Source: Armillaria gallica (Eukaryota > Basidiomycota > Agaricomycetes > Agaricales > Physalacriaceae). Taken from it: a stretch of 64,000 nucleotides of DNA. Shown here piece by piece: positions 1-64,000 of the stretch. The stretch's first letter is position 1, and every line of letters begins with the position of its first letter. The stretch lies in the NCBI GenBank assembly GCA_037576215.1, contig JBANDB010000020.1, positions 1,054,001 through 1,118,000 of the forward strand, given 5' to 3'. The notes under the pieces are model-generated. The model was not told where the DNA came from and made no database searches. It saw nothing but the letters and a program-made list of their open reading frames with translations. Made by a program: the position numbers and the translations under genes.

Positions 1-409
1 AACTTATGGTTACCAGGGTTGCGTTGATCAGGAAAACTTTCTTTTGCCCCCAAGAAAGTTCCATCTGCTTCAAACTGTAAGGTATGCGAGCTTCTCATGG
101 CGCACAATTAGTCGCCGTTGGGTTCTCAAATCGATCTACTTACGTGTTGACTTATTTCCGAGGGGATTTCGTAGTTAGTCCCCATGTTGCGTTTGCCGCA
201 GATGTAACCCATTTTTGCTACTCACATCGTTTGAGTTCAGCCCCACGATTCTAACACAAACCGTGGAATATCAGACTGAGGCTGTGCCGTGACAACTTCA
301 TGGGGTATGCAGAGGACGAATCCGTTGAAAGAAGAGGATCAGCGATTCACGAACGATGGCATTGGTGAGGTGCTTTCAAGGGATGAGGGCGCGATAGGGG
401 CCAACGAAG
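1..409. other. no recognisable feature
   Basis: Mixed-composition sequence with stops in all frames. I see no repeat shared with the rest of the window and no recognisable domain. Confidence 0.5.
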
Positions 410-442
410 GTGCTTCAGCTACATAAGCAAGGTACGTCGATT

Positions 443-899
443 ATGAGCATCACTCCGTCCCACCATCTCACTCTTGGCGCAGATCCACTCCCTTCTGACT
501 GGTTACGCCTCCCTCGGTCGACAGAATACCAGCCCACGTCGAAGAATCCCTCTCCCTTGACTTACGTGACGCGCACCCTGCATTGGTGTCTAGTCTATCC
601 TGCGCCTACTATTTGCCTACTCGCTCATCATACATGAGGATCTATCTATAGTACATGCATCCGACCTCCGACTCGTGTTCCATGAAATCGTCCATGTCTA
701 CTAAAGTAACACTTTGCCCTCGACGATCTATGGCACTGCCACAAGGCCTGACACTCTCAGCCCGCCCTCCCATCCGCCGTCCCTCCCAGACCCGACATCC
801 GTGCTATCTAGCCCGTCTCTCCCCCCGCCTACTCCTGTCCGTTTACAGTTCCTCGGGCAGGAGACGGCGCCGACTTGGCCTCGTAGTTCGACCTGGTGA
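443..899 (+). CDS. possible coding remnant, Pro/Ser-rich, unidentified
   Basis: Two neighbouring open stretches in different frames look more like protein than their surroundings. The first starts at the ATG at 443 (MSITPSHHLTLGADPLPSDW) and runs open to 637. The second, at 714-899, is very rich in Pro, Ser and Thr (for example SPPSHPPSLPDPTSV). They could be two exons of one gene or fragments of an old one. I found no convincing splice pair that joins them and recognise no family, so this is a weak call from composition only. Confidence 0.2.
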
Positions 900-987
900 T
901 GCAGGGAACGGTCATGCGTACTCGTGCGACAGAGGTATCGGGGATGGCGGACTGTGTCCAGTTGGAATTGCGTCAAGACCCTTTTGA

Positions 988-3440
988 TTGTTCATTACAT
1001 CATGATTTGTGTTGTCAAAAATACCCGAAGTTACTACTGTGTTACTGTTTTGAGAAAGGGTTTTCTAGGGTTCATGTATTCATTTAAGCCTAAGTCAAAG
1101 ATTTGACTTTTGCGGTATGTACGATTTCTTCTGTAGCACAACGGTCAGATGGAAGAGTTCCTCCCGATGAAGAGCAAGTTGAAACTTTAATGATTACAGT
1201 ACTGTACGGCCGAAGTCCGACGGGTCAGTTAGGGTATAATGTTCTCGGAGCTCAACGTGTACGACGATCGATGCTGCTATGATCTAATGAATTGTAGTCA
1301 CTAAGGGAAATTAAGGAAAGACGCCGACTGATTGCCGATGATCACGTGTCCGTGTGCCTCTATACTCCGAAGTAAACAACCGAACACAACCGCCCATTGT
1401 TAGCACTTCCTCCTTTCGCGCTATTCTCCGTCGGTAGCATTCAAGACATATTCATATACGACTGCGTATGTTTTCCTATCGCGTCTCCAAGACCTGGGCT
1501 AATCGATCTCTTGACTAGTTTTCCGTCATTTGTGGCATCTGATGAACTTGAAAAACACCTATCCTATCGGCTTTGTGGACGTCTGACATATCGAATGGTG
1601 AAAAATCTCACGACATTGGCTTGTCCTGACATCATAGGAGCTTGCGTGTAATTGGTGGGCTTGAGCATAGTTGTACGTGAGAAGTGCCGTGGCAATACCA
1701 CCAATTGAGGAACGACAGTTCTCTACAGGAAAGCGATGGTTCTTTCGTATCCAGGACTGAAGGTCGTATTGGGTCCACGATGTTCTTTTTTGAGAAGTTT
1801 AAGGTGACCTCTGGATACAGGGCTGCACGCTGTAAGGTCTCCATTCGGATTCAATCATTGCGAGTCTCATGCTCACCGACGCCAGGCCCCAAAGATTACA
1901 CGACCCATGGCCGCCGTGGTGTGACTGAGCGACCTTTCTATCGGGTATACGGATGTCGGAGTATGCAATGCGCGTCTTGTGCCGCTCAATTATAGGGTGC
2001 GTCTCCGTTAGCTGGATCAATGAAATCCGACGCTCGTGGTGGTGGGTCTCCCTCTGTTGTATCTTCGTGTATTCATTAGGAACTGTTCCTAGTTTCAAAT
2101 TCGCCATAATTGTGATCTCGAGGCGTTCATCAAGGTACGGATTCATGGTAACCACCCTTCCTGCCATAAAATGCTAACCACCGTTGGCCTGAAGAATCCC
2201 AGTTTATCTTGTACGTTACTCGTTCTGAATACTATGTACTTGTCCCTTAGTTCTCATTCAAGGGATCTTTTACGATCGGGCTCAGGATCGGATGTGGGGC
2301 GTATTGTCAGTGCTTGATCCGCCGGAGAAAGTAGATCGTGCTCTCTTTGATTTCGTCTCTTTACTTTCCGAGATAGCCTGTCAGACTTTTCTGTATGTTT
2401 CCTCCGCTCTAAGAACTGGGTATCAAAGCCGCTGATGCTTTGGCGTTTGTTTCATTCAGTTCACTCAATGGATCATGCCGTTCGTGATCGTAATCTGTTA
2501 CGACATCGCTCAGGACCACTGACGTGACAATCCTGACACATCGCTCTCGCCGCAGAGACTGAATTAACGTCCTGGATGTACTCTTCTGGATGTCGTTTCT
2601 TGATATGCCGCATAGGCGCCGTGAGTGCATGTGAAGGAAGTGTGTGTACGTTATTGGTTCAATCATTCGCTCGGGAGATGGTAGCTCAAAGACAGTTTGT
2701 CTGAGTAGCACCATTCTCACCTACTTCTGCGCCGTTGTAGATTGATCTATTTGAGGACCTGGTTGTGCTATTAACTGCTTTGCCGCAGGCGTTATGATGT
2801 GCCTATGCGGCAACTAAACAGACTCCCCAGAGGAGCATGTTCCGCTGTGATGAAAAAACAGCTTATCCATCTCCTTTAGAGCCCATGAGTGAATGATCCC
2901 CAACGGAGGACAAGGAGCGCACCGAAACACTGGATTTTGATCTGGCATTCAAATTGCGAACCGCTTCTAAGCGAGGCAGACAAGAAAGGGCAACGATTCA
3001 CAGGGTGGTACACACGGGCGGTACATCCAGGACTAATTTGCTGTTGAAACACCTTCGAAGGCAAGTGAAATTCTCCGTTCCGTTCCTACTTCCAGCGGCG
3101 CATTATCTCATCCGCAGCTTACAGATCTATCTATTCTAGATGAGAAGTACATACATTTGAAGCTGCAGCAATGTCGGGCAAAAGAAGCATATGCCGGGGA
3201 GGCCACATGGATCGACCTTTTCGGAGCCGTTGACCAATCGCGTACAGTACCGGAGGAGGCCCGGCAGTTTTTCACAGGAAAGGTTAGAAATACGGGCCTT
3301 ATTGCCGTAGGTCAGAGTGTCGCTTCTTTGGTAGCTTGTTCTGATAAGACGATCTCGAAATCATCAGAGATTGGACAATAACAGGGCACCGGAACGTGGA
3401 GGGCCACGTATTATCTTGCCTTCTCTGAGGAAGTGGACGG
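988..3440. other. intergenic or decayed sequence
   Basis: Open frames here are at most 122 codons, overlap each other on both strands and show no recognisable motif. No inverted or tandem repeat was noticed. An open frame at 3157-3381 (+) is unidentified and starts just before the tandem duplication. Confidence 0.45.
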
Positions 3441-3740
3441 GCACGAGGGCATTATTGCAACGAATGGCAATCAAGGTTCATGTTGCAACAGTGATCGGTG
3501 GTACGAAAACTGACAGATTCACTTTGAGATGTCATTGATTGTAAAAATCACTCCTCGGCCGCCTGCGATTACTGCATCGGGACATCGTGTGCACGAGGGC
3601 ATTATTGCAACGAATGGCAACCAAGGTTCATGTTGCAACAGTGATCGGTGGTACGAAAACTGACAGATTCACTTTGAGATGTCATTGATTGTAAAAATCA
3701 CTCCTCGGCCGCCTGCGATTACTGCATCGGGACATCGTGT
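3441..3740. repeat. 150-bp tandem duplication, two copies
   Basis: Bases 3441-3590 and 3591-3740 are head-to-tail copies of one 150-bp unit that begins GCACGAGGGCATTATTGCAA and ends CATCGGGACATCGTGT. By eye they differ at one base (GGCAATCAAGG against GGCAACCAAGG), so the duplication is recent compared with the strongly diverged repeats elsewhere. The unit length is a multiple of three, but no frame reads through it. There is no inverted repeat at the unit ends, so simple unequal exchange or replication slippage is the easiest origin. Confidence 0.95.
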
Positions 3741-4079
3741 GTAATTTCCCAACTATCTAAATGCCATGCAAATCCTCCGAGGTACTCCCTTGAACGACCC
3801 TCCTACTATTCATGCCCGCTGAGCTGACGGATTCCAAGATGAAACGACGAACGCGAAGAAAGGGTACCGAGGACTTCTAACTCAGAGATCATTTGATTCA
3901 CTCGAAGCTGGGAGGTCTGAGGTACACTCCTGGGCCCAAAGGAAATCGGCGCTCAGGAAATTAGGCGGAAATGATTTGCCGAGCTACAAAGTTTCCTCAG
4001 ATACATTTCCAGCTCCGGTGATCCATTTTCTGTGACAGTGATCGAGGGACATTGTAAATAGCTCGTTACTGACCCTGTC
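3741..4079. other. no recognisable feature
   Basis: Short unique stretch between the tandem duplication and the family B fragment. Nothing recognisable is seen. Confidence 0.4.
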
Positions 4080-4611
4080 ATTGACAAAATTGTGGTCGTA
4101 TTGTTCAGAGAGCATGTGCGTCTACGATGATTTGCCTCTATCTCCGTTGCTAGCAGAGCCTCCACTACTGTTTGCTTGTCCCCCGCTCTGGGGAGATCCC
4201 TTCGGCTGATGAACCGTACCTCCTCCAGCATTGGGAGCACCTAAGGAAGTGGCGGTCTGCTTTCCTTGAGAGTCGCATCTGTGACCCGCCGTATGATGTT
4301 AGCTCGTCTTTCGCGCAGTGTAGAGTCCACATACCCTGATTCCCAGTCTGCTGAACTCCTAGGGGAAATGTACTCATTGGTCAAAGCAGAGAGGCATAAA
4401 CGAATAAGGTGCAAACCTCAGTAGTCTCCTGTGAACGCCACCGTGAGGATGAATGCGGAAACAAGATATGAAAAGAATACACACATGTTGTGGCGAGCGC
4501 GGTACATAATGGGAGACTGATGTTACTAGAATCAGACCGCCTGTTCTTATACTTTATGCTAATACTTCCATTTCCTATTTCTGAAGCGCAGGATACATCA
4601 ATAAGTTGCAA
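4080..4611 (-). pseudogene. family B gene fragment (Gly/Ser/Pro-rich tail), copy 1
   Basis: Read on the minus strand, this stretch matches the family B copies near 15.4 and 51.1 kb. Shared landmarks in order are a block reading CASEIGNGS, a hydrophobic stretch near a VYSF motif, GYVDSTL.ERRA, and a tail with KQT..S, PNAGGGTVHQPKGSPQSGGQ and SSGGSASNGDRGK before a stop at about 4110. The tail frame is conserved in all three copies, while an alternative frame carries stops in one of them, so the tail was probably translated. Upstream parts are shifted between copies by small indels. The function is unknown; a low-complexity Gly/Ser tail suggests a secreted or surface protein, but that is a guess. 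Confidence 0.5.
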
Positions 4612-7023
4612 TGATCCACCGTCATGTCTGAATGCAACTGTGAGGAACCGCGTTGGTCGGCGAAGTAAGGATATATGCTTCCGAGTATCGGAATTAATCT
4701 ATGAACGCGGGATCTCAATTCATTTTGTAGGTTGACGCTTCAATCTCAATCAGGAAGCCAGGTGGGAGTCCGTCAGCTACGCGGTCGGCAACCCTGCTAG
4801 CAACCCTGCATTCTGTGTGATAGACGCACTGTGATCATCATCGGCTCTTCGCGTTCCCATTGCCCGTGATGGTGGCCTAGCGATGCCCACTGTACTCTTA
4901 CCCTCAACGCTTTTCATTGGCCCGTAACGGCGCGGCAAATACGATATATCACAAACAGATCACAAACATATCTACCCCAGTCTTAACAAGAGGTAATCGC
5001 ATACAGAACTTGATGAGCGAGCATAAGGCGAGGGAGAGCTGTTAGTATTATCCGTTGATGTTAAATGCATCCAGTTTTTCTTTCAGGAAAGAAAACATAT
5101 CCTCCTGAAAATACTTGTGAATCATTCATGAGCCGTGTATGAGGACACGGAATAATGGCCCAGGTCGCTATTGAGGGTTCGATTCCCGATATATGATTTA
5201 GTCTAGTGTCGCATGTAATTCATATCTACCGTCGGTACTACATAACAAGCAGCTGTTATTTTCCCTAGTGGTGTGTTTCATCTTCAGTGTTCCAGCTGCA
5301 CTGTCCGGCATTTATGGCTTTTAAATAATGAAACACGGCTCTCTACATTTAATCGCGTCTGCTCGTGGGAGTCACATGATAAATGCATGACCATTTCTCA
5401 GCCGCTCTCGCCTTAAGGTAATTTAAACTCAGATAAACCAGTCTAGTCACGGCCGTGTGTATGGTCGTATTCATGGAGCTGGGCTTGGTAGGTCAGATTA
5501 GCATAAAACTATACTATATAGTCATTATTCAAAACTTACCTAGCTTATCTTCTGACACACCTCAACATCATCACCCTCGTTGAAGAACCCTTTCTCACTG
5601 TAAAGAAGCGCCCGTGCAATTGCGTCATCATTTCCAAGGACACAAGAGCGCCTCTAAATTGTTCCGGAAAAATGGTGACGAATGGTATTACCTTGTACTT
5701 GGCTTCCGAGCCCGAAGGATAGCCCGAATTTTACTCCACAGAAATTCAGGTCAACATTGCGTATACATGGCCGTCAATACGGGTTAGTGGACCCGGACCG
5801 AGGTAGGTAGGTAGGTAGTTCCTGTCGTCCACTGGCATCCACACCTGCAACATCTCAATTATCACTTCCCTGACTATCAGCGCCACCAGGGATAGCCGTA
5901 GTTCGGGGCTGACCGTACCTAAGTTTTTCACTTCTTGCATAGCGAAGCGTCTCTATCTATGCGGCAAGTAGAGCTCGAAATATTGAATGGTTTGCGGATA
6001 TTTCGTTACGCTTTGGAGCTCCTTGGTAATGGGTAAATCACATACATTGGTTGCGAGTCGTGAACGTCGCTTGACTCTCCTTAGTGGATGGTCACGACCG
6101 CTATGACAGATGTCGAATTACGAGTCGACTAGACAAATATTGACTCACCCGGATGGAAAGACTCGGAGGGGGAAATGATGCGATCAGCGAAAATAGAAGG
6201 AGTGTGACCGACCGTGACTTTCATCGGGTTTAAAGGGACTTTACACAAGGGTAATTGGTAAGCGAGTACGTGAACCTCCCGGCTTATAACCCTCATGTCT
6301 GCCACGCAGGCATCGTCTTTCCGCCTCTGGGCGCGTATCCGCTTCTTAGCGCGTAGTTTGCCTCACTGTGAGGAGTACTTCACTTCTGAGACAATTTCCC
6401 TTTTACAGCTGTGACCGACCGTGACTTTCAATATGAAATGTTCACTCAGGGCATCGGAACATTGATAGAACATTGACGTCATTTCTTCCAACTAGTAACA
6501 GGTTTACTCGAAACAGGCGACCCAGGCAGTTCTTAAAAACAGACTCTCATGTTTCCCTTCGTAACCATTTATCTTGTATCACGATATTGTACATCCATTA
6601 TAATACTGGCGGGAGCAAAACAACTCTTCGATATCCCTGATTGATGATCCGGGTTGGATCCGGGAGTATCTCATCAGAACAGTCTCCATGCCTTCAATAT
6701 CATCCAAGTTTCGTGTCAGCTGCATGGATCTTTCTTCGAAAATTAGTCCTATAGCTTGGAAGTATTTAAACCAATGTGTTGCGTAGAATTAGGGTAACTC
6801 AGTTACGAGTCCGAGTTTATAAGGATTCGTCCTTATGCGCTGCTTACTTTTAAGTTTTATCTTAGAATTCAACAGGACCAAATAAAGTCCCTTTTATAGA
6901 CAGTTGTCTTTCAGAATATTAATTGTGCTAAACACACTAAAAGAGAGATTTTTGTCATGCCCGGGGTATTTAGAATATATTAAAGTGTATATCCCACTAA
7001 ATTTTTGGACTTCAAAGTGGGGG
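4612..7023. other. no gene recognised; small repeats only
   Basis: It holds a possible tRNA-like module near 5148-5195, an AGGT microsatellite at 5801-5819 and two copies of GTGACCGACCGTGACTTTCA near 6203 and 6412. Open frames are short and unrecognised. 6440-6900 is AT-rich. Confidence 0.45.
5148..5195 (+). repeat. tRNA-like module with B box
   Basis: GGTTCGATTCC at 5176-5186 is a perfect RNA polymerase III B box, with a weak A-box-like AATGGCCCAGGTCGC upstream. No complete cloverleaf can be drawn, so this is a tRNA-derived fragment or SINE head and not a tRNA gene. Confidence 0.4.
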
Positions 7024-7464
7024 ATGCATGTCGAGCATGCATTCCGCTTGCCACTTGCTTACCACGGTCCGAAGAACCGAGTATTGATCGAGTGGCTGTG
7101 CCGCTTCTTTCGTAGCCTTTTACCACCACCACCGCCACGATTCTGCCCATCGACGCTCTCAATGGCCTTCTCGTGGGTGAAAACTGGTATGTAATAATTA
7201 TTTCTATTCTTAATGTTCTTTTTAGATCTTTTCAACGCATTCGGCGGCCCCAAGAGCCTCGGATGGCGTGCATCCTACTCCCACCAGCCGCGTGAGCCCT
7301 CGAATGAGGCACTACCGTGTACCTCCCCTGACGATGACTACGACGACATCCCCACCATTGAAGTCAACGATGATGCCCGCCCTTGCCCTGCCACAACTAT
7401 GACGATGACTCCCATCCCAATTGTGACCCTACCCCCAGCATCACCACATCAATATTGGCGATAA
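7024..7464 (+). CDS. hypothetical two-exon gene, acidic/Pro-rich product
   Basis: An ATG at 7024 opens a frame whose product contains a Pro run (LLPPPPPRFCPS) and ends in VKT. A good intron follows at 7187-7225: donor GTATGT, pyrimidine-rich body, acceptor TTTTTAG. Splicing joins VKT to DLFNAFGGPKS in frame. The second exon is acidic (SPDDDYDDIPTIEVNDDA), then Thr/Pro-rich, and stops at 7464. The 39-bp intron is short but not impossible for this group. The family is unknown. The true start may lie further upstream, because the frame is open from about 6904. Confidence 0.35.
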
Positions 7465-7565
7465 TCGCTGTTGCACACGATATTTATTCACACTTAATAT
7501 CTTTGATCCATCAGGGCATTCACTATCGGTCGCCATCTGCAAACAGGAGGCTATTAATAGCTGGA

Positions 7566-8132
7566 AATGAACGACAACCAACGAGACGGCGGTGACGACG
7601 ACGACGACGACGGGGGCAGGGGTGATTTTACTGTGAAGCGGAGTCGTGGCAATGCATGGGGAAGGCCTATCGCAGAAGGAGAATGTGGATAGAAGACACT
7701 GGAAGGCGGGAGAGGACGAGCGGAACAGCAGGACAGTAGTCAGGATCCCGACGGTGGATGACGATGAAGACGGTGACGCCCTTTTGGCCGTTGAGGGAGG
7801 GGTTCAGGACGCAGTGAATGCACCCAGCAATACGCCCCTACGGCTAAAGCCAACATCGGGGTTGCATGATCCACCAAGGCACCCCACGTTTATCGCGTGG
7901 GGGAACACCCGGCGGACTCGTAACGGGAGTCGTACAATCAACAAGTCGTATGTCGGATGTGAGTATCCTTACTTCAAAGACTCGAAATGCAATTATAAAC
8001 TGCCAACGACGTATTGCAGGGTACGCTGATCGTTGTCGTCATCAAGCGCGACAATGGGGGGACCGTGACCTTACCGTGAGCAATCCGCTTTCTGCCTTGT
8101 TGCCGACCTCTCAGAGCTGCAAGCGTATTTAA
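7566..8132 (+). CDS. possible coding remnant with Asp repeat and one intron
   Basis: An ATG at 7566 opens MNDNQRDGGDDDDDDGG, encoded by a GAC trinucleotide repeat at 7592-7612. An overlapping frame (7646-8029) has acidic and basic blocks (TVDDDEDGDALLAVEGG). A consensus donor GTGAGT near 7960 and acceptor TTGCAG near 8019 would join it to a frame ending QSCKRI at 8132. The model is tentative: two frames compete, no domain is recognised, and it may belong to the same locus as the gene just upstream. Confidence 0.25.
7592..7612. repeat. GAC trinucleotide microsatellite
   Basis: About six tandem GAC units follow GGCGGT and encode Asp residues in one frame. Confidence 0.9.
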
Positions 8133-9399
8133 CATGAATCCTCAACTGATGATGAGAACAGCAACGGCTGTCATCGTTATAATAGTAGAAAGCATCTGTA
8201 GCGATCCTCGATATTCTTGATTTATACCAAATAGACGCAGGCATTGATGCGACCAGTGACTGTCGGTTGTGGGAGAACTCCGAAGAGCGATAGACATAAT
8301 AGGAACGCGCCGTAAAAGGCTAATCAGGAGATCAAGATTGACGCGTATTAGCCTTGCGTAGCGCGCTCATACTTTCTAGAAGAAAGGGTCGAGTCTCGCT
8401 CGCTTCAGACAGAGCTAATCAGGTCTCACATGGCAATCGTGCCTGTTACCCTTTCTGGCATAGATAGCCTGGCGGATAGAAACTGTGGGTCCGTGCGATC
8501 ACCCCATCATCGGGGAATCGACAATGTGCATCTTCAATCGATTCAACTGATATGTACAGCGTGATTCAAGCTTCAAATTTTCAAATTTTCAAATTTCAAA
8601 GCTTCAAGGTTTACACTGCGTCAGAGATGGAGCCAATGTCAGTGATGATCAACATATGCACGTCATTAGTGCATAGCTTGGCGACGCGCTATACTGACAA
8701 GGATCTCGCATGCGTCCAATCGCCCAGGCCCTTCCTATTAGCTTCGCAGTTCCTCTAAAAATAAACACACCATGTGTCATAGAACACAGAAACATGCACA
8801 GTGAATGGACCAGACATGCAATCGTGATATAGGATGTCACTCCTTGTGTCTGATTGGGTGATGATCCTAAGCACGCCATGATATAGGGAGTTCCTTTCGG
8901 AACTAGTGCGAGATCAGTGTAACGCCGGAAAAGAACTAGAAAGATTCGCCCTTCGACCATCACGGAGACAGCTCCTGAATGAATCGCCCCTGGCAGGAGT
9001 GAAGGGACGAGGCACTGAGATATTGAAGGGTACCATCACGTCGGGTAGTGTCAGTACTGTAAAGAAACAAAAGCCTCGTGTCAAACAAGTTCCGCAACCC
9101 CTTGAGTAAATAAAGCACACTTAGACACCCGGAATGCCTATACCAGCCACAACAATGGACGGTACACGAGATGGCTATTCGGATAAATGATGCCGCCTCG
9201 TGGAGGACAAGTTCTTTCCAGAGCCAAGCCGAAATCCGCGGAATCCATGAAAGCGACAAAAGGGTGAGAGGATACCGTGGTTTGGGTGGGACGAAGTGAT
9301 TGTTCGTCGTGACACTGAACAATAGCAAACCTTTCGTGGAATCACTCCGAAAAAATAAAATTTCTGAGGACTTTCTGACCGCCAGAAACTAATGATGAA
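8133..9399. other. no gene; small repeats
   Basis: An AAATTTTC-type short repeat lies at about 8573-8600. The block at 8345-8450 (containing ACTTTCTAGAAGAAAGGGTC) reappears inverted at 14745-14830. Open frames on both strands at 8649-9328 have no recognisable domain. Confidence 0.45.
8345..8450 (+). repeat. dispersed repeat C, copy 1
   Basis: TTAGCCTTGCGTAGCGCG, then ACTTTCTAGAAGAAAGGGTC, then TTCAGACAGAGCTAATC. The same landmarks occur in the same order on the minus strand at 14745-14830, so the two are inverted copies of a short repeat of unknown type. Confidence 0.55.
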
Positions 9400-9870
9400 A
9401 CTGGGCGGGACTATGTCGGGACAGGGCGCATAGCCACGTATGGTATACTATCTAAGTGGGATCTGGTGGGTAAAGAAGCTGCTTCGAACGATAACTCATG
9501 CTCATGTAGGATATTTCGAAAGCCTCGTATCCGTCTCCATGACGACATCGCACGATCCTTCGCTTTGGTCTGCATTCACGCGCATACAGTCAGGTTTCCC
9601 GGGCAACTGGCGATAATAAAGACGATTGGATGTACATCGTACTGCCCCCAAGCTCGTCGGATTTACTTTGCCTTCCGTAGAAGAGATTCGGGCGGCCGAA
9701 GGCAATAGGCCTATTTTTAGCTCCATGCACGCAGTAATTCTCAGCTTGACGAACCAGTGATGCTTCCATCCCACCCGCTCCTCAATGCACCTGTTCGACC
9801 TTGCTGCTCTCATACATCATCCAGTTCACCGATCCGGATTCCCTCCGTGCGCTGGGGAGGAAAGCGACAC
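9400..9870 (+). pseudogene. F-box-like family copy 1, 5' part only
   Basis: It is homologous to the 5' half of the copy at 57.9 kb. Shared landmarks are GGGATCTGGT, GATAACTCATGCTCATGTAGG, CGTATCCGTCTCCATGACGA and a final block with MHLF/DLAAL then HPVHRS, which corresponds to the start of the F-box-like helix bundle in the better copies. Homology stops near 9870 in the middle of that bundle, after TCCGTGCGCTGGGG. The copy is frame-broken and truncated, so no product is expected. Confidence 0.5.
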
Positions 9871-10519
9871 TGGGATCACCGATCAGGGACTGAGTCAGTC
9901 CGAGTCAGTAACTGATTGACTGCCAAGGTTTCTCTCCTTATAATTGATATGTTCTTCGGATCTGATCTGATCGGTTTTTGACTTTCCCCTTTCGCTACGT
10001 AAGTCTAAAAATGGAATTCTCAGGAGCGGTCAGCTCATCTTGTGCCTTCACCTGGAGCCGACGGTTACGGTCAGCCCTCCTCCTACCACTCGCGCCCGCC
10101 CACTTCCCCATGCGCATTACTCTGTGATACCTGCACTAAGTAGTGGCCGCCACTAGACTGCCCACGACCACTATCCCCACGACAACGACAATAACGGCGA
10201 CCGTGACCCCAACTCATCGAGCCCGATGCCCCGAACTCCCTGGCTCGCGTAGGCTGTCCCCCCTACACGGGAAAAATAGAGAGGAACTGATATGGCATCA
10301 GGAAGAGCAGCTGCCGGCCTCAATATGCTATGTCGCGCCTTTCTCATTTCTGTAACCCCGAGTGGCAGCAGAGCGCGAGTCCGGTAGCACTCAGTGTAGT
10401 TTAGCCAATGTATTCTCCGTAGATATTCAATAAACCAGTTCTTCACTAAATTGACTGTCAAAAATGCGATAGTCATACGGTGGTATTCCAATGCAAAAGG
10501 CTTAGTCCCTGCCAAGACT
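9871..10519. other. no recognisable feature
   Basis: It contains clustered GAGTCAGT motifs at about 9890-9925 that can fold back, and a Thr/Pro-rich open frame at 10143-10355 that I do not recognise. This is the 3' side of the phosphatase remnant. Confidence 0.4.
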
Positions 10520-11090
10520 TCATTCAAAACAACCGCATCTGGCAATGCCGACAAATACGGTGGCTTTGAGGTGGGCAATTTTGACATAGCATTCCGCAGC
10601 CAGCAACCATTTACGCGACATAGGCGGTAGTGAACCATCTCTTTCTAACCGGCATGCGCCATATGCTGCTTCCCACTCCCAAAAAGCCTGGAAAAAGCCC
10701 GAGTTTGGATGCATATAGGCTGCTTCGTGTCTCACGCGCACGGGGCGAACGCATTGTCGTGTGACCCGCCGTAATTCGCACAAGATAGCTATCACAATCG
10801 AAGCGCTCCGAGACATACCCTGCACAAAATAAAGAAACCCACCTGCTAACAATGCTAATACACTTTTCCCAGACCGCAGACATTGATCTATGTGGTTGTA
10901 CACCGCATCCAGGTGACTCTTCAGATCCGCCGACGTGTTGTCGAGGATAGGGATACGGTAGCAATAAAAGCCGTCTTTTTCTGAAAGAGACAACCAAGGA
11001 GCATCGAGGACCTGGATGATATGCGTGATTTGTTTCTCTAGTAATGCGTTTTTTTCCATAAATGTTGGCCAGAGAGCCAAGGAAGAGAGT
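10520..11090 (-). pseudogene. dual-specificity protein phosphatase, inactivated
   Basis: The minus-strand frame has the order of a cysteine-based dual-specificity phosphatase: LLEKQITHIIQVLDAPW, YRIPILDNTSADL, HIDQCLRSGKSVL, GMSRSASIVIAILCELRR and HPNSGFFQAFWEWE. The HCxxGxxR catalytic loop is not encoded as such. Before GMSRSAS the open frame reads ALLAGGFLYFVQ. One frame over, CAT TGT TAG CAG precedes a 23-bp GT...CAG segment and then GGT ATG TCT CGG. This fits a loop spelled H-C-stop-Q-G-M-S-R after loss of two bases and a nonsense change. A second lesion is upstream: the usual LFLGSLAN motif (about 11066-11089) is in another frame, and the shift falls at an A7 run near 11054. The 5' end abuts a transposon boundary. 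Family membership is firm; the exact lesions are inferred. Confidence 0.75.
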
Positions 11091-11596
11091 AGTGTTGCCG
11101 CCGCTCCGGCTCGAGCTGGTGAGCGGAGCCGGTAATTTCCGAGCCGAGCTCAGAGTGTCGGCTCACAGTTCAATGCTGCTCGGCTTGACAATTTGACCGG
11201 GTCAAGCTGCCAGCTTCTTCCCAATGAGGACACCAGAAACTTTATACTTATTTCTGCTGTTGTTCATGACCCAAAATTCAAACTACATCTCGCTGACGTG
11301 TCACTCAAGAAAGTTTCGAAAGACACATTCCTGACACCTTATAAACATCTCGGTAGATCCAAAAGGATAGCTGAGGGTGCCTGCCCAAGTTTCCATATAT
11401 TTACCACCAACGCACTTTAACATGTCTGATACATTTGTATTACCTATTTCGGCACCTGGCCGCTCAGCAGAAGCTGAGCGGAAGGTGAGCTGAGCGGACA
11501 CATTTTTTGGCCGCTGGGCTCTGATAAAAGCTAAGAAAGGGCATAGCTCACAAAAAGCTAACCGAAGCCGTGCGGAGCTGAGCGGCGGCAACACTA
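11090..11596. mobile_element. non-autonomous DNA transposon, hAT-like ends
   Basis: Inverted ends read TAGTGTTGCCGCCGCTC on the left and the reverse complement GAGCGGCGGCAACACTA (after AGCT) on the right. Both subterminal regions are packed with AGCTGAGCGG/GAGCCG-type motifs in both orientations, as in many hAT MITEs. A TA is present at both boundaries, but no 8-bp target duplication is visible (GAAGAGAG against GCCGCGTG), so the superfamily is uncertain. The inner 300 bp holds no transposase. The left end touches the first recognisable codons of the phosphatase remnant. Confidence 0.7.
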
Positions 11597-12387
11597 GCCG
11601 CGTGCTTCTCGTGCTTCTGATGATATGAGTCATTTAGAGTCATATGCAAACGATACACCCAACTTGGGTAGTCCCGGTACGCTTCCTTTTTCATTTAATA
11701 ACCCTTTCTCAATACAGTTCTCTAAGATCTACCTCGCACTGGGATTGTTCCTTTGGGTACCCTATCTCTCGTTGCCGCCTTTTTGGACCCTGATTAAGCT
11801 AATCGTAGGTGATGCTATACTCGGGTACGCGCCTAGGCCTAGGCCGATATGAACAATGACAAGGATCTCCGGTGCTCATTGATACGCTCATATTGGCATC
11901 ATTCACAATTTTTTTTGTCACGGATGCAAAGGCCTGCACGCCTAATCAAATTCAGTTTCGTCTCATACGCGTACTCAAAGACCACATGCAGGAGCGTAGC
12001 CGTCTCGCTGAGGTGAGATGAGTAGCTGTGTGTATCCGAGACGCGAATGATCATCAGTGTCGTACCTTGGTATAGGCGCCTTTTATTTGCGGACTCCATC
12101 TCCGTACTGTATTAGAGGGCGCGTGGACATCGACGCGAAGCTCAGTGCACCATCTCTTGTGACTGGATATACATATCCTGTTTATCCTAGAACCACAGGG
12201 CTTCGTGTTGAGGTGGACGCGTGCAGACACCGTATGGCTTCGAACACATTGATTTCCCCCTCATCCTCTGCTTCTTGCTCAAGCTTTTACGATGAAACGG
12301 TGAAATAGCAGGACACCCGCCGAAGCGGGAAAGGAAGTGGATTGGCGACGAGTAGACTCGAGAGAGGTGCTAAAAGAGAAATGTTCC
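11597..12387. other. no recognisable feature
   Basis: Short open frames only. No repeat, domain or RNA gene is seen. Confidence 0.4.
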
Positions 12388-13880
12388 CTACCCTTGGAAC
12401 CCACATTTACGCCGATCATCATACCCTAACAGCTTGATCCGCTTGCTCATCGATGACGTACGACGGATGGCCTTAAGCGGAAAAGGATGTACATCGGACA
12501 GACACGGATATTGCCGAAGATGCTCCCCCTCTATGATCGTCGCCCTTTGCACCCACCAGATCTTCCTCTCGTACAAGTGCCTCGCTACTCTGACTCCACC
12601 AAAGGGTACCGCGTAATTATCCCCCACGAACGAAGGCCTTATATTTGTAGCATCGTTTCTGCTGGAGAAATGTACGTGGTGGGGGTTTTGATTACCGGTC
12701 TTGATACTAACAGTGGCCAACTCTCAGACACATCTGCGCGGAGTGCTCTGCGTTTCCTCGCTCTGAGGGATATATGGAATACGGAGGATGACCAACGGTA
12801 AAGCGACTCGATGCTACGATTAGAGTCACCAAGAATGAACCGAAGGAGACTCAAATGGAGCGCCACGGAGTGCCAGCGCATGATCTTAAAAAGGTATGTA
12901 TACTGCCCATTTTTTAGCGTCCAGCCAATGCTAAACATCCATCATTCCAGAAATCTACGGACGTCGTTACGTTTCTGTTCAGTGTCGCCGCACTGACGAG
13001 AAAGGAAAGCATCTTTTCAATATCGCATTCCGATCTCGCTGCCAAGGAGGTCTTTACTGTCGGTACCCCATCGACTATCACCAACACCAACATCACAAGC
13101 GGACGGACGATCGTATAATGAGGGGGTAGAGTCGCTGGTGGTGGTCATCGGAGTCTGTGAGTGTGTTCAATCTGGTTTCCTGTGTCGCAGATGGTTCGTC
13201 TGTGTGCTTTGTGATCCACCCTCAGGCTGACATTTCCGATTTAGGACTGTCTTAACTATCGTTTCCTCGTTCGCGGTTTCTATAGGGACGCCTTTTGAGA
13301 GCAGGAACGTTCGAACCATGGGTGATGCGAAGATGCATATTCTGTTGTTCGTACGCAGGGGCGCCTATCCCTCAGTGTATGTGTCCAGCTTCATTGATCA
13401 TTGATCATCTGTTCAGCCATATGCGTAAACATCCACCTCATCTCGCATCCACTATCCTTGTTTCTTTAACTTAACGGACGTGCCACGGGTTCTGCCGCCC
13501 AGGCCATTCTATCTCTCTCATAGTTGCCACCGACTATCCTCACTCTCATGGGATATCCCAATGACGTATCCATGTCAAACTGCAGTGGAAGCACTGTGTC
13601 GCGTCTATTAGTATCGGTAGATTGTATGATCGTTTCGCTGTACCGCGTGCCGTAGGCTTGACGACGTAGTAGTTGGAGAGGTCAAAAATGTCGGAGGAGG
13701 ATGATGCGAAGCTGCGTGCAGTCGATATCAATTCATCTTTGTAAAATGAAACTCGTCAATACATACCAAGACGGAATTCTTGCATTTGGCCTGCGGTTCA
13801 GAGGTATGCCCTGGCTGCTGCCACGATTATCGAACACTTCAATGAGAGGCGGCGATGTTGCCCTTCATACCATATATGAG
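12388..13880 (+). pseudogene. family A copy (5' module plus leucine-rich fragment)
   Basis: It carries the family A landmarks in order: GGATATTGCCGAAGATGCTC, GGTCTTGATACTAACAGTGGCC, AGTCACCAAGAATGAACCGAAG, an intron-like block ending CATCATTCCAG before AAATCTACGGACGTC, and near 13690 GTCGGAGGAGGATGATGCGAAGCTGC. The minus strand is open over 12388-12720, but the plus strand is taken as sense because intron signals and the downstream F-box/LRR frame lie there. Several frameshifts and stops make it a pseudogene. The function of the 5' module is unknown. Confidence 0.5.
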
Positions 13881-14161
13881 TATCACGTCGTATGCGACCG
13901 CTATTTAGAATCTGGGTCGAGCATAAGTATCTGCTCCGGTCCGCCTTGCAATCTTCAATATGGCTTGTTCGTCTCCTCGTACCTTCAACACAAAGGTAAG
14001 CTCTGAATGTGCCCTTACAAAAGAACCAAGTTGTGGTGGAGATATTTTTAAGACTCAAGCTCAGGACGATGATCGCATGTCTAAAGTGAATTCAGGGAGA
14101 AAGGTTATGCGGCCCTACTGCTCTCGCTAAAGCAACGAACATCATCCAACAAACGAAGGTA

Positions 14162-14406
14162 CTGTATAATTTCGACCAAGTGTCCAGTAACGCGTAACGG
14201 TGGCCCTTGAACTGAACACTTTTGCCAAGGTGTAACGGGTAACGGGGTCTCTGACTTGCCAGTGCACGACGAATATGGGAATTTTTCGCCGCTGCGCGGC
14301 CGGTATTAGCCTATATATAGCAGGTGGACCCTGTATGAACACTTTGCGAACTGAACACTAGGTGTAACGCGTAACATGCTATGAACACTTGGTCGAAATT
14401 ATACAG
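14162..14406. mobile_element. TA-flanked MITE, copy 1 (245 bp)
   Basis: The left end CTGTATAATTTCGACCAAGT follows TA at 14160-14161. The right end is its exact inverse, ending ...GAAATTATACAG, followed by TA at 14407-14408. The terminal repeat is at least 22 bp. Inside are several degenerate copies of GTAACGSGTAAC and GAACACT. A TA target duplication and no coding capacity point to a Tc1/mariner-type MITE. A second member lies at 58876-59025. Confidence 0.9.
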
Positions 14407-15040
14407 TAACCTTAAATCCATGGCATTATTCCCCTAAACGGGCGCTCTTAAGATTACCGCCGGCTTCAGACATGAGAGACGGCATCCTACGTCCCTCGGT
14501 TCAGTCATCGCCGTTATTTTTGTGTCTTATGACGCATGATATCTTCATTATGAGAGGAACTACTGAGCGCCAAGGAAGGCCGGTTGGGCGCTATGTACGC
14601 ATAATTAGTAAGCTGCATCGTTGGCATGGTTTCCGTGCCTGAGGCAAATTCAACCTTGAAGCTTGAAGCCCTGAATCCTGTGCATAATCAATTGATGAGG
14701 CACATTCACGGTTCCGTCTATTCTCGGATGATGAGGTCATGGAAGGGATAAGTTAGTCCTGTCTGACATGGGACTGGACCCTTTCTTCTAGAAAGTATAA
14801 ACGCGGTACACAAGGCTAACGATCTCGTAATTAGAGTTTCCACGACACGATCTTTTTATGTATATGGGACTTCGGAGTTCTCTCTCAAGTCACGATCAGC
14901 AGCCACCCGTAGCATAAATATCTGGGTACGTTGGGCATGAAAATCAAGAACATTGTGTGTATTTTTATAGACGTTTTCTAACATCCCCCACCCACTCTTC
15001 TCGGACCAATTAGATGTTGATGGTAAACTTGCCGGAAGCT
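14407..15040. other. no gene; dispersed repeat C copy 2
   Basis: Apart from the inverted copy of repeat C at 14745-14830, nothing is recognised. An open frame on the minus strand at 14856-15092 is unidentified. Confidence 0.4.
14745..14830 (-). repeat. dispersed repeat C, copy 2
   Basis: On the minus strand it reads GTTAGCCTTGTGTACCGCG, then ACTTTCTAGAAGAAAGGGTC, matching 8345-8450 in order. Confidence 0.55.
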
Positions 15041-15930
15041 CTACGGCGCTCATAAGTGGTTGGGCACCGAAAACACACAACGGGTTCCTCACGGCAAGAT
15101 TACCGTCCCCACACTATCGCGCTTGATGAGAACCAATTACGTACCATGAAATATGATGATGCCAGTTGCACCATTCCATTCCAAAGTCTTCGAATCAAAT
15201 GATTACTTTGATTAATCTCGAGCAAACGGGTCATAAAACTGAGCCGGAACTCGAATGATATGAAACGCACAGGGACGCCGTCGGATGAATTCACTCTCTG
15301 CGTCATCGACCAGGGTATTGAAGTTACCGTGCTTTCATCACTGAAACTTCTCACAACACACTGTAAGGTACAAGTATATCTCCGGCGGCACAGCATGATT
15401 GCCTCGGAGATTTGGAATGGAAGTATTAACGAAAGATATATAAGAACTGACACTCTGATTCAAGCTAAGCCGTAGCAACACCACTCCCAGCATGCACCAT
15501 CCTTACGAAGACCTCCAATATGATGGGTGTGTATTCTTTTCATCTCTCGTTTTCCACATACATCCTCACAGTGACATTTACAGGGAGCTATTGAGGTTTC
15601 CAACATCTTCGTCTATGCCTCTCTGCTTTGACGACATTTCTTCTAGAAGTTCAGCAGACTGCGACACAGGGTATGTAGACTCTACACTGCCCGAAAGACG
15701 AGCTGACATCGTACACGGTCATAGATGCACCTCTCATGCAAAGCAGACCAACACTTCCTCAGGTTCTAGTACCCCAGGAGGGGGCAAGCCTGTTGATCCG
15801 CCTAAGGGAACTGGTCGGAGCGAAGGATAAACATACAGTAGTGCAGGCTCTGCTAACAACGGAGGTAGCGGTAAACCATACACCCATCCAAACGATACCA
15901 CTACAGATGCTTTTTCGTCAATGACAGGGT
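15041..15930 (+). pseudogene. family B copy 2 (best preserved)
   Basis: It begins in the block GGTTGGGCACCGAAAACAC, shared with 50.2 kb, and continues through ATTCCATTCCAAAGTCTTCG. The longest open frame (15492-15830) encodes GYVDSTLPERRADIVHG, HRCTSHAKQTNTSSG and the tail STPGGGKPVDPPKGTGRSEG. After a stop, GSANNGGSGKP-like residues continue the homology to the minus-strand copy at 4.1 kb. The domains are not recognised. The tail is rich in Gly, Ser and Pro. Small indels relative to the other copies suggest none is intact. Confidence 0.55.
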
Positions 15931-16904
15931 CAATAATGCAAGCGAAAAGATTGGGTTACTGAGTCTTACAAAATATCTCGATTTTCTGACTTTGTAGAAG
16001 ACCGTACGGAGTTGATAGAGACTTAATAGTACTACAATGATTCTTTCAGACATGGTAAACATGAATTTCCGACAGTCGTTCGATCCTCCGACTCGGTGTT
16101 TCTTATTTGAGATCAACTACTTGGAGCGTTGACGCGGTTAGGGTTAGTGAGGTCCGCCGGGTTGAAGTCTTCTGGCATCTTCAAAAGCGACAAGGCCGAG
16201 ACAAAGAATTTTATCGAAGGAGTAGTTAGGAAACGAAGAGATATGATGGATGTCGAGATAGATCATAGTCGGACTCATTACGAAGCGGCGGTCAACTTCC
16301 CTTTTTTGTTAACATACACGGCTTTCCAGGTTCATGTGAGAGTGACCTGCGTTAGTGGATGTGACGTCGAGAACACCATTCTAGCTGAGATATGGACACG
16401 AGGAGGATGCGTAAGCCAGATGACTCAAGTCTTCATTATGCGTGAAATGGCGGTACGAGTCGTCATCCGCTGATGCCTAGTATGTCGACTGATTCCTCGG
16501 CCTATACAATGAGTTCTCTGTAGTATCATTTGTGCATCCTCACCGTCTTACCGATCAGCGCACGCGTCGACGAGGAGAGGATTCCGAAGGGGGAGCTGAA
16601 GACCTCGTAGGATGAGCAATGCAATGAGAAATTTTCCTAAGACCAACCTCGATACTACTCCGGTATAGATGACGATGCGGTCTCCACGAAGACGGCTGCA
16701 GAATAGACGGTAAAACCAGGTAGAGATCTATTACAGCTCCCGGGGCATAGCAAGGAAGGCAGTAGAACATATAGTTCCGGAAACATTAATATGAGTAGGC
16801 CGTCTAGTAATAGCCGAGATGGCGTGCGCCTTAGTCACAAAATGTCATCCGTAGCCGAGAGATTTGGCCCTGGCCTTGTTTTAGTCCGCCGAGCAGGTGT
16901 TGTT
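15931..16904. other. no gene recognised
   Basis: An open frame at 16129-16473 (+) has no recognisable domain. GGTTAGGGTTAG at 16136-16147 is only two telomere-like units and probably chance. Confidence 0.4.
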
Positions 16905-17466
16905 ACAATATCGAAGAACTGATTCATTGGGGAAAATGTGCGGGGCGCAGTTTTTTTGATCGCCGGTCTTGGTGCTAACCGTAGCCATTTCTCAGAGAAT
17001 CTTTCAAGACAGCACTGCGTGCTCCGTGGTTCCTCTGTCAGATGATCAACGTTCAGCGTCAGTACCAATGAGCGACAGACGAATTTCAGGGAACGTCATG
17101 CGAGATCAGTTCTTTCTTGTAAGTATGCTCTTGTTTTTCGGTCTCATGCTAGCCCTTGACATTGCTCACCGCCACAATGTAACTGATTCTTCTGATGGCC
17201 CATTCAGAGAACTCCGAGACTCATCGGCCCCGCTTTCTTGCCGAAATAGTCAAGCAGTGCTCCAGCTTACTTTCCCGGTGCAGGGTGTCTTTCGGAAAGC
17301 TCTCGGATATGGACAAGCTATTCAGTCGTCTCGTTTAGGTCCGTTCCAGATGACCTTTTCTCCGTTTCTTACGAAAGGGTGGATTTGTCTTCAATATCGT
17401 GGTATCAGTGGCTCTCAGTCTCATATCCACATAGCTGCGAAGGATCACTATCACCAACATAGGTAA
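16905..17466 (+). pseudogene. family A 5'-module fragment
   Basis: GCGGGGCGCAGTTTTTTTGA, then CGCCGGTCTTGGTGCTAACC and GTAGCCATTTCTCAG match the family A block near 19.77 and 60.45 kb. A 165-codon open frame (16969-17466) continues through it with a hydrophobic stretch MLLFFGLMLALDIAHR. Its frame is not the one implied by other copies, so the open frame is probably fortuitous. Confidence 0.4.
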
Positions 17467-18003
17467 CAGTTGGTAACAATTCAAGACGACGTAAGGTATT
17501 GTGAAGGCAAGATATTAGTGCTGTTGGTGGTGGTTTTGTGAGGGGATGCGAATTTCTACGGAGTTATTATTGCATCATTGCTTTAGCTATGTTTACATAT
17601 GGTTTGCGGGCAGCTACGTATGCGCCGTTTTCGGCTCTTTTCCCAACTTAACCTATTACCTCTACCATGCTTTCGTGTCTTTGACCTAACTTACTCTGGC
17701 AATATACGCCCGACTCGTACTCATTTCTGAGTTGAAGACCCATCGCGTGGCAGATCCTTTACATCTTTTTGAGTATCTCGAATTTGTATTGTTGTCAGCT
17801 AACTTTTGTAGGCTTTTTTCGTGTGCGCTAGCACTTCTATAGCGTTTTCTACACTGCGTCTACTCATCTGACGCCTTTTCGACGCACTACGCTACTTTAC
17901 CGGAACCTCAACCGGCCCCAGCCTTCACGGCTGCTTCGACGCTCGCCTCTGGGCGTCCTACGCTTTTTTTCGACACCACAGCGTTCGTTCGACTTCTGAA
18001 CGC
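17467..18003. other. GC-rich leader-like region
   Basis: Pyrimidine-rich sequence rich in CGAC/ACGC motifs. CTACTTTACCGGAACCTCAA at about 17891 recurs imperfectly at about 18008 (CTACTCTACCGGCACCTCCA), so part of the region is an old 118-bp-spaced duplication. No coding frame is recognised. Confidence 0.4.
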
Positions 18004-18491
18004 ATGACCTACTCTACCGGCACCTCCACCGGTCACCGCTCCAAGTTTCCATGGATGCTGGGTTCGTTTCTTGGCACACGACGTTGTCAGTGGGGCATCG
18101 TGCTGCTCCTACCGCTACCCACTCAACCCGCTCGTCGACTGCACCGTCCGAGGTCCAGTCCCACCACCTGCCTTCCTCACGGTCCCGCCGTTCTTATCTG
18201 AGCTATCGCGATGCATCGGAGGAAGAGATAATGGAGGAATTGGCTCGACATCGCCGACGTCGTGATGGGGAGGCTCCTGGTGAGTTTCCTCAACATTCCT
18301 ATGCACCTGTACGCTCTCGAGGCGATCTAGGTGTTCATGGTTCAACCCTACCGTCGACGGGTCAGCCTGCAGTCACCCCAAACCATGCTGGCTCACGGGT
18401 GTACGCTTCACCTGTTATGGATATCGGGCCTTTTCCGGTCGTACATGAGTCAACACATGCCTGTACTCGGGCTTCTCGGTCTCAAAGGTGA
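18004..18491 (+). CDS. unidentified Ser/Arg-rich reading frames (mobile-element-like)
   Basis: Two overlapping frames are open. One starts at 18004 (MTYSTGTSTGHRSKFPWMLG). The other (18051-18491) encodes SSTAPSEVQSHHLPSSRSRR followed by EEEIMEELARHRRRRDGE, a charged, probably helical segment. The composition resembles gag-like or N-terminal tails of fungal retroelements, but no zinc knuckle, protease or polymerase motif is seen. The hairpin array lies 180 bp downstream. Confidence 0.25.
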
Positions 18492-18670
18492 CTCGCTCGT
18501 ATCTTCTCTTACTTTCTCTATTTTTCCTACAGACACCAGAATACTGTAGAACATTGTAGAACAATAATGACTCGAAACCTCTAGTATATAATCACAGTCT
18601 GTACTATTGTAATCTTAATCTAATTTTCACTACTCTTCAACATCCACTTAACTGTGTGATTTAAGCATCT

Positions 18671-18798
18671 TTGATTGGTTACGCCCAGCGCTTGCCAGTC
18701 AATTGCTTCCCGACTACGCCTAGCGCTTGTCGGAAACCCTGTCAGTTACGCCTAGCGCTTGCTGACGCCCTCGTTAACTACGCCTAGCGCTTGTTAGC
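18671..18798 (+). repeat. array of four hairpins with constant 14-nt loop
   Basis: The 14-mer TACGCCYAGCGCTT occurs four times, starting at 18680, 18715, 18747 and 18779. Each copy is bracketed by complementary flanks that differ between copies: TTGATTGGT/GCCAGTCAA (9 pairs, two of them G-T), CCGAC/GTCGG (5, then a mismatch and 2 more), TGTCAGT/GCTGACG (7 with wobbles) and GTTAAC/GTTAGC (6 with a wobble). The loop stays fixed while stems change in a compensating way, as expected when the fold is selected or when a loop-specific mechanism generates the units. Units are spaced 32-35 bp. They lie between two Ser/Pro-rich open frames in a region free of recognised genes. Confidence 0.85.
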
Positions 18799-18966
18799 AC
18801 CCTATCGGATCCCTCTTGGTGGTTGGAACTCGGCTTTAGGACATCCTCGCTCACAACTTGGGTTTTACTTGAGTATTCATTACTTTGTGTATTACTCTAA
18901 ATACTCTGATTCTTAACATCACCACACCACGTAGCGACCTTTTCGCCATCGTGCTCACCTCCGGGG

Positions 18967-19513
18967 TTGTCGCCTGCCCTATCTACTTCGTCTGAGGCTC
19001 TTACCTCGTCGTCGCCGCCTACGGCTCATTGTGTAGCTACCCCGAACCGCCCTGGTTCGTGGGCACCTGCTCCTTTACCTCGCGAAAGGACTCGTTTCCT
19101 GCCGCCTTCGCCTCTTTTGTCTTCACTGGTTCGCATATTATCTGCTAGGCCAAATATTCTATGCCAGGATGCGACTCCTGTGTCGCTGCTGCCTTCCTTC
19201 TAACCTCCGGATGTCAAGAAATCGAAGCTTGATCACCAGGAGGTCCCCTCAACACCGCCAGGTCCTGCTTGCATTCGTCGGAATGCTGTACTTGCTTCTC
19301 ACTACGTACCGGTACTTCTACCGCCTCGTAGTCCATCTTGTACAACCGATGTCCTCCGGGGTAATCGTAGTAGTTTGAATAGCAAAGAATCCATTCCATG
19401 CGCCAGAACCGATCGTGTTTTCCGTTTTGCAGGGTTTTCGGAAGACGAGCATAGGTCTATTTTTACTACAGGCGAAGCCTTGAGAAGTACGGAAGCTGAT
19501 TACTTATCAAAAT
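18967..19513 (+). CDS. unidentified Ser/Pro-rich frame with one internal stop
   Basis: One frame is open from 18967 to 19513 except for a TAA near 19202. It encodes Ser/Pro/Thr-rich sequence (TSSEALTSSSPPTAHC), then PPRSPSCTTDVLRGNRSS and CARTDRVFRFAGFSEDEH. From about 19400 it overlaps the start of a family A copy, and an acceptor-like TTTTGCAG precedes GGTTTTCGG. It may be the 5' part of a retroelement-like or family A gene. No domain is recognised. Confidence 0.3.
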
Positions 19514-21250
19514 GAATACCGGCACAGAGAGGGCTTTTGGTCGGCACAGACGGAAAAGGACGGAGCCGGATATTGCCGAAGATGCTCTCCTTCTACCACC
19601 ATCGTCAGTTACGTCTGACATCCACCATCCTTCCATCTCGTACCTCTGCCATCGCCTCTTTTGAACTTGCGTCCGTTACTCCTCTGTCGAAGGCTTTTGC
19701 AAAGTCTTCCCCCGGGAGAATGAAGGCATTAAATTCGCTGCATCCTTTCTGTGGGACGCACGTACGTGGCGGGGTTTTTCATAGCCGGTCTTGATGCTAA
19801 CAGTAGCAGAATGTCAGACTGCTCTGTCTAATCTGCGCTGGATGTTCTGTATTTCCTCGTTCTCAAGGATATACGAAGGACAGCCGAGACATCAACCACT
19901 CGACAGCCACGGAGCACCAGTTCTAGGATGGTTTTTTGTTGTAGGTATGTCGCCCTTTTTCGCGTCTGGCCAAGGCTGGACATCGCTCCTGCAGATATCT
20001 CTCGGGCTATATGTGTTGCCAGCATGGAGGGGCACGCCTTTTCGATATCGCAATATGGCCCACATCGCTGTCAAGGGGATCGCTACTCTGAGCACTATAT
20101 CTTCAACACGCTCGATGGCTATTAAGGGAGACGTACGGCGAGGAGATAGAGTCACCGGTGGTGCTACAATCTGGTTTCACGTGCCAAAGGTGAGTCGTCG
20201 GTGTGCTTTGTGATCCTTCATAAATTCTACTCGCGTCTCGATGCAACTGTTGGACCTCCCGCACGAGCCTCTCATACATTGTGCACTTCGTCGATCTCGA
20301 TACCCTCCGCACGCTCTGTCTCACAGAGAAATGCATCCCCCATCAGATAGCTCGTGATTTCCTTTGGAAGAACGTCACCGTCATCTTTGGTATCGACCAA
20401 AAATCTAAACCCCCTTCAATTCTGGGCGCCTAGCAGCTATCAGGTTTCTCTCTGTAGTCGTGGATGGGTACTTGGACGTCTCTCTCCGGCCTTCGCGTCC
20501 ATGATCAATATAAACCATGTCCGTGTGAGTGGCGGATCAGGCCCCTTCATTCGCTTCATTCTCGAGAATACGATGGCGTCTCTCGTAACTCTGAAATTAG
20601 TTTGCTGTGATGCGGAGCCACAGGACTTTTCCGAGATGATACCCATTTTATCTGGGACCTACGTATCTCCAGATGTCATTCTAGCATGCGCTTCTTTTGG
20701 GATCTCTCACTGTCGAAGACTTGGAGGTCCACGGTCCAGGTTCGTTTCTCTGTAACCGACCCCATATCAATCAACACTGATGCTCGCAGATCTTGACGGG
20801 GATTGTATGCCTATCGGCGCAACATTACGGCGACTAACGTACGTCCATCTTGGCAAATTGAAAAGACTATACCTCGTCCAAACATGCCGAGACGCGGGAT
20901 GCCGTGACCTCTTGCATTTGGTGTGTGCTTTGGATGTAAGTACTCAAACTTCGGTTGTTATAGTTTCCTCTATAGTTAATTTTAGATATCCTAACGTCCA
21001 TTCTCGTCACTCGAGCAACTCGTTCTCGATATTCCTCTCAAGGATGATGTGCACCGCAAGCTGATGCAGCTCATACATGCCTTTCCCGTGCTTAAGTATT
21101 CTCGCGTCGGTTCTAGAGCTAATGGGACTTCAATTGGTATGTTTTCTCGTTTCTTCCATAGAATTGGTCCGAATAATTTGCAGTTTTCACAGGCTTCACT
21201 AATAGATTATCGTAAACTATACGTGGAATACAGATTGGGAGGATGAGTCT
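19514..21250 (+). pseudogene. family A copy with F-box/leucine-rich 3' half
   Basis: The 5' module (GGATATTGCCGAAGATGCTC, GCCGGTCTTGATGCTAACAG) is followed by an intron-like segment with acceptor CTCCTGCAG near 19993. An F-box-like block follows near 20225-20360 (LLDLPHEPL in one frame, then CLTEK-like residues). Further on, an exon at 20801-20939 encodes DLDGDCMPIGATLRRLTYVH and TCRDAGCRDLLHLVCALD. A leucine-rich fragment (LMQLIHAFPVLKYSRV) lies near 21060-21110. Intron-like gaps lie before DLDG and after CALD. Stops and frameshifts interrupt the F-box part. In fungi such proteins act as SCF ubiquitin-ligase adaptors; this copy is probably dead. Confidence 0.5.
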
Positions 21251-21844
21251 TCCCATATCGCTGCGGCTTTCTCCTCTTTGATACTATCCTCGTGTATGAA
21301 TCCGAGTGCATTGTCCTTTGACTTGTCCTCCCTGCTACCAGATCACTATTTATAATCGTTGCAGGGCATTTTAGCACTGTGTATTCATCTTTTCCCCCAA
21401 TATTCGCGTGAATACTAACACTCGACCAAGACATCGCCACGACCGATAAGGTGTTGACTACATAGACGGATGTCCTTCATGAAAACTCAGGACGACATCG
21501 GCCGTGTTTGCGGTGTATAGTGGATCCTTCAGCCCTGTTTTATGTATTGCGGGAGCTTATGGACTTCGCATCAGCTCACGACCGCGCCCACTGGTCCGAC
21601 CCACGACTCCCTATCCATTCCTCGCATCACGCCCTTGTGTCCTGTATCGCTATCATCCTCTTACTGTCGTATACTCTCCCGTCGCCGTGTCATCCCTTTA
21701 CCTTTGCATTTTCCGCGGCACAGTGACGAGGATATTCACTGACTGTGAGTTGGACTCGACTTCATCTAGGCGACAAATAAGTATGTGTAAAGAACAACGT
21801 AGACGGCCATCTTAAGATCAGGTATACGACAACAGCCAGTATGA
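21251..21844. other. no recognisable feature
   Basis: Overlapping short frames at 21504-21815 are Ser/His-rich with no domain. No repeats are seen. Confidence 0.4.
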
Positions 21845-21871
21845 CATGTACTTACTTACAAATTGGTAGGA

Positions 21872-21941
21872 TTATTGGTGGAAAGGCTAACATTACCGGT
21901 CATCTTCTGTATGACGACATTCAATGGTTCGATTCCCCGAT
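21872..21941 (+). repeat. tRNA-like module (anticodon-arm plus B box)
   Basis: An A-box-like TTGGTGGAAAGGCTAAC is followed by a perfect 5-bp arm GTCAT/ATGAC (21899-21915) around a 7-nt loop CTTCTGT, and by the B box GGTTCGATTCC at 21926-21936. The loop would read anticodon UCU (Arg). No acceptor stem forms, so this is a tRNA-derived SINE head and not a functional tRNA. Confidence 0.55.
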
Positions 21942-22014
21942 CCCAAATGAAAATATCTACTGGGACTTATTTTGTTCAATCCGTTTCCTCGAGTGCTTTC
22001 TTTGAGAATGGAAA

Positions 22015-22082
22015 GATTAATGGTGTAAAGGGTACCGCCCGTCTTCTGCATGACGGTCGAAGGGTTCGACTCCCCACCCACA
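22015..22082 (+). repeat. second tRNA-like module
   Basis: It is related to the module 140 bp upstream: ATGGTGTAAAGGGTACC, an arm CCGTC/GACGG around TTCTGCAT, and B box GGTTCGACTCC at 22063-22073. Confidence 0.5.
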
Positions 22083-24970
22083 ATAGTGGTTGATACGATT
22101 TGCTTTTTGTTCAATTCGTTTGCTCGACACCGTTCTTTGCTTCTTGGTTCTTTCAGAATGTAAGGCCAATATCTTCGTCTTTATTATTCTGCCTAAAATA
22201 TACATGTGCTGTTTTTACGAAGTACCAGCCCAGAGTCCTTTCTACGGTGAATTCTGAGTGCCCAGTTTATGAAGTGGGTGACATCGTCCCTCTTTCTGCA
22301 GCGCGGGGATCTATTCCCCCTTTCTGCAAATATGTGAGTGATGAATAATTTTTTCCCTCCACATCACACATGGACTTAAATTTTTGATAGCTGATGGCCA
22401 CGTCGAGGGCTCCGACCCTATTTCCTCCATAGGAGTGAGGATGTGTTTGGACAATGCAATAAGGTGAGTGATGGGCATATATCTCGTTGTTCTGTCTAGG
22501 TGACCGTTGAGAACATGGTATTTCTAAAGTATCAGGGAGTACAGTGAACTATTAAGATTGCGCAATAGTGTCGGCCTATCTCGCTCCAAAAAACATATCG
22601 CATGCGCCAGACCCAACCACATCTTCCGTTTCGTAGGGCGTTAAAAAGGCATACGTCTATTTTTGTTACATGGATGTGCCAGAGAAAATTAAAAACATGA
22701 ATTCCATCATACAGTTCATTTTTGGCTGGCAGAGACGGAAAAGGACGGAGCCGGATATTGCCGAAGACGCTCCGCTTCGACCATCATTCATCATTGCCAA
22801 CTATACTCGCCGTCCCTCCCTCTCATACCTCTGCCATCGCTTCTTTATATCTTTGTCCCTGCTTCCTCTGCCAAATAGTACTGCATAATTCTCCCATTGG
22901 CAAATGAAGGTCTTGGATTGGGTGCATCCTAAACTCTTTGGGTGACATGTACGTGGCGAGGTTTTTTGGTGGGCGGTCTTGATGCTAATAGTAACAGTAG
23001 CCAACTGTCACACTGTGTTATCCAATCTGCATTTTGTGTCCCGTGCGTCCTCGTTCCCAAGGATATGCGAAATATAAAGGATGACCAGTGACAGCAACAA
23101 CTCGACGCCACAATTGAGGTCACCAAGAATGAATCAAAGAAGACTTGAAGTGAGTGCCACGGAGTACCAGTGGTAGGTTTTTTGCTGTAGGTATTCTGCA
23201 GGTTGTTTCAGCGTCCGGCCAACTCTAATTATCTATCCTTTCAGAAGTCTCTTCGGCTCTAGTAGTAGATACAAGGGCGAACGCATGTTCAACATCGTAA
23301 TACAACCCCACCTCGCTACTGAGGAGAGCACTACCCCCAGCCTCTATCATAACTACGCTCGATTACGATTCAGGCGGACGTATAACGGGAGGATAGTCTA
23401 GCTGGTGATGATCATCGGGCTGCGAGTGTGTTCAATCTGGTTTCACGTCCTGCAGTCGGTGAGTGGCCAGTGTTGCTTTGTGATCCTCTCTCAGAGGCTG
23501 ACATATCCGATTTAGGATAGTGTCGACTATCGTTTCCTCATTCCCGTTCCCTATGATGGTGCCTTTGGGAGAGTAGGAACCCTACGCCGTCGTACCGTGG
23601 ACCCCATATGTTCGCCCGTGTTGTTCACTGTCATACTTTCCCCGTCCGGCTCTGCCATAAACACCGCCTCATCCCGCATCGATTGTCCTCGTTTCTCTCC
23701 CTCAATAGCCGTGCCATGGGTTCAGCCACCCAGGCCATTCTATCTTTCTCATAGTCGTCAGTGACTGTCTTCGCTCCTTGTGTTATCTCGATGACGTATC
23801 CTCGTAAAATTGCGGCCGAAGCACTGTCGTGTCTATCAGCGAATTGTATGGTCGTTTCGCCATACCGTAACGCCCACTTACCCTGTGGGCGTTTTGGGTG
23901 TCCGTAGGCGGGATGACGCGGCCGCTAGTGAGGTCAAATACAACAATAGATGAGAATGGCGTCGGAGGATGGCGCGAAGCTGCGCGCAGTCAATACCGAT
24001 GCATCTTGGTAAGATGAAATATTATACACTATGTCTCGTCAGTGCATACCGAGATGAAGGATGCCGTGAACTCTTGCATTTGACATGTGCTTCAGAGGTA
24101 TGCCCTGACTGCTGCTGTGTCGTCTATAGCTAATTTTGGATGCCCCAGCGTCCACTCCCGTCACTCGAAGAGGTCGTTCTGGACTTTCCTCTGTCGCAAG
24201 GGTTGTATCAAAAGCTGTCGCGGCTGATACCTTCCTTTCCCGCGCGCTTAAGAATTCTTGCGTCGTCTCTAAAGCCATTGAGAACTCCCGGGGTATGTTC
24301 TTCTCATTTCTGCCGTAGAATTCGTCCGATTAATTTGTAATTTTCATAGGTGCCGCTACTCGCAGCTGAGACACGCTAACAGATTATCTTAATCTATGCG
24401 CGCCATAGATTCGTTGAGGATGACTCTTCCTGTATCACCAAGGCTTTGGATCCCTTACGGTTCATACTCGTTTCTTTATCCTGATCCGCCAATTTGGCGA
24501 CGCCGAAATACCACCTGGAAGTGAACACGATCTCATTCAACGTTACGCAATGTACGAACGATTTCTTTGTAACTGTCTGTACCCAGGAGCGAAGAATATA
24601 TCACTGTCTCTTTAGTGCAAAGTTCGTTTATGACCAACTCGGCAAGGTCGAGATAATATTGAAGAGACAGAAAAGCTTCTCTGAAAGAGAGTAATTCACT
24701 GGCACTATGTATATCCACGATCCCGCCATCTATCTCTTGCATCCTCACCTATTTCATTATCCATTGCCTCGCGGACTCACCACTGTACTCTTCAGAGGAA
24801 AATTTGTGAAGCTAGACTCAAGAGTAGAGAGTAAGAAGCACAGAGCTCTCGTTAGTATGAAGTCATTCCTGTCGCTTCTTAGGATATGATACAGCTCGCA
24901 CGACATGGAGTTGAACAACATAGCGTTTAAATAAAACGTAAAGGGGAATATTGGGTCCGAGGCCTCAGCC

Positions 24971-25930
24971 CCAGTCAAAAGTCTGTGGACATGAATCAAT
25001 TATCACATATATCAGTTGATAAATCTATGGATACCCGTCAGCAGCTAAGAATGGCCGAGTCTATATTTACTTCATAGTTAGCAATCGAGGTGACTCGTGC
25101 GCGTTAGGAATGAGAAAATGACGTGGGTGTTTTCAGGTAGACATCAGATTGGTTTACATAATTTTATATTTATCGTATGACTCTTTTCGAAGCCTCCAGC
25201 GTTTCCACGGCCTACGCAAATGCAGCATCATATTGGAACGGAAGGCGTGATGATGTTAAAGAGTGATTTGTCTGCTATTACTGTGAATGAATTGTGTGAA
25301 ATTGAGAACGTACAAAAATGAGGGGACCGAAAGATGACAATAGAATAATACAGTACATCAGCAGAAGTACATGTCGATTATGAACATGAGGATTTGACGT
25401 CCATACAACACTCCCTCAAGCTGACATCCAAATCAGGCATTCAAAGCCATAGGCGGCCATTAAGAACACAGGAAGATGGTGAGAGAATGGCAGAGATGGC
25501 GGGACGCAAACAGGAAGGGGAGAAACGATGGTAAAAGGACCGGAGAGAGAGGGGGAGAGACACGTGACGCGGCATGAATCCGAGGAACGAATGGGAAGCG
25601 AGGGTTGTCTAGCCAATGAGAGCAGGGTTCCCACATTCACATGTTGTATAATAGAATAGTAGATTACGAAACAATGACACCAGATATTAATAAACAGCAC
25701 ACTGCATACTCGCTCACTCCCTGCCTCCATGGACGTGTGGTCCTAGCAGAAACTACTCCATGGCAGTTGTTAGACTCCGGCTGGAAGTTATCCATCCAGC
25801 CCCCACTTGTTGCTTACTTTTTCGCTGAAGCGCATTTCGACTGCATACATAGATGCCGGCATGCCAGTCTGCTGACCTCCCTTAGGCCATTTTGAGTCTG
25901 ATGCTACTAGTGGTCTGGAACCTCGTGGAG
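24971..25930. other. no recognisable feature
   Basis: 5'-flanking region of the caspase gene. Purine-rich around 25470-25620. Short frames on both strands have no domain. Confidence 0.4.
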
Positions 25931-26030
25931 GTGTGGGTGAATGAGGACCACGATCGAGATGTCTGTGTTGTACCTATCGGGTGCGGGTGAAGAAGGACCA
26001 CGATCGAGATGTCCGTGTTGTACCTCTGGA
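25931..26030. repeat. 50-bp tandem repeat upstream of the caspase gene
   Basis: Two units start at 25931 and 25981. Both contain AGGACCACGATCGAGATGTC and GTGTTGTACCT and differ at a few positions. They sit 160-260 bp upstream of the caspase start codon, just before the TATA-like sequence. Confidence 0.85.
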
Positions 26031-26044
26031 AGCTCGACTTCAAG

Positions 26045-26053
26045 GATATATAA
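26045..26053 (+). promoter_or_regulatory. candidate TATA element of the caspase gene
   Basis: GATATATAA lies about 140 bp upstream of the chosen ATG at 26189, followed by pyrimidine-rich sequence suited to a transcription start. It is a sequence match only. Confidence 0.4.
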
Positions 26054-26188
26054 CACTCACAGCGCTCCTTCCCTCTTTCATTGTGACCATCGCCTTCTGT
26101 CTCAAATCTTATTCCACTTCTAGTTCTCCGCAGCTCGCAATAACTAATTGAAACGACTCGAACCCCCTGACCAAAACTGTGCGCCGAA

Positions 26189-27548
26189 ATGGCTCTGAGT
26201 CGGGAATTGCTGCCTACACATGACGAAACGTCACGTGGTTACTTCGCTGCTGACGTTCGTCACTGTCTCTCATCCTTCTCCGAGTGTAAACTCTGACTCG
26301 TTGTTTCACCTCTAGCCTGCTGCGATACTACCCGAATCAGCACAAAGTTCAGAAGAAATACGTCTGCTGGCGAAGTTTGAGCTCGAAGTAGCAGAACAGC
26401 TGCGAATTCCTGCGGAGGATATCGACTCTGTTACAATTCTCCTCGAGGTCAAGAACAAAGCATTGCAGGGTGTGGACTGTTCATTGAGTTTGGGAAAGCT
26501 CCACGAACTCCATCACCTCCGCCTTCAGGATAGTCGTGCTCATCGGAATCGTTCAGTCCATCTGGAAGTCTGCCCGTCCCCTCCAGGTGTCAGTCGCAAC
26601 AACAGTCGTTGTATCCCAAAATACTAATTAGTCACATTGTAGGACCCATACCGTGTCGACGCCTCTAGATTCTGGGCTGTCCTTATTGATATCAATGACT
26701 ATTCATCCTATCCGCTGCGTGGTTGTGTACCAGACGCACGGTTGATGGAGAAATACTTGACTGGGGACCTCGGCGTGCCCAGTGATCGTATCCAGCTCCT
26801 ACTCGGATCGAAGGAGCACAAATACCTTAAAGATCCTATATACCCCTCCCGTGCCCACATCATCGGTGCCCTTCTCAGTATCATTACCAACCCCGAGATC
26901 GCATGCGGCGACAATATCATCATCTACTACTCTGGACACGGCTCATACTATCCACCTTATACGGAGGAAGACAGCCATACCGATTATACAGAAACCCTGT
27001 GCCCCATTGATCGCGACACACTTGACACCGACGGTGTTCCCATCCCCGATATCAGTGACCGCGAATTGAACACCATACTTACACTCATCTCTCAAGCGAA
27101 GGGGCACCGAATCACAGTCATCCTTGACTGTTGTCACTCTGGTGGTGTCTGTCGCGGTCTACCCGAGCCGGGAGCGCGTACTTCTCCCCCTATGACCCGA
27201 GCAACACTTGAGGATATGCTCATTGCCGGGGAGAAGAACCTGATGCATTATCCTGGCTATCGCTCTATTTTGGCGAAGGACTGGCTCCCAGACATGAACT
27301 CCCACATTGTCCTGGCAGCCTGTAAAGACTATCAGTATGCAAAGGCGAAGGCAGTGAAAAAGGCAGATGGCACGGTCGCGGGGTATATTGGAATCTTCAC
27401 GGACTCGCTTGTGCGTGTTCTCCAGTCCGGCTACTGGAAGAAAGAGACGACATACGCTGATCTTGTTCACTGTTTTGACAAGACATCTCACCAGATGCCA
27501 GTCGTTGCCGGAAAACACAAACATGGGCGTCTCTGGTATCAGGATTAA
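26189..27548 (+). CDS. caspase-like (peptidase C14, p20-type) protease, three exons
   Basis: Proposed exons are 26189-26254, 26316-26588 and 26643-27548, giving 414 residues. Intron 1 (61 bp) has donor GTTCGT and acceptor CTCTAG; intron 2 (54 bp) has GTCAGT, TACTAAT and TTGTAG. Both keep the frame. Residues 23-113 form a charged, probably helical N-terminal part (EEIRLLAKFELEVAEQL). The protease domain starts near DPYRVDASRFWAVLID (residue 114) and has SYPLRGCVPDARLMEKYL. The catalytic His is in IIYYSGHGSYY (His212) and the catalytic Cys in ILDCCHSGG (Cys277). A small-subunit-like part follows (AACKDYQYAKA, GIFTDSLVRVLQSG) and ends in GRLWYQD. Mushroom genomes carry many such proteins; they are thought to act in programmed cell death or proteolysis, but the substrate is unknown. 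It is the only gene here with no visible lesion. Confidence 0.85.
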
Positions 27549-28252
27549 AGATATGATCAGCCTTTTGATTGGTTAATGATTTCGTTTCGTTTCTATATAT
27601 TTTCAATGTGCATAGAATGTACGTTATAAAGAGAGTCACAATTATCGCCGCCATAATTTCTCATGTATTTATCAAGCGTCCGCCATGACCACAGCTGCTA
27701 AACCACAAGAAAAGCACGTTTATGCCATCAATAAACGCTAGCTGTCAATTGGAGCAAGAGAAACGCGAAGGCAGTGAGGCAGTAGCACCTGCAAGGACTG
27801 CCTTCTTACAAATTTGGTTGGAAAATGAATAAAGCCGTTACCTGAGCAGCACACATCGGGCACATTCAGGTGTTTCGCTATGACCTGCATTCATCCCTAA
27901 CGCTTCCGACGAGAGAATGGTGGGGCAAAACGTTGACCGTTACTATTCTTATTCAGGCTACTCGAGCACACGCAAAGCTCTTCATTTGACTAGCTCATGC
28001 ATGAGGGCAACAGGTATAATATCCAAAGGTTCAACGAGATCATGTACCGGATATCCGCCCAAAATAACCAGCAGCTAATAACTGGTGACGAGCAGGGTTC
28101 GTCGTCGTTTCAAGCAGATGCTTTACTCATATTATTTATATTTTTCCTGAGCTGATCAGATGTTTGTATAACAGTAACATCTCTTTACTACTTAGTACTT
28201 CGGTCGTTCTGACTCATATGCGGAATATATTATCCTTCGAACATGGTGTAAC
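27549..28252. other. 3' flank of the caspase gene
   Basis: AT-rich after the stop codon. No gene or repeat is recognised up to the M36 remnant. Confidence 0.4.
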
Positions 28253-28287
28253 GATCACTTTTTCGGGGCCGAAGTCCCCTTAGAAAT
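28253..28287 (-). pseudogene. M36 fungalysin 3' fragment, separated by a transposon
   Basis: On the minus strand this short piece would continue the M36 reading frame if the 2.7-kb insertion and one copy of its 9-bp duplication are removed. The joined frame then passes through an RGL.P stretch resembling the conserved RGLG near the fungalysin C-terminus. The match is short, so the call rests mainly on the clean target-site duplication. Confidence 0.4.
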
Positions 28288-30971
28288 GGGCACTAGAAAT
28301 TCCGCGTGGTCGCCTGCGTGGTACCACGTTGGCGTGGTGCGTGGCCACGCAGCCACGCAAGTCATTAGTGAAACCTGAGTTGAACTCAACTTATTTTTGT
28401 ATATGTACTGCTTGATGCCCAGAAAGCCTTCTTAAAGATATTCTCATGTTTATTTTGTTTTCTTTTGCGAACGGTCTCCAGAAAACATACCCTGATTAGA
28501 AAATTACTTCAGGGTGCAATCAAGGTGCAATTTAGCCTATTACAGTAATCAGACCTTCAGTCTCACTTTCATACCATGATACGTAGACACTATTATATCT
28601 TACATGCATGTATCTATGATATTGAGAACGATAAACACCAGAAATTACTTACTCTCTCATGTTTCGGGCTTGAAGTTGTCATCCAGAGATGTCGCAACAC
28701 TATGACCATCAATTCAATGCCGACTTCGTGTCAATTCCTCCTTGATTGCTCCAATAATGACCAAATAGATAACTTAATTCCCACCAGAACAGCTCTTTGT
28801 CATGTACATAAATACCTTGGACCACGCAGCCACGCAACCACGCAGCCACGTAGGCACACCACGCAGGCTGACCACGCACAGCCACGCTGATTTACCACGC
28901 AGCCACGCGGACCACACAGGTACCACGCAGGCACCATGCATGGTTTTTCACTGATATTAGGACATTAATGCATTGGTGAAAGGTTATAATAATGACTTAA
29001 TTGTGCGACAATTCATCTTTTTGCCTGTGATTGACTGTTACTAAATATAGCAGCCATTCTTGTTAAGTCTTGGCTCGGTCAAATGCAACCCCACATCGTG
29101 TACATTGCTTCCATTTCCTTATCTAACAGGTTTTCAGGATTCTTTATACTCTTAAGATAGCCCCAAAAGTACTCTCTTATTCAAGCGTGCTGTCAGAGCC
29201 ACATAATCCGTGTAAAACACCATGATATTGGCCAAATTTCGAAGAATTTGGGTAATATAAGTACATAGCAGGTATATTTTGACCACGGAAACACTTTGAA
29301 TCGAACAATATAGCTGAAAGCGAGTCAGATTAATCGTGATCAAGTTCCGATGTAATTTTATTACCAGGTTATTAAATCTGGCGATGTTTCTTAAGGATTG
29401 GCTGTGGCCTCGGCTCAGAGTAATCCTTAGGCTCCCTAGTTGCAGACCGTTTGCGGGGTACCTTTATTTGAATCTCATGAGTAGTCCCATCCTCATACAC
29501 ATAGTGAGATCCTGGCTAAATTTCAGATATCAGTGTCGCACTGCTGTCAATAACAAAAGAATATCTTACCTCTACTTCGGATTCTGTTCCAAATCTATAA
29601 TCATCGTCATGATCTGTTGAATAAGGATACCAATTATCCTGATGACACCGTACATCAAGGCCCCATTGTTGATTACCCACAGCACCTGCCTCTTCGCTCT
29701 GGCCGAATAATAGTAACTCAAATATTTCATGTCCTTCGAGGTCAATGTTGATGATTGTAAAATTGTAAACCCATAGACCAGTGAACTGTAAGTTTTTTCA
29801 TAGCCTCAAATGTGGTATGGTCGATATCAAGGTCGAAATCGCCATCTGGCCATCCGGCCCACATCTCATGCAGTTTCTCACTCTTCATCAGATCAAGTGC
29901 CATGTTTTAACCCATCAGCAGTAGCTTGGAATTACTGGTAGCAGCAGATGCATCGCTGGCATGGAACTGAAAATATGTCCATTCTCTTTCACACTTTGTT
30001 TTCAGAGAACTATCCTATACTGGCTGAGCAGAAACACCCCTCACATCCAAGAGGGCTGATGGAACTTTGACTTCTTGCTTGGACGCTTCGCTTGCCTTGG
30101 GAATTTGCAAAGGATTTTCCAGTTGTTTCACCCGTTTTGGTACATAACATTGTACATTGCCTAGAAAGCACATCTATTACAGTGAAGAGACGAGTCACAA
30201 AATGTCTTACTGCTTGCATCCAAAACTGGAACATGTGTGCAATGAAAATCTGTGGGGAAAAGCCCTCCAGCATTTGTTAGGTCTTCATTTGATTTCCATG
30301 CAGATTTTTGTCAAGCCTTCGATGTAAACATCACTTGAATTTATCCTGGGAGGTACATGTCATAATTAGCTCTTTGTCTATCAGAAAAGAGTATGTACAA
30401 GGAGCGTAAACATGGTCTATGAAGCTTCATGGTTCCTAGGATAAACAGTAGCTTATGGGGTGTCAAGGATAAAAAAGAGAGGTGAAATTCATCACGTATT
30501 TTCGTAATCACTGTTAGACAGTAATTGCAACAAATGAAGTGCCTGGATTGAATCGGTTTCCATATTTCTATAGCAAAGCGGAACAGGAGAGAGATAGACT
30601 TTATAGTTGCCATTAAAATTGCGAGTTAAAGGTCGCCTATTCCAAAGATGAGTTGCACGAAATGAAGAAAAGATTACGTGACCGGCATAGAGAATAAGAT
30701 ACACTGAGGTCAGAAATCTCACACAAATAGCAAAGGTAGCCAGCCCTTCACGGATTCACATTAGTTATTAAGCGCATACAACAACAGTAGCAGAAAATGA
30801 TCTAGTAAACGTGAGGGCGACAGAGAACTGAGCCCATCGAGCGATGTTTGATGGGAGGTCGACTACCCCTGTGATTTGTCAACCACGCTGATCCGACCGC
30901 GCTGATCACATCAACCACGCAGCCACGCACCACGCAGCCACGCAGGCGACCACGCAGAATCCTTCTTGCCC
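28288..30971. mobile_element. DNA transposon, GGGCA-end family, 2684 bp, inserted in M36 gene
   Basis: Both ends read inward GGGCA...ATTCYGCGTGGTCGCC (28 of the first 34 bases match by eye). The element is bracketed by a perfect 9-bp duplication CTTAGAAAT (28279-28287 and 30972-30980). Subterminal zones are tandem-like arrays of CCACGCAG/CTGCGTGG. Similar arrays lie internally at 28815-28930. Interior open frames (for example 30010-30273, -) are short; on the minus strand a stretch with MKSEKLHEMWAGWPDGDFDL may be an old coding exon of unknown family. The 9-bp duplication favours a Mutator-like element, but no transposase is recognised. It is a relative of 53425-55239. Confidence 0.9.
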
Positions 30972-30980
30972 CTTAGAAAT

Positions 30981-32015
30981 GATGGATCTCGAGGAAACTG
31001 ATTTTGCAATGGCGCATTATGAGCTTGCCTTTTCTTTGGACGGTGTCATGCGATCATAAGATTGGTTCTGATCAGCTTGTATCCATGTGTCTGAGGCATT
31101 GGGTACTGCAACACGTTCATCAGTCACGCAACACGGGAAGGTTTGTCATCGATACTCACGTGGGGGGTTATACGGCTGGAGAGAAAGCGCGTCGATGAAG
31201 AGATGGAGCCAGACGATATTGCCTTCTGTGCCCGAAGGGTCATCCATCGCTGTTACGGAGAACCCGTGCACCTCGACGAGCGCAGCGTAGACGTTGTGTA
31301 GGATGTTTTCCCAGACTTCGCCGATATCTGCCGTGGTCAGGGACGAGTCGAAGTAGGTAGGGATGGGTGTTTACCGTGGACCTTGTGGAGTTGCTGAATG
31401 GAGGAGTACCGGAGAGGATTGACGGACACGTTGGTAGAGTAAGGATGGTTCCGGATGCCAGCGGGGTTGTTGAGTACCCAGGTTGCTAGAGCGTAGCCTG
31501 GTACGGTGGAGTCCTTGTGTTCTGTCCATCTGGTATTAGGGTTTGTTAGCTATGGCGACATGAGGGAAAGGAGGAAGACGCGTACTCTGCTATAGCGTCT
31601 GACCAGCCTGTAAAGGGTCATTTACATAGAACGAACTTATACAAGGTAAACGATGTGTACCATCGCCCATCCCGCCCACTTCCCACTTCCGTTGTTTGTA
31701 GGCATTGCCCGGCCCCGTCGCCAGTGAGGCGATTAGTGATTCTGTGAGTGAATTCGTGGACAATAATGTCATTCTGCAGTGCTCTGTGGCCATTCGGCGT
31801 CGTAAGACACCATGTACACAATCCAGAAGTCCGGACTGACCACTATACACCTAATTGATATAAGTATCCATTTGTTGAGAAAGAACCTACTTGAGTTGCG
31901 TAGCAAAATCCTCGTTATTCGTCACGCAAGGATCTCATCAACACAATTGTAGGGAACTGTTGTCCAGCCGTATTTGTAGGCGTAGTCGTGGACTTCATTG
32001 GTGATGTAGAATGCG
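30981..32015 (-). pseudogene. M36 fungalysin (extracellular metalloprotease), broken
   Basis: Minus-strand order: YITNEVHDYAYKYGWTT (about 32010-31965), NNEDFATQ, intron 31851-31890, GQSG, TTPNGHRALQNDIIVHEFTH, TNRLTGDGAGQCLQTTE, GGMGDG, intron 31608-31660, WSDAIAEYA, intron 31530-31579 (contains GCTAAC), PGYALATWVLNNPAGIRNHP, LRYSS, intron 31328-31374, EVWENILHNVYAALVEVHGF and GTEGNIVWLHLFIDALSLQP. HEFTH (31744-31758) is the HExxH zinc motif. The usual third-ligand region GEGWSD reads GDGWSD. Lesions: roughly 16 residues are missing after YKYGW, there is a frameshift between GQSG and TTPN near 31820, and the 3' end is cut by the transposon at 28288-30971. No signal peptide or propeptide is recognised upstream. 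Family identity is firm; loss of function is inferred. Confidence 0.85.
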
Positions 32016-32326
32016 GTGGGGTGTGTGGCGTCATGCTGGATCCAGCTGTGGAACCGAAGACGGTATCGTTGTCCAGCAAGCGTTTATTCGAAGGATGAGC
32101 ATTCACCATTCAGTACCGCCCGACGAAGCCTCCCTGATATCTACTCCATTGCCAGAATGAGCTACTGTACCACGTCTTCTCTTGTGCTACCAAGCTCATC
32201 GATTTTCTCATCCTTTCATTGAGAATCAGTTACCCTTCCGTCTTGCATATATCGTAACGAATGCGATACAGCGATACTGGCTTCCGGCCTACACCCAGCA
32301 AAGTACCATCTCGACTTCCTACACTA
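32016..32326. other. possible 5' continuation of the M36 remnant
   Basis: It lies between the first recognisable M36 block and the next transposon. No conserved M36 motif is recognised, so homology stops here or has decayed. Confidence 0.35.
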
Positions 32327-32335
32327 GGTATTGGT

Positions 32336-33471
32336 TAGACCTGTAACCGGTCATCTTCCATATAAGGGAGCAGGCTCACAATATATTCATAAGACGACCT
32401 GTACAACTGAGTTTAAATATAGCAGGTTCATTTTTGCTGACCACGCACCCTCCTAATAAGATATAGCATCCAAAACGGGAACGCCCTTGCAAATGCCTTC
32501 ACGCATGGATTCCACTGCCGATAACACATAGCTCCCTCCGGTATTGACAAAAGTAAAAGTCACAACTCCATCTCTGTTGGAAACAGCGTGCGTAAGACTC
32601 TGAGCTCTACCACAAAGGTTCTTAGCACCGTTTTCTCAGTCATAGATCACCCTCAGTCTGCCATCACAGGAGGAAGATAACCATATGAACATTTGCAGGC
32701 CGCCATCTTTCAGTCTTAACACAGGTACACCTCTACAAAGAACAGTAAGAATCCGATTTCCTAATCCCACATTCTCTTCATCCCCGAGTACAGTCTTACG
32801 AAACACTTCAGTAACATAGCTGTTACCCCAGGAAAGAAAGCGAAGTGAGCATCGTCAACATATATAGGTCGAATTTGATGCTGAAATCTTGAATCGCGTA
32901 TGAGACCGTAGAGACGATGCATATGCCATGTCTGCGTAGCTCAGTCCTGCGCCTCCGTAGTGGAATTAACCCTAAGAGAATCATGATTTAGTACGATGCG
33001 GTAGTGAAAGAGCTCCAAGCCGCGCGGTGCTTGCGTTCTGTGAGTAGCCTACCATCCAAGAAGAAGAGTTTTGAGACAATCGGGAGTTCATTCGGAAGCA
33101 GGCAAGCAGCTGGAAGAAATAAAATCAAGTCCCTTTTTGGCAGACTTCATCAAGAATCGAAGCGAAGTTGGGATCTGAGCATCGCGCAAAGCTTCGAAGA
33201 GTATTTTTGTGTCATATAATGTTTTCACAACATCAAGGATTATCGTGGTTGGAAATGCGGAAGCACACAGAAGGAGAAAGACGTGGCGCAGCGCGAGTAC
33301 ACGAAAAGCATTGGTTCAAGACGTGTTCCCGTTTTGTATGCTATATCTTATTAAGAAAGTGCGTGGTCAGCAAAAATGAACCTGCTATATTTAAACTCAG
33401 TTGTACAGGTCGTCTTATGAATATATTGTGAGCCTGCTCCCTTATATGGAAGACGACCGGTTACAAGTCTA
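32336..33471. mobile_element. DNA transposon with 147-bp inverted repeats (1136 bp)
   Basis: Bases 32336-32482 and 33325-33471 are inverted copies with about six differences, mostly transitions. The ends read TAGACYTGTAACCGGTC. A 9-bp duplication GGTATTGGT flanks the element (32327-32335 and 33472-33480); the right copy runs into an ATTGGT microsatellite, so the duplication could be partly coincidental. The terminal repeats contain the palindrome-free AT-rich block ATATATTCATAAGACGACC. Inner frames, such as 33004-33219, are unrecognised. Long repeats plus a 9-bp duplication are typical of Mutator-like elements. Confidence 0.85.
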
Positions 33472-33495
33472 GGTATTGGTATTGGTATTGGTACC
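33472..33495. repeat. ATTGGT microsatellite
   Basis: About three tandem units directly beside the right end of the long-TIR element. Confidence 0.8.
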
Positions 33496-33803
33496 GGCAT
33501 AAGGTCCCAATAAGGAACGTTCGCACAACCTTGACGATACACTCCTGGAACCCTCGTTCTTTGGCCTGCAAAAAACGACATACTCTGCGATATTTCTACT
33601 GCCCTAACTTCGAAACTAGCCTCACATCTGAGCTCAAGTCTAACATCTTTGACTTCAATGCCTCGTACTTCTCTGATATTAGGTCATTATCTACAATCAT
33701 TGCAGAGTATTTCCGTCGTCATTTCTCATCTTTCCTCTAGCATTATCACGCACAATCAAGTTCAACTCATTCTTCAGGATACGACGGCCGCTCACATACC
33801 TTT
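33496..33803. other. no recognisable feature
   Basis: Unique spacer between two transposons. The open frame at 33531-33740 (+) is unrecognised. Confidence 0.4.
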
Positions 33804-33812
33804 GAAATTGCA

Positions 33813-34921
33813 GGGCCAAGAGAATTCTGCGTTCGACCCCTGCGTGTGTGCGTTCAACTGCGTTCGTCTGCGTTTGTGTAAGTTCAACTTGCGTGCGCTT
33901 GTGCCCTTATCGATGCGTTTAGATGCGTGGTCATCTACTAGCTAGTGTCATTTCAATAATACGTCGTAATTATGTTTTCTGTTGAAATTAAACTTACTTG
34001 TCCGGATTTCCTGGAGATATCTCCATGACTTATTATGACTCAATAATGAGGTGGGATGGTCTGGAAAGGCTATAAATGCATGCATGTTAGTAAGTTCTAG
34101 TATCACAATGAATATAGTACCCTCTGGTGTTGAAGTACTTATGCTGTTCTTGATTTTGAGTGAATCAGGCACCTCTAAAATTAATGCAAAGACTCACGCA
34201 TCTCAAAAATAAGTCACGCATGCGTCCAAACATTGAACGCAAGCATTCATATAGCGCACGCATGCGTTCCTTTTGAAAACGCATGCGTCCGAGATTAAAC
34301 GCAGATGTGTGACAGTGTTGTGACAAATCTGCGTTCGGTGCGTTTGATGCGTTCAAGTCCGAGTTGAACTAGTTGACTTATGATCGCTTCAATTTATCCC
34401 ACCCGTAATTGCTTCTAGTCACTCATTCTAGGCATGCACTTTATTTTTATGATGTATTCTAGTCATGCATAGCCAGGTTGCCGCCAAATCATCGTTTTTG
34501 AGCCAGGATTTGGCTCAGTTTCTTCTTGGTTTCTTCAACTTGTTCCTCAACAAAATGGTAATGGTGCCATGGTTTTTACTGACAGTTATCATACCTCATG
34601 GCCACTAACACTCTCAAAACCTCCAAATGCTCTTACATTTAAAATACCAGCTCAAACATTAATGGACTCAGCTGTACAGACTCTACCATGACAAAGAAAG
34701 TTAATTATGGCCGGTGTCGATGTCATACTTGGTATAAATCTAATAAGCAGTAAGTCTTACTTACACTGTAGCTAATAAAATAATTTATCAGGTGTTTGTA
34801 AGCCCAAACGCACAAGACGGCCAACAAACGCATCCATGTCACGCTCACACAGACGTGACAAACGCATGCGTGAAAACGCAAACGCACGCACGCAAACGCA
34901 AACGCAGAATTCTATGTGCCC
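33813..34921. mobile_element. DNA transposon, GGGC-end family, 1109 bp
   Basis: The inward ends are GGGCCAAGAGAATTCTGCGT and GGGCACATAGAATTCTGCGT. They are flanked by a perfect 9-bp duplication GAAATTGCA (33804-33812 and 34922-34930). Subterminal regions hold many TGCGTTCG/ACGCATGCGT motifs, unlike the CCACGCAG arrays of the related elements, although the terminal 20 bases are shared. The central part is AT-rich without long frames. It is a non-autonomous element, probably Mutator-like. Confidence 0.9.
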
Positions 34922-34930
34922 GAAATTGCA

Positions 34931-36719
34931 CGGCGGAGCGTGAGATGCGCACCCATAAACCCGACATACGCTTGCTCTTGCGACCACTGTGCAAGGTCCT
35001 GTGTTGATGCTCTGTACTCCGCCTAACGTGCATGAATGGCAAATGTTAGACTGGCTTCTCAGTGACTCACCGACGCCGATTTTGGTAGGATGGCGCATTT
35101 GACGTGTAGGCCGAGCTAATTTCTTATAGCCCAGGCTAGATGTTCGTCACTAAGGAACATCGTTCTTGATAATCGTCTCTTTGTATTGAAGGGGACGGTT
35201 GCCTCTCCGATGCTGATGATTTCTCGCATCGTTTGCAATGGCGGGATCGTTTGGGACTCTCCAAGGAAGGATTCTGTCGTCGTGGCTAGGGCTTGTTAAC
35301 GGACTACGGTTCCCACCATACGTGTTGAACACATTTAATAGCAGGTGAGCATCCCATGCCACACCAACATTGTGCCTGACATCTGAACTCCCTCGAACTG
35401 CGCCGAACATTTCAAAAATGAAGTGATTGACGCCTGATTCGGGATTGCAATTTTCTTCTTTCGTAGTATCCTGAGCGTTTTACATCGCGCCGATGAGTAT
35501 TGGAAACTAGAATAGTTTACCTCTGTATGCGGCCCCCATGCTGTTGAAGCCTGTTTTCATTCTAGAAGGGAAATGATCTGCGTGTCGTGCATATGAATCC
35601 GATTATTGTAAGTTTGGTCGAAGGTGAACGCAGTCACATCCCATCTGAGCTTGTGTGGAAATTAAAACCGTTACAGAACGTCTGGGTGAATTTTCACCTT
35701 CGACAAAATGGAGCACCATTTGACATGCGCGTGAGTGGGAGGGAGGGAGGGAGGATGTTTATTCTGGTTCTCATGTCCCTGAATCGAACCCAAGCCTGGC
35801 CGTTATGCCATTTTGTCCTCAGCACCTGCTACATTAGCATTCACCGTGCATATTATTCTCGGGCTTGCGCTGAGCGCTCTGCAACTAGTGCTATAGGGAC
35901 TGTCGCTCGAGATATAGGGCTTGATGTCGAAATGTGGAGCAAGACAAAAAAACTCAGGAAAACATATCGCTGTGTTATCCGTATTCAGACGCGGGGAATC
36001 AAACCCAGAGTCACTTGCCTGGGGCGACCGTTAGACTAAGTTTCTGTGATTGGGGACAAATAATGTGGTCTGTGAAAGAATATAGCAGTGGGATATTGGT
36101 GTTGTATCGGAGTGTTTCGATAACGCGCGGTGCAGAGTTTACTGATATGTAAATTGCGGCACCACCAGCAGATCTTTATTTCGCTGTGGGCGAATGGACA
36201 GGAAGGGACGGGGGACGCCACGCACGGGAATTCTGGGTACATTAGCGGAAGAATATCACCAGTGTCGAAGCAGAGCTGTCGGCTGAAATACTGCTTAAAT
36301 TTATCCTTGCATTTTAGTCATTGTGTGATACCAGAACAACGATACCAACTTCTCTGCAATTACATAGTGTATTAGCTGGGTTTAGGTAGACGTGGTTCGA
36401 TTGAATCGATTCCCGGTATACCAATTAGATCTCCCCAAGTCCTAATGATTATTTTTGATTGATACGTGCAGCGGTAAGTATTATGAAGCAGTCCCTTTAG
36501 TGCACATCCACTTATCAATGAGCTAGCTCAGTCTGCGCCCTTTTTGGGAACAAAGACCTCGATTTCGACGTACGCAAAAATTGTTGAAAGGCCAACACAC
36601 CACATTATCTAACAGTTAAATTACTCACTACACGGAGACACTCTAGGAGGCGTGAGCGTAACGGCCAAAACTTATTTTACTAGGATTCAACATTTCCACG
36701 CGAGTCACAGTCCTGATCC
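34931..36719. other. unidentified region with a tRNA-like module
   Basis: Open frames at 35150-35410 (-) and 35587-36039 (+) are moderately long but unrecognised. The second contains a consensus donor GTGAGT at about 35731 followed by a GGGA microsatellite (35736-35757), so its middle may be an intron. A palindrome TCGATTGAATCGA lies near 36392. Confidence 0.35.
35986..36046 (-). repeat. tRNA-like module, minus strand
   Basis: The minus strand reads TTAGTCTAACGGTCGC (A-box-like), then GGGTTTGATTCCC (B box). Outer bases TTCAGA/TCTGAA can pair. It is too short for a tRNA and best read as a tRNA-derived SINE fragment. Confidence 0.5.
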
Positions 36720-39010
36720 AATAATTGATCCGTTTGCACAGCCACATCAGCCTTCTTTTTTTAATCACCACCACGTCAATAACCCGTGCTGCTACCATTG
36801 ACCAAGCAAGAGCCCCTCACACAATAAGAGCGCTGCTTCCAGATAATGGGACAATATGTTCGACGGGACGGATTTTCTGGGACCTGGTGAGTAACCTAGC
36901 TGCTTGGAGCGATTACGATCGCTGATTTAGGACCCTTTAGAGGCCCGTGTCCGATGTGAGCACTATCTCGTGCAATTGCCTTTCAATTTTCATGCGCTTA
37001 GCACGGTCGGACTTCCCGGACAACATAGATGTATATCTTGCTGCACTCCCGAGCTCGTCGGATGTGCTCGTTCCTTCCTAGACAAGAATAGGCCCGGAGG
37101 CGTATTTTTGAGTTGTATACGCATATTCATTCTCTGCGTGGCGCTTGTATATTTGAGGACCACTTGTTTTGGATATTGGCCGACATCACCACTATACCCG
37201 GCGCATTCATGCGCATACATTCAGCTTAGCACGGGCCGTCTCCCAATTATGCGATGGTATTAAGACACATTTCTTGGCTTACCTTTGCTGTATGCGCCCA
37301 TTGAGTTTGAGTATATGAAAGTACAAGCCCTGACGATGTCTCCTTCCTAGCCACCCCTCAAAAACGCACCTGTTGGACCTCCTGCATTAGCTGCTCTCGT
37401 ACATCATGCAGTTCACCAATCCCAATACACTTCGTGCGTTCTGTCTCACAGAGAAACGCATCCTTCATAACATAGCTCGCGATTTCCTTTCGAAGAACAT
37501 CACCGTCATCTTTCGTACCGACCCAATTCCCAAACCCAACATCTTTTTCTTCGATTCCGAGCATCTAGCAGCTATCAGAGCCCTCTTCGTAGTCGTCGAC
37601 GGATGCTTCGACGTCTCTCTCGCCATTTTCCTCGGTCTTGATGTCAATGATAAATATAAATCATGTTCGTGTGAGTGGCGGATCAGTTCTCTTTATGTGT
37701 TTGATCCCTCGAGAATACGACGTCGTCTCTCGTGACTTTGGAATTGCATGGCTGCTATTCGGAGCCACAGGACTTTGCTGATATGGTAACCATTGCTATC
37801 CGGAAGCTACGTATCTCTCGGTGTCATTCAAATCTGCGTTTCCTTTTCGGACCTCTGACTGTTAAAGATTTGGAGGTACACGGTCCAGGTTCGTCTCTCT
37901 GTATCTGAACTCGCAGGAATTAACAAGCGCCCTCGTAGATCTGGAGGGCGAATATATGCCTATTGGTGTCACGTTATGCCGTCTCACAGACGCCTATCTT
38001 GGTACAATGAAAAGATTATGTCTCGTCTATACATGCCGAGACGCGGGATGCCGTGACTTCTTGCATTTGACGCGCGCTTTGGAGATACGTCCTGGTTGCT
38101 GTAGTATTATCTAGAGCTAATTTTAGATACCCCAGCGTCCGTTCTCGTCACTCAAAGAACTCGTTCTTGACATCCCTCTCTCGCATGAGACGTACGACAA
38201 GCTGGTGCAGCTGATATCTGCCTTTCCCTTGCTGAAGAAATCTCGCATCGTCTCTAGAGCTAATCACTGCAGAGGCGAGTACATTTTTAATAACATAAAA
38301 CGGAACCTTAAATGGTTTCGATTTCTCTTCAGTTTTTACGCCCTCGTTTGGTCCTCTGTAAAACGAAATGTACCCGAAGTTCATTGTTCCATAGGGGGAA
38401 AAGTTTTACATATCGTTTTACTGATGGCCATTTCAGGACCGAGAAAGGCTTCCTTTTTTAACAGCTAAACTGAACTGGCCTCTGCTGTGAATGGGATTTC
38501 GCTTGGTGTGTTTCTCATTGTTTCTGTGGCATTGGTTTGAAGGATTTATAGCCTTCATAGACCTCGCTACTCGAAGTTAGCTCTCACGAACAAATTATGA
38601 TAATGCATGCGGTGCGGGACAAATATTTGGATGTATGCCTCGCGAGGCTGAATCGCTGCAGTACTGTAAGGATATCACTTGCTGTGCATATATGTATCAC
38701 TGACGATTTTCTTCATTTCCAGAGAATTATCTCCATTTTTAATACGATTCCATCCAGGTTTCATTCGACGAAAAGAAATCATTAAAGGAAGATGGCGGCA
38801 GCTGGCTTTGCATGTCTGTAACAGCGTAACGTAGCACAAAAACCGAATTTGGAGACTCTCTTATTCATACGCGGGGAATTGAACACCACCAAATACCGCC
38901 TTGAAGGAGTTGGGCGACATCGTCGGCCATTGCACCATATGCGAATGTTTCCCATTGGTGCCCAGGAACTAAATAATGTGCTCTTATCACTGTTTCTTTC
39001 TTCGTCTGTG
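36720..39010 (+). pseudogene. F-box-like/leucine-rich protein gene, degenerate copy 2
   Basis: The 5' block (ATAATTGATCCGTTTGCACA) matches 57.9 kb. The F-box-like helix bundle is best seen at 37370-37730: SYIMQFTNPNTLRAFCLTEK, RILHNIARDFLSKNITVIF, PKPNIFFFDSEHLAAIRALF. A second exon after an intron-like gap encodes CLVYTCRDAGCRDFLHLTRA (about 38010-38080). After another intron come SSLKELVLDIPLSHETYDKL and VQLISAFPLLKKSRIV (38140-38260), which look like leucine-rich repeats. The 3' part (38860-38960) matches the tail near 44.3 kb and contains GGGAATTGAAC, a reversed B box. Frameshifts near 37390 and 37640 break it. Such proteins usually recruit substrates to SCF ubiquitin ligases. Confidence 0.55.
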
Positions 39011-39148
39011 AATGATCGTCGAAGACGATATTACAGAGATGGAAAAGTGATTATTGGAACAAGAATTTTTCACCGTACATTGCACATATTTATCCGGCCT
39101 CTGTCTTCTGCGTCCCCTGTACCAATTTCTTTATCCCTAGCGCTATCC

Positions 39149-39712
39149 TCACTTCCTCATGCCATCCTTGAACGCAGCGGCAGAATCTATGTGGAGTCGC
39201 TCGTATGCGTCCAAGTAGCTTTTGAGCGTCTGTGAAGAGACACCATCAACTGGCTTGTAACTCTCGGATATTCTTCCGGTGTGCACCGACTGCCCTGCGA
39301 CATTGATTAGTACTCCTGCATCAGAACGGCAGGTAGATATACATCCTTTGATCAACCATGAGTCCTCCCAAGAGCTCTCGCCGGGGTTTCCTTTCCAAGA
39401 CAAAGAAGGAGGAAGCGGCCAAGTATACCGAGTGACTTTATTATGTTGAAGGCTATAAGTTACAACGACGTACAACACAGGATTGAGCGACTCACCAAAG
39501 AGATGGCATGAGATGATACCCATCCCTATTCGGAACTTAGGCATCTCCCAATGTAATTCTAATGTGCGCTTTCTTTTGGGACCTCTAAATGTCGAGGAGT
39601 TGGATGTGCACGGTCCAGGTTCGTCTCTATGTCTGTCCTCGTGGTAACCAAGAAGCACACTCCTAGGTATGGAAGGCAAATCATCGAATATGCAGTGATT
39701 GGGAGTTAACAC
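39149..39712 (-). CDS. 187-codon open frame, partly overlapping an F-box fragment
   Basis: The first third is antisense to a family A fragment (39540-39650, + strand: GGGACCTCTAAATGTCGAGG) and is probably fortuitous. The last 90 codons (WPLPPSLSWKGNPGESSWED, SVHTGRISESYKPVDGVSSQ, LKSYLDAYERLHIDSAAAFK) look like genuine protein but match no family I know. A consensus donor GTGAGT in minus sense near 39500 suggests an exon boundary. It may be the 3' exon of an unidentified gene. Confidence 0.3.
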   Translation of the reverse strand: MLTPNHCIFDDLPSIPRSVLLGYHEDRHRDEPGPCTSNSSTFRGPKRKRTLELHWEMPKFRIGMGIISCHLFGESLNPVLYVVVTYSLQHNKVTRYTWPLPPSLSWKGNPGESSWEDSWLIKGCISTCRSDAGVLINVAGQSVHTGRISESYKPVDGVSSQTLKSYLDAYERLHIDSAAAFKDGMRK

Positions 39713-40022
39713 GAACTTCGACTGGTTACTTATTCACTCCGCATTTTCTTAGTTAGCGATCTATGGATAAGGTTGAGAGCAGTTTGAAATTGAGGCAGAT
39801 ATCGTTCTACCCATGGAGACCTGCTTCACTCAACAATTTTCCTTTTCGCTATATCTGGGACACCGCAAATGAGAATCTGAACGGTACTTTCAACTTCAAA
39901 GACCAAGCTCAGAACTGGTGAATGGTCTTACAGTGCACCATAAAGGTTCATGGTTACTGCGAACCATCACATACCATTGACCAACCACAATAAAACAATT
40001 TGTACAGAAACATCACATCGTT

Positions 40023-40083
40023 GTTGGACTGGGATTCGAACCACGGGTGATTCCTAGGAATTAGCCACTACACCATGTCCAAC
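40023..40083 (-). repeat. tRNA-like sequence with perfect acceptor stem
   Basis: On the minus strand GTTGGAC...GTCCAAC gives a 7-bp acceptor stem. ATGGTGTAGTGGCTAA is an excellent A box of the Glu/Asp type and GGTTCGAATCCC an excellent B box. The span is only 61 nt, no anticodon arm of normal size fits, and the T stem has mismatches. It is therefore a truncated tRNA pseudogene or SINE and not a working tRNA. Confidence 0.6.
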
Positions 40084-40168
40084 TGGTTTCTACTTCCCAA
40101 TGGCAGCATACAGATCAAAAGTATCATCCTACTCAAAAAGAGTAATAAAGCTTTGAACAATCTCTTTA

Positions 40169-40195
40169 TCTCTCTCTCTCTCTCTCTCTCTCTCT
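40169..40195. repeat. TC dinucleotide microsatellite
   Basis: About 13 uninterrupted TC units. Confidence 0.95.
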
Positions 40196-40384
40196 TTGAA
40201 GATCAAATAGATACCATTTATCTTACAAATTCACTACCACTGTGATTCACACATACCATGTGGTGGGAGAATGAGCCCGAAAGCATTTGTCACATATGAC
40301 AGAATCAATCTTGCCTTCAACTTTTGCACTGGGAAGTAAGATGGGATCATAACAACCTCTGCCGCTTTATTTCTTGATGACGCT

Positions 40385-41589
40385 CAAGTGGTAGAGGATG
40401 AAAGGTGGGAATTGCTGAAGATGCTCTCTTTCTGCCATCATTGCCAAACTGTCACTATCATTGTGTTGTCCCTTCCTCAAGTTTTCTTCCACACCTCTTC
40501 TATCGCTTATTTAAAACTGATGTGCTGCTGCCTCCTCCACCATATGGTGCCATATGATTGTTCCCCATGAAGCATGATATTTTGAGCTTTGCTTTGTATG
40601 TGACAACTATCTTTAATTGCTGGTTTTCTTGCTGATGGTGACCAAATTTCAGACTGTCTAATATGTGTAGGCACCTCGTTTCCTTGCTTTCTAGGATATG
40701 AATGATGACCAGGCTTCAATGGTAATTTCACACTGCATGGTGGTTTTGATATCTGAGATGAAAATATTGAAATTGAAAGTTATTTATTTTTAGCAACATG
40801 TCAACCTAAAATATCCAATAAATAGTCAAAAAAATGTTTTCAATATTCATAACTTTCTCAAGTTTTGAGGCAAATTTCCCAAATATAGAAAAGATATTTA
40901 CAGTTTCTCAAATATATTTCAGACTCAAAATATGATTAAAATAAATATCTTTCAAATTATATATTTTAGGCTTAATTATCAAGACCATCATGCAGTGTCA
41001 GTTGTATCAATGGATGAGCGAAAGGTGGCCATCATTCTAGGATGGTCTTTTAGTTGGTATGCTGCTCGTTTTCTGTCTCTGGCCAACCACTCTTTCTAGT
41101 ATTCATGAGAATGGCATGGCCATTTTTGATTTCTGCAATGCCAACACTCAGTCAGGAGATCGCAACAGATTTATTACAAAGACAGATGACTTAATAAAAG
41201 ATTCAGGAGGACATCACCGATGTTTGTGGTCTAGGGTAGGTGCTTCAATCCTGTTTTGTGTTTGGCCATAGCATATGGCATTAGAATCAGCCTATCAATC
41301 CACGACTGTAGTCTGTCCCTTTATTTGTCGCATCAAGCTTCTGTGTCTGCTATGTCATTATCCCCAACAGTTTGAGTTATGCGTGCGGTATTACCTCTTA
41401 CTGACATATACTCACGAACTGCCTTCTCTTCCCTTTACAATCACCTTGTCCGCCACACCTTTGCTAAGCCCGCAAAGTATACTGGCTGGTTATGGTTTGG
41501 ATCTCAATGGAGGAAAAAGAGGGCATGCATGGGGAAGAACATTGATGGCCAGGCTGAGATTGTGTATACGATATAGCCGGCATCCCATG
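40385..41589 (+). pseudogene. family A 5'-module fragment, strongly decayed, with AT-rich insert
   Basis: GGAATTGCTGAAGATGCTCT at 40405 and AGGATGGTCTTTTAGTTGGT at 41040 match the family A module. Between them, 40740-40990 is very AT-rich. From 41080 to 41589 nothing is recognised. Confidence 0.35.
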
Positions 41590-41608
41590 TACTTACTTTG
41601 AAATTAGT

Positions 41609-41690
41609 AGGATTGTTGGCAGAAAGGCTAAAATTGCCGCCTGTCTTCTGTATGGCGACTTGAAAGGGTTCGATTCCCACCTCCTGAATA
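41609..41690 (+). repeat. tRNA-like module, long-copy-2 head
   Basis: TTGGCAGAAAGGCTAAAATT, TGTCTTCTGTATGGCG, then GGTTCGATTCC at 41667-41677. It corresponds to the module at 21872 but with a weaker arm. Confidence 0.5.
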
Positions 41691-44313
41691 GTCGTGGTTG
41701 ATGTGACTTGCTTTTTGTTCAATTTGTTTGCTCGACACCATGCAGTGCTACATGGTTCTTTCGGAATTCTATATGATCAAGTAAGGCCAATATCCTCGTC
41801 TTTATTGTTCTGTTTGAAATGTACATTTGTTTCTTTTATGATGTACGAGTCCATAGTCCTTCCTACGGTTATTTCTATGTACCCGGTTTATGAAGTGGAC
41901 GACATAGTTCCTCTTTCTGCAGCGCAGGGTTTTTTTCTCCCTGTCTACAGATACACGAATGATTAAAAACTTTTTGTTCAACGCATCACACATGAACTTA
42001 AATTTTTAATAGCTGATGGCTACGTCGACGGCTCCGACCCTATTTCCTCCATAGGAGTGAGGATGTGTTTGGGCAATGCAATAAGGTGAGTGACGGACAT
42101 ATATCGCAATGCTCTGTCTAGGTGACTGTTGAGAACATGGGACTTCTAAAGTATCTGGAACTACTCAGAGGTGCTCAATGAAAAGGGAGTACAGTGAACT
42201 ATCAAGATTGCGCAATAGTGTCAGCCTATCTCGCTCCAAAAAAATATATCGCATGCGCCAGACCCAACCACATCTTCCGTTTCGTAGGGCGTTAAAAAAG
42301 CATACGTCTATTTTGTTTCATGGATGTGCGAGAGCAAATTAAGAACATCAATTCCATCATAGAGTTCATTTTTGCCTGGCAGAGACGGAAAAGGACGGAG
42401 CCGGATATTGCCGAAGACACTCCGCTTCGACCATCATTGCCGGCTACACCCACCGTCCCTTCCTCTCGCACCTCTGACATCGCGTCTTTAAATCTGTAAC
42501 CCTGTTTCCTCCGCTGAATGGTACTGCATAATCCTTCCCATGGATGAATGAAGGTCTGGGATTGGGAGCATCCTAAAGTCTTGATTCTAACATTAGCCAA
42601 CTGTCAGACCGTTTTATCCAATCTGCGTTGCGCGTTTCGTGTGTCCTCACTCTCAAGGATGTGCGAAATGTAGAGAATGACCAGTGACAACAACAACTAG
42701 ACGCCACGATTCAAGTCACCGAGAATGAATCAAAGAAGACTTGAAGTGAGCGCCAAGGAGTACCAGTGGTAGGTTTTTTGCTGTAGGTATTCTGCCTGCT
42801 GTTTCAGCGTCCGGCCAACTCTAATTATCTATCCTTTCAGAAGTCTCTTCGGCTCTAGTAGTAGATACAAGGGCGAGCGCATATTCAACATCGTAATACA
42901 ACCCCACCTCGCTACTGAGGAGAGGACTATTCTCAGCCGTCTATCATAACTACGCTGAATTACGATTCAGGCGGACGTATAACGGGAGGATAGTCTAGCT
43001 GGTGATGATCATCGGGCTGCGAGTGTGTTCAATCTGGTTTCACGTCCTGCAGTCGGTGAGTGGCCAGTGTTGCTTTGTGATCCTCTCTCAGAGGCTGACA
43101 TCTCCGATTTAGGATAGTGTCGATTATCGTTTCCTCGTTCCAGTTTTCTATGATGGTGCCTTTTGAGAGCAGGCCCTACGCCATCGTTCCACAGCCCACA
43201 TATGTTCGCCCGTCTTGTTCACCGTCATACTTTCCCCGTCCACCTCTGCCATAAACACCGCCTCATTCCGCATCATTGTCATCGTTTTATCCCTTATTGG
43301 ATGTGCTATGGGTTCCGCCACCCCAGCCATTCTATCTCTCTTCGCCGACTGTCCTTGCTCCATGTGATATCACAAGGACGTATCCCCGTCAAACTGCGGC
43401 TGAAGCACTGTGTCGCGTCTATCAGCGGATTGTATCCGGATGACATAAGGTATAATACAATGAGGGATGGGAATGACATCGGAGGATAACCCGAAGCGTC
43501 CCGCACACAATATCGATGCATCTTGGTAAAATGAAAAGATTACGTCTTGTCAATACATGCTGAGATCCGGGATGCCGTGACCTCTTGCATTGACGCGCTC
43601 TTCTGAGGTCTGCCCTGGTTGCTGTTGTGTCATCCATAGCTAATTTTGGATGCCCCAGTGTCTATTCTGGTCACTCGAAGAGCTCGTTCTGGACTTGTCT
43701 TTGTCGCAGGTATGCATCAAAAACTGTTGCGGCTGATACCTTTCTTTCTTGTGGTTCAGAATTATCGTATAGTTTCTGAAAGTTAACGACACCTCGCTAG
43801 GCATGTTTCTCTCGTTTCTGCCGTAGAATTGGTCCGATTGACTTGCAATTCTCATAGGCGTCGCTACTCGCTGCTAAGGCGTGGAACACATCTTTGCGGA
43901 TGTCGATGATGGATCACTGAGGCTTTGGGTCCCTTATGGTTCACACACATATCTTTATCATAATTTGCCAATTTGGAGACACTCATCTCTGATACCTTTT
44001 TTATTTTTACTATGCAGTCTGATCTATGTCGGATTATCGATTCACGCCCAGGTACTTCATGGATGACTCTTGCAGACTCCCTTCTAGTTTCCACGGATCT
44101 TCATATCGAATAATATAGCCGTCTCTCCGCTCGACTGACTTATGTACCTTAAATTTCAGTGAACAAAGTTCAGGCTTATTACGAGGACCGGGTGACCTCA
44201 TACTAATAGAGCAAACGGACGAATATCTCGACTTCTATGTTGGCTTCATCATGAAGGCTTGGCTTGGAGTAACGTCGCATAATACCAAAATTACTCCTGT
44301 AACTCTTTATTCA

Positions 44314-44368
44314 TAGACAGGGAATTGAACCCCGAAATACAGCCTAGATGTGAATACGATACCATTGA
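44314..44368 (-). repeat. reverse tRNA-like B box within the family A tail
   Basis: Minus strand: TCAATGGTATCGTATTC, then GGGGTTCAATTCCCT. The related family A tail at 38865 keeps the same GGGAATTGAAC. Confidence 0.35.
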
Positions 44369-45373
44369 CCGTTATGCAGTATACGAACGATTTCTGTGTA
44401 ACTGTCTGTACCCAGGAGTGAAGAATATATTACTGTCTCATCTTCGGTGCAAAGTTCGTTTATGACCAACTCAGTGAAGTCGAGATAATATTGAGCAGAC
44501 AGAAAAGTTATTATTTGAAAGGTAGTTGTTCACAGGTACTACATATATTCACAGCCCCGCCTCCTATCTCTCGCGTCCTCACCTATTTCGTTATTCATGG
44601 TCTCATAAAGTCACCTCTATACTCTTCCCAGGAAACTCCGTGTACCTAGACTCCGCTGTCAAGAGTAAGAAGCAGAGAGCTCTCGTTAGTATGAAACATT
44701 TCCCATCGCTTGTTGGATATGATACGGTTCGCATGACATGGAGTTAGACAACATAGCGATTAAATACAACGCAAAGGGGAAATTTGTGCCCGAGGCCGAG
44801 GCCTTAGAACCTAGAGCGGCATTCCACCAAAAAATAAGCACGATGAGTGGCAAAGGCGGTATCTGCCAACTCCGGTGACGAACATGCCATCGTTTGAGTA
44901 GAGTTCATTCATTATCCAAGAGTTATCCTGCTCTACATATGCGTGGAGTCGCTATTTTCTGTAGAAGAGCTCAATGACCAAAGAATTGGTCGACAATGGC
45001 GGTGGTCCTTAAGTTAGAGTGAAGGATTGTTGAAGACAAAGCGAAACACGAACAAAGATTTCAGCCGCATCCCTGATCGGTCATCAACGATCATCAGATT
45101 ACCTTGCTTGAAAAGGTCTACCGAAGGTGACGGCCTTCCTTTTTTTAGTGTGGCTGAGGGTGCCCCAAAACTGTAACTTTGGGTAATAATATCACCATAT
45201 TCTATGTGTAGCTTGGTCGGTAAAGTTCACTCCTTGTGAAAACTGTAGCTTCAAAAACTAATACTACCAAACACTGAATTTCTTGCGCAATGCCAACACA
45301 CGATGTCTCCGAAAACTGTAACCTCAAAGAACAATAAAACCCAAGGGGGAGGCGTGGCTAAATTCCGGCAAAG

Positions 45374-45399
45374 AGGGTAGGGGGGGAGGGGGGGAGGGG
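45374..45399 (+). repeat. G-tract cluster 1 (potential G-quadruplex)
   Basis: Runs of 3, 7, 7 and 4 G are separated by TA, A and A. This satisfies the usual four-run rule with very short loops. It is followed by TCCCAACC. Confidence 0.85.
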
Positions 45400-45666
45400 T
45401 CCCAACCTTAAACACGATACCAACTTACCTTATATAGCACTGAGAGAGGCCCTAATGAGGCATAGAGTAATAGTTTTATAGGATATATTGTGAGGGTGTT
45501 AAAGCATTCAATATGCTTTATATCCCTTTTCAATCACTTTTCGCATGTTATGATGAATGACGGCAACCCGGCCGGCAACTACGGGTTGACTTCGGGTCAT
45601 TATATTGATTGAAATTCATTACTAAGCTATCTATATATGGCTATATTACTACCCTATATGGTAGGA

Positions 45667-45684
45667 GGGGGAGGGGGGGAGGGG
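45667..45684 (+). repeat. G-tract cluster 2 (potential G-quadruplex)
   Basis: Runs of 5, 7 and 4 G are separated by single A, and the run of 7 can serve twice. GGGGAGGGGTCC is shared with cluster 1, 290 bp upstream. Confidence 0.8.
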
Positions 45685-46400
45685 TCCACCGAGCCTTATA
45701 CACGAAAATGTATGTCATGTCTGTGATTTTATTTCCGCCGCCCCCTTGATAAAACCAAATATCTGCTGAGCCCCGGACCCCCAAAGGAACCCGCCCCAAC
45801 GCAGAAAGGACAAACCTAAAGGCTGTAGCCGGAAGTAGGCCCTCATCACTTTCTAAACGTCCTACTTAGCCAATCCACTTACTTGGATCTGGATAATCTC
45901 TGCATCCTGTTTCCATCTTGCAACTTGTTCACTAACAGCTGCCTGTAATCCTGGCTGCTGCTGACTGTGCGGAGCGCTGAAGAGACTCTGTGTGCACAGG
46001 CTAGAAATGCAACAGTGTCGAAGACACTGATCACACTCACACCCAACACTACACACACAAACCCTCAAGTTCTTGGGGGGATATTATGCGATAGAAGCAG
46101 ATTGAAGCAAAACAACTAAACTCTCAGAATATACAATACACGCGTATAGCAATAGCGCGCGTCACATATCTAGATCTCTCTAAGTCCAAAGGCTTTTATA
46201 ACAAGAGGGGCGACCAATGTCGCTGGGCCTCAAGGCAAGGTGTACTACAATACACGATACGTCGCCACACACCCACAAAACCCTCAATAAGTCGTGCGCG
46301 TCACACACAGGTAACCACAACAACCTAAACACACTCTAAACACGACTCAAAGCTTGCACTCTAAGCAGAAACTCTTCACAAAATGTCCACTCAAGCCACA

Positions 46401-46722
46401 GGATTTGAACCTACGCACTCAAGCTTCCAAAACCAATCGTAGACCCACAGGGTTTGAACCTATGCCGATCCAGAGACACAATAACCAACTAAACCCTGTC
46501 CAACAAGCCAAAGGGTTTGAACCTGTGCCGCCTGTAGCGCTGCGCGTTAGAAGAAGGCCTCTGTACAAACACTAATCAGACCAAAGGGTTTGAACCTCTG
46601 CCGCCTGTAGTATCTCGCACACAAGAAATGCCGTCCGACAAGCCAAAGGGTTTGAACCTCTGCCACTTGCGGAATGGTATACCCAACTAAGCGCGTGCTA
46701 ATCAGACCAAAGGGTTTGAACC
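46401..46722 (-). repeat. array of six reverse B-box/T-arm sequences
   Basis: On the minus strand GGTTCAAAYCC occurs six times (plus positions 46401-46412, 46451-46460, 46513-46523, 46586-46596, 46648-46658, 46712-46722), spaced 50-73 bp. The last four sit in a longer unit, CAAAGGGTTTGAACCTSTGCC on plus (a 21-base unit written here with S for C or G at one site), followed by a GCCTG/TTGCGG block and GCGCG. Each B box can form the small arm AGAGG/CCTTT around TTCAAAC, as in a tRNA T arm. No A box or cloverleaf accompanies them. In other fungi TFIIIC binds lone B boxes at chromatin boundaries; whether these are such sites is only a hypothesis. Confidence 0.75.
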
Positions 46723-47880
46723 TCTGCCGCCTGTAACACCGCGCGTCACAAGAAACCCTCAAAACTCAAGAGCGTGTCCGCAATGACACAATATCTCTTA
46801 TTCTCAGGGTAGAGCACAGTCAACCAGTCACTCAAACCATACACGAGTCCCCGCTAGGCAAGTCCCCTGCTAAGCAAGTCCCCCGCTAAGCTTTCTACGC
46901 CTCACGTGCAACTCAATTCACTCGGTATGATATCAATTCTAGGTTTATTCTCTTGCTCGAAGTTACAAACTAATCCTGCTGCTAGGGCATCAAGCTGGAG
47001 GCTTGCGCGCGACTACAACGGGGGTCCGAAACTTGTACACTACAAGTACACTGCACTATTTATCTATTTTACATCCTACAAATTTGTACCACCAAATATA
47101 GTATTATTTAAGCTGCGGGGTACTTTCGCCTGCGTCCCGCGCATGTTGCAATTATCACGCCATAGCTTGGCGCTGACTCAGGAGTCTGGCCCGGGGCCAG
47201 GTCCTGTCTCTGAGTGTCACGGCATCGGTTACCAAGGCTATGACACGCGGGTTGACATCAGTTGCCATATCCCCGGAGTTATAGCCTACCCCGCAACTCT
47301 TATTTCGCTTCCTAGTATTCTCACAGGGAATTCCATTGTAGTGAGGGCAATGTGCTTCTTGTCTAGGCCTCGCGCATTTTGGCTGAAGCCCGGAACTTCG
47401 GATTTACTTGAGTTCTGACATCTCAAGGTCTAGAACTCTAAGCTCCGGGCCTGCCATGCCTTGCGCATCATAGATCACTGCTACGCGAAGTCTTAATTAC
47501 CCCGCAAGCGTGTCCCGCGCTATTCTTAGTGCGCGTATGCTTTGCCTTGTCAGAGCACTCAGTGTCAAGCACTGGGACTTCATACCTAGTATGGCCTTTC
47601 TAGTACCATTCTCAGGTTAAGCCATGCGCTCCACCCAGCTTTACTCTGGTAATATCATTACTGGCATTATAAACACTGCGCTCTGTTGCTTTCATCATTG
47701 CCTTCATGTCTGGGCATTATTGCCTGTACTCATTTGTACAATTCGCAAATTTACACGTGTGAATGCTTTTCAAGCGTGTCAGCGCGACTAGGCACTCGTC
47801 GTCCAACCTCATTGTGTTCCTAATGTCATACATGCGAGAATGGGAAGAGGTCTTCAGGAGACTTCACCAGGCAAGAGCTG
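46723..47880. other. unidentified repeat-like region
   Basis: Three near-tandem units of GCAAGTCCCCYGCTAA type lie at 46845-46895. The 170-codon open frame 46906-47418 (+) has no recognisable domain and a composition (many Cys, Arg, Pro and Ser) not convincing as protein. The region may be part of a mobile element whose ends I could not find. Confidence 0.35.
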
Positions 47881-48031
47881 TTAAATAGACCGCCACCTCC
47901 TCATATGTCCAGCAAAATTCATGTTACAGAACAGGGACGAGTGCAAGTACCTTGGTCCGATGCTTGAATGCCATTTGTACTGGTAAAGTAGACTTCGCCA
48001 CTTCAACAGTACAACTTCAGTACCATTCACT

Positions 48032-48085
48032 GTGCAAAATGCGAGCTGGCGGCTGCATTGCAGCCGCCGAGAGAGCTTTTTGCAC
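48032..48085. repeat. 54-nt nested perfect hairpin
   Basis: The inner stem GGCGGCTGCA/TGCAGCCGCC (48048-48068, one-base centre) is nested in GTGCAAAA/TTTTGCAC (48032-48039 and 48078-48085). It shares GCGAGCTGG before and GCCGCCGAG after the stem with the hairpin at 57.64 kb. Confidence 0.85.
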
Positions 48086-48140
48086 TTTGAAATTGGGTCC
48101 ACTTCAGCTATGACTTCAGACCAATATCTTCCTCATCAAG

Positions 48141-49259
48141 CAGGGTCACCGTTGGCGCTCGTGACGGGCCCTAGTTCAATTTTCTCCTGACGATGTCTGC
48201 CTTTCGCAGTGTCACAAGTTTCTCATGCAAAACCATGAGATCATGCGCAAAGTATGCCGCTTATTCTCATGATGTTTAACCAGGCGCATCATATGGGCAT
48301 CACTTTCAGTTATCTTGTCTGTGACACTGGCTCTATAGGAACCCTTGAAACCCTTGACACCAATGTATTCTGCAAAGATAGGCTCATATAAACCGTTGGG
48401 AGTTCCATTGCTTGTTGCTTCTCACCCATCACATATCAATACTCTATTAGTAGCCTTGTTCAAGGCCTAATTGCTCGAGTCATCAGCTGTCTCATTTATC
48501 ACGTCTGAACTTGGTCGTAACACACCCTCCGTTGGCTACAGATAGGGACATTTGGTTGATAGCATCACCTATTCGTATGCCAAGCACTACCTTGTGTTCC
48601 CGTCTTGTCTTTCAAAAATTGCTTCTATCTAGCCTTGATCTGACCTCGGCTTTGTTATGATGGTGTTCCATTCTCCAATGCTGCATTCAAGAATGGAAAA
48701 GAAGTCACATTTAGCTCCTCATTTGTGGATGCATGTAATGGCTTCTATTAAAATAATTCCAGTCATCATCTCATCTCTTTCGTAGTGTAGCCCTAACACG
48801 TGACAGTCAAGTCAGAAACAACGATACAAAGTGCCTATGAGGCACTTGTTGATGCCCACTTCGGGTGAGATCCTTTCAGCAAAGGATTTTGTAGTGCAAG
48901 CAATGGTACAACCAACCTGTTCTATCTCACACAAATTTCGCACGACAATACCAGTTCACCACCGTCCCAAGAACCAAAGAAGCCATCACCGAAAGCGAAG
49001 AAACACTGTTAGACCCTGAAGACCTTGTTTCATCCATTTCAGATTCAGTAGCGAGCAACCAGAACCATGTATGTCTCTCACCGTGTATCATCTTTCACTG
49101 TTTGATCTTCCCATATGGAAGTCCCTTGAAGTCCTGCCTGAATTATGCGCCTGATCACGGATGAACCGGACTGCGTCAACGATCCTAACAATGTTCTCAA
49201 CGTAAAAATATATTGGGGCTAAGGTGTATTCTTAGTTGTAAGCACACACCAAATCTCTT
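48141..49259. other. no recognisable feature
   Basis: Only short frames. No repeat family in this window matches. Confidence 0.4.
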
Positions 49260-50010
49260 GGCAGCGCCGGCGGTCTAGTCATGTTTCTGGGCATCCAACG
49301 ACCACCGGTTTGACATATGTCTTGTTCTGCTCCCAAACTTGTCGGATTTGTTCATACTTCCATAGACAAGAATGGGACTGGAGGCATATTTTAATTGTAT
49401 ATGCCCATTCATTCTCTCCATGGTGCCTGTATATTATGGCCGCTCACCGTTTGTAACCGACCGTGCACTGTAAGGTCAACTTCGCTGACAGCTTCGGGCG
49501 TACAATTATAGCTATCATGGTTGTATATGGCCGTGTCGGTTCTGGATACTGCATATTGATGTACGCAACATGCTTCCTTGTTTCCCACCTCTCAATGCAC
49601 CTGTTGGACTTCTCATACAAACTGCTCTTATGCATAGTGCAGTTCACCACTCCCATTGATCTTCACACTCTTTGTCTCATGGAGAATCACATCTTACGTC
49701 ACATAGGTCGTCCATTCCTTTGGGGGAAAGATACCACCTAGAAATTCAATCCCAGCCTCTTTTCAGTCGATTCTGGGTGTCTTGCCGCAGTCAATGCCAT
49801 CTCCTTGACCATTGTGAGGATACTTGAGCCTCCAAACTACATTAATTCCCCAAATATTCTCACAAATGATCAGTGTGAACCATGTTCACATGAGATCTGG
49901 ATTGGGCCTCTTCAACGGCTTGGTTCTTTAAAATTCGATGCCGTCTCTCATGATTTTGAAATTGAATGACTATTACGCAAAATCACAGGACTTTTCTGAT
50001 ATGATACCAT
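49260..50010 (+). pseudogene. F-box-like family copy, degenerate
   Basis: It shares the upstream block TGGCGCTTGTATATTTGAGG-type sequence with 37.1 kb (here GGTGCCTGTATATTATGG). The F-box-like block at 49600-49740 has LLCIVQFTTPIDLHTLCLME followed by HIGRPFLWGKDTT. The LRR part is lost after GGACTTTTCTGATATGATAC (49988). Frames are broken, so this is a pseudogene. Confidence 0.45.
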
Positions 50011-50210
50011 CACTTTACACAACTGAACGAAGTGGGGAGAATATTGAAGAGACAGAAAGGGTTTTGTCAGAAACAGACCTGTTCACTGGCACTGCCTACA
50101 TCCACAGCCCTGCTGTCTATCTGTTGCGTCCTCACCTATTCATTATCCTCGCCTCATCAAACAACATTGTGGGGAGTGGTACCGATATTGGTGGTAAACA
50201 CTCTTGCCAC

Positions 50211-51540
50211 TCATAAGAGGTTGGGCACCAAAAACATAGACCGGGTTTTTCATGGCAGGGTTATGGTCCCCCACTATCGCGCTTGATGAGAACTAATGGC
50301 GTGCCCTTCGGAAATATATTGATTCCAGTTGCACCATTCCATTCCAAAGTCTTCGAAACAAAGCATTACTAATTTCCGATAAACGACTCATGGACTGTAC
50401 ACAGTACAACTATGGTTAACAGTTGCCCGTTCAAGTCGAAGAACGAGATGCATGAACCAGCCTAGAGAAGTGATTAATGTCAATGCACTGTGAATGACAC
50501 GTGTGCATACTGGAAAGATGTTATAGTTGAAACAGTTATATGGGTAAGTGCTAACTAAACCAATGCAACACAATAGTCTATCCCCTGCTCCCTGAATAAT
50601 GTCGCAACCTAATATCTATCACACTGTCTAGGTAGATATACACGAAAGCAGTAGCAAGCGGTACTGTAGCCACAGTTTTGCTGCGGGAAGTCATAGCGAT
50701 GAGAGTATGGTAACTTTTTAGTACACCTGGCTGATGACTTGAGGAGGATTTCATCCGACGCAGTCCACGTCCAGTTCGAGCTCAGTTGCATGGCCACCCT
50801 CAAGTCATCAACCAGGGGTATTAAAAAGTTCTGATACTCTCATCGCCAAGACTTCCCACAGAGAAATTGTGGCTACAGTACCGCTTGCTATTGCTTTCGT
50901 GTATATCTCCGTAGACAGTGTGATAGATATCCGTTACAACATTCCTTGCATTCAGTGAGCAGACGACCGTGATCAATGATTTTCTGATTTTCTGATGAAT
51001 GTATCTTTCAATTAGCCGCCCATGGTGTTTGTCATAATCTATTCAGTTACAAAGATGGAGTGTTGTAACTTATTGAGCTAGCGTGCGCCTTGGAAATTGG
51101 GAATGGAAATGTTAGCAAAAACATATAAGAACTGACACTCTGATTCAAGCTAAACCGTAGCAACACCACTCCCAGCATGCACTTTCCTTACAAAGACTTC
51201 CAATATCACAGGTGTGTATTCTTCTCATTTCTTGTTTCCACAACCATCCTCACGGTAACATGTGTTGGGGACTATTGAGGTTTGCAATATATTCGATTAT
51301 GCCTCCCTTCTTTGACTACATTTTTGCTAGGAGTTTAGCAGACTACGACTCAGGGTATGTGTACTCTACACTGCCCGAAAGACGAGCTGACATCATAGAC
51401 GGGTCACAGATGCACCTCTCATGCAAAGCAGACCAACACTTCCGCAGCTTCTAATACTCCTGGAGGAGGCAAGCTTGTTGATCAGCCTAAGGGAACTGGC
51501 CAGAGCGGAGGACAAACATGCAGATAGCATAAAGCTTCCT
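50211..51540 (+). pseudogene. family B copy 3, split by a foldback element
   Basis: 50212-50345 matches 15050-15200 (GGTTGGGCACC, TATCGCGCTTGATGAGAAC, ATTCCATTCCAAAGTCTTCG). Homology resumes at 51055-51540 with CTGACACTCTGATTCAAGC, GGGTATGTGTACTCTACAC and the tail SHAKQTNTSAASNTPGGGKL then VDQPKGTGQSGGQTC. The part between holds the foldback element and unrecognised sequence. It is degenerate upstream of the tail. Confidence 0.5.
50598..50943. mobile_element. foldback/MITE element (346 bp)
   Basis: About 135-155 bp at the left are repeated inverted at the right, separated by roughly 40 bp. Landmarks are ATATCTATCACACTGTCTA and CGATGAGAGTAT, with the first found inverted as TAGACAGTGTGATAGATAT. 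The ends may extend to AATGTYGYAAC. Flanks CCCTGAAT and CCTTGCAT agree at six of eight bases, so an aged 8-bp target duplication is possible. It has no coding capacity. Confidence 0.8.
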
Positions 51541-52149
51541 GGCCAAAGTGAGCTATGAACAATGAGAAATTACAGCGAAATCCCCAAACCTTGCCTTTGA
51601 GCTCACTCATGAGATCATGGAGGACCGTACTGCGCCACAATTCACAATTTCACGACTTGTAAAGTCAGAAATGCGATACAGAAGCAAGTGCAAAGATTCT
51701 AAGGCTTCCTGGCAAGCTGCAGTACTTGTTACCTGACAGCCTCGTAACTGCTGTAAACCTCACTGACTGGGAGTTCTCCTACCAGTATTCTGATCTTCTT
51801 CACACAAAGTCAGTAACGACACCTACGGAATCGGAGCCAGGAAGTTATAAAGAAATTTGACAGAGTGGCTACATCCAGTGTATTAAATACATGAAGCCAT
51901 AAATCTGGGTCAGATACTCAGGAAGAAATAGGTGAAGCTAATGAATACAAAGCTTAATGAGGTCGGTCCACCACAACAATGAAGCCAAGGCTCATGGCAG
52001 CCGCCGAAATGATGTTGGCCCATTCAACTACCTCATCCCTCTCACGGCCCGCATGGACGTCTATGAGAAAAGTACTTTTGAAGATGTCAGTATGAATCTA
52101 GATCTATACAGTACTGGGATATTCTAGAATAGACAGTTTCCATTACCTG
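51541..52149. other. no recognisable feature
   Basis: Short frames only. No shared repeat is noticed. Confidence 0.35.
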
Positions 52150-53415
52150 TCTGCATATTCTTGGTTGACACGATCGTGTTTTCCATTACTGTTTTCTGTT
52201 TTGCAGGGTGCCGTTTGGGGGAGAATAGCATATCACAATTGTTTGGCACGGGAAGCTGGAAGCCTCAAGGTGTTGGAGAGCAGACTATCCAATGAATTCC
52301 CATGGAGGAAGGACTTGTGGTCGGTGGAGATGGAAAAGGACGGAGCTGGCTATTGCCGAAGATGCTTTCCTTCTACCATCATCGCCAGTTAGTTGCACCC
52401 ATCGTCCCTTCCCCTCATCGATTCTTAAACCTCAAATCCCTGACTCCTGCACTGAGTACAGCCACATGATTTCTTGCTGTGAATGAAGGTCTTTGATTGG
52501 GGAATCGATTCTCATGGAGAAAGGTTAGTGGCACAAACTTTGATCATCGATCTTGATGCTAACAGGAACCAACCATGAGACTGTTCTATCGGATCTGCGC
52601 TGCACGCTCCATGCTTCCATATTCTCCGAGGATGACCAATGGCGGCAACGACTCAACACCACGATTGAAGCATAGGGCTTCACCAAGAATGAAGTAAAGG
52701 TCTCCTGCGGGGAGCACCATGGAGTACCAGTTCTAGGATGATTTCTCCTTGTAGGTGTACTGTTCATTTTTAGCCTCAGTCAACCCCAGATATCGCTCCT
52801 TACAGAAGTATCTTGGGTGGTATTTCCTGCAATGTATTGATGGGTCCGGTGCGGGTGTCTTCAATGTCAGAATCCGACTCCACCATGCTGCCATTGAGAG
52901 CACTATTCTCAACAATCTATCACTGCTATGCTTGACAACGATTCAGGCCAACGTACAATAGGAAGATAGTATTCCTGGTAGCGCTCGGAGTTTGCAGGTG
53001 AGTCATCAGTGCGCTTTGTGAGCCTTCCTCACTGCGACATTCCCGATTTAGGATTGTCTCCACTATCGTTTCCTCATTCCTGTTTTCTATGGTTACGTTC
53101 CTTGAGAGGAAGATCCGTGAATGATAACAAGATGCATACACCATTATTCTGATCCAGAGGTGCCAGAGTCCACATATGTTCATCCACTTTGTTCACCAAT
53201 ACACTATCCGCCAGTATATGAACTCACCTTCATTCGCCTCTACCACAAATATCCATCTCATCCCAAATCCATCGTCCTCGTTTCTTTCCCTTAATAGACC
53301 CAGTATGACATTGAGTTCCGCCACCCTGATCATTATATCGCTCTCATGTTACCGACAGTCACTGCTTGTAATACCCCAGTGATGCCAACATGTCAAGGCG
53401 CTGCTGAAGCATAGT
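52150..53415 (+). pseudogene. family A copy, 5' module, interrupted downstream by a transposon
   Basis: Landmarks are GTGTTTTCCATTACTG, TTTTGCAGGGTGCCG (intron acceptor), GGCTATTGCCGAAGATGCTT (52344), TCGATCTTGATGCTAACAGG, TTCACCAAGAATGAAG, an intron GTAGGTGTACTG...TTACAG (52752-52805) before AAGTATCTTGGG, and a block with CATCTCATCCCAAATCCATC. At 53416 the sequence is cut by the transposon 53425-55239 and resumes at 55249. Frames are broken. Confidence 0.5.
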
Positions 53416-53424
53416 GCCGCGAAT

Positions 53425-55239
53425 GGGCACTAGAAATTCTGCGTGGTCACCTGCATGGTACCACGCTGGCATAGTGCGTGGCCATGCAGCCACGCAATTC
53501 TAATTGAACTCAAGTTGAACCCAAATAATTTAATATGTATATACTGCATGATGCTCTGAATGCATTCTCAAAGATATCATTATGTTTGCTTTGTGTTCAT
53601 TTGTGAGTTGTCTCCAGCAAAGATACCCGGGTCGGAAAATGATTTCCAAGCTCAACTTCCACCAAATACAGTGTATTGAACTTTGGATCTATGGTTTCTA
53701 GTTACCAGTGCATCTTAAATGTACATATATATAATTAGGAGAAGATTCTACGTCGAAACCAAGGCACTCTCTCATTCTATGTCCCTACGGATCTTAACCT
53801 AGTATTGTAGATATGAGTTACCCTTGGATTTTACATCTATACAGCTTCAATGTGTCGAGGACTATCCCAGTTGGCGATAAAACACACTAACAAATGTTAC
53901 TTCATTATGTGCAAAGTTGCCCTAGACCATGCAGTCGACCATGCTGATGTACCATGCAGCCACACGACCACGCAGCCACGCAGCCACACCACGCAGGCTG
54001 ACCACGCTCGACCATGGTGAGTTTTTGAATATTCGCCCCCCAGCACAGCTGCCATGTGAGTCCTAAAGAGGAAGTTCTCCAACGAACTGCCACATGACTA
54101 CGAGTTAGCTCAACTCAACAAATCACCATTATTCTTGCCACCCACCACCACTCACAACCATCACCGACGATGACAGCGACACGACCCAACTAGCGCTGCC
54201 CCCCATCCCGTCTCGCTCGTTAGCTGAATGCCGCTGCCAGCCACTATGCCGTTCATTAGTCAACCCCATACATCAAGGCCGGCGGCGACGGGACGGTGTA
54301 ATTATCGACTATACTAGTGACAGCAACCATTCCTGGCACGTCTTTTTGCTGGTGCCGCTGCTTTAGGACCCAGAGGAGGTGATGTTTGCTTTGGAGGAGA
54401 ATATACAATATGTATGTCCATTTATTACTAGTTAGTTGGTATTGGGTACAGCATAGGAACAGCACATTCTTAGCTGTACTTTTTGAATACACTTTTTTTA
54501 CTGCTTCTTAACTTTCATTTTCCCTGTAAGCAAAGTGCGTGAGGACTTGGTCAAATTTCTCTTTGGCATGCCACCTAGAGACTTCACACGAACTGCCACG
54601 CGGCACGCAGTACTTGCGAGCCAGTTCATTTTTTTATTACCATTTTGAGATATCACATAACGGTCACGGGAGGCGAATAGAAGACAACTACCATGGTGAC
54701 AAACCACGCAGCCATGTGGGCTTTACACTGAGATCATGCTTGTCCATATAAGATTGCCTTAAGAAAGTGCGACATTATTTTTATATTGGGCCCTCTGTGT
54801 TGTTCATACCAGATATAGAACATATTCTTCACTCGGTCAGTTACAACCCCACATCGTGTACCCTATTATTTCATGCTTAGGGAGAAGCTTTCATAGCCCT
54901 TTCATACTATTAGAATACTCGAAAATTTGTCTACTTCAGCGGCAATGCTGTTTACATTGTTTTTACCCTCTTAATCTTCAAAAACTAGGTTTAAATAATA
55001 TTTCCGTGATACTAACCATAATTAGAAGCCTTTGAATATCACACCGAGGCAGTAATATTTGAACCTTACACATACTCGTCGTCAATATTATTCCATGAAG
55101 GCATACCAGGAGAGAACGGAATGCGTCGCGTCGCGTTTGATGGGCTTGATCAACTTTTGATCGGGGTCCCACAATTTGTCAACCACGCTGACGACCATGC
55201 AGCCACGCTCCACGCAGCCACGCAGAATTCTTCTTGCCC
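53425..55239. mobile_element. DNA transposon, GGGCA-end family, 1815 bp, inserted in family A
   Basis: The inward ends are GGGCACTAGAAATTCTGCGT and GGGCAAGAAGAATTCTGCGT. The 9-bp duplication is GCCGCGAAT (53416-53424) and GCCGCGGAT (55240-55248), eight of nine identical. The paralogous sequence at 61950-61970 reads GCCGCGAATTGTATGATCGT without an insert, an empty site that confirms the boundaries. The interior shares blocks with 28288-30971 (such as CAACCCCACATCGTGTACC) and has CCACGCAG arrays at both ends and near 53940-54010. It lacks about 0.9 kb present in the relative. No transposase is seen. Confidence 0.92.
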
Positions 55240-55248
55240 GCCGCGGAT

Positions 55249-55445
55249 TGTACGATCGTTTTGTCATACCCTATCTCCGTGATAATCTGTGGGCATTTCG
55301 GTCGCTCCGCAGGCTGTATGGCGGGGCAATTAGCCAGGTCAAATGAAACGAGGGATGGGTATGGTGTCGGAGTATGACGAGAGAATGCCAGTAGATGATA
55401 TCGATGTGGACATCTCTAACATCCCGCATTTATTCTAGCGTAGCT
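55249..55445 (+). pseudogene. family A copy resumed after the transposon
   Basis: TACGATCGTTTTGTCATACC, AACGAGGGATGGGTATGGTG and ACATCCCGCATTTATTCT match 61965-62145. It is the continuation of the copy starting at 52150. Confidence 0.6.
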
Positions 55446-57046
55446 CAGCGTGCTTATAACGAGGAATCGCCAAGAATGGAAGGAATCTTTCAAGATATAT
55501 GATGCGCATTCTCCGGTTTGTTGCTTCAAGCCAACCATATTAATTAGTGCTAGAGGTTCCGGTGAAGGATGACACTGTTCTCGTATAGAAGCAAAGCCCA
55601 ACAAAAGCCTCGATCTATGGTGGAGATATATTGACAGCTCAACGTGTACTGCCTTTGTCTGGTGTAATCACACTTGGATATGGTATCAATGGCATACGGC
55701 TTCGTTGCGGGTTCGATTCCCGGATGCTAGCCTTTGGAACTCACTTCGGTGATATTCTCCGGCTGATGTATTCCGGTGTTCTGGTGTCCGAGATACGCAA
55801 TGGATATAGCGGGAACCTATGCTAGGCTACATTCCGACATGACGAGAAGCCAAAATCACACTGTGTTGTAACTATAACAGTGGGAGGCTTGCAGTAGGTA
55901 ATAATACTGAATTGTTAGCTACTAGAGCTCGAAACGAGCTCCTTAAATACTACAGAATGTATCTAGAATATTCTACTAAAGTACCTAAAAATATCCAAGT
56001 ATCGTGACAAATGAGTAAGCCGAATGTTCGGGAATCTTCCGGCATAAGCTTGAAGTTGCAAATCCCAACACACTGTCATCCTTGTTCCCATGACAACATA
56101 TGTTGCCAGTCATGGAAAGCTAATCATAATATATTGGAACAGCAGCCCTCCGTTGGGTAGGAGATCCGTGGTTTGATTCCTTGTATCTGGATGATAAGCA
56201 CCAATAAACATATTCTTCTGTTTTCCTCAATGGTTGGGCATTCGGAGGGTCTTGCGTTGTCTTAGAGGCTAATTGTATGTTGAGGATTATGGTTTCACAG
56301 CCACTGGGCCGACGGCGTAGCCGTCTTTTGTTTTACATTATTTTGATTTCGTATCAATCACTACCGTTTCTTGGCTTCGTACCCCCATCACCTATGTATC
56401 TGTCCACGAATATACGTTCGTTCGAGCCATATCCACCACGTCCTTTGTGCCTGCCGACGTCTATTCCCAACATTGTATCGTCTGTATTCTATGAACCGTG
56501 AGCATAACTGCTGAATCTTATTTTACGAGAGCGATGGCACGTGGCAGTCTCCTGATCTTCCTTGATCGAATTCCCGATTCTTTCCGATAGTAGAGAGGAA
56601 GAAAGAGGGAATTGTCAAGCCCTCCGCGACCGTTTGCCCACCGTAGACCGTGGGCAGGGGCTATGTGGTCGTGCTTGACTCTGCATACTTGTGCTTCTGG
56701 TACAAATAAGGCCTACCCGAGTTCCTCCTTATGATGTGCTGTAAGACTCTTTCTGAGATTGTCTTGCTGCAGTGTCACCCGTTTGCGTGATTTCGTGTTA
56801 TAAAGAGGGTGGGCTTTTTACGGTTTGTGCTCATACGTTTCATGAATCGTCAGACAACCACCATCCACACTGATACTTTCTGTACGTCGACTTTGATCCC
56901 TCCTGTTTCGTGTTCGAGTTTTCTGACTCTTTTCTCATTGCTCATAGCTGTCCAGAATACTGACGGTTGACGTTCTATATTATTGCTGCTCGGCAGCGCG
57001 CCTCAGGCGTTTGAACTACGTTCGGCACCTGTAACTCCTTAATAGC
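55446..57046. other. family A tail and unidentified sequence
   Basis: 55600-55725 still parallels 62280-62402, including the tRNA-like module. ATGGTTTCACAGCCACTGGG (56288) recurs near 59428. Beyond 56500 nothing is recognised apart from an unremarkable C/T-rich leader. Confidence 0.35.
55667..55722 (+). repeat. tRNA-like module at family A 3' end
   Basis: GGATATGGTATCAATGGCAT (A-box-like) and B box GGTTCGATTCC at 55710-55720. It is paralogous in position to 62341-62402. Confidence 0.5.
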
Positions 57047-57537
57047 GTGTTTTGTCTCATGTTTCTGCATAAGTTACCGTGCCGGGTTGTTCGTTTATTT
57101 CACTGTGAAGATGAAAACATCTCCGATGATTCTGATTCTGATGAATTTGATATCTTTAGTTATCCTGCATACTACGCTGCACTGTATTATCACTGTTTGC
57201 AACATTCCACGTTCGCTACTGCTGAGGGAGTGGCCAATGAGGATTCGAAAAACAGTGGAACAGAGACAAAATATCCGAAGAACTAAGGCCGCGGCAACTG
57301 TCACCGAACACTTTGACCAGATCGAGCGCGAGTGGTGTCTCTCGATACGCTAATGCAAAACCGCTTAACTCCGTCTACCTTTATGAGGAGGAATATCCTC
57401 TCGTGGAGCGGATAAGACGAGGGGCGAAGCGGCTCGATGGGAAGAAATTGATCAGATGGAGGGTGCAGTGGACAGACGAAGGTACCGAGCACGTGCCGTT
57501 GTGGATGTCATATACAGATACTATTCAAGTTGAGTAA
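57047..57537 (+). CDS. possible coding remnant (acidic block and basic tail)
   Basis: 57047-57286 encodes an acidic stretch (DENISDDSDSDEFDI). 57313-57537 in another frame encodes LVERIRRGAKRLDGKKLIRW and VQWTDEGTEHVPLW before a stop. The latter has the spacing of a small beta-rich domain and faintly resembles a chromodomain-like integrase tail, but the aromatic cage is not evident. No splice junction joining the two was found. Confidence 0.25.
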
Positions 57538-57639
57538 TTTATTAGCCTGCCTGAGATAGACTCCTCGGAACTCCGACACCTATGGACTGTTCCTCACTTG
57601 CTAGTGTAAATATAAAACTCCCAGAGTGAGAAAGTGCGA

Positions 57640-57666
57640 GCTGGTGGCGGCCTTTGGCCGCCGCCG
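57640..57666. repeat. GC-rich hairpin related to 48.05 kb
   Basis: GGCGGCC/GGCCGCC around TTT (57646-57662), extendable outward by GGT/GCC. It is embedded in GCGAGCTGG ... GCCGAGCAAG and followed by a T5 run. It lies about 110 bp past the stop of the preceding frame. Confidence 0.8.
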
Positions 57667-57849
57667 AGCAAGTCTTTTTCGAACAAGGTGCACGAATCTT
57701 ATTGTGCCAGTTGCAGATTCCTTTAGATTTGCTCCGCAGTCATAGTGTTTACTCTTTCGTTTATTTGTTCTCTGCACGTTAATCCTCTGTCACTGATTCC
57801 TTCATAAACACTTTTTAGTCCTTTGTAAAATCTTCCAATAAATCATAGT

Positions 57850-58860
57850 AGATTTGTGATGCTGCTAGAAGCGGACGGAAAGAATCGGGGACCGGCGCGG
57901 AACACGTCGCTACCACGGATAATTGATCCGCGTACACAGCCACAGCATGCTTCTTTCCTGAACCATCGATAGTGGGATACGATGTTTGCCGGGACAGACC
58001 ATGGATTTGGGCTGACCAAGGCGGGATCTGGTTGGTAAAGCAGCTGCTTCAAATGATGAATAACGCTCATGTAGGATATTATATTTCGAAGGCCTCGTGT
58101 CCGTGTCCATGACGATATAGCACTATCCTTTCTGCATTCACGTGCATGCAGTCATCTTTCCCAGTCACTGATTGGATGTACGTCTTGCCTCTCCGAGCTC
58201 ATCGTATTTACTCACTTCTAGAGACCAGAGTAGGGCCTGAACCGTACTTTTAGTTCTACGCACACAGTAATTCTCGCCGTCTGATTGTGGGAACCAGTGA
58301 TGCCTCCTTCCCACCCGCCCCCCAATGTGCCTGTTCGACCACGCTGCTCTCATGCATCATCCACTTCACCAATCCCAATTCCCTTCGCGCTGTCAGTCTG
58401 ACAGAGAAGCACAACTCCCACCACATAGCTCGTCGTTTCGAGTTCAGAGGAACGTTACTGCAATCCTTGGTGACGATCAGAAACCCAATCCTAACCTCTT
58501 TTTCTTCGATACTGGGCGTCTAGCCGCTATCGGGTCCCTCTCTGTAACCATGCGTAGATACTTCTGTCTCTCATCTTTTCACTTGGTCTTTGACTCATAT
58601 GCGCCATCCATGTTCGTGTGACTCGAGGTTCAGATTCCTTTCTTGGCCTGGTTCTCGAAAACCGGACGGCATTTCTTGTCACTCTGATTCTTGAATTCGA
58701 TGCCTGGTATACGGAGCTACAGGACTTTGGAAGCTATGCATCTCCTGACGCAGCATGGTTTGGATATCCCACTCCTGCACGTCATGAATGCATGATTCTG
58801 AAGCCCGTCAAGACTATCTCTGCCTTTCCTGTAGTTAAAACTCTTCGCATAATCTGCTAA
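57850..58860 (+). pseudogene. F-box-like protein gene, degenerate copy 3
   Basis: The 5' block encodes a RIIDPRTQPQHASFLNHR-like stretch also found at 36.72 kb. The F-box-like bundle at 58330-58520 includes IHFTNPNSLRAVSLTEK, HHIARRFEF and, one frame over, KPNPNLFFFDTGRLAAIGSL, so a frameshift lies near 58445. Further on comes TLILEFDAWYTELQDFG and then TISAFPVVKTLRI (58805-58855). The 3' leucine-rich exons are missing, and a MITE sits 16 bp after the last match. Confidence 0.5.
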
Positions 58861-58875
58861 ACGACATCTGGTATA

Positions 58876-59025
58876 CTGTATAATTTCGACCAAGTGTTCA
58901 GTAACGGGTAACGCTCACAAAAAACAGTTGGTACGAATAATTTTCTTTCAATTTTTCCGATTTCTTTTGTATTTTTTTTGACCAAAATTTTCCAAAATTA
59001 TGAACACTTGGTCGAAATTATACAG
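58876..59025. mobile_element. TA-flanked MITE, copy 2 (150 bp)
   Basis: The left end CTGTATAATTTCGACCAAGT follows TA (58874-58875). The right end is its inverse, followed by TA (59026-59027). The first 37 bases resemble those of the copy at 14162, including CAGTAACGGGTAAC. The interior is AT-rich and unrelated in length, so the two are different deletion derivatives. Confidence 0.92.
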
Positions 59026-59959
59026 TATTTTCCTCGCTTTTGAATCCTACGTTGTATAATTTTGAGCACTCGAAGGCTTCTCCGATGATGAGCTTGCACC
59101 ATAGATGTTGGATAACTATTTACGACCTCTTAATGACATTCAGTCATTGGATGCTGAAATGTCCTTCTTGTCGCTCTCTCGAAAGGACCTGGCCTTTTCA
59201 AAATGGATGGATCAACACATGGTATGTATGTAGTATACGCAACTCAAGGATGGTTTTCTCCTGAGCTGTTTACGTTGTGAGACGTTGAATGAAAAAGTGG
59301 AAGAAGGCGGAAGAGGACTGTTCCTTGGATCGACCCGGATATTGCCGAAGATGCTCTCCTTCTGACATCATTGCGCCATTACACTCCCGTCGTCCCTTCC
59401 TCCAAGTTGTTGAGGACATGGTTTCACAGCCACTTAAGCCGACGGCCATGCCGCCTTTTGTTTTACATTATTTTGAGTTATGATGTGGAGGATAGAACCA
59501 GCCTGTCGGAAATCTGAAAGCAGTATAAGTTCTTGAATAGTTCTATCTCATCACGGATACGACTCCTGAATTCTAGCATAATAGGCGAACAAAACTCGAA
59601 TTGTTATGGCCTGGTGCTAGCTCCCTAGTGGTTGATGTGACTTGCTTTTTTGTTCAATTCGTTTCCTCGACACCGTTCAGTGCTACATGATTCTGTATGA
59701 TCAAGTAAGGCCAATATCCTCGTCTTTATTGTTCTGTTAGAAATTTACATGTGTTCCTTTTACGATGTACGAGTCCAGAGTCCTTTATAGGTTATTTACG
59801 TGTGCCCAGTTTATGAAGCGGGCGACATCGGTCCTCTTTCTGCAGCGCGGGGTTCTATTCCCCCTGTCTGCAAATACATGAACGACGAATCATTTTTGTT
59901 CTACACATCACACATGAACTTAATCTTTTCCGCTAGGAGTGAAGATGCGCTTGGACAGG
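59026..59959. other. family A fragments
   Basis: 59337-59400 carries GGATATTGCCGAAGATGCTC. 59626-59900 parallels 22085-22345 and 41690-41960 (GTGGTTGATGTGACTTGCTT, AGCGCGGGGTTCTATTCCCC) but without the tRNA-like module in front. No open frame is meaningful. Confidence 0.45.
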
Positions 59960-62160
59960 TGAGTGACGTGCATATATCTCAATGCTCAGCCTAGGTGGCC
60001 GTTGAGAATATGGCACTGCCAGTGTATCATGAATCACTTGAAGGAGATCGACAAGGAGAAAGTACACTTTACTATTGACCTGGCACCTGGCCTATCTCTT
60101 CACAGAACCCATCGCATGCACCAGAACCAAGCATGTTTTCAGGTTCACAAGGGAATATGTCTAGTTCTTCTACATGGGAAGCCTGAAGAAGTGCGGGAGC
60201 GGATTATCAAAATCGGGTCGGCTTTTGGTTGGCAGAGACGGAAAAGGGCGGAGCCGGATAGTGCCGGACATGCTTCCCTTAAACCATCATCGCTAGTTGC
60301 ACTCGCCGTTTCTCCCTCTTGTCCCCCTGCCACTTCTAAACTCGCGTCCCTGACTCCTCCGCCGAATAGTACTGTATCATTGTCCGCCGCGAATGAAGGT
60401 CTTGGATTCGGAACATCACTTCTTGCGGAGAAATCTACTTGGCGGGGGTTTTTTTGATTACCGGTCTTGATGCTAACAGTAGACAATTCTCAGGCCGTTC
60501 TACGCAATCCGCTTTGGCGCTCCGTGTTTCCCCGTGCTCCCGGATAGTAGGACGATCAATGACGGCAACGACCCGACACCCTGATTGAAGTCACTGAGAA
60601 TGAACAGAATGAGACTGAAGGGAGCGCCATGGAGTACCAGTGCTAAGCGCCAAATTTCTTACTGTGGGTGTTCCGCCCTTTTTTTTCAGCATCCAGCTAA
60701 CACTAGGTATCTCTCCTTTCAGAAGCCTCTCAGCCTCAAAGGAAGCGTGCATTTTCAATACCGGTGTTCGACCCCACCTCGCTGTGAAGGAGATCGATAC
60801 TGTTAGCACGTCTTTATCGACACGCTTGATAGCGATTCAGATGAACATACGGCGAGGAAATGATGTTGCTCGTGGTCCTCGACCATGGTTGGGAGCATGT
60901 TCAATGGTGTTTCACCTGCCGCAGGTGCCGGTGAGCCGTCAGTGTCTTTCACAGTCCTTCCTTAAGCTGACATTCCTGATTTAGGAATGTCTCGATTGTC
61001 GTTTCCTCATATGGTGATGCCCTTCAGGAGGAGGAAACTTGGATGAACGATAACAGGAGAATGGACTATACCTTCATGCTGACACGGGGTGCCTGTCCCG
61101 CATATTTTCACCTGCATCATCCACCGTCATACTGTCCCTCGGTATATGTGCCCCGCTTCATTCGGCTATGCCAAATATTACTACATGATTTTCCGCCGTG
61201 AATGAAGGTCTTGGGTTCGGAGCATCCTTTTTTCGGGAAAAATGTATGTGGCGGAGTTTTTTGATGACTGTTCTCTATTGCTAACAGCAGCGAACTCTCA
61301 GATTGTACTTTCCAATCTGTGCTGCGTGCTCCATGTTTCCGGGTCCTGGTTCTCAGGGACGACGGAGGACGACCAGTGACAGCAACGACTCGACGCCACG
61401 ACTAAAGCATAGATCTTCACTGAGAATGAACATAAGGAGACTTGAAGGTAGCGAGACGGAGTGCCAGTGCTAGGATGGTGGCTCTCACTGAGATTTATGA
61501 GCATGTTCAAACCGGTTTCGTGTGCCGCAGGTGAGTCATCGGTGTCCTTTGTGATCCTTCCTGAAGCCGACAGTGCTAATCTAGAACTGTCTCGACTATC
61601 TTCTCCTCGTTTCTATTTGCTATCGTGACGCTCTTTACGAGGAGGAACCGTAGACGACAAGAGGATGCGTACGTCGTTGCTCTGATGCACGGGTGCCGGG
61701 CCCGCATATGTTAACCCGCTTCATTCACCATCATACCGTCCCTCAGTGGATGTGCCCAGCTTCATTTTCCCTGCAGAAGCATCCACCTCATCCAGCACCC
61801 ATTGTCTTCGTTTTCCTCCCTTATGTGATAGGCACGGTATGAGTTCCGCCACCCGGATCATTCTATGGCTCTCATACGCGCCAGCGACCGTCACTCCTTG
61901 TAATATCCCAATGACGTGGATATGTCAAGCCGCTGCCGATGCACAGTGCCGCGAATTGTATGATCGTTTCGTCAGACCTCATCTCCTTCTTAGCCTGTGG
62001 GAATTTCGGGCGTGCCGTAGGTGGGATAACGTAGGAGATGGCGAGGTCAAATACAACGAGGGATGGGTATGATGTCGGAGGATGACGCTAGGCTTCCCGC
62101 AGATGATATCAATATCAACGTCTCTCACATCCCGCATTTATTCTCGAGTCGCTGAGCATG
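59960..62160 (+). pseudogene. family A copy with empty transposon site
   Basis: It starts near GCATGCACCAGAACCAAGCA. The module GGAGCCGGATAGTGCCGGAC and ACCGGTCTTGATGCTAACAG is followed by an intron-like block (acceptor CTCCTTTCAG, 60721) before AAGCCTCTCAGCC. A second partial copy of the module begins near 61196 (AATGAAGGTCTTGGGTTCGG), so the copy is rearranged. 61746-62072 is open and encodes RLYHKH-like and CRELYDRFVRPHLLLSLWEF residues. 61945-61970 is the unoccupied equivalent of the insertion at 53425. The function is unknown. Confidence 0.5.
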
Positions 62161-62340
62161 ATTTATGGCCAATAACAAGACACCACCCTGAATAAACGAA
62201 GCTGAAGATTTGTTCAACAAATCAGTACTATATAGTGCCCGAGGCGAGGGATGAATAGAACCAAAGCCCGACGAAGGTCTCCGTTTATGATTGAGATACA
62301 TCGAATCGGAGCCCAGTCCACTGATAACTCAACATTGTCC

Positions 62341-62402
62341 TGCCATCTACACTAGGATATGGTGTAATCGCGACACAGCTTACCCTTGGTTCAATTCCCC
62401 AT
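62341..62402 (+). repeat. tRNA-like module with 7-bp outer stem
   Basis: GATATGG and CCATATC can pair as an acceptor-like stem enclosing TGTAATCGCGACAC and the B box GGTTCAATTCC (62388-62398). Only about 50 nt are enclosed, so there is no anticodon arm. Confidence 0.5.
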
Positions 62403-63075
62403 ATCTGAATTCGCCCTCGTGCTTACAAGTTTTTGGCTTTGTTGGTCTGCATTTGGCATCAAAGGCAAATCGAATACTTTGTGATTATTTTCTATCATCG
62501 AGAGAAACATGGTAGTCGAAAGGGCACAAGGGATGGTGAGCGCAAGGCCCATCGACGGCCGTAATCATTCCCTCATGGTGTGTCCAAATCAAACCGCTGC
62601 TAAGAACCTTGCCGCGTCTGTCGATGCCTGATTTCTTGGACATACCTTTATCGCTGTGCATATCCCTTGTTCTTTGTTGTTCTTAAGACTTCATATCCCC
62701 GGTTCTGTGTTGATACGGAAATTAGCAGAGCCAAAACGATATACTTGAAAACGACCCGATTTCGGATATGGGGACTTTAATCTACGGTATATCGGAGTTC
62801 GATCCTCTGTTACTACCTTGTTGAAATATTGAATTTTTGAACCTCAAGTCCATCCCAAGATTTACGCCCGATCATGTTGCCATAATCACCATTTCTTATG
62901 CGAAATCCGAGCATAAATGACTGCGCGAGTTCCGTAAAGCAACGAGCCAAAGGGTGTTTTCTTATATCATTTCCAAAACCACGACGACCCTAGGAAGGGG
63001 ATTACACGAGATGATGAGGCCTGAATGACCAGCAACGACCGGAGCATGGAACCTTTCATCGACTAGAATACCATC

Positions 63076-63136
63076 ATGAGTGGTACAATGGTTAGTATAT
63101 TCCTATCTAATTGTGGGTTCGATTCCCACATTCTGA
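63076..63136 (+). repeat. tRNA-like module with perfect T arm
   Basis: A-box-like GTGGTACAATGGTTAGTA, then a perfect 5-bp T arm GTGGG/CCCAC around TTCGATT (63112-63130). An acceptor stem is not evident. Confidence 0.5.
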
Positions 63137-64000
63137 TCTGATTGAAAAAGGTGCGACGAGCGCTCAACTTTCACTTTGTCCATTTTTCGCCGATCTAGGA
63201 TGATATCATTGCAAGGTGGAATCTTAAAGTTGGATCATCTGTCACTCTTAGCTAACGAGCAGGCCTGGGACGTAGCTCGGGTAATATTGCTACAGAGCAT
63301 AAGAATAATACATGTCTACGAAACGCATGTCACGCATCCTTCCTTTAGAATGGAAAAGACGCGATCGACAGCGAAGTGACCAGCGAGTTAGATAACACGA
63401 GACTCCCGAAGCTACGGCCAAACTATGGAATCTGGTATGAAGGATGAAGTTTTGGAACTCGTTAAACTGTGTATTGGTTCAAGGACCTTGAAGACATGCA
63501 TGCTACGGCCATTCAGAGATGGAAACAAACTGAGCAACTGAGCAAAATCTCTTTCCTTCTAAAGGAGAGGGTACGGAAATTCTAGAGTAAGGGAAATGCA
63601 GGCCCCGATTTTGAATGGTATTGGGGGGAGCTCGATGTCCAGAACGAGATCATCCAACGATAAGAGTTGAGCCTTTGGGCGATTCTTACCTGTATCTCGA
63701 AGTCCAAAGCACGCATCGAGTGTATGATGGATCGAAGCCCCAAAATGGGGCGTGTATGAAGAGGGTTGTGTGAGATGGGCGTCTACTAGATTACACCGAT
63801 ATGCATACATCTACAACCCACATACCGTAATATAAGCGCATCAGTCACGAGATATAGAGAGACAAACCTGGATTGTGACGTTAAAAGGTCCCAAAAGAAA
63901 CCCAGTTAATGGAATTCAGAACTTCCCGATATCGACAGACCTCATATCAGCAATCCTTACGACTCAGCCTTCCAATGTCAGGTGCTCTCGAAGATGAAGA

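Follow-up and report, generated by a model that had tools for sequence, protein, structure and literature searches.

Four successive hairpins in Armillaria gallica, at 18671 to 18798 of the window (the whole stretch of DNA analysed, 64,000 nucleotides long), are carried by a solo long terminal repeat (LTR) and present one nearly fixed head on stems that differ from hairpin to hairpin. We read this array as a cis-acting leader RNA element of Ty3/Gypsy-type LTR retrotransposons, likely devoted to packaging or dimerisation of the element RNA, and give this reading a probability of roughly 0.6. The evidence comes from the structure of the hairpins, their place in LTRs, the company they keep in full-length elements, and the way in which their stems have changed.

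The Four-Hairpin Array of the Window

The first-pass annotation had described four hairpins with one and the same loop at 18671 to 18798, and these are real. Each loop is TACGCCYAGCGCTT with 0 mismatches, and the arms of all four are complementary, as had been claimed, if G.T is counted as a pair. All lie on the forward strand and are seen in the sequence, in the loop search and in the RNA fold. Hairpin 1 (slot A1, 18671–18702) has arms TTGATTGGT and GCCAGTCAA around a loop at 18680–18693; hairpin 2 (slot A2, 18710–18733) has arms CCGAC and GTCGG with the loop at 18715–18728; hairpin 3 (slot A3, 18740–18767) has arms TGTCAGT and GCTGACG with the loop at 18747–18760; and hairpin 4 (slot A4, 18773–18798) has arms GTTAAC and GTTAGC with the loop at 18779–18792. 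Hairpin 1 has G.T as its pairs 1 and 5, hairpin 3 as its closing and its outermost pair, and hairpin 4 as its pair 5.

A loop search allowing up to 3 mismatches finds four other matches in the window, each with 3 mismatches. Shuffled windows contain 5.36 such matches on average, and at least eight in 18 of 100 cases; it is therefore the 257 exact copies in the genome, and not the count in the window, that exclude a chance origin of the loops. Folding of 18660–18810 as RNA yields these four hairpins, with a five-pair lower helix below hairpin 1 and a further trivial two-pair hairpin at the end (z of −2.23; equal or better folding in 6 of 200 shuffles). A scan of the window against Rfam at the gathering score gave 0 matches.

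The 14-nt loop had been called invariant. Its sequence is indeed kept, but the loop is not open, as it holds an inner CGC/GCG helix, which is almost invariant in the alignment of 43 hairpins described below. From base to tip, the hairpin unit has an outer stem that varies, an internal loop (UA/CUU), the CGC/GCG inner helix and a triloop whose last base is A, and the consensus of the head is UA-CGC-YNA-GCG-CUY. Head variants with intact CpG sites retain the palindrome AGCGCU throughout families A to F (defined below).

The Array Lies in a Solo LTR

Searches with the flanks of the array revealed a dispersed repeat, many copies of which start or end at 18413 or 18918. As delimited by these copies and by an empty-site alignment, the family A LTR of the window spans 506 bp on the forward strand (18413–18918), starts with TGTTATGG and ends with TTAACA. 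It is flanked by the two copies of a target-site duplication, TCACC, at 18408–18412 and 18919–18923 (both forward), which are seen in the sequence and in the related locus L036: this locus has no LTR, and there the alignments of the two flanks share exactly 5 bp. The TG...CA ends, TCACC on both sides and the empty site together identify the structure as a solo LTR of an LTR retrotransposon. The array can serve as a motif for annotating solo LTRs in Armillaria.

A TATA-like box, TATATAA, is located at 18585–18591 (forward strand), 95 nt upstream of the first loop, and may act as a promoter. Among the eight LTRs of families A to E in which this distance was measured, it is 95 nt in two A LTRs and one B LTR, 83 nt in two C LTRs, 91 and 97 nt in two D LTRs, and 86 nt in one E LTR. 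With the box as promoter, the array would precede the primer site within the RNA leader; depending on the poly(A) site, it could also lie at the 3′ end of the RNA.

Several other features of the window were noted. Between 12488 and 62163 there are large diverged repeats about 8–20 kb apart, perhaps a tandem gene family, one example being 22160–24880 versus 41781–44714 with 66–96% identity in the matched pieces. A search with a caspase-domain (C14) frame at 26742–27548 gives 435 relatives with E no higher than 0.001; nearly all named proteins in the top 120 come from Armillaria and Desarmillaria, the best at 83% identity. An inverted repeat at 32336–33471, with arms of 147 bp (96%) lying 842 bp apart, has the layout of a DNA transposon or a foldback element. 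Short tandem repeats of the CCACGCAG type recur at 28822–28912, 30914–30945 and 55195–55223.

Arrays across the Genome

The 86-Mb, 28-contig genome contains 257 exact copies of the loop, compared with 0 forward and 3 reverse matches for a reversed-pattern control. The loop matches listed, about 100 in number, and three slot-specific patterns served as starting points for collecting 135 arrays, each with one to four hairpins. They comprise 411 hairpins and hold 251 of the 257 exact loops. Loops were accepted into the collection at up to 3 mismatches, and their conservation is partly a product of that selection, while the arms were unselected except for the right arms of A4, B3 and C3. Ten slots were named (A1–A4, B1–B3, C1–C3). 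By their arms, 350 hairpins belong to a single slot, 54 join arms of different slots and 7 could not be assigned. Loop changes outside the triloop cluster at two CpG sites, positions 3–4 and 10–11 (C to T, G to A), the pattern that methylation of repeats would produce; this was seen in the 411 copies collected at up to 3 mismatches.

Full-Length Elements of Families A and B, and Family C

Five full elements (L031–L035) carry arrays in both LTRs and are bordered by 5-bp duplications. Their LTR pairs are 95.5–100% identical in the aligned pieces, which indicates that families A and B have both moved recently. In all five, TTGGTGGACACATTG follows the 5′ LTR and GACTGGGGGGGCTC precedes the 3′ LTR; in L032 the LTR alignment overran the LTR end by a few bases, and the first six letters fall across the boundary. 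Family B (L031 and L035) has three hairpins, with only two in the 5′ LTR of L031, and family A (L032, L033, L034 and the window copy) has four, with only two in the 5′ LTR of L034.

Family B is a chromovirus, that is, a Ty3/Gypsy element with a chromodomain. This follows from the order of reverse transcriptase, RNase H and integrase, then chromodomain, in a single open frame of 2290 aa in L031, pieces of which match these domains and a Tf2-1-like SH3 domain. The Pfam matches are RVT_1 (4.9e-26), RT_RNaseH (1.7e-23), Integrase_H2C2 (2.6e-19) and Chromo (3.7e-9), with rve (32.0 bits, cut-off 32.6) just below threshold and an aspartyl protease (22.8, cut-off 24.3) also below it. In L035 the same region is split into adjoining frames of 1405 and 883 aa.

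Family A appears to be a non-autonomous element that codes for Gag only, with no recognisable pol in its listed frames. At E 0.001, Pfam matched none of six pieces of these frames from three elements. Over their first ~430 aa the frames share 39–42% identity with the opening part of the L031 frame, and this part of the A and B frames is probably Gag, judging by its place before protease and reverse transcriptase; Pfam gives it no name. The putative Gag of family B has a single CCHC-like motif. A search with the family A Gag frame, which scored 7995 candidate proteins, those with the most shared words, found 18 proteins, and the 15 named ones all come from Armillaria or Desarmillaria; like the relatives of the caspase-domain frame, they point to an Armillaria host.

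Families A and B have in common the array, the LTR ends, the primer-site sequence and the polypurine sequence. Between their LTRs, significant alignment is limited to the array with ~50 nt before it and ~30 nt after it. For family C, which has three hairpins, no array pair was found; the primer-site sequence follows the array at C9:911915. An acceptor-stem pattern with perfect pairing revealed no tRNA partner for the primer-site sequence: it matched two places, not tRNA-like by eye, and its control likewise matched 2.

Families D, E and F and Other Leader Hairpins

The primer-site sequence occurs at 45 places in the genome, and LTR ends were fetched at 20 of them, chosen as lying outside the collected arrays. 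The first-pass annotation had suggested a covariance-model search. Run on these 20 LTR ends, a model built on families A to C found hairpins of two further families, in L190 and L193 (family D) and in L191 (family E), at E up to 0.013; it also weakly matched L200, a decayed family B copy (0.14). In 16 of the 20 ends there was no loop match, and one of them, L185, stops before its array. A D hairpin and an E hairpin were turned into search patterns, which uncovered 17 more loci: further members of D and E, some of A and C, and a family F (L204–L207 and L212) with the loop TACGCTTAGCGCTY; at these 17 loci the D3 and E1 arms belonged to the pattern, while the other hairpins did not. Three more LTR families thus bear arrays with other stems. 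A two-hairpin pattern had no exact match in viral contigs or prokaryote genome contigs.

Families B and E support a helix enclosing the whole array, which 0 to 11 of 500 shuffles equal. For F the case is borderline, with 44 such shuffles in 500, and C, D and A, the family of the window, give the helix no support (96 to 323 of 500). Where it was seen in L035 and L144 (B) and in L191 and L201 (E), it has 8–11 pairs and forms a cloverleaf-like domain.

Other leader hairpins were noticed by eye. L181, L183, L184, L187 and L194, which belong to other LTR families, share the primer-site sequence and bear, at roughly the leader position of the array, a single hairpin of another kind, CCGA-ACCT-CTAT-AGGT-TAA-TCGG, with CTGA...TCAG variants in L186 and L189; the stems of this group seem to be compensated too. 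L188 and L195–L199 show a third type, about GGACCTG...CAGGCC with variants, and a slightly different primer-site sequence follows their LTR.

Compensating Changes in the Stems

The hairpins that join arms of different slots provide a natural control, their loops being alike and their arms coming from separate slots. At stem positions 1–5 the same-slot hairpins (n = 350) form standard pairs in 94.1% of 1750 cells (1357 Watson-Crick, 290 G.T, 51 A.C, 52 other), versus 72.6% of 270 cells (105 Watson-Crick, 91 G.T, 50 A.C, 24 other) for the different-slot hairpins (n = 54).

The covariation test proposed in the first-pass annotation was carried out on 43 hairpins, and the compensatory changes prove to be beyond chance. 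The 43 were hand-picked among 121 distinct sequences of 30 nt so that arms differed and loops were intact, apart from one with an altered loop base. All 6 of the 6 outer pairs covary. Paired cells amount to 94.8% versus 78.2% in shuffled alignments, cells with a double change number 88 versus 26.4, and the covariation score is 0.593 versus 0.259. Two of the five measures are unremarkable: the number of pairs with a double change is reached in 45 of 500 shuffles and that of further pair types in 396 of 500. When the partner is slid by 1–3 columns, pairing falls to 21–48%, and RNAalifold, unaided, recovers the same structure from this alignment.

The same holds across slots. The commonest arms of the ten slots form 49 of 50 pairs with G.T counted (48 in the best of 200000 permutations) and 44 of 50 without it (best permutation 42). 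With 20 slots from families A to F, one locus per family picked after the arrays had been seen, 96 of 100 pairs form, and the best of 100000 permutations reaches 87; copies and slots share ancestry, and these permutation counts are not probabilities. The weakest of the 20 slots are D2 and E2, with 4 of 6 pairs each, and D2 and E1 hold one A.C each.

Individual slots show the path of change. Position 3 of slot A2 (58 copies) is GC in 12, GT in 23, AT in 20 and AC in 3, and position 2 of slot C3 is GC in 22, GT in 1, AT in 5 and AC in 0; passage between pairs through G.T intermediates fits RNA. Pairing is not perfect everywhere: in part of family A slot A1 pairs poorly (C.A at position 4 in 35 of 70 copies, T.T at position 5 in 36 of 70), and the family B copies L144 and L145 have lost the closing pair of hairpin 2.

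Proposed Function and Alternative Explanations

From these data we infer that the array is transcribed, that its heads meet a binding partner, that it serves packaging or dimer formation, and that it permits mobilisation in trans; for the packaging or dimer role itself we consider the odds somewhat better than even. In the proposed mechanism, each hairpin would use its variable outer stem to present one nearly fixed head to a shared partner, and three or four heads in a row would provide several binding points per RNA molecule. The heads may act as a label by which Gag particles take up the element RNA, may join two genomes, or may do both; the palindrome AGCGCU could pair loop to loop. The putative Gag-only family A would use the same signal to get its RNA copied, reverse transcriptase and integrase being supplied by chromovirus relatives such as family B. 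The set common to A and B (LTR ends, primer site, polypurine tract and heads) is what would be expected of signals that are read by pol and by particle proteins.

A bolder version, which we offer tentatively and consider to be somewhat short of an even chance, is a repeated-head RNA code. Autonomous and Gag-only families would both display, ahead of the primer site, three or four fixed heads whose stems are free to evolve, as a multivalent ticket that lets Gag-only elements compete for shared pol, and the palindromic heads would in addition zip two genomes together. To our knowledge, RNA selection by fungal Ty3/Gypsy elements is poorly mapped. The natural hairpins number in the hundreds, occur both in a chromovirus family and in apparent Gag-only elements, and combine nearly fixed heads with stems that are compensated; together with the deletion variants beside them they amount to a natural mutagenesis series, and they make it testable which RNA signal autonomous and dependent retrotransposons share.

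The strongest competitor, rather unlikely in our estimate, is a conserved leader RNA with another job: translation, RNA stability, 3′-end formation, strand transfer or priming, with a host protein as the possible mediator. Although the Gag-like part is only 39–42% identical between A and B, the head stays nearly fixed, and a conserved host partner fits this at least as well as Gag does; such a partner is the main alternative to Gag. The available text of PMC3601003 ties conservation in the longer R regions of some retroviruses to stem-loops and mentions that some chromoviruses prime with a 5′ hairpin and not with a tRNA. What speaks for packaging or dimerisation and against these other jobs is that the array is shared with the apparent Gag-only elements alongside primer site, polypurine tract and LTR ends, seemingly a set of mobility signals.

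The first-pass annotation had left it open whether selection acts on folded RNA or on DNA. At the DNA level, the array would consist of hairpins, cruciforms or a repeated protein site in the LTR promoter, its stems set by DNA symmetry. Repeated enhancer motifs are often present in LTRs, and folding with DNA parameters likewise yields the hairpins (z of −1.69). However, G.T on one strand is A.C on the other, so selection on DNA should favour neither. Among pair states with at least 5 copies there are 9 G.T versus 1 A.C at stem positions 1–5, and 1 G.T versus 14 A.C at flank positions 7–10 (Fisher p 4.6e-5; stem alone p 0.02), where the pair states are not fully independent and the stem-only counts are modest. 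With a cut-off of at least 3 copies the stem has 13 G.T versus 4 A.C (p 0.05), and with position 6 counted as stem 10 G.T versus 4 A.C; position 4 of slot A1, with its C.A in 35 of 70 copies, is a genuine exception to the bias. The array also lies downstream of the TATA-like box. As stem mismatches are mostly G.T and flank mismatches A.C, selection very probably acts on the array as sense RNA, in agreement with the covariation across 10 and then 20 slots, and the DNA half of the earlier suggestion is very unlikely.

Could the array have arisen without function, by tandem duplication and slippage, its complementary arms being the drifted remains of one ancestral hairpin? The spacing is fairly regular, and 53 of the 135 arrays hold a junction hairpin; no fixed hairpin number is thus kept, at least in dead copies. 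Copies with non-complementary arms had been named in the first-pass annotation as evidence against its reading. They do occur, 54 of the 411 hairpins joining arms of different slots, but 53 of these look like loop-to-loop deletions, in which an earlier slot supplied the left arm and a later one of that family the right; one mixed-arm hairpin (C3 with A1) falls outside this pattern. The 14-nt sequences are direct repeats, and slippage between them, or template switching, would account for the deletions. Among 17 same-strand array pairs 3–9.5 kb apart, the members differ in 8, of which two may not be true LTR pairs (C5:693343-700387 and C2:7602910-7611855). In several pairs only one LTR has a loop-to-loop deletion, and template switching at the repeated hairpins may have left this mark. 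Drift should ruin pairing, yet same-slot arms pair far better than different-slot arms (94.1% versus 72.6%) and all 6 outer pairs covary; moreover, the A and B LTRs align significantly only at the array and its immediate surroundings. Neutral duplication is rejected on the pairing contrast and the covariation, and we consider it hardly credible.

The least probable explanation, also raised in the first-pass annotation, is that a mobile mechanism repeatedly inserted the loop into pre-existing short palindromes; it would account for a constant loop between dissimilar arms, but we reject it with near certainty, as copies of the same slot differ by compensating G-C, G.U and A-U steps (A2, C3), the arrays form part of the LTRs in the full elements read, and 53 of the 54 unequal-arm hairpins resemble deletions between loops.

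Comparison with Known Systems

The leader RNA element proposed here can be set beside several known systems. The TR-GAG elements of plants are non-autonomous and have LTRs and a Gag frame without pol. Family A resembles them in having LTRs and a Gag homologue with no recognisable pol, and differs in its fungal host and in a leader hairpin array held in common with a candidate autonomous partner. A chromodomain is the defining feature of chromoviruses, according to the part of PMC3601003 available. Family B shares the domain set of this group and differs by its hairpin array.

Ty1 is a Copia-type element. The 5′ leader of this yeast element, as presented in the accessible text of PMC5454406, contains a pseudoknot and a pair of kissing hairpins, with which dimerisation and packaging are proposed to begin, and a Ty1 mini-element is mobilised by a helper. 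The likeness lies in an LTR-retrotransposon leader RNA with hairpins; as far as that text describes Ty1, its two hairpin loops are complementary to each other, whereas an array of identical heads is found only here.

The SL-C and SL-D hairpins of gammaretroviruses stand downstream of the primer site, while the present array lies upstream of it, inside the LTR. Excerpts of PMC5874298 describe the gammaretroviral packaging and dimer region, with GACG tetraloops on SL-C and SL-D of murine leukaemia virus and two GACG loops in RD-114 as well, and report that several palindromic stem-loops act jointly in retroviral dimerisation. Common to both systems is a fixed apical sequence on hairpins near the 5′ end of an LTR-element RNA. 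In those excerpts there are tetraloops and two loops, as against a 14-nt head with an inner helix and up to four hairpins here; no homology is claimed.

A literature search over titles and abstract openings found no account of such a hairpin array. The 14-nt loop sequence is absent from the literature text searched, and a 10-mer of it occurs in six papers with unrelated titles. The earlier statement that no described fungal element with this layout was known overlooks the place of the array in the LTR of a Ty3/Gypsy-type lineage. A structured leader signal of LTR elements is known as such; what is new is a repeated fixed head on freely changing stems, held in common with apparent Gag-only elements.
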